Shown one piece after another: positions 1 through 64,000 of a stretch of DNA of 64,000 nucleotides. The DNA comes from Owenweeksia hongkongensis DSM 17368 (lineage in GTDB: Bacteria > Bacteroidota > Bacteroidia > Flavobacteriales > Schleiferiaceae), in contig NC_016599.1 of the NCBI RefSeq assembly GCF_000236705.1, positions 3,534,001 to 3,598,000 on the forward strand, read 5' to 3'. Under the pieces are notes generated by a model, which did not search any database, was not told where the DNA came from, and saw only the letters and a list, made by a program, of their open reading frames with translations. The position numbers were made by a program, and so were the translations under genes. Every line of letters begins with the position of its first letter. The first letter of the stretch is position 1.

Positions 1-324
1 TCTGTTGGTCTCAACTGTGCCTTAGGAGCGGATCAACTGCGACCTTATTTGCAAATACTTTCTAGAGAATCCCCATTTATGGTGAGCGCACACCCCAATG
101 CTGGTTTGCCCAATGCTTTTGGTGAGTATGATGAAACTCCAGAAAAAATGGCGGCTCAGATAAAAGAGTATCTCGACATGGGATTGATCAATATTATTGG
201 TGGGTGCTGTGGTACGGGGCCGGAGCATATAAGTGCGATTGCGAAGTTGGCTGGCGAGTATGAACCAAGGAGTGTTAAGAGCATTCAGTCGACAGTCGAT
301 AGTCCACAGGAAATTGATAGATAG
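1..324 (+). CDS. metH: Methionine synthase, homocysteine-binding part (5' end cut off by window)
   Basis: This is the C-terminal end of a homocysteine S-methyltransferase barrel, the N-terminal module of cobalamin-dependent methionine synthase. The frame is open from base 1. All three zinc-ligand cysteines expected for the family are visible: GLNC at residues 3-6 of the visible part, and the GGCCGTG motif near residue 70. In many Bacteroidota this module is a separate gene from the pterin/B12/activation part, as here, so the stop at 322-324 is not by itself a break. The last ~15 residues (from about SVKS) have no family counterpart. They are encoded by the left arm of an inverted repeat (286-309), so the tail looks rewritten by an insertion. 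It heads an operon with the genes at 327, 733 and 3403. Confidence 0.93.
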
Positions 325-714
325 GTATGGGATTTAAGTTTGAAAAATTAATAGCATGGCAAAAGGCATTGGGTTTAAGTGCGGATATCCATGAACTTAC
401 CTTGAATTTTCCACAGGATGAGAAATACATTTTAACTTCTCAAATCAAGAGGGCCGCAGATTCTATTAATCTAAATATTGCAGAAGGTTCTACAGGACAA
501 ACTAATAAGCAGTTTTCTGTATTTCTTGGTTATGCAATTCGTTCAGGAATCGAGGTAATAGCGTGTTTACATACAGCGAAAAAACGAGGTTTGATAGACT
601 TAGAAAACTTTAATAAGAACTACGATAGGACCGAGGAAGTAATCAAAATCACCCAAGGACTAAGAAATTCTCTACGAAACGGTGACCAATCTGTAGACTA
701 ATGACTATGGACTG
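286..714. repeat. Imperfect 24-bp inverted repeat flanking the IVP gene
   Basis: The left arm (286-309) and the reverse complement of the right arm (691-714) match at 19 of 24 bases. Both contain AGTC three times at a 7-base period (AGTC-NNN-AGTC-NNN-AGTC) and both end in ACAG. The left arm lies in the last codons of metH-N, and the right arm spans the stop codon of the IVP gene. The arms therefore bracket the small gene exactly. This is seen directly; that they are ends of a mobile or rearranged cassette is inference. Confidence 0.7.
327..701 (+). CDS. Four-helix-bundle protein of the 23S rRNA intervening-sequence (IVP/S23) family
   Basis: The 124-residue protein has the family signature near its start ([19 protein letters not shown]), followed by the conserved [19 protein letters not shown] stretch and the NIAEGSTG turn at about residues 50-57. 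Members are small four-helix bundles first found in 23S rRNA intervening sequences and related to the Avd accessory protein of diversity-generating retroelements. Free-standing copies have no established role. The ATG lies 2 bases after the metH-N stop and the gene sits between the two metH parts, in the same orientation. No reverse transcriptase or rRNA is nearby, so a retroelement or rRNA role is not supported here. An imperfect inverted repeat flanks it. Confidence 0.85.
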
Positions 715-732
715 TTAACTAAACAAAACGCA

Positions 733-3384
733 ATGAAACTATCAGGATTAGAACCATTAATAACTACCGCTCAATCCAATTTTATAAATATTGGAGAGCG
801 GACAAATGTTACGGGATCGCGCAAATTTTTGCGATTGATCAAAGAAGAAAAATATGATGAAGCACTTGATGTAGCTCGTGATCAAGTAGAGGGCGGGGCT
901 CAGGTGATTGACATTAATATGGATGAGGGTATGCTTGATGGAAAGTATGCTATGACTAAGTTTTTGCACCTTATTGCTGCCGAGCCGGATATTTCGAGGG
1001 TACCTGTAATGATTGATTCTTCAAAATGGGAAATCATAGAAGCGGGGCTGAAATGTGTGCAGGGAAAAGCGATTGTAAACTCAATAAGCCTTAAAGGTGG
1101 AGAGGCTGAATTTTTAGCACAAGCGAAAAAAGTAAGGCGCTATGGGGCGGCCGTAATTGTAATGGCTTTTGATGAAGACGGTCAGGCTGATACTTATCAG
1201 CGTAGAATTGAAATTTGTGAACGTTCATATAAGTTACTTGTAGAAAAAGTAAACTTCCCTAAGGAGGATATAATTTTTGATCCAAACATATTTCCCGTGG
1301 CAACGGGTATTGAGGAGCACCGCAGAAATGCGCTTGACTTTTTTGAAGCTACAAAATGGATTAAGGAAAACTTGCCTGGAGCCAAAGTGAGCGGAGGGGT
1401 GAGCAATGTATCGTTTAGCTTTCGCGGAAATCAATCGGTGAGAGAGGCCATGCATGCTGCGTTTTTGTATCACGCTGTACAAAACGGCATGGACATGGGG
1501 ATTGTAAACCCAAGTTTGCTGGAAGTGTATGAAGAAGTGCCCAAAGACCTAATGGAAAGGGTAGAGGATGTGCTGCTTGACAGAAGGGATGACGCCACGG
1601 AAAGACTGTTGGACTTTGCTGAAAACTTTGTAGGTGAAACTAAAACCCGTGAAAAGGATTTGGCTTGGCGCGAAGAATCGGTCGGTAAACGGATAGAGCA
1701 TGCCTTGGTAAAAGGGATTGTGGATTTTATTGAGGTAGATTCGGAAGAGGCACGTAAAAAATTTGCTACACCACTGGAGGTGATAGAAGGCCCACTGATG
1801 GATGGAATGAATGTGGTGGGTGATTTGTTTGGCTCTGGTAAAATGTTTTTGCCTCAAGTGGTAAAATCCGCTAGAGTGATGAAAAAAGCTGTGGCTTATT
1901 TGCAGCCATATTTAGAAGCTGAAAAAGCCAAGAATAAGGATACAAGTAAAAAAGGGAAAATTCTATTGGCTACCGTAAAAGGTGATGTACATGATATTGG
2001 GAAAAATATAGTGGGAGTGGTGCTGGCGTGCAACAACTTTGACATTGTGGATCTTGGTGTAATGGTGCCACTTGAGAAAATTTTGGAGAAAGCCCTTGAA
2101 GAAGATGTGGATGCAATTGGCCTGAGTGGATTGATTACCCCATCGCTTGATGAAATGATTTACGTGGCTCAGGAAATGGAGCGTAAGAAGATGACCATGC
2201 CGCTGATGATAGGTGGGGCAACAACATCTCGAGCGCACACAGCTGTTAAAATATTCCCGGAATATTCAGGAATCGCGGTTCACGTGAATGACGCCAGCCG
2301 CAGTGTTCCCGTGGCGCAAACTTTATCAAATAAAGCTTCCCATTCAGATTTTAAAAAGAAGCTTGCTGAGGAATATACTAAGCTTCGTGACGGATATTTG
2401 AGTAGGAGTAGTGCCAAAGAATACTTGTCATTAGAGGATGCTCGGGCAAATAAACTTCAAGTGAATTTCAGCGAGGAAGTTATTAAAAAGCCAAACTTTT
2501 TAGGTGTCAAGGTTCTTGAAGATCTGGACCTTGCAGAGATAAGAAAGTTTATGGATTGGACTCCCTTTTTTATCACTTGGGAATTGCATGGAAAGTTTCC
2601 AATGATACTGGAGGATGAGGTGGTTGGGGATGCTGCCACCAGTGTATACAATGATGCTCAGGCCATGCTTGATGATATTATTGAAAACAAAAAGCTTTCT
2701 GCCAAAGCAGTTTTTGGAATTTGGGAAGCCAATTCTGTGGAAGATGATATTGAATTGAGCATAGGAGGTGAAGACTTGGCAACATTCCGTACACTTCGCC
2801 AGCAAACCAAGAAAGCTGCTGCTGCATCTAACATAGCATTGAGCGATTTTGTGGCGCCCAAGGAAACAGGCCTTACAGATTACGTGGGGTGTTTTGCGGT
2901 AACCGCTGGTTTAGGGATAGAAAAAATGCTTGAAGAGTATTTAAAAGATCAGGATGATTATAAATCAATAATGGTAAAATCTCTGGCAGACCGATTGGCG
3001 GAAGCCACGGCAGAATGGCTTCATTATAAGGTGAGAACAGAATATTGGGGCTATGCATCTGGTGAGCAATTAGAAAATGATGAATTGATAAAAGAAAAAT
3101 ATCAAGGCATTCGTCCGGCACCAGGCTACCCCGCTTGTCCGGATCACTTGGAAAAGAACACCATTTTTGATTTGCTTCAAGCCGATCGAATCGGAATGAC
3201 ATTGACCGACTCTTTGGCCATGTATCCTGCTTCATCTGTATCTGGTTACTATTTCGCACACCCGGATTCCAAATATTTTGGACTTGGAAAAATCACAAAA
3301 GACCAAGTTGAAGATTACGCTGAGCGTAAGAATATTTCTTTAGCTGAAGCTGAAAAATGGCTGCGACCAAACCTTAACTATTAA
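733..3384 (+). CDS. metH: Cobalamin-dependent methionine synthase, pterin/B12/activation domains
   Basis: The 883-residue protein transfers the methyl group of 5-methyltetrahydrofolate through cobalamin to homocysteine, which is held by the separately encoded first module. The pterin-binding domain comes first ([14 protein letters not shown] at about residues 22-35). The B12 cap and Rossmann domains follow, with the DVHDIGKN motif near residue 418 whose His ligates cobalt, then SGLITPS and GGATTSR. The reactivation domain holds the AdoMet-binding motif [12 protein letters not shown] near residue 794. The length fits MetH minus its first ~340 residues. It lies 31 bases after the IVP gene and 18 before metF. 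Activity depends on B12, which links it to the cobalamin-uptake operon at 18.9-24.2 kb. Confidence 0.97.
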
Positions 3385-3402
3385 CATACACGCTTACAAT
3401 AC

Positions 3403-4356
3403 ATGAAAGTAATTGATCATATAAACAACGCTAAGGAAACTATCTTTTCATTTGAGATTTTGCCTCCCCTTAAGGGACAAAACATTGGGGAAATTTATCA
3501 AACCATTGATTCATTGATGGAGTATAAACCCCCATTTGTGAATGTGACCTATCACCGAGAAGAGGTGGTTTATAAACAAATGCCAGGTGGTTTGTTGGAG
3601 CAAAAAGTCATCAAGAAAAGACCGGGTACTGTTGGGATTTGTGCCGCCATCCAAAATAAGTACAAGATAGATGCGGTACCCCATATCCTCTGCGGAGGGT
3701 TTAATCGTGAGGATACTGAAAACGCTTTGATAGATCTCAACTTTTTGGGAATAGAGAATGTGCTTGCCTTGCGTGGAGACTGTATAAAAGGAGAGACCTA
3801 TTTTAAGGCAGAAAAGGATGGCCACGCCTTTGCGGCAGATTTGGTGAAGCAGATTTATGAAATGAATGAAGGCGTTTATTTAGACGAAGAACTTCAAAAT
3901 AGAACACCCAGTAATTTTTGTGTAGGAGTGGCAGGTTACCCTGAAAAGCATTTTGAGGCGCCAAGTTTAAATAATGATATAGCCCACATGAAGGCTAAGA
4001 TTGATGCCGGAGCTGAATATATTACTACGCAATTGTTTTTTGATAATGAAAAGTACTTTAAGTACGTGGAAAAGTGTAGAGCTGCAGGTATTACGGTTCC
4101 AATTATTCCGGGTATTAAACCGATAGCCACTAAAAAGCACCTTAGTATTTTACCTCATTTTTTCCATGTTGATCTTCCTGATGATTTAGTGACTGCTGTA
4201 GAAGCCTGCAAAGACAATAAGGAAGTTCGTCAGGTAGGAATAGAATGGGCCATCAATCAATGCAAAGAATTGAAAAAGGCAGGAGTGCCGGTTTTACATT
4301 TTTACTCTATGGGAAAGGTGGATAATATCCAAAGTATAGCCAGAGAAGTGTTTTAG
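3403..4356 (+). CDS. metF: 5,10-methylenetetrahydrofolate reductase
   Basis: The 317-residue flavoprotein reduces 5,10-methylene-THF to 5-methyl-THF, the methyl donor for MetH. Family motifs seen are FSFEILPP near residues 16-23 (catalytic Glu in FEI), VNVTYHREE, ALRGDCIKG, the GVAGYPEKHFEAPS segment, and TQLFFDNEKYFKYVEKCRAAGI. It is the last gene of the methionine operon and follows metH-C by 18 bases. A strong palindromic terminator lies 28 bases downstream. The length is slightly longer than the usual ~290-300 residues because of an insertion around residues 130-165 that is common in Bacteroidota. Confidence 0.96.
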   Translation: MKVIDHINNAKETIFSFEILPPLKGQNIGEIYQTIDSLMEYKPPFVNVTYHREEVVYKQMPGGLLEQKVIKKRPGTVGICAAIQNKYKIDAVPHILCGGFNREDTENALIDLNFLGIENVLALRGDCIKGETYFKAEKDGHAFAADLVKQIYEMNEGVYLDEELQNRTPSNFCVGVAGYPEKHFEAPSLNNDIAHMKAKIDAGAEYITTQLFFDNEKYFKYVEKCRAAGITVPIIPGIKPIATKKHLSILPHFFHVDLPDDLVTAVEACKDNKEVRQVGIEWAINQCKELKKAGVPVLHFYSMGKVDNIQSIAREVF

Positions 4357-4383
4357 TCAACCAACTAAATTCTAACAAAAATA

Positions 4384-4415
4384 AAAGCCCGATCTACAAT
4401 TGTAGATCGGGCTTT
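4384..4415. terminator. Bidirectional terminator between metF and LruC gene
   Basis: This is a perfect 16-bp palindrome of A3-GCCC-GATCTACAA and its complement, with A- and T-runs on the two sides. It lies between convergent genes, so it can end both the metF transcript and the leftward transcript from 6129. Confidence 0.9.
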
Positions 4416-4437
4416 CTCATGTTCTAAAATATCTTAC

Positions 4438-6129
4438 TTAGAAAATGTTTAATAAATCTGGTGATAAAAACCAATCTAAGTTTAGAGTTCCACCACTCTC
4501 TGCCCATGATTGAAACTGAGGGTAGGCCACTAAAACATCAACTTTTTCTAATGGATGCTGGAAGGTGTTGTAGCTGGTAATCTCTACAGCCCATGGAAGG
4601 CCTGAGGCTGTATTATAGGTTCCATTTATGTCATCTCCAGTGTTGAACAATTGATTATCAGCAGCAGCTGTTCCAGAGAATCCATCCAGATGTATTTCTT
4701 TTCCGCGTTCTTGAGTTCTAAAGATGTAGAAGTCAGGAATAATGTTGGTACCCGTACCACTTGCAAAAGTTATTGTGAAGGTAAATACATCAGGGGTAGC
4801 GTCAGCGCCAGTGCCAGTATTAGTGTAATACGTGCTTTGGGCTTGAAGTACCCCATCAAATACAATGATACCGTTAATATTGCTTGGATCTTGAGTAGCT
4901 CCAGTTATACTGCTTATAATAGAGCTTTGAATTGCATTTTTTGATGCAGCATCAACCAAGTTGATAGCTAGGCCATTGTTTAGTCCAGCACCAGCCGCTT
5001 GCAGTGTAATGTTAAATGTGGCGTCCACAAGCTCATTATTTCCGTTAAGCGTATAATCTACTTTTGAGTCAATTACCATATCGTTAAAATCAAAGTCGCC
5101 CTGATATGGCCAAGAGTCTTCAAAAGCAATTTTTTGCGTACCAGCTGTAGGGTAGCTACCTGTAAATGCTTTGTTTGGGTCATTTGGAAATTCATCCTGA
5201 CTATCTTCCACTCCATCATTATCTGCATCAATCACTGCCGATTTTGTCTCAGCCGTTACATTATCAAACCATGTTTTGTTAGACCCATATAGAAGTATAC
5301 TTGCCTTTGTTGCATTAGAAGGTATAGCATTAGCTATGGAGATACTGTTAAACCCACTATTTAGATAAGAGCCTGTATAGTTTATGTAATATCCATTTGA
5401 ATCATAAAAGAATACAAAGACTAAAGCACTACTAGAGCTACTAGCGTAACAATCAGTTGTTACAACAAGTGAATCTCCTGCTGGAACATTAAAAGTTTGC
5501 TCTATATAAGAGCTTTTTTTGTTTTTAACCTTCCAAACTTTACTTCCACTTTCAGTGCTCCAAGTATAGTTTTCATCAAACTTATACCATCCACCAACAC
5601 TATTAGATGATGAAAAGCTATTACTGCTGAAGTCACCATTTATAAGCAAGTTAGTCGCTGCGCTTTTCTTTAAAGAAGATTTACGCTGATTGGCTGGTGT
5701 AGCATTTACTAACATTCCCTCAATATCAGTTGCAGGGTCTGTATGTAGTTTGAAATTCACATTTCCCGCTCCTTCAATTTGAAATTTGTCACCAGTGCTT
5801 GGAGCAAATAAAAAGTATGTTCCTTCAGTTTGAGGAAGGTTCAAATAAAAGGAGCACTTGTTTCCTTGAATAACAGTAGTTTCTAGAACATTATTGAGTT
5901 CATCAATAACTTGAACCCTCTGACCTTCGGTGCGAAAGTTACTTCCCGCATTAATGGTGACATTTAGGTTTCCTTTTAAACTGTTACTCCAGTTAAATGT
6001 GGTTGGAATTGTAAGAGATCCAAGGTTTGTGGCGTTGGACGGGTTTTGGTTTGCTTTGGAGTCTTCGTTCTTGTTACAAGACGCCAAAAATAGACTTGCT
6101 ATCGCAAGAATAGATAGAGCTTTGTTCAT
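4438..6129 (-). CDS. LruC-domain (DUF4842) lipoprotein
   Basis: The 563-residue secreted lipoprotein begins with a lipoprotein signal peptide whose lipobox is LASC near residues 15-18. A beta-rich N-terminal half is followed by an acidic, calcium-binding-like spacer (DADNDGVEDSQDEFPNDP, near residue 300). The LruC domain comes next, recognisable by AFEDSWPYQGDFDFNDMVID and by GAGLNNGLAINL. The C-terminus has the conserved GREIHLDGF-type motif (here GKEIHLDGF), FNTGDDINGTYNTASGLPWA, and HPLEKVDVLVAYPQFQSWA. LruC domains are widespread in Bacteroidota surface proteins, with no established biochemical role. It is a close paralog of the next gene upstream (6315-8033). Confidence 0.85.
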   Translation of the reverse strand: MNKALSILAIASLFLASCNKNEDSKANQNPSNATNLGSLTIPTTFNWSNSLKGNLNVTINAGSNFRTEGQRVQVIDELNNVLETTVIQGNKCSFYLNLPQTEGTYFLFAPSTGDKFQIEGAGNVNFKLHTDPATDIEGMLVNATPANQRKSSLKKSAATNLLINGDFSSNSFSSSNSVGGWYKFDENYTWSTESGSKVWKVKNKKSSYIEQTFNVPAGDSLVVTTDCYASSSSSALVFVFFYDSNGYYINYTGSYLNSGFNSISIANAIPSNATKASILLYGSNKTWFDNVTAETKSAVIDADNDGVEDSQDEFPNDPNKAFTGSYPTAGTQKIAFEDSWPYQGDFDFNDMVIDSKVDYTLNGNNELVDATFNITLQAAGAGLNNGLAINLVDAASKNAIQSSIISSITGATQDPSNINGIIVFDGVLQAQSTYYTNTGTGADATPDVFTFTITFASGTGTNIIPDFYIFRTQERGKEIHLDGFSGTAAADNQLFNTGDDINGTYNTASGLPWAVEITSYNTFQHPLEKVDVLVAYPQFQSWAESGGTLNLDWFLSPDLLNIF

Positions 6130-6256
6130 GACTATAATAAGTTAGAGTTAAATAAAAGAATGCTGTTTCGGACATTCTACGTGCAAATAACCAAAATATA
6201 ACCAGATAATCAAGGTTATTAATCGATTACCCGACTTTTTAAATAGACGAAATAAA

Positions 6257-6292
6257 AAAAGCCGTTACCCATTTTCACAGGCACCGGCTTTT
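6257..6292 (-). terminator. Terminator downstream of the 6315-8033 LruC gene
   Basis: An AAAAGCCG / CGGCTTTT stem (6257-6264 and 6285-6292) has A/T runs outside it. It sits between the two tandem LruC genes, which suggests they are separately terminated. Confidence 0.75.
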
Positions 6293-6314
6293 CTCTCTCT
6301 ACTCTGAACAACTA

Positions 6315-8033
6315 TTACGGTACGAATATTTTACCCTGAGTTGGATAAAGCATCCATTTTTTATTATTCATTCCATTACTACTTGCCCAACCTTGGAATT
6401 GAGGATAGGCCGTAACAATATCCACTTTTTCAAGTGGGTGACTAAAATATAGGGAATAAGGATATATGACTTCAATAGCCCATGGAAGTCCTTTTGAGTT
6501 TTTGTAAGTACCATTTACATCATCACCTGTGTTAAATAGAGTTCTATCAGTAGCTTCAGTTCCATGAAATCCTGGTAGATGAATTTCACGACCTCTTTCG
6601 TTTGTTCTAAAGATGTAGAAGTCAGGAATTATTGTCACACTTCCTGCGTTAGAGTTAAACTCAATAGTAAACTCAAACTCTTGAGGTGCAGACCTTGGCC
6701 CTGAGCCAGTGTTTGAGTAATATGGTTTTAATGCACTAATCAAATTTTCTACTACCAGCACTCCGTTTAAAACACTGGCATCTAGTTTACTTACTGTGTT
6801 TCCTTGTTTAAGGGCGATACTGCTGATAATATTATTGCTAAAAGGAATCTTATTATTATCCAATAACTGAAGTCCAACTCCATTTGCAAGCCCTGCACCC
6901 ATTGCATTTAACTGCACTTTTACGCTGGCACTTACCAAGTTGTAACTAGCATCTCTAGCGAATTCAACATGGTTTGAAAGTACTACATCATTAAAATCAT
7001 TATCTCCATTATATGGCCATAAATCTTCAAAGGCTAGTATTTGTCTACCAACAGTTGGAAAGAATGTTGCATATGATCTAGTAGGGTCATTAGGGTAGTA
7101 ATCCTTGCGGTCAATAACGTTGTCACCATCAGAGTCAACTTCAGGAACTTGGGTCATATTAATGTTATCTAGATGCTCATTTGAGCCTGCAAAACCGTAA
7201 AGTTGAATGTGTCGAACATTTGGAGCAGCTAGGAAGGTGCAAGATGCATTTCCATTTGAGCTTAAGGTAACTCTGGTATGACCAATGTACTTTTGATCAT
7301 TATCCATAAAAAGTATGAAGAAACCAGCATTTCCACTGTACTCATATGTTAGATCATAAATTTGATCTCCAGCAATCTGTACAGATTGAAGTATTCTGCC
7401 ATCTTCACCAACAGTATTTGATGTAAAAACATTAGTTCCATTTCTAAGAGCGATTTGCCCAGCTGAATTATATCTGTACCACGCACCAGCAGTACGGACC
7501 TTAGTGAAGGACCGTGAGTCTAGCTGTGGTGAAGAGTTTTCAAAGTCACCTTCAAGAATTAAGTTATTCCCAGAAGTCTTTTTCACCTGTGTACCAGACT
7601 TAAAGAAAGAGCTACCGAGGCCAGCTTCAAAATCAATCTCCTCAATTTTTAAAGTGGTGGTCGATTTGTTTGTGTTTATTTGAACACGGTCCTGAGTGTT
7701 AGGGTAATACGCAAATAATTCGGTGTTTTGTTCAGGTATTGAAACAGAAAACGAAGTTTGACCACCATTAATTACTGCAGTTTGTAAGACATTTCCATCC
7801 ACGTCTTGCAGTTCTACTGGCTGATTTTCTGTGTATAGATTGGAAGGAGCATCCAGCACAACTGTAAAGTTGCCATTGATACTACTTGACCAATTAAAAT
7901 CTTCTGAAACTGTTAAATCTGAAAATGATAGCGCAGAAAAAGAAGGATCGTTTGTTGAGGTATCCTTTTCTTTGCTACAAGCAACTGCGAGAGAGGACAG
8001 TGCTACTACTGAAAGTATTTTAATAGTGTTCAT
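6315..8033 (-). CDS. LruC-domain (DUF4842) lipoprotein, paralog of preceding gene
   Basis: The 572-residue protein starts with a lipoprotein signal peptide (lipobox AVAC near residues 16-19). The architecture matches its neighbour: a beta-rich N-terminal half, a DSDGDNVIDRKDYYPNDP acidic spacer near residue 300, and then the LruC domain with AFEDLWPYNGDNDFNDVVLS and GAGLANGVGLQLL. The C-terminus has RGREIHLPGFHGTEATDRTLF and HPLEKVDIVTAYPQFQGWAS. N-terminal halves diverge much more than the C-terminal domains, as expected for a duplicated pair whose variable part binds different partners. A 185-bp gap with a terminator separates them, so they may be independently transcribed. Confidence 0.85.
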   Translation of the reverse strand: MNTIKILSVVALSSLAVACSKEKDTSTNDPSFSALSFSDLTVSEDFNWSSSINGNFTVVLDAPSNLYTENQPVELQDVDGNVLQTAVINGGQTSFSVSIPEQNTELFAYYPNTQDRVQINTNKSTTTLKIEEIDFEAGLGSSFFKSGTQVKKTSGNNLILEGDFENSSPQLDSRSFTKVRTAGAWYRYNSAGQIALRNGTNVFTSNTVGEDGRILQSVQIAGDQIYDLTYEYSGNAGFFILFMDNDQKYIGHTRVTLSSNGNASCTFLAAPNVRHIQLYGFAGSNEHLDNINMTQVPEVDSDGDNVIDRKDYYPNDPTRSYATFFPTVGRQILAFEDLWPYNGDNDFNDVVLSNHVEFARDASYNLVSASVKVQLNAMGAGLANGVGLQLLDNNKIPFSNNIISSIALKQGNTVSKLDASVLNGVLVVENLISALKPYYSNTGSGPRSAPQEFEFTIEFNSNAGSVTIIPDFYIFRTNERGREIHLPGFHGTEATDRTLFNTGDDVNGTYKNSKGLPWAIEVIYPYSLYFSHPLEKVDIVTAYPQFQGWASSNGMNNKKWMLYPTQGKIFVP

Positions 8034-8381
8034 AATGTTTGTTTTTGACTTGTTAAGTACTAATGGAAAATCAGGCCAAGAATTAATTCGTTTGTAAACA
8101 TTTGATAATTTGGTGTTTATGATTTTTCGCGTTTATTTTTTTTGTTTCGTTTTGGGAATTGGTTCCATAATAGGGCTAAAAACAGCCGGTTAAATTGATT
8201 TGATAAACTTGTATTTAGCATTAGTGTGTTTGCACTTGATTATGTGATTGTTGTTAAATGACCGTTTTGTTTTGAACAGTTAGGGTGGGCAATTTGTGAA
8301 TATCTCATTGTGGAGGTCTAACTTTTTTTAGGGCTATCTCACTACATTGAATGAATATTAACCCTTAAATATTCATTGCAC
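8034..8381. promoter_or_regulatory. Divergent intergenic region; 10-bp inverted repeat before phoH
   Basis: This 348-bp AT-rich stretch separates divergent genes and must hold both promoters. An inverted repeat (arms 8350-8359 and 8368-8377, AATGAATATT and complement, 8-base loop) ends 4 bases before the phoH ATG. It could act as an operator or as an RNA hairpin masking the start. No gene is seen in the rest. Confidence 0.5.
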
Positions 8382-9767
8382 ATGGTCAGAAAAACCACGA
8401 AGAGCGATACTCCAGCGAAACGAACTCCCAAAAATTCCAAGAAAATATTCGTTTTAGATACTTCAGTCATTTTGTATGATCATAACTCAATTGTGAATTT
8501 TGACGAGCATGATGTCGCTATTCCCATAACGGTACTTGAAGAGTTGGATGAGTTTAAAAAAGGAAGTGACACAAAGAATTTCGAAGCTCGACAGTTTATA
8601 CGTTTTATTGATAAGAAAGCCGGTGAAAAGGATTTGCAAGATTGGATAAGTCTGAATGGAGGTAAAAAGGGAAAGTTTAAAGTTATAATGAACCCTGAGC
8701 CAGGAGAGGTGGACGCAAACAAGGTTTTTGGTGGAAAGAAGAATGATCATCTTATTATAAATGCAGCATTGCTACTGGCAAAAACGGAAAAGACAAAGCA
8801 GGTAATCTTAGTTACCAAGGACATTAACCTTCGTCTTAAAGCTAAAGCCTTAGGTTTGGTGGCTGAAGATTATGAAACTGGTAAAGTCAAGGACTTAGAT
8901 TCATTGTATTCTGGCAAAAGCCAAATTGAAGATTTTAATCAAGATTCTATTGATAAATTATACAAGGAGCATTCGGTTTCTATTGATGAGATTAAAAAGG
9001 CGAACAAAGACTTTACTCCAAATAGTAATCATTTCTACATTTTAAAAGGTTCTAAAAGTAGCACCTTGGCTTGTTACAACCCATTTAACGAAACTCTGGA
9101 TCAATTAGAGAAAAAGAGTTACTGTGGCATTAAGCCAAAGAATGCAGAACAGACTTTTGCATTACATGCTATTGCTAATCCAGATATAAAATTAGTCACT
9201 CTTTCCGGGGTTGCAGGTACAGGTAAAACCCTCTTGGCTTTGGCTGGGGCTTTAGATCAAAGACGAGACTTTAAACAGATTTATTTAGCTCGCCCAATTG
9301 TTCCTTTGAGTAATAGGGATATTGGCTATTTACCCGGAGATATGAAGGCGAAAGTAGATCCTTATATGCAGCCGCTGTGGGATAATTTAAAGTTTATAAA
9401 AAACCAATATAAAGAGGCTGATAAGGAATACAAGCAAATTGATGATATGGTAGCTAGTGAAAAGTTATTGGTTACGCCTTTGGCTTACATTAGAGGTAGA
9501 AGCTTGAGCAACGTTATTTTTATTGTTGATGAAGCTCAAAACCTTACCCCACACGAGGTAAAGACAATCATAACAAGAGCGGGTGAAAATGCTAAGTTTA
9601 TCTTTACTGGAGACATTCATCAAATTGATACACCTTATTTGGACGAGCAGTCTAATGGTCTTTCATACCTTATTGATAAGATCAAAGGAAACAAGCTGTT
9701 TGCTCATGTGACCTTAGAGAAAGGAGAGCGAAGTGAGCTGGCTAATTTGGCTAATGAATTGCTCTAA
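8382..9767 (+). CDS. phoH: PhoH-family ATPase with N-terminal PIN nuclease domain
   Basis: The protein (461 residues from the ATG at 8382; a TTG two codons upstream is also open) has a PIN domain first. This starts with KKIFVLDTSVILYDHNS near residues 21-37 and carries the later acidic residues of the PIN active site. A PhoH-type ATPase follows, with Walker A GVAGTGKTLLAL near residue 276 and Walker B FIVDEAQNLTP. The TGDIHQIDTPYLD motif closes the fold. The PIN-PhoH fusion (YlaK/PhoH2 type) is common in Bacteroidota and is thought to be an ATP-dependent RNase/RNA helicase. Its last 4 bases overlap the convergent hydrolase gene. Confidence 0.93.
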   Translation: MVRKTTKSDTPAKRTPKNSKKIFVLDTSVILYDHNSIVNFDEHDVAIPITVLEELDEFKKGSDTKNFEARQFIRFIDKKAGEKDLQDWISLNGGKKGKFKVIMNPEPGEVDANKVFGGKKNDHLIINAALLLAKTEKTKQVILVTKDINLRLKAKALGLVAEDYETGKVKDLDSLYSGKSQIEDFNQDSIDKLYKEHSVSIDEIKKANKDFTPNSNHFYILKGSKSSTLACYNPFNETLDQLEKKSYCGIKPKNAEQTFALHAIANPDIKLVTLSGVAGTGKTLLALAGALDQRRDFKQIYLARPIVPLSNRDIGYLPGDMKAKVDPYMQPLWDNLKFIKNQYKEADKEYKQIDDMVASEKLLVTPLAYIRGRSLSNVIFIVDEAQNLTPHEVKTIITRAGENAKFIFTGDIHQIDTPYLDEQSNGLSYLIDKIKGNKLFAHVTLEKGERSELANLANELL

Positions 9768-10729
9768 TTGGATTTTACCCAATTTGTAATTTTATTGACC
9801 AGTTCTTTTGGTAGCGGAAAGTCGGGATCAGTATAGGCTGCCCTATTCTGTTCCTCACTTTCATCTACCATTTTTAATACATGATTCATATTTTTTAAAT
9901 ACAAATACTCAGCTTTTGGAGCAGCCTCTTTCAGCATTTCCCCCTCTTTGGTGGTGGTTTGTAAATCTTGTCCTCCCTGAATTATCAAAATGGGAATTTT
10001 CAGTTTAGCAATTTCTTCGGTAGGAGTGTATCTAAAATAACTGCGCAAATAAGGTTGCAGTGATTCGCGGAGAAGGCTAGCTAGTGCAGGATTATATTTA
10101 GTTACCGGGTATCCATTTTTAATTGAATCCATTTTTTGTAAAGTGGATTTCTGCATTTCCTCGGGAAGGTTTTTCTTTAGCTGCTCCTGTAATAATATGT
10201 AAGCGTTAATGCCGGAGCCTTCCAGGCTGATAAACCCTTTTACTTTATTTTGCTGAGCAGTGAGCATTCCTACCAAAGATCCTTGGGAATGTCCAACGAT
10301 GTAAATCTTTTTAAAACCTAACTTTTTTAAAGATTGAATAGCACTGGAGGCAATGTCAACATTGTCTTCAAATCGCAAATCTTCTTCTGTACCTGAGAAT
10401 TGAGATTTTCCCACTCCCATTTTATCATATCTAAAGGTGGCGATTCCATGATTTAAAAGTGAATCAGCAAGTAGCTTAAATGAATTATTAGTTCCTGGAA
10501 TTAGCTGCGAGTTTCCATCACGGTCTGTTGGTCCGCTTCCAGGGATTATTAGCATTACAGGAAGCTTGTTTATCTTTTTGCTATCCTTACCCTGGCTGAG
10601 TAGCGTGCCATAGAGAGTATCTTTATTCCAAATGAAGGAAAGTTCTTCTTCAACACGGATTACATTTTGCGCCAAGCAAAAATTGAGACTTAAAAAAATA
10701 CCGAAAAGGCTTGTGATTACTGTTTTCAT
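9764..10729 (-). CDS. Secreted alpha/beta hydrolase
   Basis: The 321-residue protein has a cleavable signal peptide ending near LAQN at about residue 22. It has an alpha/beta-hydrolase core with the oxyanion region LIIPGSGPTDRDGN, the nucleophile elbow GHSQGS near residues 147-152, an Asp in IQGGQDLQTT and a His in KNMNHVL. The catalytic Ser-Asp-His set is therefore complete. The GSGPTDRDGN signature is shared with serine-aminopeptidase-like (S33-type) esterases of Bacteroidota. Substrate is unknown. It is a single gene that converges with phoH and overlaps its last 4 bases. Confidence 0.85.
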   Translation of the reverse strand: MKTVITSLFGIFLSLNFCLAQNVIRVEEELSFIWNKDTLYGTLLSQGKDSKKINKLPVMLIIPGSGPTDRDGNSQLIPGTNNSFKLLADSLLNHGIATFRYDKMGVGKSQFSGTEEDLRFEDNVDIASSAIQSLKKLGFKKIYIVGHSQGSLVGMLTAQQNKVKGFISLEGSGINAYILLQEQLKKNLPEEMQKSTLQKMDSIKNGYPVTKYNPALASLLRESLQPYLRSYFRYTPTEEIAKLKIPILIIQGGQDLQTTTKEGEMLKEAAPKAEYLYLKNMNHVLKMVDESEEQNRAAYTDPDFPLPKELVNKITNWVKSN

Positions 10730-10748
10730 AAAAGGGTATAAAAAAGAA

Positions 10749-10775
10749 AATCCTGACTCGTGATGAGTCAGGATT
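10749..10775 (-). terminator. Terminator of pckA
   Basis: An 11-bp perfect stem (AATCCTGACTC, 10749-10759, and its complement 10765-10775) has a 5-base loop. On the minus strand a T-rich run follows, just after the pckA stop. Confidence 0.9.
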
Positions 10776-10800
10776 CCAAAAATAATATAAATAGGGTCTA

Positions 10801-12414
10801 CTACACTTTTTCGGAAACTAAAGGTGCTCCCGCAAGGATTTCATCGCTAGCATAGTCTGAAAATTTCTCAAAGTTCTTATTGAACTTCTTAGAAAGATCA
10901 TTTGCTACTTTGTCATACTCTTCTTTGTTTTCCCAAGTATTTTTAGGATTCAAGACTTCGGTAGGCACGTTAGGACATGTAACCGGCATTGCCAATCCAA
11001 ATACTTCGTGGTTTACAAACTCAACATCGTTAAGCTCGCCATTAAGAGCAGCGGTAATCATTGCACGGGTGTAGCCAAGCTTCATGCGCTTTCCTACTCC
11101 GTAGCCACCACCAGACCAGCCAGTGTTGATCAACCATACATTTACATTTGCATCCTTCATCTTTTTGCTAAGCATATCAGCATACTTGGTAGGGTGCAAA
11201 GGCATAAATGGCGCACCAAAGCAAGCAGAAAATGCTACTTGTGGCTCGGTAATTCCAGCTTCGGTTCCAGCAACTTTTGCGGTGTATCCACTTATAAAAT
11301 GGAAAGCAGCTTGCCCTGGATTAAGCTTAGAAATCGGAGGCAATACTCCGTAAGCATCACAGGTAAGGAAGAAAATGTTCTTTGGATTTTTTGCCAAAGA
11401 AGGAACCTGAATGTTATTAATATGATCGATAGGGTAGCTTACACGAGTGTTTTCGGTAATGCTTGAACCTTCAAAATCTACTTCATTGGTATCGCCTTTA
11501 AAATCTACGTTTTCTAAAAGAGCACCTGGCTTAATAGCCTTGTAAATGTCTGGCTCTTTTTCTTCGCTTAGGTCGATTACCTTGGCGTAACATCCACCTT
11601 CAAAGTTGAAGATAGTATTGTCCGCTGCCCAGCCATGCTCATCGTCACCGATAAGCTTACGGTTTGGATCTGCAGATAGGGTGGTTTTTCCGGTACCGCT
11701 CAATCCGAAGAAAAGAGAAGTGTCACCAGCATCACCAACGTTAGCAGAGCAGTGCATGCTCAAAACGTCTTTTTGGTGAGGAAGGATGAAGTTCAAAGCA
11801 GAGAAAATTCCCTTCTTGATTTCACCGGTGTAACCAGTTCCTCCTACAATTGCCATTTGCTTTCCGAAGTTTAGGATAGCAAAGTTTTCTTGGCGAGTGC
11901 CGTCTACAGCAGGATCTGCCATAAAACCAGGTGCATTGATAACAACCCAGTCCGGCTCAAAGTTTTTCAATTCTTCCTCAGTTGGGCGAAGGAACATGTT
12001 ATAAGCAAACATGTTTGACCAAGGAAGTTCCGTAATTACACGGATTTTCAATTTGTAACGTGGATCTGCACAAGCGTAAACATCACGCACATAAAGTTTT
12101 TTGCCAGATAGGTAATCACCCATTTTGGCGTGTAGTTTGTCAAATTTGTCAGCGTCAAATTTGATATTGATGTCTCCCCACCAAACTGCGTCTTTGGTAA
12201 GTTCATCTTCTACAATAAAGCGATCTTTTGGTGAACGTCCGGTAAATTTTCCGGTGTTTACAGAAATAGCTCCAAGGCTAGATCTGGTTGCCATATTTTG
12301 ATCTACTGAAATTTTTTCCAGATCCTCAGGGGCTAGGTTCCAGCTTGTATCGGCATTCTTTATCAGATACTTCTCTAGTTCGGCATTTGCCGGTTTGATC
12401 TCTGTGAAATGCAT
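10801..12414 (-). CDS. pckA: Phosphoenolpyruvate carboxykinase (ATP)
   Basis: The protein (537 residues from the ATG at 12414; a GTG seven codons upstream is also open) converts oxaloacetate and ATP to PEP, CO2 and ADP in gluconeogenesis. It shows TGRSPKDRFIV near the N-terminus, the P-loop GLSGTGKTTLS near residue 236, and the LIGDDEHGWA metal/nucleotide motif. SACFGAPFMPLHP and the NTGWSGGGYGVGKRMKL C-terminal domain motif follow. Length matches the bacterial ATP-dependent family. The ATG is preferred because family members begin close to it. A clear terminator follows the stop. Confidence 0.97.
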   Translation of the reverse strand: MHFTEIKPANAELEKYLIKNADTSWNLAPEDLEKISVDQNMATRSSLGAISVNTGKFTGRSPKDRFIVEDELTKDAVWWGDINIKFDADKFDKLHAKMGDYLSGKKLYVRDVYACADPRYKLKIRVITELPWSNMFAYNMFLRPTEEELKNFEPDWVVINAPGFMADPAVDGTRQENFAILNFGKQMAIVGGTGYTGEIKKGIFSALNFILPHQKDVLSMHCSANVGDAGDTSLFFGLSGTGKTTLSADPNRKLIGDDEHGWAADNTIFNFEGGCYAKVIDLSEEKEPDIYKAIKPGALLENVDFKGDTNEVDFEGSSITENTRVSYPIDHINNIQVPSLAKNPKNIFFLTCDAYGVLPPISKLNPGQAAFHFISGYTAKVAGTEAGITEPQVAFSACFGAPFMPLHPTKYADMLSKKMKDANVNVWLINTGWSGGGYGVGKRMKLGYTRAMITAALNGELNDVEFVNHEVFGLAMPVTCPNVPTEVLNPKNTWENKEEYDKVANDLSKKFNKNFEKFSDYASDEILAGAPLVSEKV

Positions 12415-12520
12415 GTTTATGAAATTTTGTTTCACTTAATTTTAGGGCTGCAAATTTAGCCTTATTTGCTTCATGGCGTTTTTAAAAGTTACGAAATCAC
12501 ACTTTTATTAGACGAAAGTT

Positions 12521-12916
12521 TTAATCTGTCAGGTTTTTCGGGCGTATTGCTGAGATGAAAATGAGTAGCCAGCCAGCTATAAAAAACAAGCCTCCCAATG
12601 GTGTGATAGGGCCTAAAATGCTTGATTGGATACCTGTAATGGATGAGGTGCTTAGCAGGTAAATACTTCCTGAAAAACAAAAAGTGCCAATTATCCAGCA
12701 CCAAACTATTCCTTTTATATAGCGTAGATTAAAACTTCCCATGGCAATGGCAAGCAAAGCGATGGCGTGCCAGGCTTGATAGCGAACCCCTGTTGTAAAG
12801 CTATTTAAGCTACTGGGTTCTAGTTGTGCCTTGAGTGCATGTGCGCCTAGAGCACCAAGTATTACTGCGACAAATCCGAAGGCCGAAGCCCAAGCTATAA
12901 TTGTGTTTTTTTTCAT
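12521..12916 (-). CDS. DUF423-family inner-membrane protein
   Basis: The 131-residue protein has four hydrophobic segments and the family's opening pattern: a first helix, then GALGAHALK near residues 22-30, and then GVRYQAWHAIALLAIA. The C-terminal helix follows TPLGGLFFIAGW. DUF423 proteins (YgdD/YwdK type) are small membrane proteins without an assigned role. The start overlaps the stop of the DUF4476 gene by 4 bases, so the two are probably translated together. Confidence 0.9.
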   Translation of the reverse strand: MKKNTIIAWASAFGFVAVILGALGAHALKAQLEPSSLNSFTTGVRYQAWHAIALLAIAMGSFNLRYIKGIVWCWIIGTFCFSGSIYLLSTSSITGIQSSILGPITPLGGLFFIAGWLLIFISAIRPKNLTD

Positions 12917-13803
12917 GATTCTAAAATTTCTTCAAGCTGTGCTTTGCTGATTTCATAATCCAATTCCTCGGCCAATACTTTCATTTGAGACACATCTTTA
13001 AAACTTCCTTTTACAGAACGGACTAAAGTCAATCGGCTATTATCATAACTCAAAATGTTGAAAACCTGTTTCAATTCTTCTAAGGTGAAGTTGTGATTTT
13101 TAGCGTAAGCTTCACTTTTCTGAAGTTTTTCAAACTCAAATTCAGTTTTTGACAAATCTGTGATAAAGGCATCAAATGGATTTACTTTTATAACAACAGT
13201 ATCCTTTGGCTTAGAAGCAGGTTTTATAGCTACAACCTTGTTTTGATTTTGTGCAGTATCAATTTTTATAACCACAGGCTTAGGCTTGGCGGTAGCAATG
13301 CTGTCAACTTTCTTGGTATGTACAATTTCCTTGGTAGGAATAACTGGTGCGGGAGTGGGGCTGCTAACCTGAGGAACTACTTCTGCTTGGTCAGATTTTA
13401 CCGAAGCGGTGATTATTGGCTCTTTTTGCTCCATAGCTAATACGCGCTGTACTTCCATCGCCAGAATGCCTTCAGGTATTTTAGATAAAGTACCGCGATA
13501 GCGCAATTGAAGTTCGTCACGGCTATTGGTGGTCACTACATATTTGTAATTGCCTTTTTCGTGTAGATCAATAATTTTGGTGAAATAAACTCTTGGTTGT
13601 AGCTCTACTAGAAGTTGAGTTGGAACTGTGTCCAGTCCTTTAATCATCAACAAAGAGACGCGTTCAGTATTTTGAACATAGCCATTTACGCCAAGTAAAA
13701 AGCCGGTTTTTGATTCATCCTCTATAATAATATTGATTTGAGCAAAGGACGTAAGACAGATTAAAAAAGGGAGTATCCTAAGAAGGGGCATTTGTAGTTT
13801 CAT
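12913..13803 (-). CDS. Secreted DUF4476-domain protein
   Basis: The 296-residue protein has an N-terminal signal peptide (MKLQMPLLRILPFLICLTSFAQ). A beta-rich domain with a YFTKIIDLHEKGNYKYVV stretch follows, then a Pro/Lys/Thr-rich linker at about residues 135-205. A C-terminal DUF4476 domain (about 210-295) has the helical pattern FEFEKLQKSEAYAKNH and LSYDNSRLTLVRS. The function is unknown. It is the first gene of a two-gene unit with DUF423 and is divergent from the gene at 13878. Confidence 0.75.
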   Translation of the reverse strand: MKLQMPLLRILPFLICLTSFAQINIIIEDESKTGFLLGVNGYVQNTERVSLLMIKGLDTVPTQLLVELQPRVYFTKIIDLHEKGNYKYVVTTNSRDELQLRYRGTLSKIPEGILAMEVQRVLAMEQKEPIITASVKSDQAEVVPQVSSPTPAPVIPTKEIVHTKKVDSIATAKPKPVVIKIDTAQNQNKVVAIKPASKPKDTVVIKVNPFDAFITDLSKTEFEFEKLQKSEAYAKNHNFTLEELKQVFNILSYDNSRLTLVRSVKGSFKDVSQMKVLAEELDYEISKAQLEEILES

Positions 13804-13840
13804 GTTTGATGAGGCAAATGTAAGGTATAGTAGTTTTCAC

Positions 13841-13870
13841 TTGCTTAGCTCCTTTAGAATTCTAATTTTG
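13841..13870 (+). promoter_or_regulatory. Bacteroidota-type promoter for the saccharopine dehydrogenase-like gene
   Basis: TTG at 13841-13843, a 19-base spacer, and TAATTTTG at 13863-13870 match the TTG-N19-TAnnTTTG pattern of the primary sigma factor. The ATG starts 7 bases further on, so the mRNA would be nearly leaderless. Confidence 0.7.
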
Positions 13871-13877
13871 TGGACCT

Positions 13878-15224
13878 ATGAAAAAGATACTTGTAATAGG
13901 AGCAGGTCGCTCCACATATAGCCTGATTAAGTATTTAAAGCAACATTCGGATAATGAAGGCTGGAAAATTACCATTGCAGATTTTAATTTGGAATGGGCA
14001 CAAGAAAAAGCCGGAGATCATCCAAATACATCTGCTGTAAAGCTGGATGTGAAGGATGATGAAGAGCGAAAAGCCTTGATCAGGGATGTGGATTTGGTAA
14101 TCAGTATGCTCCCTGCAAGTATGCATGTAAGTGTAGCCAAAGATTGTATTGCCTACAAGAAAAACATGGTTACGGCATCCTATATTTCACCTGAAATGGA
14201 GGCTTTGGATGAAGATGCCAAAAAGGCTGGAGTGGTGATGATTAATGAAATTGGCGTTGATCCGGGCATTGATCACCTAAGCGCTATGAAAGTGCTGGAC
14301 GAAATCAGGGAGAAAGGTGGGAAGATGTTGGCTTTCGAAAGTTTTACGGGTGGGCTGGTTGCCCCTGAAAGTGATAACAACCCCTGGAACTATAAATTTA
14401 CATGGAACCCAAGAAACGTGGTGCTAGCCGGAGCTGGTGGAGCGGTAAAGTTTATTCAGGAAGGGCAGTATAAATACATTCCTTATCATCAGCTTTTTAG
14501 GAGAATTGAATTTATGGAAATCGGAGAGTATGGCCGTTTTGAAGGTTATGCCAATCGCGATTCATTGCGTTATAGGAAGGTGTATGGCTTAGAAAATATT
14601 CCAACTATTTATAGAGGAACACTTCGTAGACCAGGCTTTTCAAGAGCTTGGGATGTGTTTGTGAAGTTGGGAATGACCGATGATAGCTATGTGTTGGAAG
14701 ATTCAGAAAACATGACCTTTCGTGATTTCACAAATACTTTTTTGGCCTATAATCAGCATGATTCAGTTGAGCTGAAATTGATGCACTATCTTAATATTCC
14801 GCAGGATTCCGTGCTGATGGATAAGCTTACTTGGCTGGGTATTTTTGAAAAGACCAAGGTGGGAATTAAGAATGCCACACCAGCCCAGGTTTTACAACAT
14901 ATATTGGAACAAAAGTGGACCATGGATCCTGATGACCATGACATGATAGTGATGTATCACAAATTTGGCTACGAGCTAAATGGTGAAAAACACATGATAG
15001 AATCATCAATGGTGAGTATAGGTAGAAATAGTAAAGAAACAGCAATGGCTCGAACAGTCGGGCTTCCTGTGGCTATTGCTGCCAAAAACATCCTTAACGG
15101 AAATATTACCACTCCCGGGGTTCAAATTCCGATTACCAAAGAAATATACACTCCAATGCTAGAGGAGCTAGCGGAACATGAAATTATATTCACTGAAAGG
15201 GAATTGGAGTACGCAGGTTATTAA
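13878..15224 (+). CDS. Saccharopine dehydrogenase-family oxidoreductase
   Basis: The 448-residue NAD(P)-dependent enzyme has a Rossmann opening KKILVIGAGRSTYSLIKYL (glycine-rich loop at residues 8-11) and the second-strand acidic residue in ADFNLEW. It is closest to the saccharopine reductase (LYS9-like, glutamate-forming) branch. Supporting motifs are NEIGVDPGIDHLSAMK, ESFTGGLVAPESDNNPWNYK and KFTWNPRNVVLAG. The reaction would form or cleave saccharopine, probably in lysine degradation, but the exact direction cannot be read from sequence. The last 4 bases overlap the convergent sulfotransferase gene. Confidence 0.85.
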   Translation: MKKILVIGAGRSTYSLIKYLKQHSDNEGWKITIADFNLEWAQEKAGDHPNTSAVKLDVKDDEERKALIRDVDLVISMLPASMHVSVAKDCIAYKKNMVTASYISPEMEALDEDAKKAGVVMINEIGVDPGIDHLSAMKVLDEIREKGGKMLAFESFTGGLVAPESDNNPWNYKFTWNPRNVVLAGAGGAVKFIQEGQYKYIPYHQLFRRIEFMEIGEYGRFEGYANRDSLRYRKVYGLENIPTIYRGTLRRPGFSRAWDVFVKLGMTDDSYVLEDSENMTFRDFTNTFLAYNQHDSVELKLMHYLNIPQDSVLMDKLTWLGIFEKTKVGIKNATPAQVLQHILEQKWTMDPDDHDMIVMYHKFGYELNGEKHMIESSMVSIGRNSKETAMARTVGLPVAIAAKNILNGNITTPGVQIPITKEIYTPMLEELAEHEIIFTERELEYAGY

Positions 15225-16330
15225 CTGAGAAACTTTTTTATTCTTAAGCGATTAATGAAGAGGGCTCTGTCACTTATATATTTGAAGTGGGATAAGAGCC
15301 TTTTTTGTGGATTATATCTTTCTATAAAAGCTGTGGTTTTTTCTTTGTCGTGAGTGCTTTGTTTATCCTGGATTTCAATCAAGTGACAAAGTTCATAGTA
15401 GAGGGGCGTGTTTTTCCTGCAAATGTAGTCTCGTATTTCAGCAAGCTTTTCAATTGATAAAGTCTGCGGGATATATTGTTTTTGCTTGGTTTGTCTTATA
15501 GTTTTTAGAAAAGCTTCAGATTGATCACAAGGAATTTCTTTAAAGAATAACTGAATTTCATCAATAACATGCTGAAGGTGTTTATCAAATTCTTCAGGTT
15601 TCAAAAGGGAGTAACTCGTTGTTCCGTCCTGATTTTGTTGAAGTAAATTATTCAGTAGGTAATCACAATATGGGTTGAGGTTAAAGTGATTTAAAAAACG
15701 CTTTACTTCTAGGGCCTCTAGCGTGTATGCGAGGTTTACTTTTTGGTTGGGGATATTTTCTTTGGGATCAATACCCATTGTAAAAAGGAGGTCATTAATA
15801 ATATTCCCCCGATGGAACATTTTTTTATCAAAGTATCGGATAATAAGGTTTTCAGAGCTATGCTTTTTTACAAAATCACGAAGGTGTCCGATGGTGCCAA
15901 AATTGGGTCTGCGTGTTTTAATTTCAAATGGTTCTGTTTCACCAAAGTTTTTCACATTTTGATTGTAAAGCGATTCAGCCAGCGTCAGAGGGTTTCGTAA
16001 GTAGAAAATAAATTTGGCCTGAGGGATTGCTCGCGTTAGCTCATTGATTGGTCCAAAAAAGTTTTCAGACGAAAGTAAAAGTACACGAGAATCACTTTGT
16101 TCAAATAAGTTTATAAGCTTGGCTATCTTATTTTTAGAAGGATTTCTTTTTTCGTTTTCATAATAAATGGCGTTAAAGTTTCCCACGCTCACTCCGCTTT
16201 CCATCAAAGTATGGCTAGGATACATTATACCCAACTCTCTTAGCAAAGCAGGGTTTTGCAGCATAAACTTTTGAATAGCTGATGAGCCGGTTTTGGCGGG
16301 GCCTACATGAATATAAATTTGCTTATCCAA
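15221..16330 (-). CDS. Sulfotransferase-like protein
   Basis: The 369-residue protein begins with a PAPS-binding 5'-phosphosulfate loop (HVGPAKTGSSAIQKF, residues 8-22). It has a 3'-phosphate loop-like stretch (KFIFYLRNPLTLAESLYNQ, near residues 106-124), the two hallmarks of cytosolic and carbohydrate sulfotransferases. The rest is poorly conserved and helical. The acceptor is unknown, possibly a surface polysaccharide. It starts 3 bases after the HAD-like gene, so the two form one unit. Confidence 0.75.
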   Translation of the reverse strand: MDKQIYIHVGPAKTGSSAIQKFMLQNPALLRELGIMYPSHTLMESGVSVGNFNAIYYENEKRNPSKNKIAKLINLFEQSDSRVLLLSSENFFGPINELTRAIPQAKFIFYLRNPLTLAESLYNQNVKNFGETEPFEIKTRRPNFGTIGHLRDFVKKHSSENLIIRYFDKKMFHRGNIINDLLFTMGIDPKENIPNQKVNLAYTLEALEVKRFLNHFNLNPYCDYLLNNLLQQNQDGTTSYSLLKPEEFDKHLQHVIDEIQLFFKEIPCDQSEAFLKTIRQTKQKQYIPQTLSIEKLAEIRDYICRKNTPLYYELCHLIEIQDKQSTHDKEKTTAFIERYNPQKRLLSHFKYISDRALFINRLRIKKFLS

Positions 16331-16333
16331 CTT

Positions 16334-16765
16334 TTACTCCTCAAAGACTTGTACATCCGCTTGCTTTAGGGTCAGCTCTGTAAACTTACCAGTGTAGCGT
16401 GTGGCACGCACAATGTGGTTATCTATCCAATGATAATTGCCACCACGTGGTTTGCCCATCAGTAGTCCGTGATATTTAAAATTGTTTCTTTTAAGCCAGT
16501 TTTCCGTTACCTCGCGATGTTCTTCTGTGCGAGATGTAAAAAAGGTGATGATATGTCCATCGTCATACCACTTGTTCAGCGTTTCCAAGGCATCAGGGTA
16601 TAACTCGGCTGTAGCCATTCGCTCAGGTTCTTCATTGGGAATGTCATCACAAATGGTACCGTCAATGTCTATTAAGTAATTTTTTACTTCATCCGGTAGA
16701 ATAGGGCTGACGTGCTTTCCATCAATTTTAGTTTCTACAAGTTTGGGAGTTTTTTTGTTTTCCAT
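16334..16765 (-). CDS. HAD-superfamily phosphatase-like protein
   Basis: The 143-residue protein has HAD motif I in NYLIDIDGTICDD (residues 29-41, nucleophile Asp in DIDGT) and motif II in ITFFTSRTEEHR. A GLLMGKPRGGNYHWIDNH segment carries the motif III Lys and motif IV-like acidic residue. It is short, with no cap domain. Close relatives are sometimes labelled phosphoheptose isomerase or capsule-biosynthesis phosphatase, which the sequence alone does not prove. It is co-transcribed with the sulfotransferase. Confidence 0.75.
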   Translation of the reverse strand: MENKKTPKLVETKIDGKHVSPILPDEVKNYLIDIDGTICDDIPNEEPERMATAELYPDALETLNKWYDDGHIITFFTSRTEEHREVTENWLKRNNFKYHGLLMGKPRGGNYHWIDNHIVRATRYTGKFTELTLKQADVQVFEE

Positions 16766-16842
16766 GCTGTTTGGTTCTGACCTTTTTATTCAATCTTAAT
16801 TTCTGAAATTGAAATCTCGTGAAATTCTGTCAAAACCTTTGC

Positions 16843-17547
16843 CTACAAGTAGAAATCTTTTGTCAAGATTTGATACTCCTCACTTCGGCTTCCACTTTCA
16901 TCCCTTATCGTAAGGTGATTTTCCTGAATGGAAAGGTTTTCAAATGAAAGCTCTAAGAGCCACCTTTTTTCAGGAGCATTGGGTGATCCAAAAATTCGGG
17001 TTAATCTGATGAGGTATAGACCTTGACGTTGTGCTTCTTTAATAAATAACTCGCCTTCTTCGTTTGGGAGTATTACCGCTAGTCTTCCTTTAGGGCTTAG
17101 CAGTTCTGCGGCTTTCGCCAAAAAGGCGGGTTGTGGCAAATATTCTTCATGGCGAGCGCGGTCGCGTTCACTTTTCCCTGAAGAGGTATTTCCTTTATAA
17201 AACGGGGGATTGCTTACTATGAGATCGTATTTTTCCGCGAAAGCGAAATGGAGAAAATCACCATTTATCATATTTAGCCTTTCGGTAAAAGGTGATGTGG
17301 AGGCATTTTCTGAAGCTTGAAGAAAAGATGGTTTATGTAGCTCAATGCCTGTTACGGTAGATTTTGGAAATCTTTGAGCAAGCATAAGAGCAATCAATCC
17401 GCTGCCTGTACCAATGTCCAAAATGTACTTAGCATTTTTAGCATTTGACCATGCGCCTAGTAGAACACCATCAGTACCTACTTTGTGGGCACACTTATCA
17501 TGTGAAATAGAAAATTGCTTAAAACTAAATGGAGTGATGGGACGCAT
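16843..17547 (-). CDS. trmN6: tRNA1(Val) adenine-37 N6-methyltransferase-like
   Basis: This AdoMet-dependent methyltransferase has 234 residues from the ATG at 17547; a TTG seven codons upstream also exists. The family opening FKQFSISHDKCAHKVGTDGVLLGAW is followed by AdoMet motif I ILDIGTGSGLIALMLAQRF. The catalytic NPPF motif of N6-adenine methyltransferases is in LIVSNPPFYKG. These are diagnostic for the TrmN6/YfiC group, which modifies A37 of tRNA-Val. It lies upstream of nothing on the same strand within 70 bases and is probably a single gene. Confidence 0.9.
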   Translation of the reverse strand: MRPITPFSFKQFSISHDKCAHKVGTDGVLLGAWSNAKNAKYILDIGTGSGLIALMLAQRFPKSTVTGIELHKPSFLQASENASTSPFTERLNMINGDFLHFAFAEKYDLIVSNPPFYKGNTSSGKSERDRARHEEYLPQPAFLAKAAELLSPKGRLAVILPNEEGELFIKEAQRQGLYLIRLTRIFGSPNAPEKRWLLELSFENLSIQENHLTIRDESGSRSEEYQILTKDFYL

Positions 17548-17696
17548 CAGGTGAAAATCTAAATTCAAAATGCTAAACTCTAAACAAATCCCAAATTAGA
17601 AACCTCAAATGCGAAAAAATGGCAAGATGACTTTTTGAAGTTTCCAGCTTTTGAATTTGATAGTTTGTTTCGGATTTTGAGTTTCGTGCTTCGAGT

Positions 17697-18227
17697 TTAT
17701 TCTCCGCTGCGATAAAGCTCAATCAACCCTGGAGGGCAATTCAGATGAATCTTTTTTTTGTCACGATCAATTCGATCGATAAAATCATCCACTGCAGGAA
17801 TTAGAATTTCCTTGTCGCCATCCAATACCTTAAATAGCGGCTGAGCGCTGCTGTCCATTACTTCCTGGCAAGTGCCAAATTCACCAACTTCTGCATCTAT
17901 CATCGTAAAGCCAACTACTTCGTGGAAGTAAAACTTTTTCCCGTCAAGGGCAGGAAGGAAAGTTAGGGGTAAGTATAGCTCGTAACCAATCATGCGCTCG
18001 GCTTCCTCGGGAGTCACATCTTCAAACCTAAGAATAAAATGCCCTTTGGAATTGGTGGCAGATTCTTCAATAAAAAAAGGAACCAGTTCACCGCGGATGT
18101 CCACGAAAACTGATTCCAATTCGTAATAATTTTGAGGTTGATCTGTATCGAAAAAAGCAACTACTTCACCCTTGTAACCGTGAAGGCGACTTATATGGCC
18201 AAGCTGATAGCAATCTTCTTTACGCAA
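17697..18227 (-). CDS. rimM: Ribosome maturation factor RimM
   Basis: The 176-residue protein has the RimM N-terminal beta-barrel (LGHISRLHGYKGEVVAFFDTD) and a C-terminal PRC-barrel domain with KEILIPAVDDFIDRIDRDKKKIHL. It assists 30S assembly by binding S19 near the 16S 3' domain. It follows rpsP by 15 bases, the usual rpsP-rimM order. Confidence 0.96.
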   Translation of the reverse strand: MRKEDCYQLGHISRLHGYKGEVVAFFDTDQPQNYYELESVFVDIRGELVPFFIEESATNSKGHFILRFEDVTPEEAERMIGYELYLPLTFLPALDGKKFYFHEVVGFTMIDAEVGEFGTCQEVMDSSAQPLFKVLDGDKEILIPAVDDFIDRIDRDKKKIHLNCPPGLIELYRSGE

Positions 18228-18242
18228 CGCTAGAAAATATTA

Positions 18243-18788
18243 TTATTCTCCTTTGTTTTCATCATCCGCAGGCGCTTCTTCAGCAGCTGCTTCTACCTCT
18301 CCTTCTTCTGCTGGAGCTTCTTCCACTTCTGGAGCATTTGCTTCTGCGATAGCAGCAGCACGTGCTTTAGAAACTTCAGCTTCAGCTTCTAATGCTTTAG
18401 CTTTGGCATCTGCCTGAGCCTTAGTAAGACCTTCTTTTTTACCTTCGATTTTAGAAGCTTTTTCTTCCATCCAGGCGTCAAATCTTTTTTCGGCTTCAGC
18501 CTCGTCAAAAGCTCCTTTCTTTACACCATCAAGTAGGTGTTTCTTCATCATTACTCCTTTGTACTTAAGAATAGCACGAGCAGTATCGCTAGGCTGAGCT
18601 CCTTTTAGTACCCAATCAAGGGTGGTGTCAAAGTTGATGTCGATGGTAGCAGGATTGGTGTTTGGATTGTACAATCCTAAACGCTCAATGTACTTACCGT
18701 CACGCTTAGCGCGGCTGTCAGCTACTACGATGTGAAAGATAGGGCGGCTTTTACGGCCATGACGCTGCAATCTAATTCTTGTTGCCAT
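18243..18788 (-). CDS. rpsP: 30S ribosomal protein S16 with acidic C-terminal extension
   Basis: The first ~80 residues are canonical S16 ([20 protein letters not shown], then [16 protein letters not shown]). The remaining ~100 residues form an Ala/Glu/Lys-rich extension ending in an acidic tail, typical of Bacteroidota S16, where total length is 170-190. The gene leads the rpsP-rimM unit. Confidence 0.97.
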
Positions 18789-18915
18789 GCATTAATTGTT
18801 TTAAAAGGGTACGCTGACCCGGTTAATTAATTTTAATAAGGTGGCAAAAGTAAGCAATTAATTCTTAGCTACGTAGCTTGTTTATGAAGAGAATTTGTGG
18901 CTTTCCAGTTTGCAC

Positions 18916-19932
18916 TTAATTGAATAGGAAACCATTTGCAATTACTCCTGATTTAAACTGATCAATAAGCTGACCAGTTGCTGAATATCGGTAGATATCC
19001 GAAGCTTGGTTGTAATCCAGGGCATCAGCCAGATAGAGCTCTCCTGTCACTGGGTTTACGTTAAAACCGTAGATGTTCTGACCTGAAAAATCGAGTATTT
19101 TCTGTGGGGATAAGTTTAGTGCATCCACGCTCTGGCGGTAAACTGAAGTTCCCATGACAAAATATAGATCTTGTTCATTAGAATTGATTTCCAGATATAA
19201 TGGGTTTTCATTATTTCCAAAAGTCCAGTCAAGCTCTATATCTCCATTTTGACTAAATCGATACAAATGCGCAGGGTTTTCTGTGGTGAGTACCCACATA
19301 CGATTTTTGCTATCTACCACCATACGTTCTACGTTTTTACGCAAAGTGTAAGTGCTATCTTTTTCTAGTGTTTCGGGGTTCAGGCTCACTAGGTATTGCT
19401 TGCTGCCTACCCAAATCCTATCATTCCAGGCTATAGTATGGAATCCACTTTCAGGCATGACTATTTCTTGCTCCACTTTCATTTGGTCTAAGTTTAATAC
19501 CCAGAGCTTTTTGGCATAAAGCTCTGTAACAAAAGCCCGATTTTTATAAAATGAAATGTAGCGTGGGTTGATCAAGCCGTCAATATCACCAACATTTTTC
19601 CAAGTGGTAGTGTCCACCACAGTTACCTTTCCCGAATTATTTAATACCAAATAGTACCGGCCATTATATTGCTGCATATCCTGAAGTACATCGCCAAGAG
19701 GTACATCATCATTAAAGCCTGAGTATACATTATATTGAACATCTTCTTCTGATGGATTGTAAGCAGTAACGCTTGCATTTCCACTTCCAAAATTACCTTC
19801 ATCTACCACAAAAACATGTTTTCCTTCCAGTACTGGCTTTGGTTTTGGGTTGGTTTCCTGCGGGCCGATAATGTCCCGATCACAGGCTAAAAGACCAAAA
19901 ACTGCAAATGCTATTGTAATCAAATTTTTCAT
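18916..19932 (-). CDS. BtuG-like DUF5074 beta-propeller lipoprotein
   Basis: The 338-residue lipoprotein (lipobox LLAC near residues 14-17) folds as a predicted YncE-like seven-bladed propeller: repeated VVDTTTWKNVG, VLNLDQMKVEQEI and VSLNPETLEKDS strands, with DEGNFGSGNASVTAY near the start. DUF5074 proteins include BtuG of Bacteroides, a surface lipoprotein that binds cobalamin very tightly and sits on BtuB. Here the gene overlaps the TonB receptor gene by 4 bases and is the last gene of an operon behind a cobalamin riboswitch. A BtuG role is therefore well supported by context, though not proven. Confidence 0.85.
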   Translation of the reverse strand: MKNLITIAFAVFGLLACDRDIIGPQETNPKPKPVLEGKHVFVVDEGNFGSGNASVTAYNPSEEDVQYNVYSGFNDDVPLGDVLQDMQQYNGRYYLVLNNSGKVTVVDTTTWKNVGDIDGLINPRYISFYKNRAFVTELYAKKLWVLNLDQMKVEQEIVMPESGFHTIAWNDRIWVGSKQYLVSLNPETLEKDSTYTLRKNVERMVVDSKNRMWVLTTENPAHLYRFSQNGDIELDWTFGNNENPLYLEINSNEQDLYFVMGTSVYRQSVDALNLSPQKILDFSGQNIYGFNVNPVTGELYLADALDYNQASDIYRYSATGQLIDQFKSGVIANGFLFN

Positions 19933-21830
19933 AGGCCGAGTTGGTAGTTTAGTCGTACACTAAAATTAATACCTGGCTCAGGGCGGTAAGGTAGTACCTG
20001 ATAAGGATAATTGAATATGTTGAAAACCGTAAAAGCTCCACTAAGTTGGTGCTTTTTACTTTTAATTAAATTTTTATGTAACAAACTCAAATTAGCTACA
20101 GTATAAGAGGGCATATATATATCATTGCCGGCTGTGGTGTAGTAGCGGCTGGTATAGTTTTGTGAGTAGCGCAATTCCCATTTTTTTAGCTGTAGCGAAA
20201 GCCCCCCCGAAACTTTGTGAAACGGAACGTAGGGCAATTGCCCATTGGCATCATCGTTTGAGTAAACTTCTACCGTGGTGGAGTGCGTATAGGAATAACT
20301 CATTCTATTACTCAATCGCCAATTTCCAAATTTTAAACTGCCACTAGTTTCTATTTCCACACCTGCATTTTCTACTTTTTTGAGATTTACAGGAGTGGTG
20401 TAATTGGCCTCAGGCACCCATTGAATCCAATCATCAACAAGGTTGTAAAAGCCTGTTGCCGCTACTTTTTGATGGTTGCGACTTTCGTCAGAATTAAAAA
20501 TCATATAGTCATAACCTGCCTCAAGATTCCAGCTTTGTTCGGGTTTCAAATCTGGATTGCCACCAGGGTCCCAATAAAAATCGTTGAGGGTGGGGTAGCG
20601 GTAGTTGCGAGCAATATTCACACGCACTTTACTTTTGGTACCGATCTTTTGATGTGCTCCGATTGAGCCAATCAATGGTGAAAAAGTATCATTGATTAAT
20701 TCTTCACGAAGCATTAGGTTTAGACTTCCATTTTTGGAAAAATGGTACTTCCAGCTACTAAAGATACTAGAATGATTTCGGGTTTCCTGGCCTTCATACT
20801 TTTCTGAATTAGCCACATCATAGCGGTAGCTAATTCCACTTTCAGTTTCAACTTTATTGGAAAATCGATACTTGTACCGCAGATTATTTTGCCATGAAAC
20901 AAAGCGATTATTATCTTTTTCCAGGCTTCCTCCGTTTATAAAAATGTTGTCTGCTTTTACAAGTCCTGAGTTTACTTTCAGGTTCCATTTTGTAGCCTCC
21001 TGATTATATTCGGCTACAGCCGAAAAACTGTAGTCTTCCAACCTATCTTTAGTATCCATATTACCAATGATGGTGGGAGGTAATTCTCTGTCCACATGGT
21101 TGTACCACGCTTTTAGCGAAAGAATCTTTTTGCTGGAAAGGCGATAGTAGAAATTCTGAATGGCTCCTTGCTGCTGATAGGCTGAGTTTTGCATCACTCG
21201 CTCAGGGCGATCAGCTTGGGTAATGTCTTGATATGTGAAATCATTATCAGCCGTGTAGAAATATAGCTGGGTTTCACTTCTGAATTTGTTTGTCCCTAAA
21301 TTTAGCGTTAGGTTGGTTTGGTACCGATCAAAACTGCCGGCCATTTGCTGTAGCTGAATATTGTTTCCGGCCTGAAAGTTGGCAGTATTATCCAATCGTA
21401 GGCTTCCGCCTAAAGCTCCTGAGCCGTCACTCAAACTAGCAAAACCATATTGTATATTAAGTTCATCAAAGGCATTTACAGGAATGGTAGAAAGATCGGC
21501 CAGCCCTAGCATAGGTGAACCAATGTCAAGGTTGTTCCAATAAACTTTGGTGTGAGAAGCCCCTGTTCCTCGAAAGGAAAGTGTAGCTACACCATTACCT
21601 CCGTAGGATTTAACGAAGATTCCGGTGTTGTCGCGCAGAGCTTCACCCAAGGTTAATCTTCCAATTTGGGCCAGGCTATCTGCCGAAATGCGTTCTTCTT
21701 TAAAGGTATTATCAGCTTTCACCAGAAATTCAGTGACCTGGGCTTCGTTCAATTGCAGGGTATCTTTTATTTGTCCCACTAAAGGTCCAGTCAATAAAAA
21801 ACACATTGCTATGAAAGCCTGCTTTGTCAT
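19929..21830 (-). CDS. btuB: TonB-dependent receptor, BtuB-like (cobalamin uptake)
   Basis: The 633-residue outer-membrane protein has a signal peptide and a plug domain (LGEALRDNTGIFVKSYG, LSFRGTGASHTKVYWNN, GSGALGGSLRL). A 22-strand barrel follows, and the C-terminus ends in an aromatic-rich strand (NFSVRLNYQLGL). No CarboxypepD_reg domain is present, as in BtuB-type receptors. It overlaps the T9SS protein gene upstream and the BtuG-like gene downstream by 4 bases each, and the operon follows a cobalamin riboswitch. This makes B12 or a corrinoid the likely substrate. Confidence 0.88.
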   Translation of the reverse strand: MTKQAFIAMCFLLTGPLVGQIKDTLQLNEAQVTEFLVKADNTFKEERISADSLAQIGRLTLGEALRDNTGIFVKSYGGNGVATLSFRGTGASHTKVYWNNLDIGSPMLGLADLSTIPVNAFDELNIQYGFASLSDGSGALGGSLRLDNTANFQAGNNIQLQQMAGSFDRYQTNLTLNLGTNKFRSETQLYFYTADNDFTYQDITQADRPERVMQNSAYQQQGAIQNFYYRLSSKKILSLKAWYNHVDRELPPTIIGNMDTKDRLEDYSFSAVAEYNQEATKWNLKVNSGLVKADNIFINGGSLEKDNNRFVSWQNNLRYKYRFSNKVETESGISYRYDVANSEKYEGQETRNHSSIFSSWKYHFSKNGSLNLMLREELINDTFSPLIGSIGAHQKIGTKSKVRVNIARNYRYPTLNDFYWDPGGNPDLKPEQSWNLEAGYDYMIFNSDESRNHQKVAATGFYNLVDDWIQWVPEANYTTPVNLKKVENAGVEIETSGSLKFGNWRLSNRMSYSYTHSTTVEVYSNDDANGQLPYVPFHKVSGGLSLQLKKWELRYSQNYTSRYYTTAGNDIYMPSYTVANLSLLHKNLIKSKKHQLSGAFTVFNIFNYPYQVLPYRPEPGINFSVRLNYQLGL

Positions 21831-22795
21831 TTCAGGATTAGCTTTCGAGAAACTGTATTTCCACTTTTTAGTTTGAGCTGAAGCAAATACATACCACTTT
21901 GGAATGTTGTCAAATCAAGGTGTTGGTCATTTACAAATTTTGTAAAAATTGCTTGACCATTAGTGTTGTAAACAGAAATGTGATCAACTTCTGGGTGTAG
22001 TTGAATCGTTCCAATTGATGGGTTTGGGTAGAAAAGTTTTTTTGCAAGAGGTTCTTCTGAAAGGCCAATGCCTGAAGAGGGATTCAAAACAGCAACGGCA
22101 TCCAAGTCAAAACCACCAGAAGGAAAATTTGTAGGGTAGGGCTCATTTATAATATTTCCTTGAGCATCGCGTGTGGCGTGCTGTGGGGCAATGGTTCCAA
22201 TAGCATCTACAATTCTAAGGTGTGTAATGGCTTGAATATTAACGGAAGTGGAATCTTTTAAATCTGAAAAATCGAATGGTGTACCGAACTCTGCGCGATA
22301 TTTTCCGGCAAGGTTGTGTATATCGGTTGGATGAATATTTCCAAAACCGCCAACCTGTTGGGTAATCTGTGTAAGGCTATTTGCCGGAAAACGGACAAAA
22401 TTCACTCCATCGCTGCTAACTTCCACGAAGGCCAGCTCTAGATAAGTGTCGCTAAAAGAGTTTTCAAAGATGGCTAACTCAGGGCCAGATTGATCAGATA
22501 ATGCTGGATTAAAAGTAATTTGCGCATAGCCACTGTCTCCAAGGCTTATCGCGTCTGTATTAGCTTTGCCAAAAGCAGCTGATGAATCGCCATGACTGGC
22601 TAATCCAAGGCTTTTATTAGCAATATCCAAATAGCCACGAACCAGTGTGCAATTGTTAGCCCAAGACTGAACAATAGATGAGTCTTTGTGAATAGCAGTG
22701 CTTCCGGCTATTCCAGCTGCTGGTGCATAAGGACCAGTAGCCTGGCTCCACAAGAAGCCAGGCACTAGTAATATTATGATTGTCAAAAAGCGCAT
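21827..22795 (-). CDS. T9SS-secreted surface protein of the cobalamin operon
   Basis: The 322-residue protein has a signal peptide (cleavage near WSQA) and a C-terminal T9SS type A sorting domain from about residue 250 (YPNPSIGTIQLH to GMYLLQLKLKSGNTVSRKL). The central domain contains GDSGYAQITFNPALSDQSG, LAIFENSFSD and ELAFVEVSSDGVNFVRF, a pattern seen in other cell-surface proteins of unknown role. A DLDAVAVLN stretch closes it. The position in a riboswitch-led operon directly before btuB suggests corrinoid capture at the surface. That role is inferred, not shown. Confidence 0.75.
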   Translation of the reverse strand: MRFLTIIILLVPGFLWSQATGPYAPAAGIAGSTAIHKDSSIVQSWANNCTLVRGYLDIANKSLGLASHGDSSAAFGKANTDAISLGDSGYAQITFNPALSDQSGPELAIFENSFSDTYLELAFVEVSSDGVNFVRFPANSLTQITQQVGGFGNIHPTDIHNLAGKYRAEFGTPFDFSDLKDSTSVNIQAITHLRIVDAIGTIAPQHATRDAQGNIINEPYPTNFPSGGFDLDAVAVLNPSSGIGLSEEPLAKKLFYPNPSIGTIQLHPEVDHISVYNTNGQAIFTKFVNDQHLDLTTFQSGMYLLQLKLKSGNTVSRKLILK

Positions 22796-23916
22796 TAGCG
22801 CAAAATTACAGGTTGTGTTTCACCATTTACTTGTACAAGATAAATTCCTGCTGGTAGTCCTGCCAATGAAATGCGTTCGTTAGCCTGAGCTTGTTGGCTA
22901 ATTACTAAGTTTCCATTTCCTTGGTAAACTTTTACCTCAAGGGGCTTTGCAGCGTCAGCAGAAATTTGAATGTAATCACTTGCTGGGTTAGGATAAATTG
23001 AAAATGCCAATACTTTTCTTTCGGCAATTCCCACTGTATTGTCTACAGCAAACGGAGCTCCCGGACGCAATGCTGGCGCAAAATCTGTGTAAGAGGCTCC
23101 AAACAAATCTCCATTTACCACTTTGGTTCCAATACCTGCATTCATGGCCCAATTACCATAGTTGGTAGCACTCCAGGTACCCCAGTAGTTTGGCAAGCCA
23201 CCCATTCCGCTATCGGTTTTGTAAATGATATCATTAAGGAAGGAAGTCGCATTTACAGTGAAATTGGTGTCTGCATTAGCGATTTCGTTTAACATATCAC
23301 TACCGGTAGTTGAGTCAGTGAATAATACCCCCCATGCGAAAGACGAAGGTGTATTTCCGCTAAGGAAATCAACAACCAAAATAGCGCTGTCAGATCCGGT
23401 ACCTACCCATGTTTTTACATCCGTAGCTGTAAAGGTATTTGGATCCCAAGCTGCGATAGGGAAGCCAGGTTTTACCGCTGAGGGCGTAAACCCATAGGAA
23501 ATCGCAAACCAGTCACCATGAGCAACCGATGTGCCGATTCCACTATTCATGGCAAGTGATGCACTGTCTGTACCACTCCAGGTGCTCCAGTAGTCAGGCT
23601 GACCGCCTAAACCTTCATGCGAACCGTAGATCACATCATTAAGAAAACCACCTGATGCATTTACCGTAAGGTTGATGTCGGCTGCAGCAATGTCGGTAAG
23701 CATGTCTTCCCCTGTGGTGGTACCATTAAAAAGGTAGCCCCAAGCATAGCTTGAGTCTGTTGCGTAGGCTGATCCATCTTTAAAATCTACAATAAGCATG
23801 GCGGTATCGCTACCACTTCCTACAAAGTACTCGAGATCATCAAAGGTAAACTGTGCCTTAAGTGAGGCGATAGTGGCAAACCCTGCCAATAGAAATGAGA
23901 ATAGTTTTTTGTTCAT
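22795..23916 (-). CDS. T9SS-secreted protein with two tandem domains, cobalamin operon
   Basis: The 373-residue protein has a signal peptide (about residues 1-21, ending LKAQ). Two homologous domains follow at about 25-160 and 168-295; each has GSGSD/GTGSD, a WG-LF-TTG-DML stretch, a FLND(V/I)IY motif and a YW-TWS motif, then GIGT. A C-terminal T9SS sorting domain begins near IYPNPASDYIQI and ends at GIYLVQVNGETQPVILR. It is the first gene after the riboswitch and shares one base with the next gene. The internal duplication, secretion and context suggest a bivalent surface ligand binder for corrinoids. Confidence 0.75.
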   Translation of the reverse strand: MNKKLFSFLLAGFATIASLKAQFTFDDLEYFVGSGSDTAMLIVDFKDGSAYATDSSYAWGYLFNGTTTGEDMLTDIAAADINLTVNASGGFLNDVIYGSHEGLGGQPDYWSTWSGTDSASLAMNSGIGTSVAHGDWFAISYGFTPSAVKPGFPIAAWDPNTFTATDVKTWVGTGSDSAILVVDFLSGNTPSSFAWGVLFTDSTTGSDMLNEIANADTNFTVNATSFLNDIIYKTDSGMGGLPNYWGTWSATNYGNWAMNAGIGTKVVNGDLFGASYTDFAPALRPGAPFAVDNTVGIAERKVLAFSIYPNPASDYIQISADAAKPLEVKVYQGNGNLVISQQAQANERISLAGLPAGIYLVQVNGETQPVILR

Positions 23917-24029
23917 TGTTAAATGAAATTTAAAAAGTTAGAAAACAAAAAACTCCCAGGAAAAAATCATAGAATAAGACCCATCACGGGCCGTTTCCTA
24001 TGTTCGCTTTTATCCTGAAAGCAAACACA

Positions 24030-24235
24030 AATTGCAAAAGGCAGGTCTTCTGGCTCGTCTTATTTTCAGCGCCTTCCCGTTCCGTCCCGATAGCTATCGG
24101 GAATAGGAACAGTGGCAAAGGTGATACTGAAAACTCTTGATAAGACTTACAGCTTCAGGAAAAGCTCCGGATTTACACCGGATTCCCTTTTAACCCCGCA
24201 AGCATGCGGGGACCAAAATGCTCGGCAAACTTACA
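24030..24235 (-). ncRNA. Cobalamin (B12) riboswitch
   Basis: On the minus strand the block reads, in order: a GGAATCCGGTGTAAATCCGG hairpin, a CCTGAAGCTGTAA stretch, the B12-box core GCCACTG, GGGAAGGCG, and GAGCCAGAAGACCTGCC. These are the conserved parts of the AdoCbl-class riboswitch. A CCCCGCA/TGCGGGG hairpin (24194-24211) lies at its 5' side. It sits 113 bases upstream of the first gene of the cobalamin-uptake operon, so cobalamin binding should shut the operon off. The expression platform between 23940 and 24020 was not resolved. Confidence 0.95.
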
Positions 24236-24266
24236 TTAAAAAACAATGGACTCGCAAGTGGAGAGT

Positions 24267-24863
24267 TTAGGGGGTGTAGCTGTGAAGTTTGGTTACAAAG
24301 TCTATCAAGGCATGGTCTACAACAGCCTCTTGTAGTATCCCATTTTTATAAGTGTATTTGCTTTTTCGGTTGGTTTGAGGTTCAGAAACCCAATAGGTGT
24401 GAGCAGCGGATTTTTCCAACAATTTGATAACGCAGTCTGCTTCAGAATAAATTCTTTGGTGCTCTGTGCTCGGTTCTTGAAAATAAAGTCGGGTGGTGGC
24501 AAAGTGGAGTTCTCCGGGGATTTGAAATGATTTGCCATCCTGCATTACGCGGTAATGATCACCCGTCCATTTGGTGTGGGAGGTACTGTAGATTTCATCA
24601 TTTTTTTTGATCGTAACACGAGATTCTATCAGTCTTTGATTATCGTAATGGGCAAGCTGATGATAAGAAACCGTGTAGGTGAAACCAAGTTTTACGGTGG
24701 CTTTTGAACTTACTTCTACTGTGGTAATTCCATTGTTTACTTTTTGAGTTACCGTTTGATTTCCTACTTCAAAACCTTTTAGTGAGATGATGTACTTGGC
24801 AGTTTGCCCAATAGTGTAAAAGGGAAGTAGGATAGAAATTGCTAGAATTATGAATGTCCTCAT
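24267..24863 (-). CDS. Secreted DUF6134-like protein
   Basis: The 198-residue protein has a signal peptide (cleavage near TIGQ). A single beta-rich domain resembles the DUF6134 pattern: a GFEVGNQTV opening, YHQLAHYDNQRLIESRV, LHFATTRLYFQEPS, and a closing YTYKNGILQEAVV. The function is unknown. It overlaps the patatin gene by 4 bases as the downstream partner, which hints at a shared role in lipid or envelope handling. Confidence 0.6.
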   Translation of the reverse strand: MRTFIILAISILLPFYTIGQTAKYIISLKGFEVGNQTVTQKVNNGITTVEVSSKATVKLGFTYTVSYHQLAHYDNQRLIESRVTIKKNDEIYSTSHTKWTGDHYRVMQDGKSFQIPGELHFATTRLYFQEPSTEHQRIYSEADCVIKLLEKSAAHTYWVSEPQTNRKSKYTYKNGILQEAVVDHALIDFVTKLHSYTP

Positions 24864-25729
24864 ATCAGCTTTTGTTTTGCAAGAGTTTTGTGTGCATCGT
24901 GGTAGGCTTTTTTACCAAATTCAATCATCTCTTTGGCACGGTAAAACTCAAAAGTAGCACAACTGGATCGTGGAATATTTACCACTAAATCTGGTTTGTA
25001 ATGCTTGATGATCATCTCAGTTAATCGATCTTGAGTGTGGTCATACGAAGTTTGTAAAAGGTCGATTAACGAATAGTTGGGTGGATGATTTTCCTGATCT
25101 TTTTTGTGGAATGGCCAAGAAATAGGTATCCAGTTTTTTTGTGTTTCATCTTGAGGTTTTGGGGAGCTTTTTATTGGAGAGCTGTCTTTAGAATTGATAT
25201 TGACAGCGACTACCAAGTCGCCTTCATTTTTGCTTACCAAATCTATCGGTAACGGATTTAGAACACCACCATCTACAAGCATGTTTTTTCCTTCAATCAC
25301 TGGTGTGAAAATCCCTGGAATGGCAATGGAAGCTCTCAATGCACTGAAGAGGTTTCCTTTGTTAATGTGTACCTCCGTCATTGTGCCGATGTCGGTAGAA
25401 ACTGCTGTAAAAGGTATTGGAAGATCCTCGATATTTAGTGGCCCAGTCATATCCAAAATGGTGCTGAACACTTTCTCTCCTTTTACAAAACCCTGTCGGG
25501 TAAAGGTAAAGTCGGTAAGGCTAAAAACAGATGAGCGGGTGAGTGTGAGTAGCCATTCCTTGTAAGGCTGTAAATGGCCAGCGCAAAATATTCCACCAAC
25601 CACGGCTCCCATTGAGCAGCCCACTACTTCTACTATTTCATGGCCGTCATTAATGAGTTCTTCTATTACACCTATATGTGCAATTCCACGGGCTCCACCG
25701 CTACCAAGTACAAGCCTTACTTTGGCCAT
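24860..25729 (-). CDS. Patatin-like phospholipase
   Basis: The 289-residue protein has the patatin oxyanion loop GSGGARG (residues 9-15), the nucleophile elbow GCSMGA near residues 38-43 (GxSxG) and the catalytic Asp in MLVDGGVLNPLP. It probably hydrolyses acyl esters of membrane lipids. The family is widespread (RssA/YchK type). It lies upstream of and overlaps the DUF6134-like gene. Confidence 0.92.
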   Translation of the reverse strand: MAKVRLVLGSGGARGIAHIGVIEELINDGHEIVEVVGCSMGAVVGGIFCAGHLQPYKEWLLTLTRSSVFSLTDFTFTRQGFVKGEKVFSTILDMTGPLNIEDLPIPFTAVSTDIGTMTEVHINKGNLFSALRASIAIPGIFTPVIEGKNMLVDGGVLNPLPIDLVSKNEGDLVVAVNINSKDSSPIKSSPKPQDETQKNWIPISWPFHKKDQENHPPNYSLIDLLQTSYDHTQDRLTEMIIKHYKPDLVVNIPRSSCATFEFYRAKEMIEFGKKAYHDAHKTLAKQKLI

Positions 25730-25759
25730 TTTAATTTGAGGTTTTGGCTAAAGTACAAA

Positions 25760-25969
25760 TCACTGGGTTTTGGAAAACTCCAAAATATCTCCAGGCTGAC
25801 AATCCAACTCTTTACACAAGGCTTCAAGGGTCGAAAATCGAACAGCTTTTGCCTTTCCTGTTTTTAAAATAGAAAGGTTGGCTTCAGTAATTCCAATGCG
25901 CTCGGCTAAATCCTTTGACCGAATTTTTCGCTTGGCCATCATTACATCAAGGTTTATAATTATAGCCAT
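25760..25969 (-). CDS. Small Cro/C1-type (XRE) transcriptional regulator
   Basis: The 69-residue protein is a single helix-turn-helix domain of the short YozG type: KIRSKDLAERIGITEANLS followed by GKAKAVRFSTLEALCKEL and the closing CQPGDIL. It shares one base with the DUF2975 gene upstream, a very common pair in Firmicutes and Bacteroidota. The two palindromes at 26584-26665 are the likely operators of this regulator. Confidence 0.92.
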   Translation of the reverse strand: MAIIINLDVMMAKRKIRSKDLAERIGITEANLSILKTGKAKAVRFSTLEALCKELDCQPGDILEFSKTQ

Positions 25970-26571
25970 TACACGGTAAGTTCGTTTTCCTTTTTCATTT
26001 GCAATCCTTCATTGAAGGCAATTGCTATGGCATATATTAAAAAGCCAACTGTAATAGAGTCAAAGTTAGTATTATCTACCCACCGGTAAGTTAGGCTGTC
26101 AGGTAGTTTGTACACTGAGGTGATGGCTATTAGATTTATGAATTTTATGAATGAGAAAATGACTGGCGTAAGAATAAGTAGCCATGCCATTTGCTTTAAC
26201 CTTATGATGTTTTTACTGCGAAAAGCCTTATTGTTTTTCACGTCATCTACCAGGTTTATAATGATTTGAAGAACCCAAAGTATAAAGCCGAATTTGAGGA
26301 TTAAGGTAATGGCGCTGATGATTTGCAGAGAATAGGTAGATGGTACTTGCGCAGAAATATGTTCTACCGTAAGCGTTATTCCTTCAAAGGAGTTTAGAAC
26401 ATCGTCAAGAGATTTTTGAAGTTGTTCATCCGCGATTCCTATTGAGGGCGAGGTGATAATCATAGGCTCGCCTTTCATAGATAAAATCATGGCACAAGCC
26501 ACAATTCCGATGGCCACCGTGACCCATTTTGCGAAGTACAAGATGCCGCTTATGATTTTGAGCTTATTCAT
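25969..26571 (-). CDS. DUF2975 membrane protein, partner of XRE regulator
   Basis: The protein (200 residues from the ATG at 26571; upstream codons are open but lie in the operator region) has four predicted transmembrane segments, near residues 8-30, 85-110, 130-155 and 170-190. It carries the family stretches NLVDDVKNNKAFRSKNIIRLKQ and the final YAIAIAFNEGLQMKKENELTV. It likely acts with the downstream HTH protein. The ATG at 26571 is chosen because operator palindromes lie immediately upstream. Confidence 0.88.
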   Translation of the reverse strand: MNKLKIISGILYFAKWVTVAIGIVACAMILSMKGEPMIITSPSIGIADEQLQKSLDDVLNSFEGITLTVEHISAQVPSTYSLQIISAITLILKFGFILWVLQIIINLVDDVKNNKAFRSKNIIRLKQMAWLLILTPVIFSFIKFINLIAITSVYKLPDSLTYRWVDNTNFDSITVGFLIYAIAIAFNEGLQMKKENELTV

Positions 26572-26583
26572 GCTTAAAAGAAA

Positions 26584-26665
26584 TTTATTATTGATAAACA
26601 ATAATAAAACAAAATCTGTAAGCCACAAAGTAAAACGGAAAATAATTATTGAAAAACAATAATTA
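26584..26665. promoter_or_regulatory. Two matched palindromic operators upstream of the DUF2975-XRE pair
   Basis: Two perfect inverted repeats have the same core ATTATTG-N5-CAATAAT. The first has arms at 26584-26593 and 26599-26608 and the second at 26643-26651 and 26657-26665. Their centres are 58 bp apart and they lie 12 and 71 bases upstream of the DUF2975 ATG, spanning the promoter. Identical half-sites and spacing suggest one dimeric regulator, most simply the XRE protein of the same operon. Confidence 0.75.
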
Positions 26666-26667
26666 GG

Positions 26668-27039
26668 TTATTTCCTTATCCACTCCAGTGCTTCCTCTTT
26701 ATCGCTAAACTCAAAAGACTTTTCATCAATGGCGGGAATTAGTTTGTACTCGGCTGTTGCCAAAAATCGAAGCCAGTCTTTGTCTGTCACCAAAGCTATT
26801 TTGTCTACTTTGCTGAAATAGGTTTTTAGCTTGCCGATGGCAAATTTTAGGCTGTGCCACACCACTTCCCAATCGGTACCTTCATAGCGGGGTATTTCCA
26901 CATAAAGTTTAATATTTCCGGGAGACTCCATTTTGGGGATAAGTTCCTGCATCATATTTATAAATGCAGCCTCGCTCACTCTTCCATCTACTTCAAAACC
27001 TAAAATATCAGGTTCTACAAATTGAATTTTCTTAATCAT
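26668..27039 (-). CDS. SpoIIAA-like (STAS-related) protein
   Basis: The 123-residue protein (ATG at 27039) has the pattern of the SpoIIAA-like family: GFEVDGRVSEAAFINMMQE, a VEIPRYEGTDW stretch, and IALVTDKDWLRFLA. The conserved helix/strand order ends in EEALEWIRK. The family is cytosolic with no firm function. The stop lies 3 bases from the second operator, so it is upstream of the DUF2975 unit and separately controlled. Confidence 0.75.
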   Translation of the reverse strand: MIKKIQFVEPDILGFEVDGRVSEAAFINMMQELIPKMESPGNIKLYVEIPRYEGTDWEVVWHSLKFAIGKLKTYFSKVDKIALVTDKDWLRFLATAEYKLIPAIDEKSFEFSDKEEALEWIRK

Positions 27040-27096
27040 GGTTATTGTTTTTAGAGGTAACAAGAGTATTGGGTTTGAGTTCGTTGAAGTGGTTTG

Positions 27097-27134
27097 AAAA
27101 AATAAACCCCCAAGGAAATAAATCCTTGAGGGTT
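27097..27134 (-). terminator. Terminator downstream of the 27161-27622 gene
   Basis: The AACCCCCAAGGA / TCCTTGAGGGTT stem (27105-27116 and 27123-27134, one mismatch) is followed on the minus strand by a T-rich run. Confidence 0.85.
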
Positions 27135-27160
27135 GGTCATTGTTTGGTTTATGTTTTGAT

Positions 27161-27622
27161 TTACTTCAGTTCAAGCTGTCTAGCCATTTTGCCTCCCATA
27201 AATTTCCGCATTTCAAATCGGCTTTTTAATTCCTTCTGACGACCTTCGTCTTTGGGGTCAAACACTTGGGCAACGATTTTGTCAAATTTCTCATCCATAC
27301 CGTCCATATCGCCATACTTGTTTACGGCAATCAGTATCATAATATCCCAATCATCTTCATTGCTAGGCATGCCTTCCAGAAGTATAAAATCTGCAATTAG
27401 GCCTTCTTCTTTGGCTTTATTCATTACCTGCATGTAGTTTTTTGCGAGATACTTTTTGTAGTCATCGGCCATGCCAGGCTTGGTACGGATGTATTCTACC
27501 GACCAAATTTTACCTTCTTTTAGCTCTTTCTCACCCGATGATTTTTGAGCACTCAGTGAAGGTGCTACTAACATAAATGATAGGATTGCCAGCATCATAC
27601 TGGCGCGTTTGATTGATTTCAT
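27161..27622 (-). CDS. Secreted protein of unknown function
   Basis: The 153-residue protein has a signal peptide (cleavage near SLSAQ, residue 26). A single alpha/beta domain has WSVEYIRTKPGMADDYKKYLAK and DDWDIMILIAVNKYGDMDGM, resembling a dimeric ferredoxin-like (EthD/ABM-like) fold. It ends in a basic helix. No family is firmly recognised. It is a single gene with its own terminator and is divergent from dnaE across 275 AT-rich bases. Confidence 0.6.
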   Translation of the reverse strand: MKSIKRASMMLAILSFMLVAPSLSAQKSSGEKELKEGKIWSVEYIRTKPGMADDYKKYLAKNYMQVMNKAKEEGLIADFILLEGMPSNEDDWDIMILIAVNKYGDMDGMDEKFDKIVAQVFDPKDEGRQKELKSRFEMRKFMGGKMARQLELK

Positions 27623-27897
27623 AGCTCTATTAATTTTAAAGATTAAAAATTAGCAGAGAGCTCGGTTGGTTCATGGTTTGGTTTGTGCCAAATGATACAT
27701 AGTTGACCAAACTATATTGTAGCAGAAGGCAATTTGGTTTGACTTTAAGGTTTCCTAAAGATGCGATTTTTTAATTTGTGACTGAGTAGTTAAGCATTTG
27801 TTCCTACTTTTCAATGGTTATCAACACCTGTTATTTTCATGGTTTAAGTTCCTAACTTTCAACTTTGCACGTGAAAACTTTAAACCTTTAGCAGTCA

Positions 27898-30800
27898 GTG
27901 TTTTTAATATTTGATACCGAAACAACCGGACTTCCTTTACGCGATGACGCGCCATTAACGGACTTTGAAAATTGGCCAAGAGCCGTTCAAATTGCGTGGC
28001 AGCTGCATGATGATGATGGAAGCTTGATTGAGGTAAAGGATTATGTAATTAGACCTGATGGTTTTGATATACCCTTTAATGCGGCCAAGATTCACGGCAT
28101 TACCACCGAGGTTGCAGAGCATTATGGTGTGCCTTTGGAGCAGGCCATGGCTGAGTTTTCTGAAGCCGTAAAAAAATCCAAATATTTAGTAGGTCACAAT
28201 ATCCAGTTTGACATTAATGTGCTGGGTTGTGAATATCTCCGCCTTGAGCAGGATAACCTATTTGAAGGAATGGGGAGCATTGACACGGGTGAAGAAACTA
28301 AAAATTACTGCAAGCTTCCTGGTGGCAGAGGTGGTGGTTTTAAAATGCCAAAACTGGAGGAACTTCACACCATACTTTTTGGTGAAGGGTTTGCCGAGGC
28401 ACACAATGCTGCTGCCGATGTTGAAGCTACTTCCCGTGCTTTCCTGGAAGCCGTGAGAATTGGGATTTATACCGATGAACGACTAGACTGGAAACCTGAA
28501 AACCGCGAAGCCTTTAATCGGGTAAACCCGGATACGGTGCAGCCGATTGGTTTGAAGGTAGAATCCTTCAAAGAATTAGCGCGAAAGCTAGCCGAAAAAA
28601 GCGCTAGTGATAGGCAGAATGAAGAGAAGATTGAGCTTAGTGCCGATACTTCTTTCGTGCATTTGCATGTGCATACGCAGTTTTCCATTCTTCAGGCTAC
28701 TTGCGATATTCCAGGCTTGGTGAATAAAGCCAAAAGTTTGGGAATGCCAGCTGTGGCGATGACCGATCATGCCAACTTATACGGAGCATTTCACTTTGTG
28801 CAAACGGCTTTGGCTAATGATATTAAGCCGATTGTTGGTTGCGAATTTTATGTAAATAGAAACCATAAAGACAAGACGGTAAAAGACAATGGTTTTCAGG
28901 TTTTGTTTTTGGCAAAAAATAAAGCGGGTTATCACAATCTCGCTAAGCTTTCATCCTGTGCTTTTGTGGACGGATTCTACTACGTGCCACGAATTGACAA
29001 AGAGCTGATTCTTCAATATAAAGACGACTTGATTGTAACCACCGGGAATACCTATGGTGAGGTTCCAAGTTTGATTTTGAACGTTGGTGAAAAACAAGCC
29101 GAAGAAGCTTTTGTATGGTACCATGAAAATTTTGGCGAAGACTTTTATGTAGAACTTCTTGACCACGGCCTGGATGAGGAGAAGGTGGTAAATGAAACTT
29201 TGCTGAAGTTTGCTCGCAAGTATGGTGTAAAATATTTCGGTTCCAATAATGTGTATTATTTGGGTAAAGAAGATGCCAATGCGCATGACATTTTACTTTG
29301 CGTAAAAGAAGGCGAATACCAGAGCACACCAAAGGGCAGAGGTCGTGGTTTCCGTTTTGGTTTCCCAAATGATGAATTCTATTTCAAGGATACGGAGGCG
29401 ATGAAGGATATTTTTAAAGATACTCCTGAAGCCATTCTTACTACTCTTGAAATTGCTGATAAAATTGAAAGTTATACGCTGGCGCGGGATGTACTGTTGC
29501 CGGCTTTTGATATTCCTGAAAGATTTATTGACCCAGCCGATGAAGAGGATGGAGGCAAACGTGGGGAGAACGCCTACTTGCGCCATCTTACTTATGTAGG
29601 TGCCGAAAAGCGCTATGGCGAAATTACGGAAGAGATAAAGCAAAGGCTCGATTTTGAGCTTGAAACTATTGCCAATACCGGTTACCCGGGATACTTCCTT
29701 ATCGTTCAGGATTTTACCACCGAAGCCCGAAATATGGGCGTAAGTGTAGGGCCTGGTCGTGGTTCGGCAGCGGGGTCGGCAGTAGCCTATTGTATCGGGA
29801 TCACCAATGTTGACCCGATTGCATACGATCTCCTGTTTGAGCGTTTTCTTAATCCGGATCGTGTATCTCTTCCCGATATTGATATTGACTTTGATGATGA
29901 AGGACGCCCAAGAATTATTGACTGGGTAGTAAAAAAATATGGCTCCAATCAAGTAGCGCAGATTATTACTTATGGTAGCATGGCTGCCAAATCTGCGATT
30001 CGCGATACGGGACGTGTGCTGCAATTACCACTTTCGGAAACCGATAAAATTGCGAAGCTCGTACCTGACACCAAGCTATCTAAACTATTTAGCTGGAGCG
30101 ATAAGGAAATGAGCCAAAACCTAAATGGTGATTTATACCAATTAGGAAAGCAGCTTCGCGACTTGGCTGAAACCAATGGGCCGGAAGCTCAGGTGATTAA
30201 CCAGGCCCGAATTTTGGAAGGCTCGGTGCGAAACACTGGTATTCACGCTTGTGGTGTAATTATTACGCCTGACGATATTACCAAGTTTGTGCCTGTTTCT
30301 TTGGCAAAGGATTCTGATTTATACGTTACACAGTTTGATAACTCGGTGGTAGAATCAGCAGGAATGCTGAAGATGGACTTCCTTGGTTTGAAAACGCTGA
30401 CCATTATTAAGGATGCGATTGCGATAATCAAGCAGCGCCATGATGTTCATATCGATCCGGATGAAATTCCGCTTGACGATGAGAAGACATTTGAATTATA
30501 TCAGCGTGGTGAAACCAACGGTACTTTTCAGTTTGAAAGTGCCGGGATGCAGAAGCACCTCAAGGCGCTAAAACCTGACAAGTTTGCTGACCTTATTGCG
30601 ATGAACGCCCTTTATCGTCCAGGTCCGATTGAATACATTCCAAATTTTATTGCCCGTAAAAATGGCCAGGAGGAAATAGCCTATGACCTTCCCGAGATGG
30701 AAGAGTACCTGGCCGAAACCTATGGTATTACCGTGTATCAGGAGCAAGTGATGCTTTTGTCGCAAAGCTTGGCTGGCTTTACCAAAGGTGAGGCTGACGT

Positions 30801-32190
30801 TTTGCGTAAAGCGATGGGTAAGAAGCAGAAGGCCGTTCTGGATAAGATGAAGCCCAAGTTTATTGAGCAGGGAAGTGAACGTGGTCATGATGCTACCATT
30901 CTGGAAAAAGTGTGGAAAGACTGGGAGGCGTTTGCGGCTTATGCCTTTAACAAATCGCACTCTACCTGCTATTCTGTAGTGGCTTTTCATACAGGATATT
31001 TAAAGGCAAATTATCCTGCAGAGTACATGGCATCAGTGCTTACGCACAATATGAGCGACATAAAGAAGGTGACCTTTTTTATGGAAGAGTGTAAGCGAAT
31101 GGGGATTCCTGTTTTGGGGCCGGATGTGAATGAGTCACAGTTCAAATTCGCGGTAAACGCAAAAGGGGAAATACGATTTGGCCTTGGTGGAATGAAAGGT
31201 GTGGGTGAAAATGCCGTAATGGCAATTGTAAATGAACGCCAGGAAAACGGTCCTTATCAGAATATTTTTGATATGCTAAAGCGCATTGACTTGCGTGCTG
31301 TAAATAAAAAGACGTTAGAAAACCTGGCTTTGGGTGGTGCATTTGATTTATATGAAGGCAGCAACCGGGCGGTGTATTTTTATGCAAATGGAGATGAAAA
31401 GACTTTTCTCGAAAGAGCGATAAAATATGCGCAAAACTATAAGGCAGCTGAAGATTCTTCACAAGTATCCCTTTTTGGTGGAAGTGCCGAGGTAGACCTG
31501 CCGGAGCCTGAAATTCCGCAGGTAGAGGAGTGGCCGAGGTTGATGCGCCTGAATAAGGAGAAGGATGTAAATGGAATTTACCTGAGCAGTCATCCCTTGG
31601 ATGATTTTAAGTTTGAGATGAAGTTTTTGTGTACTCATGAACTCACTGCTCTCAATACTCCGGCAGGCATTGCTGACTATACTGTTGCAGGTATTATTAC
31701 TGAAGCTCGTCATTTGATGAGTAAGCAGGGTAAGCCCTTTGGTTTCTTCACTATCGAAGATTACTCTGGGAACTATGAATACCGATTATTTGGTGATGAG
31801 TACCTCAAAGTGAAGCCCTTTATGGAAAGTAATATGATGGTGATGATTAGTGGCTATGTAAAGCGATACACACCATGGCAGGGTGCTGAAGAAAGAATTG
31901 AGGCAAAAATTAAGGAGATAAAACTGCTGCCCGATGTGATGGAAAGTGAGAGTAAATCAGTGGCTATAAAAATACCTTTACCAAATGTGACGCCTCAAAA
32001 TATAGATGACCTCAATGACTTAGTTGATAGATATAGAGGCAATAAAAGATTGAGTTTGCTGATCTTTGACCCCGAAAAACCAAAGGTAAATGTGAGGATG
32101 CCCAGTAGAGGAGGTGGGATTCTGATTAACAAAGATTTGCTGGATGAATTATCTTCGCGTGATTATATGAAGATTGCTCTAAATAAGTAA
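27898..32190 (+). CDS. dnaE: DNA polymerase III alpha subunit with N-terminal proofreading exonuclease domain
   Basis: The 1430-residue replicative polymerase starts at a GTG. Residues ~1-185 form a DnaQ-like 3'-5' exonuclease (FDTETTGL at 4-11, HNIQFDINVL, and HNAAADVEATSRA with the final His/Asp). A PHP domain begins near residue 252 (FVHLHVHTQFS, MTDHANLYGAF), followed by the polymerase palm (GPGRGSAAGS, PDIDIDFDDEGR near 659). Fingers and beta-binding regions follow, then an OB-fold near the C-terminus. The exonuclease-DnaE fusion is typical of Flavobacteriia and provides proofreading in cis. Confidence 0.97.
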   Translation: MFLIFDTETTGLPLRDDAPLTDFENWPRAVQIAWQLHDDDGSLIEVKDYVIRPDGFDIPFNAAKIHGITTEVAEHYGVPLEQAMAEFSEAVKKSKYLVGHNIQFDINVLGCEYLRLEQDNLFEGMGSIDTGEETKNYCKLPGGRGGGFKMPKLEELHTILFGEGFAEAHNAAADVEATSRAFLEAVRIGIYTDERLDWKPENREAFNRVNPDTVQPIGLKVESFKELARKLAEKSASDRQNEEKIELSADTSFVHLHVHTQFSILQATCDIPGLVNKAKSLGMPAVAMTDHANLYGAFHFVQTALANDIKPIVGCEFYVNRNHKDKTVKDNGFQVLFLAKNKAGYHNLAKLSSCAFVDGFYYVPRIDKELILQYKDDLIVTTGNTYGEVPSLILNVGEKQAEEAFVWYHENFGEDFYVELLDHGLDEEKVVNETLLKFARKYGVKYFGSNNVYYLGKEDANAHDILLCVKEGEYQSTPKGRGRGFRFGFPNDEFYFKDTEAMKDIFKDTPEAILTTLEIADKIESYTLARDVLLPAFDIPERFIDPADEEDGGKRGENAYLRHLTYVGAEKRYGEITEEIKQRLDFELETIANTGYPGYFLIVQDFTTEARNMGVSVGPGRGSAAGSAVAYCIGITNVDPIAYDLLFERFLNPDRVSLPDIDIDFDDEGRPRIIDWVVKKYGSNQVAQIITYGSMAAKSAIRDTGRVLQLPLSETDKIAKLVPDTKLSKLFSWSDKEMSQNLNGDLYQLGKQLRDLAETNGPEAQVINQARILEGSVRNTGIHACGVIITPDDITKFVPVSLAKDSDLYVTQFDNSVVESAGMLKMDFLGLKTLTIIKDAIAIIKQRHDVHIDPDEIPLDDEKTFELYQRGETNGTFQFESAGMQKHLKALKPDKFADLIAMNALYRPGPIEYIPNFIARKNGQEEIAYDLPEMEEYLAETYGITVYQEQVMLLSQSLAGFTKGEADVLRKAMGKKQKAVLDKMKPKFIEQGSERGHDATILEKVWKDWEAFAAYAFNKSHSTCYSVVAFHTGYLKANYPAEYMASVLTHNMSDIKKVTFFMEECKRMGIPVLGPDVNESQFKFAVNAKGEIRFGLGGMKGVGENAVMAIVNERQENGPYQNIFDMLKRIDLRAVNKKTLENLALGGAFDLYEGSNRAVYFYANGDEKTFLERAIKYAQNYKAAEDSSQVSLFGGSAEVDLPEPEIPQVEEWPRLMRLNKEKDVNGIYLSSHPLDDFKFEMKFLCTHELTALNTPAGIADYTVAGIITEARHLMSKQGKPFGFFTIEDYSGNYEYRLFGDEYLKVKPFMESNMMVMISGYVKRYTPWQGAEERIEAKIKEIKLLPDVMESESKSVAIKIPLPNVTPQNIDDLNDLVDRYRGNKRLSLLIFDPEKPKVNVRMPSRGGGILINKDLLDELSSRDYMKIALNK

Positions 32191-32299
32191 AACTGCCAGC
32201 TTGTCCGAAACATTGCTAAAGTCATGCAGATGACGGCTGTGGAGCATTTATTGTATTAGTTTTGTAAATGATTTTAAATTTTAAATAAGAACACGAATT

Positions 32300-32620
32300 A
32301 TGGCTGTAGAAATAACAGATGCTAACTTTGACGAATTAGTACTTCAATCAGATAAACCAGTATTGGTAGATTTTTGGGCAGAATGGTGTGGACCATGTAG
32401 AATGGTAGGGCCGATTGTAGAAGAACTAGCTACTGAGTACGAAGGAAAAGCCGTAGTGGGAAAAGTAAACGTAGACAACAATCAAGAGATTGCTGGTAAA
32501 TTCGGTATTCGCAACATTCCTACTTTGTTGGTTTTCAAAGGAGGAGAAGTAGTAGATAAGCAAGTAGGTGTAGTGCCTAAAAACGTATTGGCTGGTAAGA
32601 TTGACGCGCACATGGCGTAA
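32300..32620 (+). CDS. trxA: Thioredoxin
   Basis: The 106-residue protein has the WCGPC active site (residues 29-33) in VDFWAEWCGPCRMVGP and the cis-proline in IRNIPTLLVFKGG. It is a cytosolic thiol-disulfide reductase. It follows dnaE by 109 bases and has its own terminator. Confidence 0.97.
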   Translation: MAVEITDANFDELVLQSDKPVLVDFWAEWCGPCRMVGPIVEELATEYEGKAVVGKVNVDNNQEIAGKFGIRNIPTLLVFKGGEVVDKQVGVVPKNVLAGKIDAHMA

Positions 32621-32640
32621 TATTTTTGGCCTTATAATAT

Positions 32641-32673
32641 ACCCCTCATCATACTTTGGTGAGGGGTTTTTTT
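32641..32673 (+). terminator. Terminator of trxA
   Basis: A stem of ACCCCTCATCA paired with TGGTGAGGGGT (one G-T pair) is followed by seven Ts. Confidence 0.9.
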
Positions 32674-32731
32674 ATTTCGAACCAACTTTTTAGTGTTAAA
32701 TTGCGTTTGTGATACAAATGCGCATTTATAG

Positions 32732-33079
32732 ATGAAGCTTAAATCACTCTTCTTTTCTATCGTTATTCTCCACGTTTTTGCACTTGGGGTAGCTTGGGTT
32801 TTAGTGTCAAATCCTGTTGATGAAAAAACTCAAAGTAATTATAAGGATTTTGGTAATGATGCGCTGCTGGTTTCTTTGCCTTCCTCAAACTTGGCTTATC
32901 CGGTTCTTACCCTTTTCGGTAAATCATATATCAAGGGTGAGCACCCTAATTTAATGAGCGAGATAAAGATGGATTCAATAGACTACTCTGGTTGGAATCC
33001 TGCTTTTTATCAACCTTCTTATCAAAGAAGTTTTATAGATGTATACTCGCTCGAGGGCTTGAGTATGTGGAAGCCTTAA
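32732..33079 (+). CDS. Small secreted/membrane-anchored protein of unknown function
   Basis: The 115-residue protein has an N-terminal hydrophobic segment (about residues 5-27) without a clear cleavage site. A soluble stretch with YPVLTLFGKSYIKGEHPN and DYSGWNPAFYQPSYQRSF follows. No family is recognised. It lies 45 bases before the DUF58 gene in the same orientation. Confidence 0.55.
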   Translation: MKLKSLFFSIVILHVFALGVAWVLVSNPVDEKTQSNYKDFGNDALLVSLPSSNLAYPVLTLFGKSYIKGEHPNLMSEIKMDSIDYSGWNPAFYQPSYQRSFIDVYSLEGLSMWKP

Positions 33080-33124
33080 GGTTGCATCTCTTTTACTACA
33101 ATCCTTTTCCTTTTCTTTGTCTCT

Positions 33125-34060
33125 ATGAAAGAAGAAACTCTGGATTTACAGCATTACCGCGATTTTGAAAACCTCGAATTTTTTGCCCGTCAAGTGGTAG
33201 AAGGTTTTATTACAGGTTTGCACAAAAGTCCCTTTCATGGTTTTTCGGTAGAATTTTCTGAGCATCGTGTTTACAATCCTGGTGAAAGCACCAAAAACAT
33301 CGATTGGAAACTTTATGGGCGTACCGATCGCCTGTATACCAAACGTTATGAGGAAGAGACAAACTTAAGGTGCCGTATAATTATTGATGGCTCTGCGAGC
33401 ATGTTTTACCCAGAAGGAGGCATGAGCGATGTTGAAAAGCCAAATAAGTTCTTGTTTGCTTCTATTGCCTCATTGGCACTCATCAACCTGTTAAAACGCC
33501 AAAGAGATGCTGTAGGTTTGAGTATGTTTGGCGATGTTGAGGTTCATACCGAAGCACGGTCTACATATCAGCATCATAAAATGATCACTACCGAGATGTA
33601 TAAAGCTTTGGCTGGTTACAAACGTGGTGAGCATGAAAAGCAGAGTATGGCCAAAACGTTGCATCAGGTAGCACAAAAAGTACACAAACGTTCCCTCATC
33701 ATTCTGTTTTCTGATCTTTTTGAAATGATGGAAGATGAAGATTCCATCTTTGATGCGCTCCAACACTTGAAGTATAATAAGCATGAGTTGGTTCTTTTTT
33801 GGACTACAGATAAGCGTACTGAGGTGGACTTTGATTTCGGTGAAAAGCCTTACCGATTTGTAGATATGGAAAGCGGTGATACTTTAAAGCTGAACCCTTC
33901 GGAAGTAAAACAAAAGTACTTGGAGGAGATGGATGCTTTTAAAGAGCGTTTGCAACTAAAATGTATGCAATATCAGATTGACATGGTGGAAGTGGATGTG
34001 GCTAAGGGCTATCATGCTGTTTTACAAGCATATTTATTGAAGAGAAAACGTATGCGCTAA
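33125..34060 (+). CDS. DUF58 (vWA-like) protein
   Basis: The 311-residue protein has the DUF58 signature [39 protein letters not shown] (about residues 39-77) and then a von Willebrand A-like domain with DGSASMFYP (MIDAS-type DxSxS). Relatives are encoded with MoxR-type AAA ATPases and are thought to be metal-binding chaperone-like partners. No moxR is next to it here. Confidence 0.9.
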   Translation: [311 protein letters not shown]

Positions 34061-34132
34061 TTGGCGTAAAGGCTTGTCAAGAGTGAGGTAGAACAAGTTT
34101 TTGAAATTTTTTTCATCATTTTTTTGAAAACG

Positions 34133-34163
34133 TTTGGAGGGTTTAAATTTTGGCATATATTTG
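34133..34163 (+). promoter_or_regulatory. Promoter of tRNA-Asp
   Basis: TTTG at 34133-34136, a 19-base spacer, and TATATTTG at 34156-34163 exactly match the Bacteroidota TTTG-N19-TAnnTTTG promoter. Transcription should start near 34170, about 30 bases before the tRNA. Confidence 0.85.
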
Positions 34164-34200
34164 CGCTCCCGTTACGAAAGCGGGGTAGTTCTAAAGAAAT

Positions 34201-34274
34201 GGTCTGGTAGTTCAGTTGGTTAGAATACATGCCTGTCACGCATGGGGTCGCGGGTTCGAGTCCCGTCCAGACCG
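34201..34274 (+). tRNA. tRNA-Asp (GTC)
   Basis: The 74-nt cloverleaf has acceptor strands GGTCTGG (34201-34207) and CCAGACC (34267-34273). The D-arm sequence is TAGTTCAGTTGGTTAGA, the anticodon loop is CTGTCAC with anticodon GTC, and the T-loop is GGTTCGAGTCC. CCA is not encoded. An integrase gene begins 157 bases downstream, so its 3' end is the probable attachment site of the prophage. Confidence 0.97.
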
Positions 34275-34301
34275 CTAAAATCTCACTTAGAGGTTATAAA
34301 G

Positions 34302-34332
34302 AAAGGGATTGCTGCAAAGCGATCCCTTTTTG
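34302..34332 (+). terminator. Terminator of the tRNA-Asp transcript
   Basis: An 11-bp stem, AAAGGGATTGC paired with GCGATCCCTTT (34302-34312 and 34319-34329, one G-T pair), is followed by a short T run. Confidence 0.85.
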
Positions 34333-34358
34333 GTTATAGCCATCTCTTATTTTGAAAG

Positions 34359-34431
34359 GTCCGTTTTTTCGGCCTGTTTTTGTCAGTTTTTCGGACGAAA
34401 GTAGGACGAGCGAATTTTAAAAAACGGACGA
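34359..34431. repeat. Inverted and direct repeats directly upstream of the integrase
   Basis: An 11-bp perfect inverted repeat (GTCCGTTTTTT 34359-34369, AAAAAACGGAC 34419-34429) encloses a TTTCG-GA-CGAAA palindrome. GGACGA occurs three times (34393-34398, 34404-34409, 34426-34431). The last copy touches the integrase ATG. These fit recombinase arm-type binding sites or an operator autoregulating int. Confidence 0.6.
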
Positions 34432-35643
34432 ATGCAAAAAATTAAGTATTTCATTAGGCCTAGGTATGATATAAATGCTGATGGCTTTACTCTGGTAGAA
34501 CTCAATCTGAGGATTGATGGACTGGAAACAAGGATTTCCCTTGAGTATTATCTACAATTAAAATATTGGGACAGAAAGAAGCGGGTGATGGTGGCCAAAA
34601 AAGGGCTTACTAAAACTGAGGCTCTGCAAATAAACCTTGAGTTACAGGGCTATATTGATAGATGTGCTGAAATTGTGAGAAATGCCCGGATGAATGGGGA
34701 GTTTCTAAGCTTGCAATCTTTTGAGAGTAAACTGTGGTATACTGGAAAGCCTCTCAATCTTATTGAATTTACTGAGAACTGGATAGAGGAAAACCCAGAC
34801 AATAATGCTAGTAGCAGCCTGAAAACTTATAGTAAGCTGATAGGTGTGTGGAAGGATGCTTTTGGCAATACTGTAGGACTGGGTGACATACCTGATATAA
34901 GGCCTAAAATTGAAAAGGCTATGCTGAAAAGAAAGCACAGCCTGAATACCCGCAAAAAAAACCACAGTAAAACCAAAAGCATGATAAAACGTGCTATAAA
35001 GGCTGGATACCCCATAACTAACCCCTACACTGAGCCCATTGGTGGTATAAAGGGCAACCGGAACTTCTTAAACCCAGATGAACTGAGGTTGGCTATAAAG
35101 ATTTACAAAAGGGATTACCTGCCTGATCATTTGCAGAAGACCTTGAAGGTGTTTTTGTTTGCCTGCTTTACTGGTTGCAGGATAAGTGACATGCAGGAGC
35201 TGAGGAAAAATAACATAGTAGGAGATAGCCTGCAATATATTGCTGTAAAAACCAGAAGATACCAAAAGAGGGTAGAGGTGCCATTGCCTGAGGTGGCCAG
35301 AGCTCTTATTGATAAGCCCATTGTGAGTGGACCACTATTTGACATGAGATGTGAGGCTACTATAAATAAGAACCTGAAGGCTATTTTTAAAATACTGAAG
35401 ATAAACAAGAGCATAAGCTACCACTGTGCCAGGCACACTTTTGGCACTTTGTATATCTATTTGGGGGGTGAGGTAACTAACCTAAAGGAAATGATGGCTC
35501 ATAGCAAAATAGATACTACTATGGTATATGTGGGTATGGCCAAGAGGCTCACCATTAATGAAAAGAGGCTATTTGATGAAGAATTTGCCAGTGATATGAA
35601 AGTGATACTGAAAGGGAAGGGGGAGATTATGGAAGCGGTATGA
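34432..35643 (+). CDS. Tyrosine recombinase / phage integrase
   Basis: The 403-residue integrase has a SAM-like N-terminal DNA-binding region to about residue 200 (with LIEFTENWIEENPDNNASS) and a C-terminal catalytic domain. The catalytic Arg is in FACFTGCRISDMQEL (near residue 250). The HxxR box is YHCARHTFG, the His is in EMMAHSKI, and the Tyr nucleophile is in TTMVYVGMAKR. It is placed just after tRNA-Asp and reads away from it, as in many Bacteroidota prophages and ICEs. Codon use is phage-like, with AGG/AGA and few CpG. Confidence 0.93.
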   Translation: MQKIKYFIRPRYDINADGFTLVELNLRIDGLETRISLEYYLQLKYWDRKKRVMVAKKGLTKTEALQINLELQGYIDRCAEIVRNARMNGEFLSLQSFESKLWYTGKPLNLIEFTENWIEENPDNNASSSLKTYSKLIGVWKDAFGNTVGLGDIPDIRPKIEKAMLKRKHSLNTRKKNHSKTKSMIKRAIKAGYPITNPYTEPIGGIKGNRNFLNPDELRLAIKIYKRDYLPDHLQKTLKVFLFACFTGCRISDMQELRKNNIVGDSLQYIAVKTRRYQKRVEVPLPEVARALIDKPIVSGPLFDMRCEATINKNLKAIFKILKINKSISYHCARHTFGTLYIYLGGEVTNLKEMMAHSKIDTTMVYVGMAKRLTINEKRLFDEEFASDMKVILKGKGEIMEAV

Positions 35644-35696
35644 CCTATATGGTGGTGGTTTTCAACAAATACTGTGGAAAAGATTACAACAAATAG

Positions 35697-35713
35697 ACAT
35701 TGTATTACAATGT
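35697..35713. promoter_or_regulatory. Small palindrome upstream of the RHH gene
   Basis: ACATTG-TATTA-CAATGT lies 66 bases before the ribbon-helix-helix gene. It may be its operator; this is inference from position only. Confidence 0.35.
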
Positions 35714-35778
35714 ATTAAGTAATAATACTTGTAATTTAGAGCCTTGTTAAACCGGTCTTATATCTCAATCTTATCATT

Positions 35779-35916
35779 ATGGAAAAACAGTCAAAAATTA
35801 AAAGTATGCGTATGAACACTAGCCTAATAAATAAAGTAGAGCAGATGGCTAAGGAACAGAATAGGAATTTTACCAATATGGTAGAGACTCTCTTGATGAA
35901 GGCAGTCTCAGAATAG
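35779..35916 (+). CDS. Ribbon-helix-helix (Arc/CopG-like) small protein
   Basis: The 45-residue protein begins with a short beta-type segment (KSMRMNTSLINKVEQMA) and then a helix with NRNFTNMVETLLMKAVSE. This is the typical RHH spacing in which the second helix starts with an N-F-T/S-x-hydrophobic motif. It probably binds operator DNA as a dimer and could be an integrase or prophage regulator. A terminator follows 8 bases after the stop. Confidence 0.75.
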   Translation: MEKQSKIKSMRMNTSLINKVEQMAKEQNRNFTNMVETLLMKAVSE

Positions 35917-35924
35917 CATTAAAA

Positions 35925-35955
35925 AAAGGGTACTGTAGTGAGTACCCTTTGTTTT
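35925..35955 (+). terminator. Terminator of RHH gene
   Basis: A 10-bp perfect stem, AAAGGGTACT / AGTACCCTTT (35925-35934, 35941-35950), is followed by GTTTT. Confidence 0.9.
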
Positions 35956-36010
35956 AATCGGAAGAGCAACTCGAGGTTTGCTCTAATGTTTCACTCTAAA
36001 ACATGATATC

Positions 36011-36106
36011 ATGACTAGAGTTAAAGTAACCACTCGCACAGTGAGAGTCCCAGTAAGGATTAAAATCACTAGAAGAGTGACAGTAACTACCAAAAGAATA
36101 AGGTAG
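36011..36106 (+). CDS. Very basic 31-residue peptide
   Basis: This short frame encodes a peptide of alternating Val/Ile/Thr and Arg/Lys with no acidic residue; Arg and Lys are about 40% of residues. It ends 7 bases before a terminator and lies between the RHH gene and cassette 1, with no overlapping gene. The pattern suggests a beta-strand nucleic-acid-binding or membrane-active peptide. No family is recognised and coding status is uncertain, but the isolated transcription-unit context supports it. Confidence 0.45.
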   Translation: MTRVKVTTRTVRVPVRIKITRRVTVTTKRIR

Positions 36107-36113
36107 TACAATC

Positions 36114-36145
36114 AAGGCTGGAAGTTAGCGCTTCCGGCCTTTTTA
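36114..36145 (+). terminator. Terminator after the basic peptide gene
   Basis: An 11-bp stem, AAGGCTGGAAG / CTTCCGGCCTT (one G-T pair, loop TTAGCG), is followed by TTTTAATTTTT. Confidence 0.88.
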
Positions 36146-36298
36146 ATTTTTGGCAAATGTATGTTTGAAGTATGAGTTAACCAAGAACTATTCCACTTAA
36201 GGAAGGTACCTAAAATTAGAAATCTTATTTTAGATAAGCAAACCAACCCAAAAAGATACACCCTAAGCCACTTGTAGGCGATACTACAGAATTATATA

Positions 36299-36330
36299 CT
36301 TGACTGCCCTTTTATTATTGGCAACATTTG
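36299..36330 (+). promoter_or_regulatory. Candidate promoter of cassette 1
   Basis: CTTG (36299-36302), 20 bases, then AACATTTG (36323-36330) resembles the Bacteroidota promoter and has the same layout as in cassette 2. Transcription should begin near 36337. Confidence 0.55.
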
Positions 36331-36350
36331 TTGCGGTATTGGTGATTTAT

Positions 36351-36527
36351 GTGAACCAATTTATCCAAGTGCTATGTGCAATTTTGCTCTTGACTCACAT
36401 AGTGCAATGGCAAATCCAAAACAGATCTGCACTTGCTAATAATAAACCCAGGGTGGAGGGATACCGTAAGGTCCCCGCATATCATTGGCCATGCCACTGT
36501 GTGAGTCACACCCTGGGCCATTATTAA
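36351..36527 (+). CDS. Leader reading frame of cassette 1 (conserved hydrophobic peptide)
   Basis: The frame can start at GTG 36351 and encodes 58 residues. The first 15 match the corresponding frame at 53876 (VNQFIQ, then Leu/Ala-rich, then LT). Differences between the copies are largely synonymous (CAA/CAG twice, CTA/CTC, ACT/ACA) or conservative (Ile/Leu, Leu/Phe), as expected for coding sequence. Homology fades after residue 15. It lies about 14 bases after the predicted transcript start and runs through the upstream sense segment (36391-36404) of the RNA switch. It may be a leader peptide controlling the gene at 36544. Translation is not proven. Confidence 0.4.
   Translation: MNQFIQVLCAILLLTHIVQWQIQNRSALANNKPRVEGYRKVPAYHWPCHCVSHTLGHY
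36391..36517 (+). ncRNA. Structured leader RNA of cassette 1 (candidate translational switch)
   Basis: A 9-bp outer stem (CCCAGGGTG 36447-36455 with CACCCTGGG 36509-36517) encloses two hairpins. The first is GGG-AT-ACC capped by GTAA, a GNRA loop, with GGT-CCC (36458-36475). The second is TGGC-CAT-GCCA (36486-36496). The segment 36497-36508 is perfectly complementary to 36545-36556, which covers the start codon of the next gene. As 36495-36508 it also pairs with the upstream segment 36391-36404 (14 bp with one G-U). The two pairings exclude each other. The same design with different bases recurs at 53916-54046. Confidence 0.65.
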
Positions 36528-36543
36528 TTCATAAATATGTGTT

Positions 36544-36843
36544 ATGACTCACACAGAATCAATTAAAGTAAGCCCTGTACAAAAGGCTTTATTCACTGAA
36601 TTGAAGCAACTGACCATCAGTGCTGAAACCCTCACCCTACTGAGCTTGCTGGAAGCTATGGAACCCGGGCAAATTGCCAAGAGCTTAACCTTTCACTTAT
36701 GTGAAGTGGCCAACAGGTATGATGATGTACCCGGAAACCAGTTTAGCAACAAGGAAGTAGTATACTTTATGAGGCTGCAACAGTTTCTTATGAGCTGGCA
36801 AGAGGACATGGACCAAGAAGAGTACATGAGTAAAAGTGCCTAA
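36544..36843 (+). CDS. Small helical protein of duplicated cassette, copy 1
   Basis: The 99-residue protein is predicted all-helical, with no signal peptide or known motif. It aligns with the 97-residue protein at 54075 over 83 residues with about half identical. Shared stretches are TELK-LTIS-ET, EPG, and RLQ-FLMSWQED-DQE at the C-terminus. It lies on the strand opposite to the late genes, with its own candidate promoter, structured leader and terminator. Its start codon can be masked by the leader's antisense segment. Function is unknown; small size, duplication and tight control suggest a regulatory or anti-host protein. Confidence 0.75.
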   Translation: MTHTESIKVSPVQKALFTELKQLTISAETLTLLSLLEAMEPGQIAKSLTFHLCEVANRYDDVPGNQFSNKEVVYFMRLQQFLMSWQEDMDQEEYMSKSA

Positions 36844-36848
36844 AATGT

Positions 36849-36876
36849 AATAGCCCCTTAATTGGGGCTATTTTTA
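36849..36876. terminator. Terminator of cassette 1 (shared with convergent gene)
   Basis: AATAGCCCC-N6-GGGGCTATT (36849-36857, 36864-36872) is followed by TTTATTA. The same stem ends cassette 2. It also lies at the end of the convergent gene 36877-37527. Confidence 0.92.
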
Positions 36877-37527
36877 TTACATCAAATCATATTGTAGCTT
36901 TTCAAGAATCTTTACTCGAGCATTCAATTCATAAAGTTTGTTTATCCTTTCTGCTTTCTTCTCACCTAGAATTTCGGTATTATTCAGCTTAACAGCTGTA
37001 CCCGTAGCACATACCATTATCATTCCTTTTAAAGACCCTAGCTCGGAATAATCAATATCCGTAGCTATAATGGCATTCCCACCAGCATCCAATGTTTGTT
37101 TGATTAATTGTGCAAAGCATATATTTTCACCTGCTTTTAACTTTTTGTTGTATCTGCCAGATTGTGCCCCAAAAAAATCTGTAAAGGAGGATGTGAATTC
37201 TGAAATTACACCAGTACCTGTGGTAGACTGACCTGTTACCAATTTTATCACTGTGTAATCCCATTTGAATGGGGTATGAGCAGAGATTATTGGTACTGCG
37301 TTCATTTGTTTAAATAGTTCTTCACTAGTAGATTTAAGCTCCTTATCAAATTTTGATTTATAGGTTGAATACAATTCTTTACCACATTTGGTACAGTATC
37401 CATCAGCTTTTGAATCATGGTACTCATTGATGAGATTGATTTTAGCAGGGCTAAGCAGTTTTGTGCTGGACATTAAGCCTGAGGACAACTCTATATTACA
37501 ATTGGGGCAACTTGTTAGCTCACTCAT
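36877..37527 (-). CDS. YbjQ/UPF0145-domain protein with N-terminal zinc ribbon
   Basis: The 216-residue protein has two CxxC pairs (Cys 7/10 and 45/48) forming a zinc-ribbon-like module. A YbjQ-type (heavy-metal-binding, DUF74) domain follows from about residue 80: VIKLVTGQSTTGTGVISEF, then DAGGNAIIATDIDYSEL and MIMVCATGTAVKL. Its length is about twice that of a plain YbjQ. CpG is less depleted than in the structural genes. It lies beyond the late-operon terminator at 37563, so it is probably a moron (independently expressed cargo). Confidence 0.75.
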   Translation of the reverse strand: MSELTSCPNCNIELSSGLMSSTKLLSPAKINLINEYHDSKADGYCTKCGKELYSTYKSKFDKELKSTSEELFKQMNAVPIISAHTPFKWDYTVIKLVTGQSTTGTGVISEFTSSFTDFFGAQSGRYNKKLKAGENICFAQLIKQTLDAGGNAIIATDIDYSELGSLKGMIMVCATGTAVKLNNTEILGEKKAERINKLYELNARVKILEKLQYDLM

Positions 37528-37562
37528 ATTTTTGGTTTTGTTTAATGAGGAAACTAAGAAAC

Positions 37563-37588
37563 AAAAAAGCCCCCAAAGTGAGGGCTTT
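37563..37588 (-). terminator. Terminator at the end of the late operon
   Basis: An AAAGCCC / GGGCTTT stem (37566-37572, 37582-37588) is followed on the minus strand by a T run. It lies just after the stop of the last tail gene. Confidence 0.88.
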
Positions 37589-37601
37589 ATATATTATTAT
37601 G

Positions 37602-40007
37602 CTATCTGAGCAATAACTCCACTTCTACAGGCTTATTCACTGAATAGGTGATTCTAGCTTCTTGCCAAATGAATGATTGTTTTTTGAATATAATCTTATC
37701 TAAGCTGGATGGCAGGGATAAGATGTGATAAAATGTATAGGTGCTTTGGAGGGGGAGTGTGTCTAAATATTGTTTCCAGGCTACATACTTGTGCAGTAGG
37801 CTCTTGATGTTGGTGGGGTCTAATGTGATATCAATAAATCCATCAGTATACCGGGCAATGGGCGTGCGGGTATTGATGCCTGTGGTGAGGGGCTGATATA
37901 TGCCAAAATACAAGGTACTTAGTTCTCTATTTCTGGCTGAATCATTATGTACAAATCCCTCTTCCATAGTCTCTAGAGTGGTGATGGATGGCCCAGGGTA
38001 GTTTAGTGGATTTACCTCTGTAGGAAACTGAACAGATGCAGGGAGTGGGTGAAGGGTTATTTTCTGCTCTTCAAATTTAATATCAGAAGGGTCTGCAGAT
38101 AGCACTGACCACTCATTATCATTGTTGTATAAAAGCAACTTAGCATATTCAGTGGGTAGGTCTGGATTATCTTCATCATACAGATCATATTTATAAAGCT
38201 GGGGCAGATCTGGCTGTGAAAATTCTTTGGTGCCTGATGAAAAAGGGGCTTTACTGAGGTCAAAATAGGATTGACTTTGGCTTAGGTTCTCTTTTATATT
38301 GAAATAAATTACTTTTTCTATTGGGTTTACATCCATACCAATGCCTCTTTGGAGTATTGCATCCAGAAACCTACCAAATGTAATGGCTGGTACTAGCTGA
38401 TTGAGGTCTGTGGGGTCAAAATAGTTGACTAATTTATTTAGACCATCGGTATATTCAAATTCAAGATCTACTTCTGCCATATTTACTCCAGGATCAGTAG
38501 GGTGCTGCACTCTGAATGTGAGGGTATCTCCTACAATATTGTAGGTGTTAAACTCCCATTCAGCTGTAATGGAAACCATATTGGTATTGGGTATAGCTAC
38601 TGCATCAACATTACTTTTTGTGGCTGACTTGAACTGAGTACCATTTTTAAATATCCTCATATCAACTGCAGGAATATTGGCTGCATAGTAGGTGAACCGG
38701 AATAACACCCTAAGGATACCTTGGTGTGGTATGGTGTAATGATTAGAAAGGATACTTACATCTGATGTGCTGGCATGCTGAATATCAATATCAGCTCCCG
38801 GGCTAAAATCATAAATCATATCTGTGGTTCTGCTGGCGACTTCAAAATATTGATTTCCGGATGCATCTATAGTGACATTGAAGCCTGTAATGGTGGCTTT
38901 GGTACTAGAGTTTGGAGAGGTGCCTTCTATGGCGAAGTATAATCTATAATTGAGATCATGCTGCTGAATGACAAAATCGGTATTGATAGTGAGTCTTCCA
39001 TCAGGTTCTGTAGAAACTGTACTTTCCAATAAGGGGGTGAATACTGAAGCTGAAGTTTCTTTATATACTACTAACTTGATACCCGATACTGCACCAGTGG
39101 CATGTGTGAAGTCTAGGGAGGCTTCTATACTGTGCTTGCCATGAGTTTTTATAGTGTAATAATTGGTAGCTACATTAAAATGATATGTGCTATCGGTATC
39201 AATAAGATTGATGTGCTGGCTAACACCATTTAGTGTATACTGCCAGGTAGTATTATTTGAAGCTGAGCCCAATACCAATGTTTCTGGTGGGGAAATGAAA
39301 TCTAAGGATTTATTGCTGTGGATAAACATTCTCCTTACTGATTCATCTCTCACAAAATCTCCGTCTATTCTATATCCTATACTGTGTACACACATCCTAA
39401 GTATACTGAGTAATGAAGGTTGTGGAACTACTGTATATTTATTTTTTGCCCTACCATCTGTACCAATATAGTTTTGCTGAGGGCCACCAAAATTTTCATT
39501 GAGCAAACCAAAAAAATCTGGTTTGGTTCTATCTGCAATAAGGCTTTCGGGATCGTCATAAAAATTGTAGGCTACCAAACCGGGAAACCAAATATCAGTT
39601 TGTGGCCACACTTTGTCTAAACTGTTCTGCCATTGGTCTGCCCATGAGCCAGATAGTGGCCAGCTGAACTCTGTGAGCTTTTTGTCATAAATATCAATGC
39701 TGTATTCATTGATGTATAAGTGACCTACATATACATCTGGCTCATAGGATGAAAGGTAAAATGTAGCTGTGTAGCTTTTTTTTCCTAGTACTACTGTGGC
39801 TGTATATTCTTTTTTGGTAAGCTTTACCTGCCTGTTTTGAGCATGCCCTAAAACTGCCCTAAGCTCTGGGGTGGCATGGAAACCTGTGTTATACGCTATG
39901 TCATTTGTAGTAGCTTTTTTTTTGAAGTAGCTATTAGTGAATAACAGTTCCATATTTGTAGTCTCTACAGGGTAGGCCCTAGTATTTTCTATGAAAATCT
40001 TAAGCAT
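37602..40007 (-). CDS. Phage tail/baseplate protein
   Basis: The 801-residue protein (ATG at 40007; longer frames run into the preceding gene) is beta-rich with no signal peptide. Stretches such as NQLVPAITFGRFLDAILQRG and the terminal LLLR match no family I can name firmly. Its position as the last gene after the tape measure and a 509-residue tail protein, together with its size, fits a baseplate hub, Tal-like or central tip protein. It overlaps the preceding gene by 8 bases. Confidence 0.6.
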   Translation of the reverse strand: MLKIFIENTRAYPVETTNMELLFTNSYFKKKATTNDIAYNTGFHATPELRAVLGHAQNRQVKLTKKEYTATVVLGKKSYTATFYLSSYEPDVYVGHLYINEYSIDIYDKKLTEFSWPLSGSWADQWQNSLDKVWPQTDIWFPGLVAYNFYDDPESLIADRTKPDFFGLLNENFGGPQQNYIGTDGRAKNKYTVVPQPSLLSILRMCVHSIGYRIDGDFVRDESVRRMFIHSNKSLDFISPPETLVLGSASNNTTWQYTLNGVSQHINLIDTDSTYHFNVATNYYTIKTHGKHSIEASLDFTHATGAVSGIKLVVYKETSASVFTPLLESTVSTEPDGRLTINTDFVIQQHDLNYRLYFAIEGTSPNSSTKATITGFNVTIDASGNQYFEVASRTTDMIYDFSPGADIDIQHASTSDVSILSNHYTIPHQGILRVLFRFTYYAANIPAVDMRIFKNGTQFKSATKSNVDAVAIPNTNMVSITAEWEFNTYNIVGDTLTFRVQHPTDPGVNMAEVDLEFEYTDGLNKLVNYFDPTDLNQLVPAITFGRFLDAILQRGIGMDVNPIEKVIYFNIKENLSQSQSYFDLSKAPFSSGTKEFSQPDLPQLYKYDLYDEDNPDLPTEYAKLLLYNNDNEWSVLSADPSDIKFEEQKITLHPLPASVQFPTEVNPLNYPGPSITTLETMEEGFVHNDSARNRELSTLYFGIYQPLTTGINTRTPIARYTDGFIDITLDPTNIKSLLHKYVAWKQYLDTLPLQSTYTFYHILSLPSSLDKIIFKKQSFIWQEARITYSVNKPVEVELLLR

Positions 40008-41529
40008 ACTTTTCAGGATCAAGATTGATGGTGAAGGTGTGGGCATTTCTTCTGCCACTATTGCTGGTATGGTTGCCCAAGGTGCCTGCACTTATGGTTA
40101 CCGGTACTTTTTCTCCATCACTAAGGAGTAGGAAGTAATCTTTGGAATTGAGAAAGTCTATCAACTGATCTTGCTCCTGCTTTTCAAAATACTGGGTGTT
40201 TATTTCAATGCTTTTTTGATAATAGGACTCAGTATGTACTTGGGTTCTATCTGTATCAGCTGTGGGGGTATCTACATATAGGTTGGCTGCTGTTTTGTTG
40301 AAGTTGGTAAAATGGCCTACCTCACCTGTAAACCGGTATACATCTGGCACACCAAAGCTATTCCTGTAAAGGATGTGTATTTCATCAATGTTTTTGGATT
40401 GATCTAACTCAAAAAATGCTGTATTGGAAAGTGCTGTAGTGAGATTGCTATTGTACACAGTGACACTCCAGGAGGTGATCACTTTGCCTTGCTGTACACT
40501 ACTGGCAAATTCCTGCAGGCCTATTTTTATCATCCATAGGCTGTAGGCTTGCACATTGAGATTGGCAGGCTCCATGTTTTGAGTAGTGCCATCAGTAAAA
40601 AATAGCTTAGCCCTTACCCTGTTTTGGGTAGCAGTGGCCAATGGCATATAATATAGGTATATAGGCTCTGTGGGGCTTACTTTTCTGGTAGACCTATGTG
40701 TGAGCCATTTTGCCATTCCATTGAGTGATGAAAGGAATGAGCCATTTTTTCTGATATCTGTTTTGGATCTACCACCAGGTAAGAGGTATTTGGTTGCAGT
40801 CTTGGTTTGCTGAAAATACTGTAATGGGCTGCCATAGGCTTCTCCATACCTGATGAAGTACTTGAGCACCATTTTGGATACATCCTGAGACTGTGTGCCA
40901 CCAGGTGATGGCCAAAGTGAGGTGTGCTGGTGCTTCAGTTCATCAGCAATATCAATGTGCACCTTATTGGCAATAGGGTGTGGTAGGTACTCTATTTCAT
41001 TGAAAGTATTGGACAAAAAATGTGAATAAAAAATGGAGATAGGTATGGTGAAGTTTGACCTTCTGATGGCATCTACACCAGTAACTTTGGCCTGCTGTGT
41101 GATGGCAGTAGTGCTGTGAGTGATTTGCACATCATACTTAGCACCTTTGTTTTTGGCTTTTACCAAAATTTTATCTGGTGTGGCAAAGGAGAAGGTGAAA
41201 TCATCAGTAAGCTGCTTGATGTTTTGGAAATCCGGTATGGCTGAGTTTTCTATCCAAGTGGAAAGATTGGTGCCAATAAGGCCACCCGGTAGTTTTACTG
41301 TAAAGTTTCCATTGGAATATGAGGTATTGAATAATACTGTAATAGAGGTTTCTCCATTATTCCATATAAATTCAATTTGCTGAAATGTATTTGGCAGAGC
41401 TGAAAACCTGAGGTATTCCTGATAGTATTCTCCTGCCTGTGCATATTCATTATCAGAAGCAGCAGCAACATTAAGGAATGAACCTGACTGCTCTACAGTA
41501 TCTGGCTGGGTGACTAGGGTAACACTCAT
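40000..41529 (-). CDS. Phage distal-tail-like protein
   Basis: The 509-residue beta-rich protein is encoded directly after the tape measure, with a 4-base overlap (ATGA). There are no catalytic motifs or signal peptide. The order tape measure - this gene - large tail protein suggests a distal tail or baseplate component. Internal beta-sandwich-like repeats are possible but not clear by eye. Confidence 0.55.
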   Translation of the reverse strand: MSVTLVTQPDTVEQSGSFLNVAAASDNEYAQAGEYYQEYLRFSALPNTFQQIEFIWNNGETSITVLFNTSYSNGNFTVKLPGGLIGTNLSTWIENSAIPDFQNIKQLTDDFTFSFATPDKILVKAKNKGAKYDVQITHSTTAITQQAKVTGVDAIRRSNFTIPISIFYSHFLSNTFNEIEYLPHPIANKVHIDIADELKHQHTSLWPSPGGTQSQDVSKMVLKYFIRYGEAYGSPLQYFQQTKTATKYLLPGGRSKTDIRKNGSFLSSLNGMAKWLTHRSTRKVSPTEPIYLYYMPLATATQNRVRAKLFFTDGTTQNMEPANLNVQAYSLWMIKIGLQEFASSVQQGKVITSWSVTVYNSNLTTALSNTAFFELDQSKNIDEIHILYRNSFGVPDVYRFTGEVGHFTNFNKTAANLYVDTPTADTDRTQVHTESYYQKSIEINTQYFEKQEQDQLIDFLNSKDYFLLLSDGEKVPVTISAGTLGNHTSNSGRRNAHTFTINLDPEKYA

Positions 41530-44500
41530 GCTTGATCTTCTATTTTGGTGTCTATGGACATCAGTCTCTTCATCTCCCTTATTTTGGAGTCACCAATATT
41601 AGCATTTACTCCATTTTGCAAAAGGACATTCAACACTGCTGTATTCATTTCAAGGGCTTCCCTAAGTCCAGTATCAGTACCTGTGGCTTTGGGGGTTTCT
41701 GATGGATAGTTTCCATCATTATAAGAATTGACCCTTTGCGGGGAGCCTTGCCTCATGCCTTGGATGGCTTCTATTACATCTGGCCTAAAGTTGATGAGTT
41801 TTTGGGTGGTGAGTCCATCTACTACCAGTTCTGGTCTTTTTTCTGCCACCAGCATGTTTTTTGACCTGCTGAAAGTAGGTTTGGTATAAAGACCGGTTGG
41901 TAGATTTTCATTTTGTGAAGCTTTGTATCGGTCTCCTTTATGATCAATCACATCATAGAGGCCATCATCATAGGAGTTGATTTTTGCAGCTTCATTGAGA
42001 GCAATACCTGCCTGTACAGCCCCTGTGGCTCCCAATAATGCAGAAATACCTAGTGCTACCGGATATGGGAATGTGGCAAAGGCATTCATGATACTTTGGG
42101 CTGTACTTATGGCAATAGTAGCTACTTTGGAAATAGCTTCCAGATAAGCATACTTCTTAGCAATCTCATGCCTTTTTTCTTCTTCCCTTTCTTTGGCTGC
42201 AGTATACCTTGCTTCAGCTTGTTCTCTTCTTTTTTGAAAGTCTTCTTCAGATTCACCCCTTCTTTGGGTTACTTCATAATCTTTTTGATCTACTTCATCA
42301 ATTTTGGAAAGTTCAAAATCCTTTAAAGAGGTAACCAGATCAGAGAAGGCAGTGGCTACAGCTTGATAATCCTGTAGCTTTTTCTGCATTGCAGCTCTGT
42401 CTTTTTCTGCCTCATCCTCTCTATATCCATCCCTAAGAAGAGCTACTGCTTTGAGGTATTCTTCATGAGTGAGTAGGCCTACATTAAGTGAATCTTGTAG
42501 GTGTTTAAGCTCTTCATTCAGCTCTTCCTCTGGAGTAATTAGACCATATTTTTCTCTAAGCTGCTGTTGCTCTTTTAACCAATCTTCAGCTTGAGCTGCC
42601 TCATCTTCTCTGATCTTATCCCATTTCTCTTGGTTTTTCCTTACTTCTTCTGCATTATAGTCATCCAGATCTTTTTGCATTTGAGCAAGAAGCGCAGGGA
42701 GGTCTTCAACACTATATTTTTTAGCAAGAGCAATCAGCTTTGCATACTTATCCCTTATTATTTCCTCTTCATTCTCTGATGCTTTAAGAAGGAATTGCCT
42801 TATTTGTTCCTGTGCTTTAATTTGTTCTTTAGAGGCTGCTTCAGCTGCTTTTTTTCTTTGGTGCTCTTGATCTTCCTCATTGCCTGACCCAAACATTTTC
42901 TCTCTGAATTCATCAAAGCTTGACCCCAATTGATCAAACATGAACTTGTACTTTTCTTCAATTTCCTGTTTGGTATCATCTGTATTTTCTACTACATCTT
43001 TATTGAGTTGCTTTAATGACTCAAGAACTCCTTCCTGCAGATCAGCATCAGTTGGAGCTAGATCCTGTTGGCCTAAATTTCTTTCATTTTTGGCTTTAGC
43101 TATTTGCTTTTCCTGTTCATAAATACTTTTTAGGGCATTGGCCTGAGCTTCAATTGCATTTTTTATTTCCTCTTCATAGGCTGCATATAGTATTTTCTTT
43201 TCAAACTCAGCATTCATTTGCCTTTGCAGAGATACTATGTCTTCATAACTATCTTTTTCATCAATAAGATTTGGGAGGTACTCTCCATACTTAGTATTGA
43301 TTTCACCAATGAGGCGGTTTCTATTTTCTACAGAAAACTCACCATTTTTTAGAGCTTCAATCTCTGCATTGATAGCTGCCTGGGTTTTTCTGGTTTTGTC
43401 CTCAAAGGTTTCGGTAGTAGTAATGGCTTTGGCTAAGCTTTTGGCAATATTTTCTATCCCTTTTACAAGGCCTCCAGAGATAAAGGCTTCATAGGCTGCA
43501 TTTTTTATTCTCTCAAGATTACCAGCTAGGTTTTCATTTTTGATATTATACTCATTGACCAAAGATGTACCAGCAGCCATTGCCTGGTTGGCTTGGGCTT
43601 GTCTTACCTTAAGTTTTTCAGTATTGGCAGCTAAGCTAGAGAGTACTGAAACTGCCCGGGCACCATCAATATCCAGTTCATTGAGTTTTTCTACCATTAC
43701 AGCCATGCCCTCATTATTGCCATTGAGGCCTTCTAAGAACTTAATGAAAGCTGCATTGGCATCCGTATTCATGAGCTCAGTGAAATCTTGAATGCCCATA
43801 CCAGCTATTCTTGCATAGGTTTCGGTATCATCAAACATATTTACCAATGCCTTGGATGTGGCAGTGGCAGCAGTTTCTACAGATTGGCCAGCTTCATCAA
43901 ATGTGGCAGCATAGCCCAACTGATCTTGTGCATTGATATTGACCTGATCTGAAATACCGGAAAGCCTTTTTAGGTAATCTACTAAGAAGGAGGCTTGGTT
44001 GTTACCTGACTGGGCAACCTGGTTTATACCAGAACCCAACTTTTCCATGGCATTGCCAAAGTCAGTACCATATTTAGTGCCTACCCTGTACTGTTCAGTG
44101 AGTTTACCAATATCTCTGATGGCTTCTTCACCTCCCAAATCATCACCAAGAGCTACCTTTAGCATATTGGCAGTTTCAGTAAATGCCAGAATATCTTTGG
44201 TGGAGTCTTTACCCAACCTACCAGCTTCTTCAGCTAATTTTAGGAGCTCAAGCCTTGGGGTTCTGGTGTCAAAATTGTCCAGCTCCAGAGTAAGGTCTCT
44301 TACTTGCTCTTTGGTAAGGTTGGTGGTTTTTTGTACATCAGCCTGTGCATCAGAAAGCTCAGCAGACATATTGACCAATGGAGTGAGGGCAAATACTAAT
44401 CCAGAAACAGCTGCTGTTACAGCAAAAAGTATTTTACTTGCCTTACCTACAGAGTTGAACATTCTGGTTAAAGCATTTCCTGAAGCCTTACCCTGTACCT

Positions 44501-44909
44501 TTAAATGACCTAATCTGTTATTTACCTGATTCAGTTCAGCTTGCAATTCTCTATACCGGGCAGAATCTGGTATAGCATGCTTAAGACTTAATCTAAGTTC
44601 TGCTGCTTTGGATCTGAGCTGACCAATGGTGAGGCTTGTAATACCAATCTGCTCCTGCAGCTGGTGCATTTTCACCTTATTCTGATCCATTGCTTCGGTG
44701 TTCTTCCGCTGTTCAGCTGTAAGGTTTTTATATTCTTGAGTATTTTTTTTACCCTGTTTTACCAGCCTTACTTTTTCCAGTCTTAAATCTTCATTGGACT
44801 GCTTTAATTCTCTCTGTGTTTTTTCCAGTTTCAATAACTCAGCCTGTGCATCATCACCATTGATGACCACATTGAGCTTGAGGGTTTCATCTGAAATAGT
44901 TTTAGCCAT
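41526..44909 (-). CDS. Phage tail tape-measure protein
   Basis: The 1127-residue protein has an N-terminal coiled coil (about residues 15-110, Glu/Lys/Gln-rich) and a hydrophobic segment near 165-190. A TP901-type core (GKASKILFAVTAAVSG, DAQADVQKTTNLTKEQV, LLKLAEEAGRLGKD) follows, then long coiled coils (about 490-900) and a second hydrophobic segment near 945-980. This order is typical of tape-measure proteins, which set tail length. By hand count its 3.4 kb holds only 14 CpG dinucleotides. Confidence 0.9.
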   Translation of the reverse strand: MAKTISDETLKLNVVINGDDAQAELLKLEKTQRELKQSNEDLRLEKVRLVKQGKKNTQEYKNLTAEQRKNTEAMDQNKVKMHQLQEQIGITSLTIGQLRSKAAELRLSLKHAIPDSARYRELQAELNQVNNRLGHLKVQGKASGNALTRMFNSVGKASKILFAVTAAVSGLVFALTPLVNMSAELSDAQADVQKTTNLTKEQVRDLTLELDNFDTRTPRLELLKLAEEAGRLGKDSTKDILAFTETANMLKVALGDDLGGEEAIRDIGKLTEQYRVGTKYGTDFGNAMEKLGSGINQVAQSGNNQASFLVDYLKRLSGISDQVNINAQDQLGYAATFDEAGQSVETAATATSKALVNMFDDTETYARIAGMGIQDFTELMNTDANAAFIKFLEGLNGNNEGMAVMVEKLNELDIDGARAVSVLSSLAANTEKLKVRQAQANQAMAAGTSLVNEYNIKNENLAGNLERIKNAAYEAFISGGLVKGIENIAKSLAKAITTTETFEDKTRKTQAAINAEIEALKNGEFSVENRNRLIGEINTKYGEYLPNLIDEKDSYEDIVSLQRQMNAEFEKKILYAAYEEEIKNAIEAQANALKSIYEQEKQIAKAKNERNLGQQDLAPTDADLQEGVLESLKQLNKDVVENTDDTKQEIEEKYKFMFDQLGSSFDEFREKMFGSGNEEDQEHQRKKAAEAASKEQIKAQEQIRQFLLKASENEEEIIRDKYAKLIALAKKYSVEDLPALLAQMQKDLDDYNAEEVRKNQEKWDKIREDEAAQAEDWLKEQQQLREKYGLITPEEELNEELKHLQDSLNVGLLTHEEYLKAVALLRDGYREDEAEKDRAAMQKKLQDYQAVATAFSDLVTSLKDFELSKIDEVDQKDYEVTQRRGESEEDFQKRREQAEARYTAAKEREEEKRHEIAKKYAYLEAISKVATIAISTAQSIMNAFATFPYPVALGISALLGATGAVQAGIALNEAAKINSYDDGLYDVIDHKGDRYKASQNENLPTGLYTKPTFSRSKNMLVAEKRPELVVDGLTTQKLINFRPDVIEAIQGMRQGSPQRVNSYNDGNYPSETPKATGTDTGLREALEMNTAVLNVLLQNGVNANIGDSKIREMKRLMSIDTKIEDQA

Positions 44910-45328
44910 TATGCTGAGATTTCAATATTGAGCTCAGCTGCCAGTTGTTGCCTTACTTCTTCAGTAAAGCCAAAGCTGAGTTTTTTGGAGATTTCATTGA
45001 GGTGACCAAAAATGATCCTGTTGTAAATGGGGTATGCCTTGCCTCTTCTTCTGCCAGATCCAGTAGTTTTTGGCTTTTTCATATCATGAAACCTGAGATA
45101 CCTGAGGAAAGAAAGGGCAACCTGACCGGAATAGTTATCTGACTGACCAGAAAGAGCATGGCTTCTTTTGGTTTCCATATCTCCAGATTGGATCAAATAG
45201 AACCTTTGAATCAACCTTGTTTGATCTTCTTCTATAGCTTCTGCCTCTTCAGAAAGCACTTTAGCTATGTACTTTTTCTCAAGCAGGCTTTGGTCACCTC
45301 TGGTTTCAAATCTTTCTCTGGCTGTCAT
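44909..45328 (-). CDS. Phage protein of unknown function upstream of tape measure
   Basis: The 139-residue protein is charged and helical, with a basic stretch KPKTTGSGRRRGKAYP and a closing FTEEVRQQLAAELNIEIS. It shares one base with the tape-measure start. The position immediately before the tape measure is where tail-assembly chaperones usually lie, but no frameshift signal is seen here. Confidence 0.55.
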   Translation of the reverse strand: MTARERFETRGDQSLLEKKYIAKVLSEEAEAIEEDQTRLIQRFYLIQSGDMETKRSHALSGQSDNYSGQVALSFLRYLRFHDMKKPKTTGSGRRRGKAYPIYNRIIFGHLNEISKKLSFGFTEEVRQQLAAELNIEISA

Positions 45329-45380
45329 GTTACGAATATGGGATAGGAGCGGTAATGGGAAAAGGACAGGGGGAACCTCC

Positions 45381-45458
45381 CTGCCTTTCAGGCATCCCTC
45401 CTAAGAGGAGGGGAAGGACCACCCCACCTTACAGGCACCCCTCCAAAAACTGGAGGGG
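45381..45458. repeat. Two imperfect direct repeats, each with a GC-rich hairpin
   Basis: The units at 45381-45402 and 45424-45445 match at 17 of 22 bases. Each runs into a hairpin: CCCTCCT-AAG-AGGAGGG (45396-45412) and CCCCTCCA-AAAAC-TGGAGGGG (45438-45458). GC-rich tandem elements of this look are common intergenic repeats in Bacteroidota, so this may be a host-derived element inside the prophage. Confidence 0.65.
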
Positions 45459-45483
45459 AAGGGGAATGTTTTACTTTTGTGAA

Positions 45484-45711
45484 ATGGGAAGGAAGGAAAC
45501 TATAGATGAAAAAGAAATAAAGCACTGGTACTGGCATGTGATAAGCCAAAGGGGTATATATAAGGAGCTGGGTGTGAAACAGAATGATGTGGCTAACTGG
45601 AGAAAGATGTACCGGAACCCAAAATGCAATCACAGTATAGGGCACATGCTATATGTGCTGAACCTTTCTGGTGCCTTGAAACTGGGATACCCTATGGTAG
45701 GGGAGCTTTGA
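45484..45711 (+). CDS. Small helix-turn-helix-like protein on the opposite strand
   Basis: The 75-residue frame (ATG 45484, with another in-frame ATG at 45466) lies alone in the gap between two leftward genes. RGIYKELGVKQNDVANWRKMYR resembles an HTH in which a recognition helix follows GVKQNDVANW. A short C-terminal helix (HMLYVLNLSGALKLGYP) follows. It could be a small Cro-like regulator. It has no neighbours on its strand, and the start lies 26 bases after the GC-rich repeats. Confidence 0.5.
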   Translation: MGRKETIDEKEIKHWYWHVISQRGIYKELGVKQNDVANWRKMYRNPKCNHSIGHMLYVLNLSGALKLGYPMVGEL

Positions 45712-45784
45712 AAATTATAAATCCCTTAAGATTTCAATGATCAGCATCCCTAATCCTGTCTTTTTTAGATGATTTGTAATTGTA

Positions 45785-46387
45785 CTAAGCTTCATTTTTT
45801 CTAAAGGCTATACCTCCAATGCCAATGGCTGTGTTTCCTGATTTTCTTACATACTTGAGCACCACCCATTCTTCTGTTTTTCCATCCGGGCCAATGATGT
45901 TTTCTTTACCAATCCACTTGGTTTTGGTTCTTAGTACTCTCTGATCATTAATATGAAAGGCTTTGGAAATGTCCTCTGGCCATACTGCACTATCCTTTCT
46001 GCCAATGTAGTCCATCATGCTGTAGCCCCTTGGCTCTAGGAATACTTCTTCATAAGCATGATTGACTGATAGCATAGTGCCCTCTGTAGATTTGAGCCAC
46101 ATGGGCAGGGGAAGGTCAAAGTGTGAAGATTCAAACAGTACTATTTTGTTTTGCAAAGATTGGATGGTTCTCTCTAGCTCTGCCAGCCTAAGGGTATGGC
46201 TAAAAAGCTGCTGCTCTCTTTCCTTTTTTTCTTCCCTTAGGGTTTCATTGTCTTCTTTGATGACTTTAATGAGTTCTGTAAAGTCATCCCGCTTGTGCTT
46301 TCTGTTATTATTGAAATAGCTGAATATGCCAGAAATGACACCACTGCCCACAATAATGCTGATTATGTTTAACCAAAGTGGCATCAC
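45785..46387 (-). CDS. Membrane-anchored PAS-domain phage protein
   Basis: The 200-residue protein has one transmembrane segment (about residues 4-24), a charged coiled coil (about 30-85) and a PAS domain (about 92-195). Typical PAS landmarks are present: an opening helix LPLPMWLKSTEG, NHAYEEVF, GYSMMDYIGRKDSAVWP, and the closing strands EEWVVLKYVRKSGNTAIGIGGIAF. No kinase, GGDEF or other output domain follows. It overlaps genes on either side in the tail module, so it is made with virion proteins. A PAS sensor in a late operon is unusual. A role in superinfection exclusion or lysis timing is possible but unsupported. Confidence 0.75.
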   Translation of the reverse strand: MMPLWLNIISIIVGSGVISGIFSYFNNNRKHKRDDFTELIKVIKEDNETLREEKKEREQQLFSHTLRLAELERTIQSLQNKIVLFESSHFDLPLPMWLKSTEGTMLSVNHAYEEVFLEPRGYSMMDYIGRKDSAVWPEDISKAFHINDQRVLRTKTKWIGKENIIGPDGKTEEWVVLKYVRKSGNTAIGIGGIAFRKNEA

Positions 46388-46827
46388 ATGGTATCTTTTA
46401 GCATGAATGATATGGAGTAGCCATCACAGCCTGCCCGGTTGTGTTCTGGATCTGCATTGGCAGTACCATCATAATTGGCAAATAACTGGCAGGAGGTGCT
46501 ATTGGCTAAATAGGCATTTACTTGCTGCCAAGCTTCAAAGCATTCCTGGTATACCGGTATTTCTTCACTCCTTTTCTGATTGTTGTAATCTACTTTTTTG
46601 AGGATGAAGAATACTATTACCTGAAAGGGGATGTTGGCATCTTTACTCCCTTTTACATCAATAGAAGGCAGGCCAGCTGCTAAGAATGGGCAATCATCTG
46701 CTGCTTTGAAATCTTTGATGAATTTACCCAAATGGGCATCATCAATGGTAACAAAGCCTTTTTTGAGCTTAGGGCAAGCTGCCACTATCTCTTCAATGAG
46801 TGTTTGATATTCTGCTGGGCCTATCAT
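46384..46827 (-). CDS. Phage tail-completion-like protein, unknown
   Basis: The 147-residue soluble alpha/beta protein overlaps both neighbours by 4 bases. The opening IEEIVAACPKLKKGFVTIDD and EEIPVYQECFEAWQQVNAYL resemble minor head-tail or tail-completion proteins in size and position (between connector genes and the tape measure). No family is assigned. Confidence 0.5.
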   Translation of the reverse strand: MIGPAEYQTLIEEIVAACPKLKKGFVTIDDAHLGKFIKDFKAADDCPFLAAGLPSIDVKGSKDANIPFQVIVFFILKKVDYNNQKRSEEIPVYQECFEAWQQVNAYLANSTSCQLFANYDGTANADPEHNRAGCDGYSISFMLKDTM

Positions 46828-47645
46828 GTCTTTTTAGTTGCTCTTTTTGCCTTAAAGTGTGAATCAAGCAGGTAAATAAGGGAGTCCATCATGAGAGTTT
46901 CCTTTGTTTTATCTATAGTGCCAAATAAGCCACTTTGAGCCAAATCAAAAAGGACTGCCACAGGGCCAACTGATTCACCAGAATTACCACCAGAAAAGAG
47001 GGGGGAGAAGTTATAAACTCTGCCATCTGCCAAGTGAACATCTTGTGTGGTGATAAACTCTAAAGCTGACTGAAAGAAGAAGAAGAAGCCATAAATATGA
47101 TACTCCTGCAAGGTGTTTACCAATGTGGTGGTAATGGGTTTTGATTTTCTGGATCCTCTTGCTCTTACCTTATGCATTAATACAAAAAGCTGCTGCAGGT
47201 ATTTTATGTCCTGCTCCTGTGCATAGGCATTGGCCAGGGAGAGACCATCTAAAAACTGACCAATGGTAAGATCTGCAATGGCATCAGCAGGACCATAGTA
47301 AGTTCTACCATTATAATGGAAGGACTTGCAGTGATTGATAGCACAATCAGTAATGGGAGATACTGCTAAGCTTCCATCTTTTTGCTTGTGGGAGGTGAAG
47401 AAACCTTCAGTAAGGTCCATAATTTGAGCCAAGGCCATCATCTTTTCATCTGAAACTTTGCCAGTGTACTTCATATTCATAAGATGGTACACCCACATCA
47501 CCTTGAACTCTACCAGACTGATATGCCCTTTGGACATCATAACCACCAGCTGTATGTAGTAGTGGTATTGGCTGGCTTTTAGTTCATAGATGTTTTCAGG
47601 GAAATCTATGGAAAGCTTGGCTTCTGGGATTTCAATTTTATGCAC
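46824..47645 (-). CDS. Phage protein of unknown function
   Basis: The 273-residue mostly helical protein has no signal peptide. It includes a run of five Phe residues (YGFFFFFQSALEF, near residue 183) and an LIYLLDSHFKAKRATKKT C-terminus. The start overlaps the basic 93-residue gene by 8 bases and the stop overlaps the next gene by 4. The function is not recognisable; it could be a tail-assembly chaperone by position. Confidence 0.5.
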   Translation of the reverse strand: MHKIEIPEAKLSIDFPENIYELKASQYHYYIQLVVMMSKGHISLVEFKVMWVYHLMNMKYTGKVSDEKMMALAQIMDLTEGFFTSHKQKDGSLAVSPITDCAINHCKSFHYNGRTYYGPADAIADLTIGQFLDGLSLANAYAQEQDIKYLQQLFVLMHKVRARGSRKSKPITTTLVNTLQEYHIYGFFFFFQSALEFITTQDVHLADGRVYNFSPLFSGGNSGESVGPVAVLFDLAQSGLFGTIDKTKETLMMDSLIYLLDSHFKAKRATKKT

Positions 47646-47919
47646 TCTTTTTCAGAATTACTTTGATGGATTTGTTTGACCGGTCTCTTACCACTTGCAT
47701 TCTTTCTGTCTTTAGCTCATCTGCAAACTGGTGCTTGGCAAGCTCAAGGCATTGGTGTGGGTTAAGAGGGGACTTTTCCTTTTTTCTTCTGAGGTAAATA
47801 AGGATTTCCCTTTCCATGAGGTGTCTTCTTTGTTCGCGCTTTTGCATGTACTTGGTCAAGCGTTTTTGCATGCGGTCCATGTGCCTTTGCTTGAACCAAT
47901 CTTTGATTTTTTGAAACAT
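47638..47919 (-). CDS. Small very basic phage protein
   Basis: The 93-residue protein has about 35% Arg+Lys (RQHMDRMQKRLTKYMQKREQ, RRKKEKSP) and a helical pattern. It is probably nucleic-acid-binding or a head-tail accessory. It lies between the connector-like gene (12-base gap) and the 273-residue gene (8-base overlap). Confidence 0.5.
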   Translation of the reverse strand: MFQKIKDWFKQRHMDRMQKRLTKYMQKREQRRHLMEREILIYLRRKKEKSPLNPHQCLELAKHQFADELKTERMQVVRDRSNKSIKVILKKSA

Positions 47920-47931
47920 AATATGTAGGTA

Positions 47932-48948
47932 TTAATCTGTGAAAAAATTCTCTTTGGTGGGATCATAGGGGCAGGGCTCTTCACTACTGGTAGTGGTGGG
48001 TGGGTTTTCTGCCAGATCTAAAGCAGTGATGTGATCTTCTAAGCGTTTCAGGTAGATTTCTACATCATTATTTAGCTCATCTGCTAATCTGTACCGGGCA
48101 CCTTCTTGTGCTACTGATCCTGCTTTTCTGTTTAGGGTATCACCTCTGTAGCCTTGTACCAGTCCTACTGGCCAAAACTTGATGGAAAGCCTTTTTAAGC
48201 CCAATGAAATGGCAAATAGCCCCATTGGTTTTCTTATGAGAGAAAGGAGTTTTCTATCATCAGCATCTAAAGCTGTGGTGCCTTTTAACTTGGCTTGTAG
48301 GGCTTCAAATCTATCTAAGCCCAAGGTGGAGAGTACTACATCTTCCTGAAACTCTCTAAGGAATGGTGTCAACTTGAGGTATAGCCATCTTGACCGGTCA
48401 ATGGGGAATATTCTTTCCAATTGGTCAGCATCAGAAATGATGAGATCAAAGTGGGCTTGCCTTTCATCAGAATCTTTCCATTCAGTAATGACATCCCTTT
48501 TTTCTTCCAGGTATTTTAGTAATTGGTCTACCTGCCTTTGGGCTTTTTTGTGGAGAGAGGCATCAGCTCTATCAATTTGCCATTCAAATGCTGGTTTTTC
48601 ATTTTCAGAAACATGAATAGCTCTACCATTGCCTGTGTGGTTGATATCATTTTGGGCAGCAAATACTATGTAAGCAAAGTTGGCTACAGGTGCCTGTATG
48701 AGATATACCAGCCTATTGAGAATAATAAGTGTGGGATTAGCCTCTGCTGGTTGGTTGTAATCATTAGACAGGTAGTGAGTGAGTACCCTTTGGTATGTAT
48801 CATCACCAATGAGCAGTCTGATTTCTTCAGATTCATACTCTAACTCTCCAGATATTTTGGAGTAGGCAAGGTCTGCATCCAAAAAGGAGCAATGCAAACG
48901 GACTTCATCTACATTATTAGCTTGTGATTTATTGAACAGTGCTACCAT
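47932..48948 (-). CDS. Head-tail connector-like phage protein
   Basis: The 338-residue mostly helical protein follows the portal gene with a 20-base overlap. Stretches such as DVVLSTLGLDRFEALQAKL and GLFAISLGLKRLSIKFWPVG may belong to the DUF6712-type family of Bacteroidota phages; this match is from memory of the pattern and is uncertain. The position directly after portal suggests head closure or adaptor. Confidence 0.5.
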   Translation of the reverse strand: MVALFNKSQANNVDEVRLHCSFLDADLAYSKISGELEYESEEIRLLIGDDTYQRVLTHYLSNDYNQPAEANPTLIILNRLVYLIQAPVANFAYIVFAAQNDINHTGNGRAIHVSENEKPAFEWQIDRADASLHKKAQRQVDQLLKYLEEKRDVITEWKDSDERQAHFDLIISDADQLERIFPIDRSRWLYLKLTPFLREFQEDVVLSTLGLDRFEALQAKLKGTTALDADDRKLLSLIRKPMGLFAISLGLKRLSIKFWPVGLVQGYRGDTLNRKAGSVAQEGARYRLADELNNDVEIYLKRLEDHITALDLAENPPTTTSSEEPCPYDPTKENFFTD

Positions 48949-50302
48949 CGTTTACGCGGTCTTTTGGTGTTACGTCTTCTTGTTTTTTGGTGGTTTGTCG
49001 GTAAAAACCTAAGCGAATACCGGAACCCGGCCAGTTGACTTCAATTGCTCTGTTGATGGTGTCACATATTACTTCTTCTGGTATCTGCACCTCAGAGTTG
49101 ATATAGTTGAGATAGGCATAGAGCTGCTCAGAGCCACTATTGGCAGTGCCATTAGAAATATTGGAGAGTGAAGGGTGCATGCCTAATCCAGCAGATGTGG
49201 AGTTGTCAAAAATCTTTTGGATGGAAAGCATGGAGTCTACAAAGTCTTTTACTTTTTGATCTATAGAATCAAACTCCCAACCCACTGTGTTTACATGTCT
49301 ATCTGCTAAAACCTGAGTAATGGTTTCTGTAGTAACATATTTACCAGCATTTTCAGCCCCTGAAAGCACCTTTCCTATTTCGCGTTTTTTGTTGCGTTTG
49401 GCTTCAAGGAAATCTTCATACTTGAAGGTTTTTCCAGCTTCAGCTGCCCGGGTGCGCATTTCTTTTTCTTTGGCATCCCAGTACTCTTGTGGTATTTTGA
49501 TGTGCCATGGCACTGTGAGGTTGTTGGCTACAAAGTTTTTAAGTAGAATGGGTATTACTGTGGACATGCCCATGGAAGGTTCTACAGAAAGGATATCAGG
49601 TAAGGGGTAGTGTTTTACAGCATAGGTGTAATTGCTGGCAAAGTGAATACCTACACCATGCTCAGTAAATCTTTCATCATGAACTCTTGGATATACTTTC
49701 CATGCTTTTTGGTGGCGGTGGTCCCAATCACCTACAATGATAAGATCCGGATCTTCTGTTTCCTTAGATTTTAGCTGTGCCAATCTGGCCTCTGCTGCTG
49801 GGACATGTTCTATCCGGGCTACTTTAGAAGGTCTGCCAATACGGGAACCTCTATCATTAAAGGTTTTGGAGGTGATGTACTCACCTTTATTGTAGTCATC
49901 TATGGCCTTTCTCAGGTATGACCTGTAGTTGAAAGACCTTAGCCATGCTTCAATTTCTGGGTTTTGGATAAACTCTTGTGATATCTCACCATCAGTGAAC
50001 TTATGCTTGTAGAGAAAGGGGCCCATTCCCCAGGCTAAGAAAAGGCGTTTTTTTAGTACCCGGGTGCCAATAGGGTTTTGCTTTAGCATCTTTCTAATGC
50101 TCCTGTGTAGGGCATTGTTTTCACCAAAAGGAAATACTGTGTACTTGTCTACAGATATGGGGAGGTCATCCCACTCAAGCCCCATATTGTTGTGGGATAG
50201 ATTGGACTGCAGCTCTGCCCTGTTGGTAGCTTTGTCCTCAAAGATGAACACTGATTGTTCTGTTGCTACTGCAGAGTATGCGCCTTGCTCCTCGTATCTC
50301 AT
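48929..50302 (-). CDS. Phage portal protein
   Basis: The 457-residue protein has the size and mixed alpha/beta pattern of portals. Supporting features are an early KQNPIGTRVLKKRLFLAWGMG, RSYLRKAIDDYNKGEY (crown/wing region), a long Lys/Glu-rich helix (AKEKEMRTRAAEAGKTFKYED) and FDNSTSAGLGMHPSLSNI. The last is like the SNVSGLGMHPSL-type stretch of Bacteroidota phage portals. It follows terL and an 88-residue gene (4-base overlap) and precedes connectors. Confidence 0.75.
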   Translation of the reverse strand: MRYEEQGAYSAVATEQSVFIFEDKATNRAELQSNLSHNNMGLEWDDLPISVDKYTVFPFGENNALHRSIRKMLKQNPIGTRVLKKRLFLAWGMGPFLYKHKFTDGEISQEFIQNPEIEAWLRSFNYRSYLRKAIDDYNKGEYITSKTFNDRGSRIGRPSKVARIEHVPAAEARLAQLKSKETEDPDLIIVGDWDHRHQKAWKVYPRVHDERFTEHGVGIHFASNYTYAVKHYPLPDILSVEPSMGMSTVIPILLKNFVANNLTVPWHIKIPQEYWDAKEKEMRTRAAEAGKTFKYEDFLEAKRNKKREIGKVLSGAENAGKYVTTETITQVLADRHVNTVGWEFDSIDQKVKDFVDSMLSIQKIFDNSTSAGLGMHPSLSNISNGTANSGSEQLYAYLNYINSEVQIPEEVICDTINRAIEVNWPGSGIRLGFYRQTTKKQEDVTPKDRVNDGSTVQ

Positions 50303-50565
50303 GGTGTGATTACTTTAACTCCGTTTATTGATTTAATTAGAGGTATCCAACATGACCTATGCTCATCACGCTCCACATTGTACAGCGCCAGTTTCATGTC
50401 ATCGTTTTTATCATCGGGATTACCTGGTCTTACTACACATTGGCTGATAGCCTTAGCTCCTCCTGCCTTACCGGTGCTCTCATCATAAGCCCAAAACTCA
50501 ATCATGAAGGTGTTTCCTTCCTTGCTTTGGGCTCTTGCTATTGTGGCTGCTTGGTATACGTCCAT
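50299..50565 (-). CDS. Small phage protein before portal, unknown
   Basis: The 88-residue soluble beta-rich protein has DVYQAATIARAQSKEGNTF and YNVERDEHRSCWIPLIKSI. It overlaps portal by 4 bases and starts just downstream of the structured CpG-rich block. No family is recognised. Confidence 0.55.
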   Translation of the reverse strand: MDVYQAATIARAQSKEGNTFMIEFWAYDESTGKAGGAKAISQCVVRPGNPDDKNDDMKLALYNVERDEHRSCWIPLIKSINGVKVITP

Positions 50566-50599
50566 GGGTAGTACTAGTCTTTATACAATACTAGCCATG

Positions 50600-50770
50600 C
50601 TCTATGCTATGGAAAAGGACAAGGGCAGTACCAACAGCACTCCATGACCAGTGATCGACACTCCACCGAGGTCACCCCGTCCCATAACGGGAATCATATC
50701 TCTCAAGGGGAGGGGTCGAACGTGCGCACACTTCCCCGAGAGAGCGGGGCGGTATAAATCGTGACTAAGT
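50600..50770. ncRNA. Candidate structured RNA or inserted element between terL and portal block
   Basis: This block has about 11 CpG in ~125 bases (50640-50765), against 14 in the whole 3.4-kb tape-measure gene. On the plus strand it can form: CCCGT/ACGGG (50676-50690 region), a long CTCTC-AA-GGGGA with TCCCC-GAGAG stem enclosing GTGCGCAC, an outer CCCCG/CGGGG pairing, and TGACC/GGTCA around GTG-ATCGA-CAC. The minus strand also has a 31-codon frame (ATG near 50697). The strand is not settled. A bidirectional terminator lies at 50959-50989. The rest of the 497-bp gap holds an 18-codon plus-strand frame at 50870 preceded by AAAAGGAGG. Confidence 0.5.
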
Positions 50771-50958
50771 GTTTTGAGTGATGGGTTTTGACAAGGTATT
50801 TACCTGTCCTGCAGTGGGTTATGTGTTTTGATTTTTTGAAAATGCTGTTAAAAGGAGGTTACAGACAAATGACTTTTATGAAACAGGGTAGTTATTACCT
50901 ATTTAGTAGTAGGATGGGAAAGTGAAATCCTATAAAAAGAAGTTTGGAGCAAAAAAAG

Positions 50959-50989
50959 AAACCCCAAGCGGTTGCAGTGCTTGGGGTTT
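50959..50989. terminator. Terminator downstream of terL (works on both strands)
   Basis: An 11-bp perfect stem, AAACCCCAAGC / GCTTGGGGTTT, has a 9-base loop with A-rich and T-rich flanks on both sides. It would stop terL transcription leftwards, so the portal block needs its own promoter or antitermination. Confidence 0.9.
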
Positions 50990-51062
50990 TGTTTAATGTG
51001 ATATGTCAAGTAAAACAATAAACAGGGTAAAATTATGAATTGCAAAGTATAAGTGGCCCTAT

Positions 51063-52766
51063 TTACTCAAATATCTCGGGATCATCAAAGCGGAGTTCTG
51101 TTTTGCGGTGCTCAGCTGCTTCTAGCCATTGGGGACGGCAGAGCCAGTACTTAAAGGCATCACTCATGTTGGTGGAAAGCCAAATGAGTTTTTCCCGGTT
51201 GTCCTTGTATTTCTTTTCTGAGGTTTTGTCTTTTTGAATGGAGACTGAACCATCCCTGTCTTTTGAAATAATAACCTGAGCCTGCTCCATGCTGCTCAGC
51301 ATTACCTTGCATTCATATTTATCTATAAGGAGCTGGGGTAGATCTGGGTTGGTGCCTTTCATCATTTGTAGAGCAAGATCAAACTCCTGAGAGTGGGTGA
51401 TATTGCCTTGATTTCTGCTCATTAGATTTACCTTCCAGCCTGTAGGCCTGCCATCTCTGGTAAACTCAATTGCTCTTTTTATCTGGGAGGCAAAGTCTTT
51501 CTTAGATTTTGAGTAGTTATTGGCTGATCTATCATAGTATAGATCTAATTCCTTTTCTACCTGGGGCTCAAAAAAGGTGACAAATTTTTCTGCCAAGTCT
51601 TCTATCCACTCTGGGCTTACTGTATAAAACTGCTTGAGGGCTCTAGCCTTTGAACCTATGGTTTGCCCTATCACCAAGCTCATCATGTTACCAGTATCCA
51701 AACCAGCTTCTAATCTAAAATAGGGGTCTGCATGCCTTAGGCCTGATGAACTCTCTACCACATGACCAATGTCCATATCATCATAGTGGCTTTCATAAAT
51801 GTAGCCATCTGTATACAGGCAGTTTTCTGATAGTCCAGGATAAAAGAGGGATGTTTTTGGTGGCTTGGGTTTATTAGATAGTACTGAGGTGGAAAACTCT
51901 TCTGAGCCCAAGGCTGCCAATGAATCTACAAAGAAATCAAGAGTAAGGATATCTACATTGATAAATGAGCTGGCCACATAAAAAAAGTAGCTCTTTTTTC
52001 TGATTTTATTGTATCTCTCCATCCATCTTTCTAAGTTCTTTTCTGCCAAAAGGGTGCTTTTGCCTTCTGCTTCTAAGTTTTGGATTTCTATCCGGATGTC
52101 ATTCACCTCATAGGCTACTTCCAAAATGAGCTTGATCTGTTCAGGATCCATGTATTTTACCATGTCCATCATCCAATCATGCTCACCATGACTTGGGTTG
52201 GCCATATCACTGGTAAAGGTGTGGCCCAAATAGTAGGGAGATCTGGAAAACCTCACAAAATCACCACCCCTACTGGCTGGGGTAAGCTTATCCAGTTTCT
52301 TTTTGTCCAGGTACTTTCCTTCATCACCAAATACATGCTGGTAACTATCTCCTGCACCTACTGATGGCCTATCCTGACTGATAAACTTAAAGATGCAGCC
52401 ATTGTAAATGCTAATGGTATGTACAAACTCATGTATGGGCTTGTAGGGCTTCTTAAAATGTGCTGGAGGCCTTTTGTTTACCACATAATGAATACCCTCT
52501 ATCCAGCCTTTCCGGTTCCAACCTTCTAATAGGGCTGGCACCACATTCTTTATAAGGTTCATATAGGTATCTGCAGTAAGGGCAAACTGTGCCCCAGGCA
52601 TGTCATAGCATATTTCCATGCTCCTTTCTGCCATTATATCTGTGGTTTTGGCACCACCTCTACCTACTATCAGGTACAGAAACTGTGAGCCCACCATATC
52701 TACCACCTGCTTTAGCCAACTGGCAAATCTGTGCTCTACCCGGTCACTTTCCTTTATCTGTCTCAT
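51063..52766 (-). CDS. Large terminase subunit
   Basis: The 567-residue packaging ATPase/nuclease has a deviant Walker A VGRGGAKT (residues 34-41) and a Walker B-like HVFGDEGKYL near residue 145. An RNase H-like nuclease domain has acidic residues in LEAGLDTGNMM and LYYDRSANNY. Length and order fit TerL. It overlaps the upstream gene by 23 bases and is followed by a strong terminator. Confidence 0.85.
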   Translation of the reverse strand: MRQIKESDRVEHRFASWLKQVVDMVGSQFLYLIVGRGGAKTTDIMAERSMEICYDMPGAQFALTADTYMNLIKNVVPALLEGWNRKGWIEGIHYVVNKRPPAHFKKPYKPIHEFVHTISIYNGCIFKFISQDRPSVGAGDSYQHVFGDEGKYLDKKKLDKLTPASRGGDFVRFSRSPYYLGHTFTSDMANPSHGEHDWMMDMVKYMDPEQIKLILEVAYEVNDIRIEIQNLEAEGKSTLLAEKNLERWMERYNKIRKKSYFFYVASSFINVDILTLDFFVDSLAALGSEEFSTSVLSNKPKPPKTSLFYPGLSENCLYTDGYIYESHYDDMDIGHVVESSSGLRHADPYFRLEAGLDTGNMMSLVIGQTIGSKARALKQFYTVSPEWIEDLAEKFVTFFEPQVEKELDLYYDRSANNYSKSKKDFASQIKRAIEFTRDGRPTGWKVNLMSRNQGNITHSQEFDLALQMMKGTNPDLPQLLIDKYECKVMLSSMEQAQVIISKDRDGSVSIQKDKTSEKKYKDNREKLIWLSTNMSDAFKYWLCRPQWLEAAEHRKTELRFDDPEIFE

Positions 52767-53397
52767 TGTAGGTATTCAGAATTAGTTCAGGGGCTTCTAT
52801 ACCAGCATCTACCTTAATGCGTTTTTTGTCTGCTTCTGTTACAAACTCCCAATCATCAATGATTTTAGCCAGATCTCTTCTGTTTACCTTATCCTGTGAA
52901 AGCAGTCTAGGGTCTTGAGTGTACACCTTAACCGGTCTTTTGAATAGCTCTTCAGGGAATTTGGATTCTTGTGGCCTGTACTTAGTTCTGGCATCCATCT
53001 CACTAAGCAGTATTTTATGAGCTGTTTCATAATCCTTAATGCAGGTAGCAGAGTTGATAGTAGCTAAATACAACTGGTGCAGCTCATCAGCATAGTAGTT
53101 TCCCCAAGCCTCTAGCTTTACATCTTTTACTATGTAAAAAAAGTTGATGGCATCTGCATAAAAGTTGCCTGCCTGATATTCTGAAATTTCACCAGGATAA
53201 GCATTCACCAAGTACTTTACTATAAATTTTTTTGACTTTTTGCCCGGTTCATCATTGCACTGGCCAGTCATAAGCTGCTGCACCTGCTTTAGCACCTGTA
53301 GGTAAAAGGCCTGATCTTGTGTAAGGCCTTCATTAGATCCACTCTCAATGTATTGCTTAATGAGCTCAGGATTGATGTTTTCCAAACTTTCAGCCAT
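52744..53397 (-). CDS. Phage protein between putative small and large terminase, unknown
   Basis: The 217-residue helical, acidic protein has YVQ-type aromatic helices (YLQVLKQVQQLMTG, NFYADAINFFYIVKDV) and a C-terminal LILNTYNETDKGK that overlaps the terL start. It shares one base with the preceding gene. It may be a terminase accessory or a second TerS domain; it is not recognised by motif. Confidence 0.5.
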   Translation of the reverse strand: MAESLENINPELIKQYIESGSNEGLTQDQAFYLQVLKQVQQLMTGQCNDEPGKKSKKFIVKYLVNAYPGEISEYQAGNFYADAINFFYIVKDVKLEAWGNYYADELHQLYLATINSATCIKDYETAHKILLSEMDARTKYRPQESKFPEELFKRPVKVYTQDPRLLSQDKVNRRDLAKIIDDWEFVTEADKKRIKVDAGIEAPELILNTYNETDKGK

Positions 53398-53711
53398 TAC
53401 AATTCACCATTTAGGAGCTTATTCCGGTTTATTTGAAATTCTCTGGCTGCCACTATCTGCATATGTTGCTTGGCAGCAGCAGGATCACCAATAGCCAAAC
53501 CAGCAATGCCCATGGCTATTTTGCCCTCTACCAGCAGTATTCCTCTATCATAGTGGTATCTGATGGTAGAATCTGGGTCATCCCATTGTTTTTTAAAAGC
53601 TCTTACATCTGTATTCAGAAAAATGGCAATTTCTCTAGGGCCATATCCAGCCCCAGCCAATTGCTCTATGGTTTGCTCATCAGTAAGTTCTATTTCTGGT
53701 AAATCATCCAT
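53397..53711 (-). CDS. Putative small terminase subunit (HTH)
   Basis: The 104-residue protein has a homeodomain-like HTH (TIEQLAGAGYGPREIAIFL, then DVRAFKKQW) and a helical C-terminal half with KIAMGIAGLAIGDPAAAKQ. Position two genes ahead of terL and the DNA-binding module fit TerS. It is divergent from cassette 2. Confidence 0.6.
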   Translation of the reverse strand: MDDLPEIELTDEQTIEQLAGAGYGPREIAIFLNTDVRAFKKQWDDPDSTIRYHYDRGILLVEGKIAMGIAGLAIGDPAAAKQHMQIVAAREFQINRNKLLNGEL

Positions 53712-53780
53712 ATTGCTAATAAAAGCAAGGGATAGGGGAGGGAAAAGGACTTAATGAGTAGGGAATAAGGAGTAGGGAGT

Positions 53781-53812
53781 GTATCATTTTGTTGGCTTCA
53801 ACAAAATGATAC
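53781..53812. promoter_or_regulatory. Perfect 14-bp inverted repeat upstream of cassette 2
   Basis: GTATCATTTTGTTG (53781-53794) and its complement (53799-53812) flank GCTT. It lies between the divergent TerS-like gene and the cassette 2 promoter (53825). No T run follows, so an operator is more likely than a terminator. Cassette 1 lacks it. Confidence 0.6.
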
Positions 53813-53824
53813 AGTTATCTGTAC

Positions 53825-53855
53825 TTGACAAATTGGGGAGGAGTGGCAATATTTG
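53825..53855 (+). promoter_or_regulatory. Candidate promoter of cassette 2
   Basis: TTG at 53825, 20 bases, then AATATTTG (53848-53855) has the same layout as cassette 1. Start is expected near 53862. Confidence 0.55.
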
Positions 53856-53875
53856 TTTCCAGATTTGAATTATTT

Positions 53876-54145
53876 GTGAACCAGTTTATCCAGTTACTCT
53901 TGGCACTTTTGTTCTTGACAACAGATTACAACATGGAGCAATCCAAATTAGATTTACTGGAATTAAAGATATGGACCGGCATAGGGGTGAAAGTCCCTCA
54001 GCTTTTTCTATTGCTCCGCAATGGATCTGTTGTCAGTGACCGGTCCTCTTTATTAATCACTAATACTTTTCAAAATGACAACAGAGAAAAGCGATTCCCC
54101 AAAAACCAAGCAACTAAGCCCTGTAGATCAGGCCTTGCTTACTGA
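53876..54145 (+). CDS. Leader reading frame of cassette 2 (conserved hydrophobic peptide)
   Basis: From GTG 53876 the frame encodes 89 residues. The first 15 (VNQFIQLL, then Leu/Ala-rich, ending FLT) match the leader at 36351 with mostly synonymous or conservative changes. It continues past the start of the 54075 gene in another frame, so full translation would cross the structured RNA and the downstream start. Only the first ~15 codons appear conserved; the rest may not matter. Confidence 0.35.
   Translation: MNQFIQLLLALLFLTTDYNMEQSKLDLLELKIWTGIGVKVPQLFLLLRNGSVVSDRSSLLITNTFQNDNREKRFPKNQATKPCRSGLAY
53916..54046 (+). ncRNA. Structured leader RNA of cassette 2 (candidate translational switch)
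   Basis: A 7-bp outer stem (GGACCGG 53973-53979 with CCGGTCC 54040-54046) encloses two hairpins. These are AGGGGT-GAAA-GTCCCT (53983-53998, GNRA loop) and ATTGC-TCC-GCAAT (54010-54022). The segment 54025-54035 pairs perfectly with the upstream 53916-53926 (11 bp, more with G-U ends). As 54026-54035 it pairs with 54076-54085 over the start codon of the next gene. The paired bases differ from those in cassette 1 but complementarity is kept three ways. Confidence 0.65.
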
Positions 54146-54368
54146 ACTGAAAGAGCTCACCATAAGCTCAGAAACCATAAGGCTATTAGGCTTTATGCAA
54201 GAACTGGAACCGGGCAAGGTTGCCAGAAACATCACCCACAATATTTGTGAACTAGCTATGCTCACAGAAAACCAAACAGGTAGTGGATTTACCAATATGG
54301 AGGTGGTTACCTATCTCAGATTACAGCTTTTTCTTATGAGTTGGCAGGAGGATATTGACCAGGAATAG
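54075..54368 (+). CDS. Small helical protein of duplicated cassette, copy 2
   Basis: The 97-residue paralog of the protein at 36544 has about half of 83 aligned residues identical: LSPVDQALLTELKELTIS, EPGK, and the FLMSWQEDIDQE end. There is no signal peptide or known domain. It is encoded against the late genes between TerS-like and the 54412 gene, with its own leader and terminator. The ATGACAACAG start region is complementary to the leader's antisense segment. The role is unknown. Confidence 0.75.
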   Translation: MTTEKSDSPKTKQLSPVDQALLTELKELTISSETIRLLGFMQELEPGKVARNITHNICELAMLTENQTGSGFTNMEVVTYLRLQLFLMSWQEDIDQE

Positions 54369-54384
54369 GTATAGTGTAAAAGTA

Positions 54385-54412
54385 AATAGCCCCAATTATG
54401 GGGCTATTTTTT
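54385..54412. terminator. Terminator of cassette 2
   Basis: AATAGCCCC-N6-GGGGCTATT (54385-54393, 54400-54408) is followed by TTTTTTACT. The stem is identical to that of cassette 1 and also faces the end of the convergent gene at 54412. Confidence 0.92.
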
Positions 54413-54858
54413 TACTCTTTAAAATCTAAAGCCTTGATAAGGCCTACAATCTGCTCTAGTTCCCATTCCCGGTACATCAGCTTCTCTCTCCTGCTTTTTT
54501 GTAGTTCTGGCAGGGTGTTTTCCTTTAGCTTTTTTCTAAAGTCATTTATAGACTTCTCAGTGGCTCTTTTCTTTTTGAGCAGCTGCATACTGGTGAGTTT
54601 TTCCAGCTCCTTTTTGGCCAATAGCTTTTTAAAGATGGGATGCTCCCCCAATATTTCATTATGCTGCTTGTAATATTCCAATTCAGCATATATCTGCCTG
54701 TTTTCTTTAAAACCAGTAACCACCTGCAGGACTGTATCCTGTAGGTGGTCATATTTTTGATCTTCTAACTGGTGCCTGCCTTCTCTGTATTCTTCCCAGC
54801 AGGTAAATTTTAGAGTAACCAGCTGCTGTAGCTCTGGTGGGCAGTTTCTGTCTCTCAA
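54412..54858 (-). CDS. Phage protein, probably made by -1 frameshift from the preceding gene
   Basis: The 148-residue helical, charged protein (from TTG 54858) has QQLVTLKFTCWEEYREGRHQ and KRATEKSINDFRKKLKENTL. No ATG, GTG or other TTG precedes it in frame, yet the frame stays open upstream through LRDEFPFLRDRNCPPE-like coding sequence into an A9 run (minus strand, 54909-54917). That run lies near the end of the 54882 gene. A -1 slip on this run would fuse the two products. Function is unknown; it is located between capsid and terminase genes. Confidence 0.6.
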   Translation of the reverse strand: MRDRNCPPELQQLVTLKFTCWEEYREGRHQLEDQKYDHLQDTVLQVVTGFKENRQIYAELEYYKQHNEILGEHPIFKKLLAKKELEKLTSMQLLKKKRATEKSINDFRKKLKENTLPELQKSRREKLMYREWELEQIVGLIKALDFKE

Positions 54859-54881
54859 AAAAGGAAACTCATCTCTGAGTT

Positions 54882-55394
54882 TTACTCCTGTTCTTGTGGC
54901 TTCTCTGCTTTTTTTTTCTGGGCAGCCAAGTGAGAGTCATAAGCTCTTAATGCTCCTACCAAGTCAGCCTTGCTTTTTCCTGCAGGTGCAAATTCTTCTG
55001 GTAGTGCCCCAGCTTCTTTTCTTATGTCATTCCACTTCATAGAGTCAAAGCGGTCTTTTTCAGCTGTATCTTCATCAGATTCATCTACACCTGTACCCAC
55101 TTTTCCTTGTCCTACAAGCTCCAAAACTTTTCCAGTTTCTTGGGTATCAACATTTTCTTTTTTAGCATCAATTCTTTCAGCTAATAGAGAGTTCATTTGA
55201 CCTGCTGGTATGCCAGCCAGTTTGCACAATTCATAATGAACTTGATTGCGGTTGGCCTCAGTATCATGCAAACGGGCAAAGCCAGCTGCAAGGGCCATAT
55301 TTCTTCCCGGTAGGGATTGATAAAGAACCACACCACCAGATAGTGAGCGGTCTGTTTGAAGATAATTTTGTACTTTTTCCTTAGTCTGAGACAT
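54882..55394 (-). CDS. Phage protein with C-terminal slippery run
   Basis: The 170-residue protein has GGVVLYQSLPGRNMALAAGF, a low-complexity acidic middle, and a C-terminal SAP/LEM-like MKWNDIRKEAGALPEEF...SKADLVGALRAY stretch. Its last residues KKKAEKPQEQE follow nine A residues on the coding strand. It could be a scaffold or head-assembly factor given its place after the capsid genes. See the next gene for the frameshift candidate. Confidence 0.6.
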   Translation of the reverse strand: MSQTKEKVQNYLQTDRSLSGGVVLYQSLPGRNMALAAGFARLHDTEANRNQVHYELCKLAGIPAGQMNSLLAERIDAKKENVDTQETGKVLELVGQGKVGTGVDESDEDTAEKDRFDSMKWNDIRKEAGALPEEFAPAGKSKADLVGALRAYDSHLAAQKKKAEKPQEQE

Positions 55395-55486
55395 AGCTAT
55401 GTATTTTAAAGCTAATATGCTATGAATAAAATAGGGCTAAAAGGACAGGGGAGAGTAGGGAGTAGGATTATGGAAATAGAGTACTA

Positions 55487-55588
55487 ATGGATAAGAGAAG
55501 TGAAGATATTGTGGGCAGACTGGTGATCTGTGGAATTATATTGGTGCTTTATGGGTTGTACAAGCTAGTTCAATATTTAGTGAACTAA
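55487..55588 (+). CDS. 33-residue single-span membrane peptide
   Basis: The short frame (ATG 55487) begins with a charged stretch and then a hydrophobic helix (VICGIILVLYGLYKLVQYLV). It ends 1 base before the stop of the convergent 54-residue gene. It is too short for certainty, but it is a clean transmembrane peptide in a 428-bp gap without other genes. Confidence 0.35.
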   Translation: MDKRSEDIVGRLVICGIILVLYGLYKLVQYLVN

Positions 55589-55589
55589 T

Positions 55590-55754
55590 CTATTTCCTGT
55601 GTCCTGTAGGAAGCTCCAAATTCTTTTTAGAACCAGTAGAGTCCTGTTGATTATCTATTGTATTTAGTAATACAAGGGTTAGTAAGCATATCATCACATA
55701 CACAATGAAAATTGTGGAAAGATGCTTTTCAATAAAGTTGAAAATTGATTTCAT
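55590..55754 (-). CDS. 54-residue membrane protein
   Basis: The ATG at 55754 opens a frame with one transmembrane helix (about residues 14-32, IFIVYVMICLLTLVLL) and a polar C-terminal tail. It lies downstream of the terminator at 55771-55796, so it needs its own promoter or read-through. No homolog is recognised. Confidence 0.45.
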   Translation of the reverse strand: MKSIFNFIEKHLSTIFIVYVMICLLTLVLLNTIDNQQDSTGSKKNLELPTGHRK

Positions 55755-55770
55755 AGGCTCAAAAATAAAA

Positions 55771-55796
55771 AAAGCCCCACAATACTGAGGGGCTTT
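55771..55796 (-). terminator. Terminator after the decoration-domain gene
   Basis: An AAAGCCCC / GGGGCTTT stem is followed on the minus strand by a long T run. Confidence 0.9.
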
Positions 55797-55822
55797 CCTT
55801 GACTTGAAATCCTTTACCTACA

Positions 55823-56764
55823 TCAGGACCTCGATAATTCTATAAAATTAAAACCTGCTCCAGCATTTTTAAATGCAGTGAAGGTGATAGAAGCCCCCTC
55901 AGCTGCTGTCCAGGTTACTCCATCTTTCAATTGGAAGTCATTACCACTTGGTATGGTAGAAGCATTGGCTCCACCAGTTCCCAATAGGGTGTATGATTCT
56001 CCATGCACAGCATCATCCAATGTGGTGATTTCTGTAGCAGCTGTGTTTTCACTCAGCTGATACTGACCTGATCCTTCAGATACTGATGGGCTGGTATCAT
56101 CATCAGCTATTGTAGCCAATGGTGCAGAGTAGGTATGTGTACCACTATACTTACCTGGAGGAAGTGAAGTTCTACCCACACCAGCAAGATTCAGCATAGT
56201 CTTCTTGGCTGTAGAATCATCTTGGCCTTGTGGCACTATCTGCAATGGGTGGCAGGGTGTACCCAACACTTTGTCATAATCAGAACCACACTCATGCACT
56301 ACTGCAATTATGTTTTGGTTCAGATTGTTTACCACCCACTCATTAAGCTCTAATGAATCACCAGGATGCTCCATTGCCAAGGCATGAATCAAACCTCTTG
56401 CATCAGTTTCCCCTTCAGTAGTGTATCCGGGTGCTGTCTTGTCAATGGTTCCATAAAACCTTGTAGCATACTTACCAGGCTTACATTGGATGTTTTGAGG
56501 AATCAAAACTCCTTTTTCATCCCTCTCTAGTGATGATTGCACTATCTCATCCAATTTATAGAAAGTAACCATGTCTTTCTTATTCTTGGGAGCTCCACCA
56601 CCTACTGTTTTGAAAACATCTACAGCAATGTAGCCTGCCATAGCATAACTCACACCTTCAGCTCCAAGCTGTATTCCGGTTATAGCCAAATCATGCACAC
56701 CTACTGCCACAAGGGCCAGCATTACTATACTGAAGAGACCATAATTTTTTAAAAACTTTTTCAT
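55823..56764 (-). CDS. Capsid-associated protein with one decoration-type domain
   Basis: The 313-residue protein has an N-terminal hydrophobic region (about residues 10-50). Its middle holds CKPGKYATRFYGTIDKTAPGY and a Cys-containing VVHECGSDYDKVLGTPCHP. A C-terminal domain (about residues 230-313) is homologous to the repeats at the end of the capsid protein (TAATEITTLDDAVHGESYTLLG, NASTIPSG). It follows the capsid gene by 67 bases and has its own terminator. It is probably a head decoration or minor capsid protein. Confidence 0.6.
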   Translation of the reverse strand: MKKFLKNYGLFSIVMLALVAVGVHDLAITGIQLGAEGVSYAMAGYIAVDVFKTVGGGAPKNKKDMVTFYKLDEIVQSSLERDEKGVLIPQNIQCKPGKYATRFYGTIDKTAPGYTTEGETDARGLIHALAMEHPGDSLELNEWVVNNLNQNIIAVVHECGSDYDKVLGTPCHPLQIVPQGQDDSTAKKTMLNLAGVGRTSLPPGKYSGTHTYSAPLATIADDDTSPSVSEGSGQYQLSENTAATEITTLDDAVHGESYTLLGTGGANASTIPSGNDFQLKDGVTWTAAEGASITFTAFKNAGAGFNFIELSRS

Positions 56765-56831
56765 GATATTATTCTTGTTTTTGATTGATAAAACCCTGAC
56801 TGCCTAAGCAGCCAGGGAATGATCAGGATTA

Positions 56832-59012
56832 TTAGCCTCTATTAGTTTCAATGAACTTACCACCTTGGTAAATCACATCTACAAACACTCCTGTAGTAAG
56901 GGTGATACCAGCAGATAGCCTGCTAAACTTACCAGTCTTAGCAATGGTAGTTGCATTAGGGTTATCAGATCCACCTTCAAGTCTGTAAGTCATGCCTTCC
57001 TCTGCATTGGTAATATCAGTGATGGCAGTAGCCCCAGTATTGGTACCGGTAATAAAGCGGGTTCCATCAGCTGCATCAGCTGTAGTAGCATCAGGAGCAA
57101 GGATTACAAACTCCTCTATGCGGATATCCTCATTTCTGTAGATCTCTACAAACTTACCATCACTTGGTCTCTTGTATAGCTTGATCATGGTCTTACTATT
57201 CAAGGTAACTGAGCCTGTAAGGTCAAAGTTCCCACTATTAGCAATAGTGCTTGCATTGGTGTCACTTCCACCATATAGGTAGTAGTACTTTCCATTTTCA
57301 GCATCATCAATGTTGGTGATAGCTGTGGCTCCTGTATTTGCAGCAGTAATCAATACATTATGATACTGAGCAGAAGGAGTAGCATCATCAGCAGCCATTG
57401 GCACTTTTACATCAGTAAGTAGCTCCACATCATTACACCAGAAAATTTGGTTATTGTAGTCCACTGGAGTACCAGCATCCCACTGCATTCCAAACACATC
57501 CACATGAGCTCCCATTTTATAATCTCCAAGAATGAAGATTTGTCTCTTCAGGTACTCAATAGTAAGAAGTGCTTTTTCTCTTGGCACATTTTCCAAAATT
57601 TTGATGTTGTCATCAGGAGTAATGTAGTGGAAGTTTGTTCCTTCCAGGTAATCCACCTTTTTCAGTTGGATATTTGGGAAACCATCTACTGACATATCAC
57701 CTTCCTTATAGGTAGGGTATGTACCTTCCAATAGTTTCTTTTTCTCAATGTACCATCTCAAGTGAGTTGGAGACATACCATAATCCAATCCTGGCATTGT
57801 TCTCTTCTCCTCAGGAAGCTTCTCACACATGCTTTTCACATAGTCCACTATATTAGATGGAGTAGGAGTTCCCAAGTTTTTGAATGGGTTAAAAGTCTTG
57901 TACATGTTGTCAATTACCAGCTTCAAAAATCCATTAGAACGGAAAATGAAAGACTGAGCCTCAGTACGGTCTACATCAGGATTGTAAACACCTTTTACAA
58001 TTACTTGATCATCCTCCTTGCGGGCTTGCTTCAATAAGTGCTCCCAAAGCATTCTTACCAAACTCATTTTGTTTGGCTGAGAACCTTCTTTATTGAAACG
58101 GTTCATCCAGGATGTTTCAATTTGCTGCAACTCATACCCTTCAAACTGGATATCAATTTGTACTGGATATACTTTACCTTCTAGTGGAATGAACTTTTGT
58201 TTGTTTTTAGGCAACCAGTTCTTTTTTCTTCCCTGAGTGATTTCCTGAGTAAGGATACCTACATAACCAATTCTATCATCTACACCAGATATTACCTCCC
58301 AGTTGCTAGGAATACCTCTATAGTCTTGCATAATGTCAAGCACTTCTTGGCGGTCTTCTCTCCAGTAGGCTTCAAAATCCTGATTGATACGGGCAATGTT
58401 TGCAGCATCCCAGTTGGTTGCAGCAGAAATCAAACTTGGATCAGCACCAGGTGCAGTAGCAGCTTTTAGCCTTTGGTTCCAAGGTCTATCAGCAGTAAGG
58501 GCATCATAACTTTTGCCAGAGGCAAAAAGGTGAGTGGCAGAATGTACTAATGACATTTTTCCTTTAGGGTTAGTTAATAATTCAGGCTTGTCATGCTCAG
58601 GTAGATTGGATAGAGCATCAATTTCTTCCTGCTGCTTGGTGAATTTGGCTTGCAATTCTGCAATCACTTCATCAGTTGACTTTTCAGCTTTAGGTGAAGC
58701 ACTATTGCCACCTTTGTTGCTGTTGTCAGCTTCAGCACCAGTAGCTGGGGCATCAGCAGCTGCTTCTTTCTCTCCTAAAAGAGCTTTTAGCTTTGCTTTG
58801 GTTTGATCTCTCTCACCTTCAAGTTTTGCAACTTGTTCAAACTCTTCATTGGCAGCTTTTTCAAAGTTGTCAAATAGAGCTGGGTCTCCAAGGGCTTCAA
58901 TAAGCTCCTCCTTTTGCTCTTTAGAAAAGGAGAGCTTTCCTTCTTGTTGAGGCAAAGCCTTCATCCCAAACAGGGACATGACCATTGCCTTCACTTCTTT
59001 CCAATTTTTCAT
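56832..59012 (-). CDS. Major capsid protein with N-terminal scaffold and two C-terminal decoration repeats
   Basis: The 726-residue protein has a scaffold-like coiled-coil and low-complexity N-terminal region (about 1-150), probably cleaved by the upstream S49 protease. A capsid core (about 170-540) contains WEVISGVDDRIGYVGILTQEI and MLWEHLLKQARKEDDQVIVKG. Two tandem C-terminal repeats follow (about 560-640 and 650-726), each with TGATAIT-I--AE-G--Y-L-GGSD and NA-TIA--G-F. The third copy is in the next gene. HK97-like fold is inferred from gene order and size. Confidence 0.75.
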   Translation of the reverse strand: MKNWKEVKAMVMSLFGMKALPQQEGKLSFSKEQKEELIEALGDPALFDNFEKAANEEFEQVAKLEGERDQTKAKLKALLGEKEAAADAPATGAEADNSNKGGNSASPKAEKSTDEVIAELQAKFTKQQEEIDALSNLPEHDKPELLTNPKGKMSLVHSATHLFASGKSYDALTADRPWNQRLKAATAPGADPSLISAATNWDAANIARINQDFEAYWREDRQEVLDIMQDYRGIPSNWEVISGVDDRIGYVGILTQEITQGRKKNWLPKNKQKFIPLEGKVYPVQIDIQFEGYELQQIETSWMNRFNKEGSQPNKMSLVRMLWEHLLKQARKEDDQVIVKGVYNPDVDRTEAQSFIFRSNGFLKLVIDNMYKTFNPFKNLGTPTPSNIVDYVKSMCEKLPEEKRTMPGLDYGMSPTHLRWYIEKKKLLEGTYPTYKEGDMSVDGFPNIQLKKVDYLEGTNFHYITPDDNIKILENVPREKALLTIEYLKRQIFILGDYKMGAHVDVFGMQWDAGTPVDYNNQIFWCNDVELLTDVKVPMAADDATPSAQYHNVLITAANTGATAITNIDDAENGKYYYLYGGSDTNASTIANSGNFDLTGSVTLNSKTMIKLYKRPSDGKFVEIYRNEDIRIEEFVILAPDATTADAADGTRFITGTNTGATAITDITNAEEGMTYRLEGGSDNPNATTIAKTGKFSRLSAGITLTTGVFVDVIYQGGKFIETNRG

Positions 59013-59033
59013 TTTTGGATCGGGGGGTTTTAA

Positions 59034-59948
59034 TTAAACATTAGCCTTCAATGCTATTTTTAGCATGTGTTTTTTATCATTTGCCAGTTCTCTCACTTTT
59101 TCCTGAGCTGCCTGCATATTTCCTTTGCTATCTGCTAAGCCTACTGCAATGGCATCATCAGTAAAAAACATTTTGCCAGTAAGCACACCTACTTCATCAG
59201 CTTTTAGCTTATTGCCCCTTTGGGCTTTTACAGCATTTTGGAAATTTTTGGCAAGAGGGGAGAGCATTTCTTCCTGTATCATTTCATACTTGCCTTCCAG
59301 TAATAATTCAAAGGCCTTATTCTTATGAGTAGATTCAGGAGCATATACAGTATGGAACTTTACACCCTCAGCTTCCAGCTTGGGTCTTATATCTGCCAGA
59401 GAAATCATTACTCCTATGGAGCCAAAGGCAGCAGAAATATTATTGGAAGCCATAATATGATCAGTGTGGCTGGCCACATAATACATGGCACTGGCACAAG
59501 TATCACAAAGAGCCACCACTGGTTTTGTTCTGGCATTGAGCACATCAGTATAGGGTGAAATAGCATTTACAGCTCCACCACCTGAATCACCAATCAATAC
59601 TGCTCCTACTACTTTAGGATTGGCCAAAGCCATTTTCATATAAGCAGCTATTTCTTCAGCACCATAATCACAGTAGCTACCATATTTGGTAAAGGCACCT
59701 ATTACTTCAATTACTGCCACAGCATTGTTTGGCAATGCATCCGGGTTTTTAAAGTCATGCATGTACCTGTTGCCAGATTCATCCATATAGGTAAGCACAG
59801 ATTTTGGAGAAGCATCCAGAGATACATCTAAGGCATTAGGCCTTTTGTCCAAAAATTGCTGAATGACATGGGTGTAATTAAATACAGACTCATAATGGAT
59901 GGCCCATTGTGAGTTTAAGATTGAATGATAAAGCTTGTTGAGTTCCAC
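59034..59948 (-). CDS. S49-family peptidase (capsid maturation protease)
   Basis: The 304-residue SppA-like protease has VAVIEVIGAFTKYGSY, VVGAVLIGDSGGGAV and the nucleophile region CDTCASAMYYVAS (Ser 153). A following AAFGSIGVMISLADI carries the S49 pattern. There is no signal peptide, so it acts in the cytoplasm, as phage prohead proteases do. It lies 21 bases before the capsid gene. Confidence 0.85.
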   Translation of the reverse strand: MELNKLYHSILNSQWAIHYESVFNYTHVIQQFLDKRPNALDVSLDASPKSVLTYMDESGNRYMHDFKNPDALPNNAVAVIEVIGAFTKYGSYCDYGAEEIAAYMKMALANPKVVGAVLIGDSGGGAVNAISPYTDVLNARTKPVVALCDTCASAMYYVASHTDHIMASNNISAAFGSIGVMISLADIRPKLEAEGVKFHTVYAPESTHKNKAFELLLEGKYEMIQEEMLSPLAKNFQNAVKAQRGNKLKADEVGVLTGKMFFTDDAIAVGLADSKGNMQAAQEKVRELANDKKHMLKIALKANV

Positions 59949-60132
59949 CTGTAAGAATTTACTTCAAGAATAGAAGTATGGGGTGGATGTGAAAAGGACA
60001 GATTACAAAGGCATTTTAGCCTGTAAATAGTGGTTTTGTAATTGCAAACAGTATTTTATTGGTCTATTGTTTTGTTAATCAGTTGTTTAACCTATAAAAA
60101 ACGCTTATTTTTTATGTCCGCGAATTTGCCAA

Positions 60133-60723
60133 TTATTTTAATTTCCTGTCTATCAATAACTTACCTCCTGATTTTTTTTCCCTTAGGTAAAGGGAGTCAT
60201 TTACTTTTTCGTAAACCGACTTTTTGAGTGGAAATTTATGTCTCTGGTACATTTTCATGAGCCTGTCATAGTTGTACTCAGTGTCCTGCAGGTGGTATAC
60301 TTTTATGATATCTTCAATGGCCTGTTTTAGCCCACCTCTTTTTTGGCCTGCAACTCTACCAGCAATGTATGAGATGCATGAGTTTTCAAATTCTATTTGA
60401 TAAAGCTCATTTATTAACTCCACAGCTTGTGGATCCACTTTCAGTTCACCAGTCCTTCCATCAGCATACAGTTTCTTTCTGTGATCTCTTTTTGGTATGG
60501 ATACAGTAAGGGCAAAACCCTTTTGAGGTTTCTTGATACCAGGATAGTCAGCTTTCTCCAAAATCACTCTTATGATTTTGCCATGCAAAGAGCGCATGCT
60601 TATTTTTATTACTCTATGCCTGTATATTTCATCAGAATATACTTCTGACTTAAGGGTGTAAAATAGGTATTGAGCCAAGTGAGGCTTGAAGGGGAAGGTG
60701 AGGAGCTGCTGGTTTTCACTCAT
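60133..60723 (-). CDS. Basic phage protein of unknown function
   Basis: The 196-residue basic protein has a YFTL-rich N-terminus (PFKPHLAQYLFYTLKSEV), then SIPKRDHRKKLYADGRTGEL and YDRLMKMYQRHKFPLKKS. It may bind nucleic acid. It is separated from the S49 gene by 184 bases with an AGGC-ATTTTA-GCCT hairpin (60012-60025 region), so a promoter may lie there. No family is assigned. Confidence 0.5.
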   Translation of the reverse strand: MSENQQLLTFPFKPHLAQYLFYTLKSEVYSDEIYRHRVIKISMRSLHGKIIRVILEKADYPGIKKPQKGFALTVSIPKRDHRKKLYADGRTGELKVDPQAVELINELYQIEFENSCISYIAGRVAGQKRGGLKQAIEDIIKVYHLQDTEYNYDRLMKMYQRHKFPLKKSVYEKVNDSLYLREKKSGGKLLIDRKLK

Positions 60724-60787
60724 GGCACTAAATTAAAATTTCCAAATTGGCAATAGATGTTTCTTTATTGGAAGTTTTTCACAGGTT

Positions 60788-61228
60788 TTACAACCATAAT
60801 TTTTTGGCAAGCAATATGGCCAACCATAGTCCTAATGCTAAAACTACCCACCACCACTGAAAGGTCCATTTAGTTTTTTCATCAATGGTTTCTACACCCT
60901 GCTTCTCACTTTCTGTAATGGTAAGTTTTGTAGCTGCCCTTTCTGGCACTTTCACCTCCAGCTTTGGTGTGCCTGTAGCCTTATCAGTGTATTGCTTTGC
61001 TTCCACACCACTTACAGGGTCTTTCCACCTAGTGGTATCAGGAGCAAAGGGAGGTATCACTTCACCCGGTTCCACATCTATAGGATCCAGTGTGGCTTTT
61101 AGCTCAGGCACTTTTATAGTTTCAGTGATTTCCTTCTTTTCAGTTTCAGTCCATTGCTTTTCACTTTTCTTTTTATGGCTGGCACAGCCAATAAGAAAAG
61201 GCATTAGTAAAATGAGAAGCTTTTTCAT
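60788..61228 (-). CDS. Candidate unimolecular spanin
   Basis: The 146-residue protein begins with a lipoprotein signal (LLMPFLIGC, lipobox IGC at residues 13-15) and ends with a transmembrane helix (WWWVVLALGLWLAILLAKKLW). A charged, Pro-rich middle spans the periplasm. An outer-membrane lipid anchor plus inner-membrane C-terminal helix in one chain is the unimolecular spanin design. It overlaps the endolysin stop by 4 bases and completes a holin-endolysin-spanin set. Confidence 0.8.
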   Translation of the reverse strand: MKKLLILLMPFLIGCASHKKKSEKQWTETEKKEITETIKVPELKATLDPIDVEPGEVIPPFAPDTTRWKDPVSGVEAKQYTDKATGTPKLEVKVPERAATKLTITESEKQGVETIDEKTKWTFQWWWVVLALGLWLAILLAKKLWL

Positions 61229-61683
61229 TGCCCAGCTTTTTTCCAGTTATCTGTCCATCTGTTTCTATGAGGTTTACCAGGTCTCCAGGCTTTTATGTAA
61301 TAATGCCAAGCAGCTTCTTCAGTAGTGGGTATTGATCCGGGTAATGTCCAAAGCAATAACCGGGCAAAGCAAGCAGCCAGCAAATCATTGTGCTGCAGCT
61401 GAAAGTGAACATCAGTTTTGTTGGTAGTGCCTATTAGATTCATACAAATCTCCTGAGCCATAATAGCTGTAGAAGGATGATTGAGCACACCAGTTACACC
61501 ACCACCAGCTTCAAACTGCCAAAAACCATTAGCAGGGCCACCATTGTGCTGTACCCTAGCTTCAAAACCACTTTCTTGATAGCCAATAGCCAACATCATT
61601 CTTTCTACACCAATAGTGAGAAATTGGGGCCCCATAAACTCTATAGCCTCACACACTAAATCTTTTGCTTGCTGATGGGTCAT
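61225..61683 (-). CDS. Endolysin (lysozyme-like)
   Basis: The 152-residue protein has a lysozyme/transglycosylase-like catalytic Glu in GYQESGF (Glu 37), GGPANGFWQFEAGGGV, and the C-terminal AWHYYIKAWRPGKPH found in phage muramidases. There is no signal peptide, so a holin must release it. It lies 12 bases after the holin gene. Confidence 0.8.
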   Translation of the reverse strand: MTHQQAKDLVCEAIEFMGPQFLTIGVERMMLAIGYQESGFEARVQHNGGPANGFWQFEAGGGVTGVLNHPSTAIMAQEICMNLIGTTNKTDVHFQLQHNDLLAACFARLLLWTLPGSIPTTEEAAWHYYIKAWRPGKPHRNRWTDNWKKAGQ

Positions 61684-61695
61684 TAGATTCAGATT

Positions 61696-62046
61696 TTACT
61701 TGCCTGATTTTCTATCATAATCCTGAACTGTGGAAGACTGGAGAAATCCACCCTTTCTTTTGGCCCATTGCAATACCAATTCAGGAACTGCACCTACCAC
61801 CAGATAAATCAGATCATTTAAGGTAACCTCTCCTGAAAAGAGACTTACAGCATTATCCCAATTCAAATGAATAGCAATACTAATGGCAATAGACAGGGCT
61901 AGTGACATCAAAATTTTCTTCCAGGTATCTTGCAGGAAGAATACTAAGTTGAATTTCTCAGGACTAGCCTCACTATCTTTATTCCTTTTCAGGATGTCAT
62001 ATATCTGGGCTATTAAGAACCCTAGCAAAGTGTTTACTAAATACAT
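61696..62046 (-). CDS. Holin
   Basis: The 116-residue protein has an N-terminal amphipathic hydrophobic stretch, two central hydrophobic helices (LMSLALSIAISIAIHL and LIYLVVGAVPELVLQWA) and a charged C-terminus. Size and topology are typical of phage holins, and it is directly upstream of the endolysin. It is the first gene of the CpG-poor late operon. Confidence 0.75.
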   Translation of the reverse strand: MYLVNTLLGFLIAQIYDILKRNKDSEASPEKFNLVFFLQDTWKKILMSLALSIAISIAIHLNWDNAVSLFSGEVTLNDLIYLVVGAVPELVLQWAKRKGGFLQSSTVQDYDRKSGK

Positions 62047-62115
62047 AGCTGCTGATTTAATTGTTTATTTTATGGCAATTACAGAAAAAGCAATGGAGCT
62101 GAATAGGTCACAAAA

Positions 62116-62135
62116 AAGAGGCTACTAGGCCTCTT
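62116..62135 (-). terminator. Terminator between lipoprotein gene and holin
   Basis: An AAGAGGC / GCCTCTT stem (62116-62122, 62129-62135) is followed on the minus strand by six Ts. It marks the boundary of the late operon and of the CpG shift. Confidence 0.8.
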
Positions 62136-62220
62136 CAATTCTCACATTATGCCAAACACTTTCCTTTTTCTATGCTTCTGCTATTTCCTTAGCTTCTCTA
62201 TTTATAATTAATCTTTAATT

Positions 62221-62598
62221 CTACTGAATAACTGTGTCTCGCTCTGGGTGAAAATCCGACCAAAACAATGGCGAAAAACCTCCGTAGTTAAAATTTGGGT
62301 ATTCTTCTAAAACAGGCTCTGTATAGGCATTAAATAGCAAGAAGTCTCCCTCTTGTACGTCCTTATATATTCCCATGTCTTTACGGGTGGCAAACCTGTT
62401 TATTTGCACATCACTAACATCCCTCTCTATAATCATTTTACTTAAAGTTAAAGACTCACAGTCATAAACAGTCTCACGCATAATGTTATAGGTGCCCTCA
62501 CCCATAAAGTTCTGGACTATAACCGCACTATCCTGACTTGTACATTGAAAGGCAATACACATAAACATTCCAACTAAAAAAACTACACCCTTTTTCAT
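62221..62598 (-). CDS. Small lipoprotein of unknown function
   Basis: The 125-residue protein has a lipoprotein signal peptide (lipobox AFQC near residues 16-19). A short domain has DCESLTLSKMIIERDVSD and YGGFSPLFWSDFHPERD. CpG content is normal, unlike the phage genes. It lies 25 bases after the beta-helix gene, so the two are one unit, separated from the holin by a terminator. Confidence 0.55.
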   Translation of the reverse strand: MKKGVVFLVGMFMCIAFQCTSQDSAVIVQNFMGEGTYNIMRETVYDCESLTLSKMIIERDVSDVQINRFATRKDMGIYKDVQEGDFLLFNAYTEPVLEEYPNFNYGGFSPLFWSDFHPERDTVIQ

Positions 62599-62623
62599 AT
62601 TTGGTTATAATTAATTTTTTTCA

Positions 62624-64000
62624 CTACATATTCAATCCCATGCCCTTCACTTCATAATCAGTGCCTTCTACCAGCCTAAAGTCATAAGGGGGATTTACAT
62701 CCGAATCAGGGCCATAATACAATATATTCCAGTAGTCTTGCCAATATTCATCAGCTCCAGGTTCTACACCGTGATGTTTAGTTGTACACTTATATACTAC
62801 TGTTCTGTATGCAGAATCTAAATGTGAGTGATTAATTAATTGCCTGTAAGGCACTACATCACCGACTCTGAAGTACATAGGGTCACCATCGTAATAACAC
62901 CCCTCACAGTTGTGGCTCTGTGGTCCCTTTATCGCAGTCCAATGATAGAATCTATGTGGGTCAAATTCATGATTTCCAAAAGCATTTATAAAATTTGGAG
63001 ACGAAATAGTATCTACCCTACTACCTCCTATTACAGTCACATTCTCTATTGTGTTGGCTGATGATTGTAAGGTTTTATCAAAAGTCATTCGTTCTACTAT
63101 AATCGGGTTTATAGTATTGGCGGAATAAATAGCTACACCGCCTGTTGTATCAAAACCAACTTTAAAACTGTCTAAGTCATATCCAATCTCGCCAAAATAA
63201 AGGTCAGATATTTTTATAGGGGTTATTGAATCACCGCTAGAATGTATATAAGCTCCGCTGTGACCTCTGCCTTTCCAGTATAGGTTGTTCCTAACATAAT
63301 TTGTATCTCCATTGACTGGTGCTTCTCCAGCGTTAAAATAAAGGAATAAGCCTAACTCAGCGAATCCCATTGCTATGTTATTCTCACTCGTATTGCCTCC
63401 ATTGGGATAACTATGCTGCTCAGCGTTACTTTGGTTAAATTGAAAAGAGTTAGATATAGAGAGTCCAGTAAATGTTACATTGTTCCGTAGAATGTTACCT
63501 CCATTAAGCCTTTGACATTGCGTTTCGCTTCCATTAGCTATGAAGAGATTATTCTCTACGATGGTGTTTGAGATTAGCTGCTGCGGTGGCGCTTTTGTGT
63601 TTCCCAAATATAAGCCTTCATTTATGCAGTTTTTAACCAGGTTATTATGGATGTGGTTACTATCTGGATTTCCAATACCATTATCTTGTTTTATATTGAA
63701 CCCTGTGGTAAACGCCCCATCAATTTCTACGTGGTCAATCTCTACTTTAGACCACTCTCCGCCAACCGCAAAGGCGTGTATACCGTTCATCCACATATTG
63801 TTTGCGTAAAAGCCAAACTGTCGCGCTTGATAAGAACTATCCACATCGCCTCTGTAGTTTATATTACCTGTTCTATTTTCTGCTGAATACTCCCCTGTAA
63901 ATCTCACAGCATAAGCATTTATGAAACCAAACCCTTGTGCAGATTCTACCTGACCAAGCCAATTAGTTACTGTCAATCTTCGTGAAGCAAAATCACCTTG
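62624..64000 (-). CDS. Parallel beta-helix protein, N-terminus beyond the window
   Basis: The frame is open to base 64000 and the first eight visible codons precede a TTG, so the gene is partial. The protein shows PbH1-type coils with recurring NNL/NNV/ENN-I turns (HNNLVKNC, ENNLFIANGS, LRNNVTFTG, RNNLYWKGRG), as in polysaccharide lyases and tail spikes. It could be a phage spike or a cargo/host polysaccharide-active protein. CpG is not depleted, which argues against an origin with the rest of the phage. Confidence 0.65.
   Translation of the reverse strand, partial: QGDFASRRLTVTNWLGQVESAQGFGFINAYAVRFTGEYSAENRTGNINYRGDVDSSYQARQFGFYANNMWMNGIHAFAVGGEWSKVEIDHVEIDGAFTTGFNIKQDNGIGNPDSNHIHNNLVKNCINEGLYLGNTKAPPQQLISNTIVENNLFIANGSETQCQRLNGGNILRNNVTFTGLSISNSFQFNQSNAEQHSYPNGGNTSENNIAMGFAELGLFLYFNAGEAPVNGDTNYVRNNLYWKGRGHSGAYIHSSGDSITPIKISDLYFGEIGYDLDSFKVGFDTTGGVAIYSANTINPIIVERMTFDKTLQSSANTIENVTVIGGSRVDTISSPNFINAFGNHEFDPHRFYHWTAIKGPQSHNCEGCYYDGDPMYFRVGDVVPYRQLINHSHLDSAYRTVVYKCTTKHHGVEPGADEYWQDYWNILYYGPDSDVNPPYDFRLVEGTDYEVKGMGLNM

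Follow-up and report, generated by a model that had tools for sequence, protein, structure and literature searches.

What is the short, CpG-rich block that lies beside the packaging genes of a prophage in Owenweeksia hongkongensis DSM 17368? It occupies about 50600-50770 of a 64,000-nt stretch of contig NC_016599.1 (the window). The first-pass annotation had read it as a strongly structured segment, perhaps a packaging-type RNA, another ncRNA or a small inserted element. Comparison with related phages led us to a different answer: with a probability of roughly 0.88, judged from sequence comparison, what we see here is the prophage's cos site, a DNA site for packaging.

A CpG-rich block beside the packaging genes

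Counted over the 64,000-nt window, the span 50652-50776 holds 11 CpG in 125 nt, in agreement with the initial estimate of about 11 in about 125 bases. The same density was reached in four other window spans (starts 2198, 17052, 28480, and 29703), all before about 34 kb and thus in the part taken as host; this host/prophage border was set from the drop in CpG and is approximate. Between 34.4 and 64 kb the mean was 0.86 CpG per 125 nt (sd 1.32), with at least 9 CpG per 125 nt at one other place, near 63.7 kb. That other CpG-rich place spans about 63709-63833, with 9 CpG per 125 nt. The phage is indeed CpG-poor, as had been noted: CpG observed/expected was 0.17 at 35-64 kb vs 0.73 at 1-34 kb, while TpG and CpA were 1.20 and 1.30 in the prophage part vs 1.10 and 1.09 in the host part. 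CpG depletion with raised TpG and CpA would fit a prophage that either avoids CpG or has lost it where it was methylated. The block retains its CpG inside this depleted background; its density might reflect a GC-rich cohesive end held under selection in a genome otherwise stripped of CpG. In 4-kb bins, CpG falls past a tRNA-Asp gene at the edge of the host part (34201-34275, plus strand), which may therefore be the integration site of the prophage. The host part also carries a cobalamin riboswitch (24023-24227, minus strand).

The neighbouring genes read as packaging genes, as first described. On the minus strand, the block lies between terL (51063-52766), for the large terminase subunit TerL, and an 88-aa gene (50299-50565) directly before the portal protein gene (48929-50302). 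Between terL and the site stands the terminator previously placed at 50959, a 13-pair stem at 50958-50990 on the plus strand, whose bidirectional nature was upheld by a T-run seen by eye on the other strand. The terL assignment rests on relatives: TerL is 45-49% identical to terL-position genes of the Duneviridae phages Ingeline, laban6-1, FPSV-F7, and 6H, 40% to Bacteroides phage BT-TP2, and 28-31% to P. gingivalis phages, and its homologues are annotated as terminase in BT-TP2 and in a P. gingivalis phage. The terL family phrog_2 was matched by one of six aligned TerL relatives; the window protein itself had no match in PHROGs or Pfam, and the TerL alignment had none in the PDB. The portal protein, assigned by homology to the Ingeline portal, is 31-34% identical to that protein and its place-mates in 6H, FPSV-F7, and laban6-1, and 23-34% over the full relative set (Duneviridae, P. 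gingivalis phages, BT-TP2). The 88-aa gene has weak homologues at the same position in Ingeline and G331 (single-subject tblastn) and no match at E 0.01 across the whole phage collection. Two genes upstream of terL, a 104-aa protein (53397-53711, minus strand) with a predicted helix-turn-helix and two long helices is a candidate small terminase subunit (TerS). The mean pLDDT of its AlphaFold model was 89.6 and its best PDB fold match, a weak one, was Sf6 TerS (E 0.29); eight of 31 aligned homologues, the window protein not among them, matched phrog_309, terminase small subunit.

A three-part DNA element in related phages

To collect relatives, TerL and portal alignments were used as queries against IMG/VR and genome loci; with loci from other searches these made 411 in total, several per contig in places and with chance loci included, and three of the alignment queries contributed the best 80 loci listed. 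TerL as a single-sequence query matched nothing in the genome or viral contigs. The DNA of the block resembled nothing in the phage collection and, among 88 genomes of the host family (its own included), only itself, apart from short matches (E 0.0017-1) taken as chance.

Side by side, the terL-to-portal gaps of relatives showed CCGCCCCGCTC or a similar word, followed at a fixed distance by AGARATATGA, on the late-gene strand. The element has three DNA parts on this strand, A, M, and B, at near-fixed spacing and with little-conserved spacers. Across 111 non-redundant elements, the consensus of A is CCGNCCCGCTC, with conserved columns from A-1 to A+9 and A+2 free. M is a 10-bp near-palindrome from A+21, with variants TGCAATTGCA, TGCACGTGCA, and TGTAATTACA, and B (AGARATATGA) lies mostly at A+46 to A+48. 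Over the same 111 elements, 0.67 of the pairs in M were complementary, vs 0.52 when each partner was taken from a different sequence, a modest dyad excess with a similar one at centres A+50 to A+53, inside B.

In this phage all three parts are on the minus strand: A is CGCCCCGCTC (50742-50751), M is TGTGCGCACG (50721-50730, dyad centre A+26), and B, a candidate cosB-like recognition motif, is AGAGATATGA (50694-50703), 48 nt from A start to start. The GTGCGCAC core singled out earlier is present at 50722-50729 and corresponds to M, which scores low in the profile described below (1.4). The exact A-to-B pattern occurs once in the 4.0-Mb genome. Past B, the flank at 50600-50693 (minus strand) contains another four CpG as well as two direct copies of TGGAGTG, 21 nt apart, and is possibly an extension of a putative cosB. 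In relatives, the words CCCACCA, ATCCCAC, TGTCACA, and ACCACTT were far above expectation in the 80 nt after B; CCCACCA, a word absent from this phage, occurred in 26 of 111 elements vs 0.3 expected. These recurrent words are possible candidates for terminase-binding repeats.

The element was tied to its place in several ways. Pairs of A and B 46-48 nt apart, with at most 3 mismatches in 20, were found downstream of terL in 13 of 45 terL clusters, upstream of terL in 0/45 on either strand, and in 0/45 dinucleotide shuffles; matches on the other strand in 2/45 (L063, L087) were inverted copies. A three-block profile scored above 21 between terL and portal in 269 of the 411 loci (duplicates included), and at most 19.2 in mononucleotide shuffles of the first 235 loci (470 strands). 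Among loci outside its construction, 237 of 378 were above threshold, many on shared contigs; the Ingeline row of the profile carries a wrong A, a junction artefact first taken as a variant motif. The threshold was missed by 142 of 411 loci, some of which do not contain the stretch while others may lack the element. Named-genome loci passed in 18 of 21 cases, from many host genera, and Porphyromonas had a TerL match in 18 records, the one examined for the element scoring 28.9 (L019). Moreover, a protein-free pattern scan of viral contigs gave 15 matches, every one adjoining a terL or portal homologue and eight in contigs new to the set. The element is a fixed, single, and conserved DNA site linked to the terminase and portal genes, as expected of a cos site. 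Most likely, it is common to many related viruses of Bacteroidetes bacteria, in both orientations; no published description was found in a literature search conducted without preprints, most subscription papers, and supplementary files.

The 104 distinct arrangements comprised 66 in the same orientation as here, 20 inverted, and 18 with another gene order. In the same-orientation class, the distance from A to portal was nearly constant (median 456 nt, IQR 435-469, range 387-592), and that from terL to A was long and variable (median 2161 nt, IQR 1115-3039, range 124-4366). Inverted elements mostly lay close to terL (terL-to-A median 163 nt, IQR 142-200, range 100-1968) and farther from the portal gene (A-to-portal median 2286 nt, IQR 1026-3172, range 498-5039). 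Extra DNA is found on the terL side in the former class and usually on the portal side in the latter; several inverted arrangements were short on both sides, and one (L215) was opposite in pattern, with 1968 nt to terL and 498 to portal. In nine of the 18 arrangements with another gene order the element is found on the upstream side of terL, with 2.4-4.2 kb from it to the terL stop (L137, L139, L141, L148, L150, L259, L260, L263, L270), a location we take to be closer to that of a classical cos.

Record and contig ends inside motif A

Eight distinct records or contigs begin at A+4 to A+10 and read toward B: Ingeline, L080, L089, L138, L140, L152, L165, and L243. Starts within a truncated element made up 13 of 822 locus ends (duplicates included), and random windows of the first 235 loci gave a truncated element in 29 of 20,000, corresponding to about 1.2 expected vs 13 seen. 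From the terL side, L095 ends at A-3 (100% over 200 nt to L202); this is the one clean right-hand end supporting the overhang length, and the left-hand ends scatter over A+4 to A+10. Two ends of one circular contig (L390/L099) and L066 (near A-15, 76% identity, not clean) were left out of these counts, and second loci of one contig were counted once (L115, L241, L249, L275, L346). Within 500 nt of A we mapped 28 ends of loci, a count that takes in duplicates and flank cuts; 19 of them fell outside A-15 to A+9. Coincident ends are not confined to A, since two contigs (L137 and L142/L237) share an end at A-253, on the A side. Contigs L138, L140, L152, and L243, which have an end inside the element, belong to the TerL branch of the nine upstream-element loci.

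The strongest evidence on ends came from Ingeline, with eight isolates for comparison, identical over the 80 nt before and the 60 nt after the junction (the start of isolate 1 was taken from its RefSeq copy). In the linear records of isolates 1-7, 8-9 G/C bases, differing among isolates, stand between GATTTAAC and AGGTCTG; the circular record of isolate 8 has ACCGCCACGCTC at the junction, a full A. Exactly at the record junction, then, seven of eight records show 8-9 inconsistent bases in place of 12 nt of A, and the isolate comparison led us to drop a variant A motif in Ingeline as an artefact of ends. According to a passage in PMC5557969, end repair degrades 3' overhangs and assemblers put cos ends at contig limits, so the loss of exactly 12 nt is an indirect sign of 3' cohesive ends; it also agrees with the L095 end and with the left ends at A+9 and A+10. 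The authors of Ingeline list its ends as not determined, and their termini predictions are given as unverified in the relevant section of PMC8776804.

Together, column conservation, the Ingeline junctions, and related contig ends predict a 12-nt cohesive end (cosN) in this phage, ACCGCCCCGCTC (50742-50753, minus strand, read from 50753 to 50742), which we infer to protrude 3' and which contains motif A.

A predicted cos site and its alternatives

If the block is a cos site, the terminase would recognise concatemeric phage DNA there and cut its two strands at staggered positions, so that virion chromosomes would be linear and their single-stranded ends complementary. Motif A would be both the cut and the cohesive end, with TerL presumably making the staggered nicks as in lambda, while M and B, perhaps with the repeats past B, would form the recognition side for the small terminase subunit, in analogy to cosB. 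The B-bearing end would enter the head first, again on the lambda model; the linear chromosome would start at window position 50741, continue by way of M and B into the 88-aa gene and portal, and finish on the terL side at 50754.

A cos site is a known kind of site; its place between terL and portal and its two orientations among relatives are unusual. In lambda, cos lies before terS. Lambda cos, outlined in PMC4669245 as cosQ-cosN-cosB with repeats on the recognition side, has a 12-base 5' cohesive end (PMC5557969); the present case resembles it in layout, as a site in the DNA where a cohesive end of 12 nt adjoins a recognition side that carries repeats. The site studied here differs in its place, which is the terL-portal gap or, when inverted, just past terL, and in its inferred 3' ends. 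Cohesive 3' ends are reported in PMC5557969 for Efm1 (9 nt) and phiCD481-1 (13 nt), with HK97 classed as COS 3'; these phages would share the end type with ours and are set apart by its A-M-B layout and position. The Polaribacter phage Leef (Helgolandviridae) has a distantly homologous TerL (24% identical); its record ends 83 nt after terL and its termini are predicted as Cos 3' by PhageTerm, unverified, in Table 3 of PMC8776804. In contrast to our phage, its portal gene lies 2.9 kb into the record, and A, M, and B were not recognisable in it by eye.

Among the alternatives, a control region of the portal operon (a late promoter, an activator site, or a leader ORF from the ATG in B) keeps a small chance. 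It would accommodate how little the A-to-portal distance varies among same-orientation arrangements (IQR 435-469 nt) and the presence of an ATG in B, at which the 31-codon minus-strand frame reported earlier does start (50602-50706, 34 codons if counted from TTG). However, the inverted class mostly keeps the site by terL, facing away from portal; in 78 of 111 non-redundant elements a frame opened at the B ATG meets a stop within about 80 nt; and nothing in this reading would account for records and contigs that end inside A. A scan that does not cover Bacteroidetes promoters gave no sigma-70-like match. The 40 shortest of these frames (1-13 codons), the ones inspected, were unrelated, and the leader-ORF reading was not supported.

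Even less probable is a transcript across the block that acts as a packaging RNA of the phi29 pRNA type or as some other structured ncRNA. The sequence does allow GC-rich stems, with a minimum free energy of about -52 kcal/mol on either strand, and the block does adjoin packaging genes and a terminator. Nevertheless, the strong structure first described is only what base composition gives: the plus-strand fold had z -1.03, with 31 of 200 shuffles as good, and the minus-strand fold z +0.21, with 112 of 200. A search for RNA families gave no Rfam gathering match near the block, and at E<=5 five sub-threshold matches, all over the terminator (50945-51056). RNAalifold on 20 elements (the window and 19 of the 111 relatives) gave -0.52 kcal/mol, and the only two pairs it formed lie in the short M dyad. 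Conservation in short blocks with unconserved spacers and the inversion of the element in a subset of relatives also fit one transcribed RNA poorly. The early hint at packaging was right, but the object looks like a site of DNA cleavage and packaging rather than an RNA or an inserted element.

Just as improbable is a small inserted element or a site for site-specific recombination (attP or a resolution site), to which the central dyad with motifs on either side and the extra DNA in relatives would lend themselves. In Ingeline, the one phage checked, some 12 and 22 kb separate the site from the two annotated integrase genes. Across many host genera, 18 of 21 genome loci retain the sequence, unlike a host-matched att core; the extra DNA is mostly on one side, and the 4.0-Mb genome has a single copy of the exact pattern.

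The cos reading, if right, would provide a sequence signature for chromosome ends across a large group of Bacteroidetes phages, most of them uncultured; how they package DNA is mostly left open in the portions of the literature consulted. Their genomes could be linearised at the true terminus, each phage's cohesive sequence would be predictable, and a concrete site for cosmid-like DNA packaging in Bacteroidetes would be at hand; terminal accessory-gene regions and flips of packaging polarity would also become testable. On the last point, we consider it fairly probable that one homologous cos element stands in two orientations among related phages, so that the polarity of packaging, seen against terL and portal, has switched during evolution, and that in both states extra genes gather mainly at the cut side, the last-packaged end, with the recognition side locked to the neighbouring core gene. 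A chromosome end at A predicts just such a bias of extra DNA toward the A side, whichever way the element points, since the B side would be tied to its neighbour gene and the other end free to grow. In FPSV-F7 and laban6-1, this extra DNA contains genes annotated as DUF932, SymE-like, and methyltransferase.
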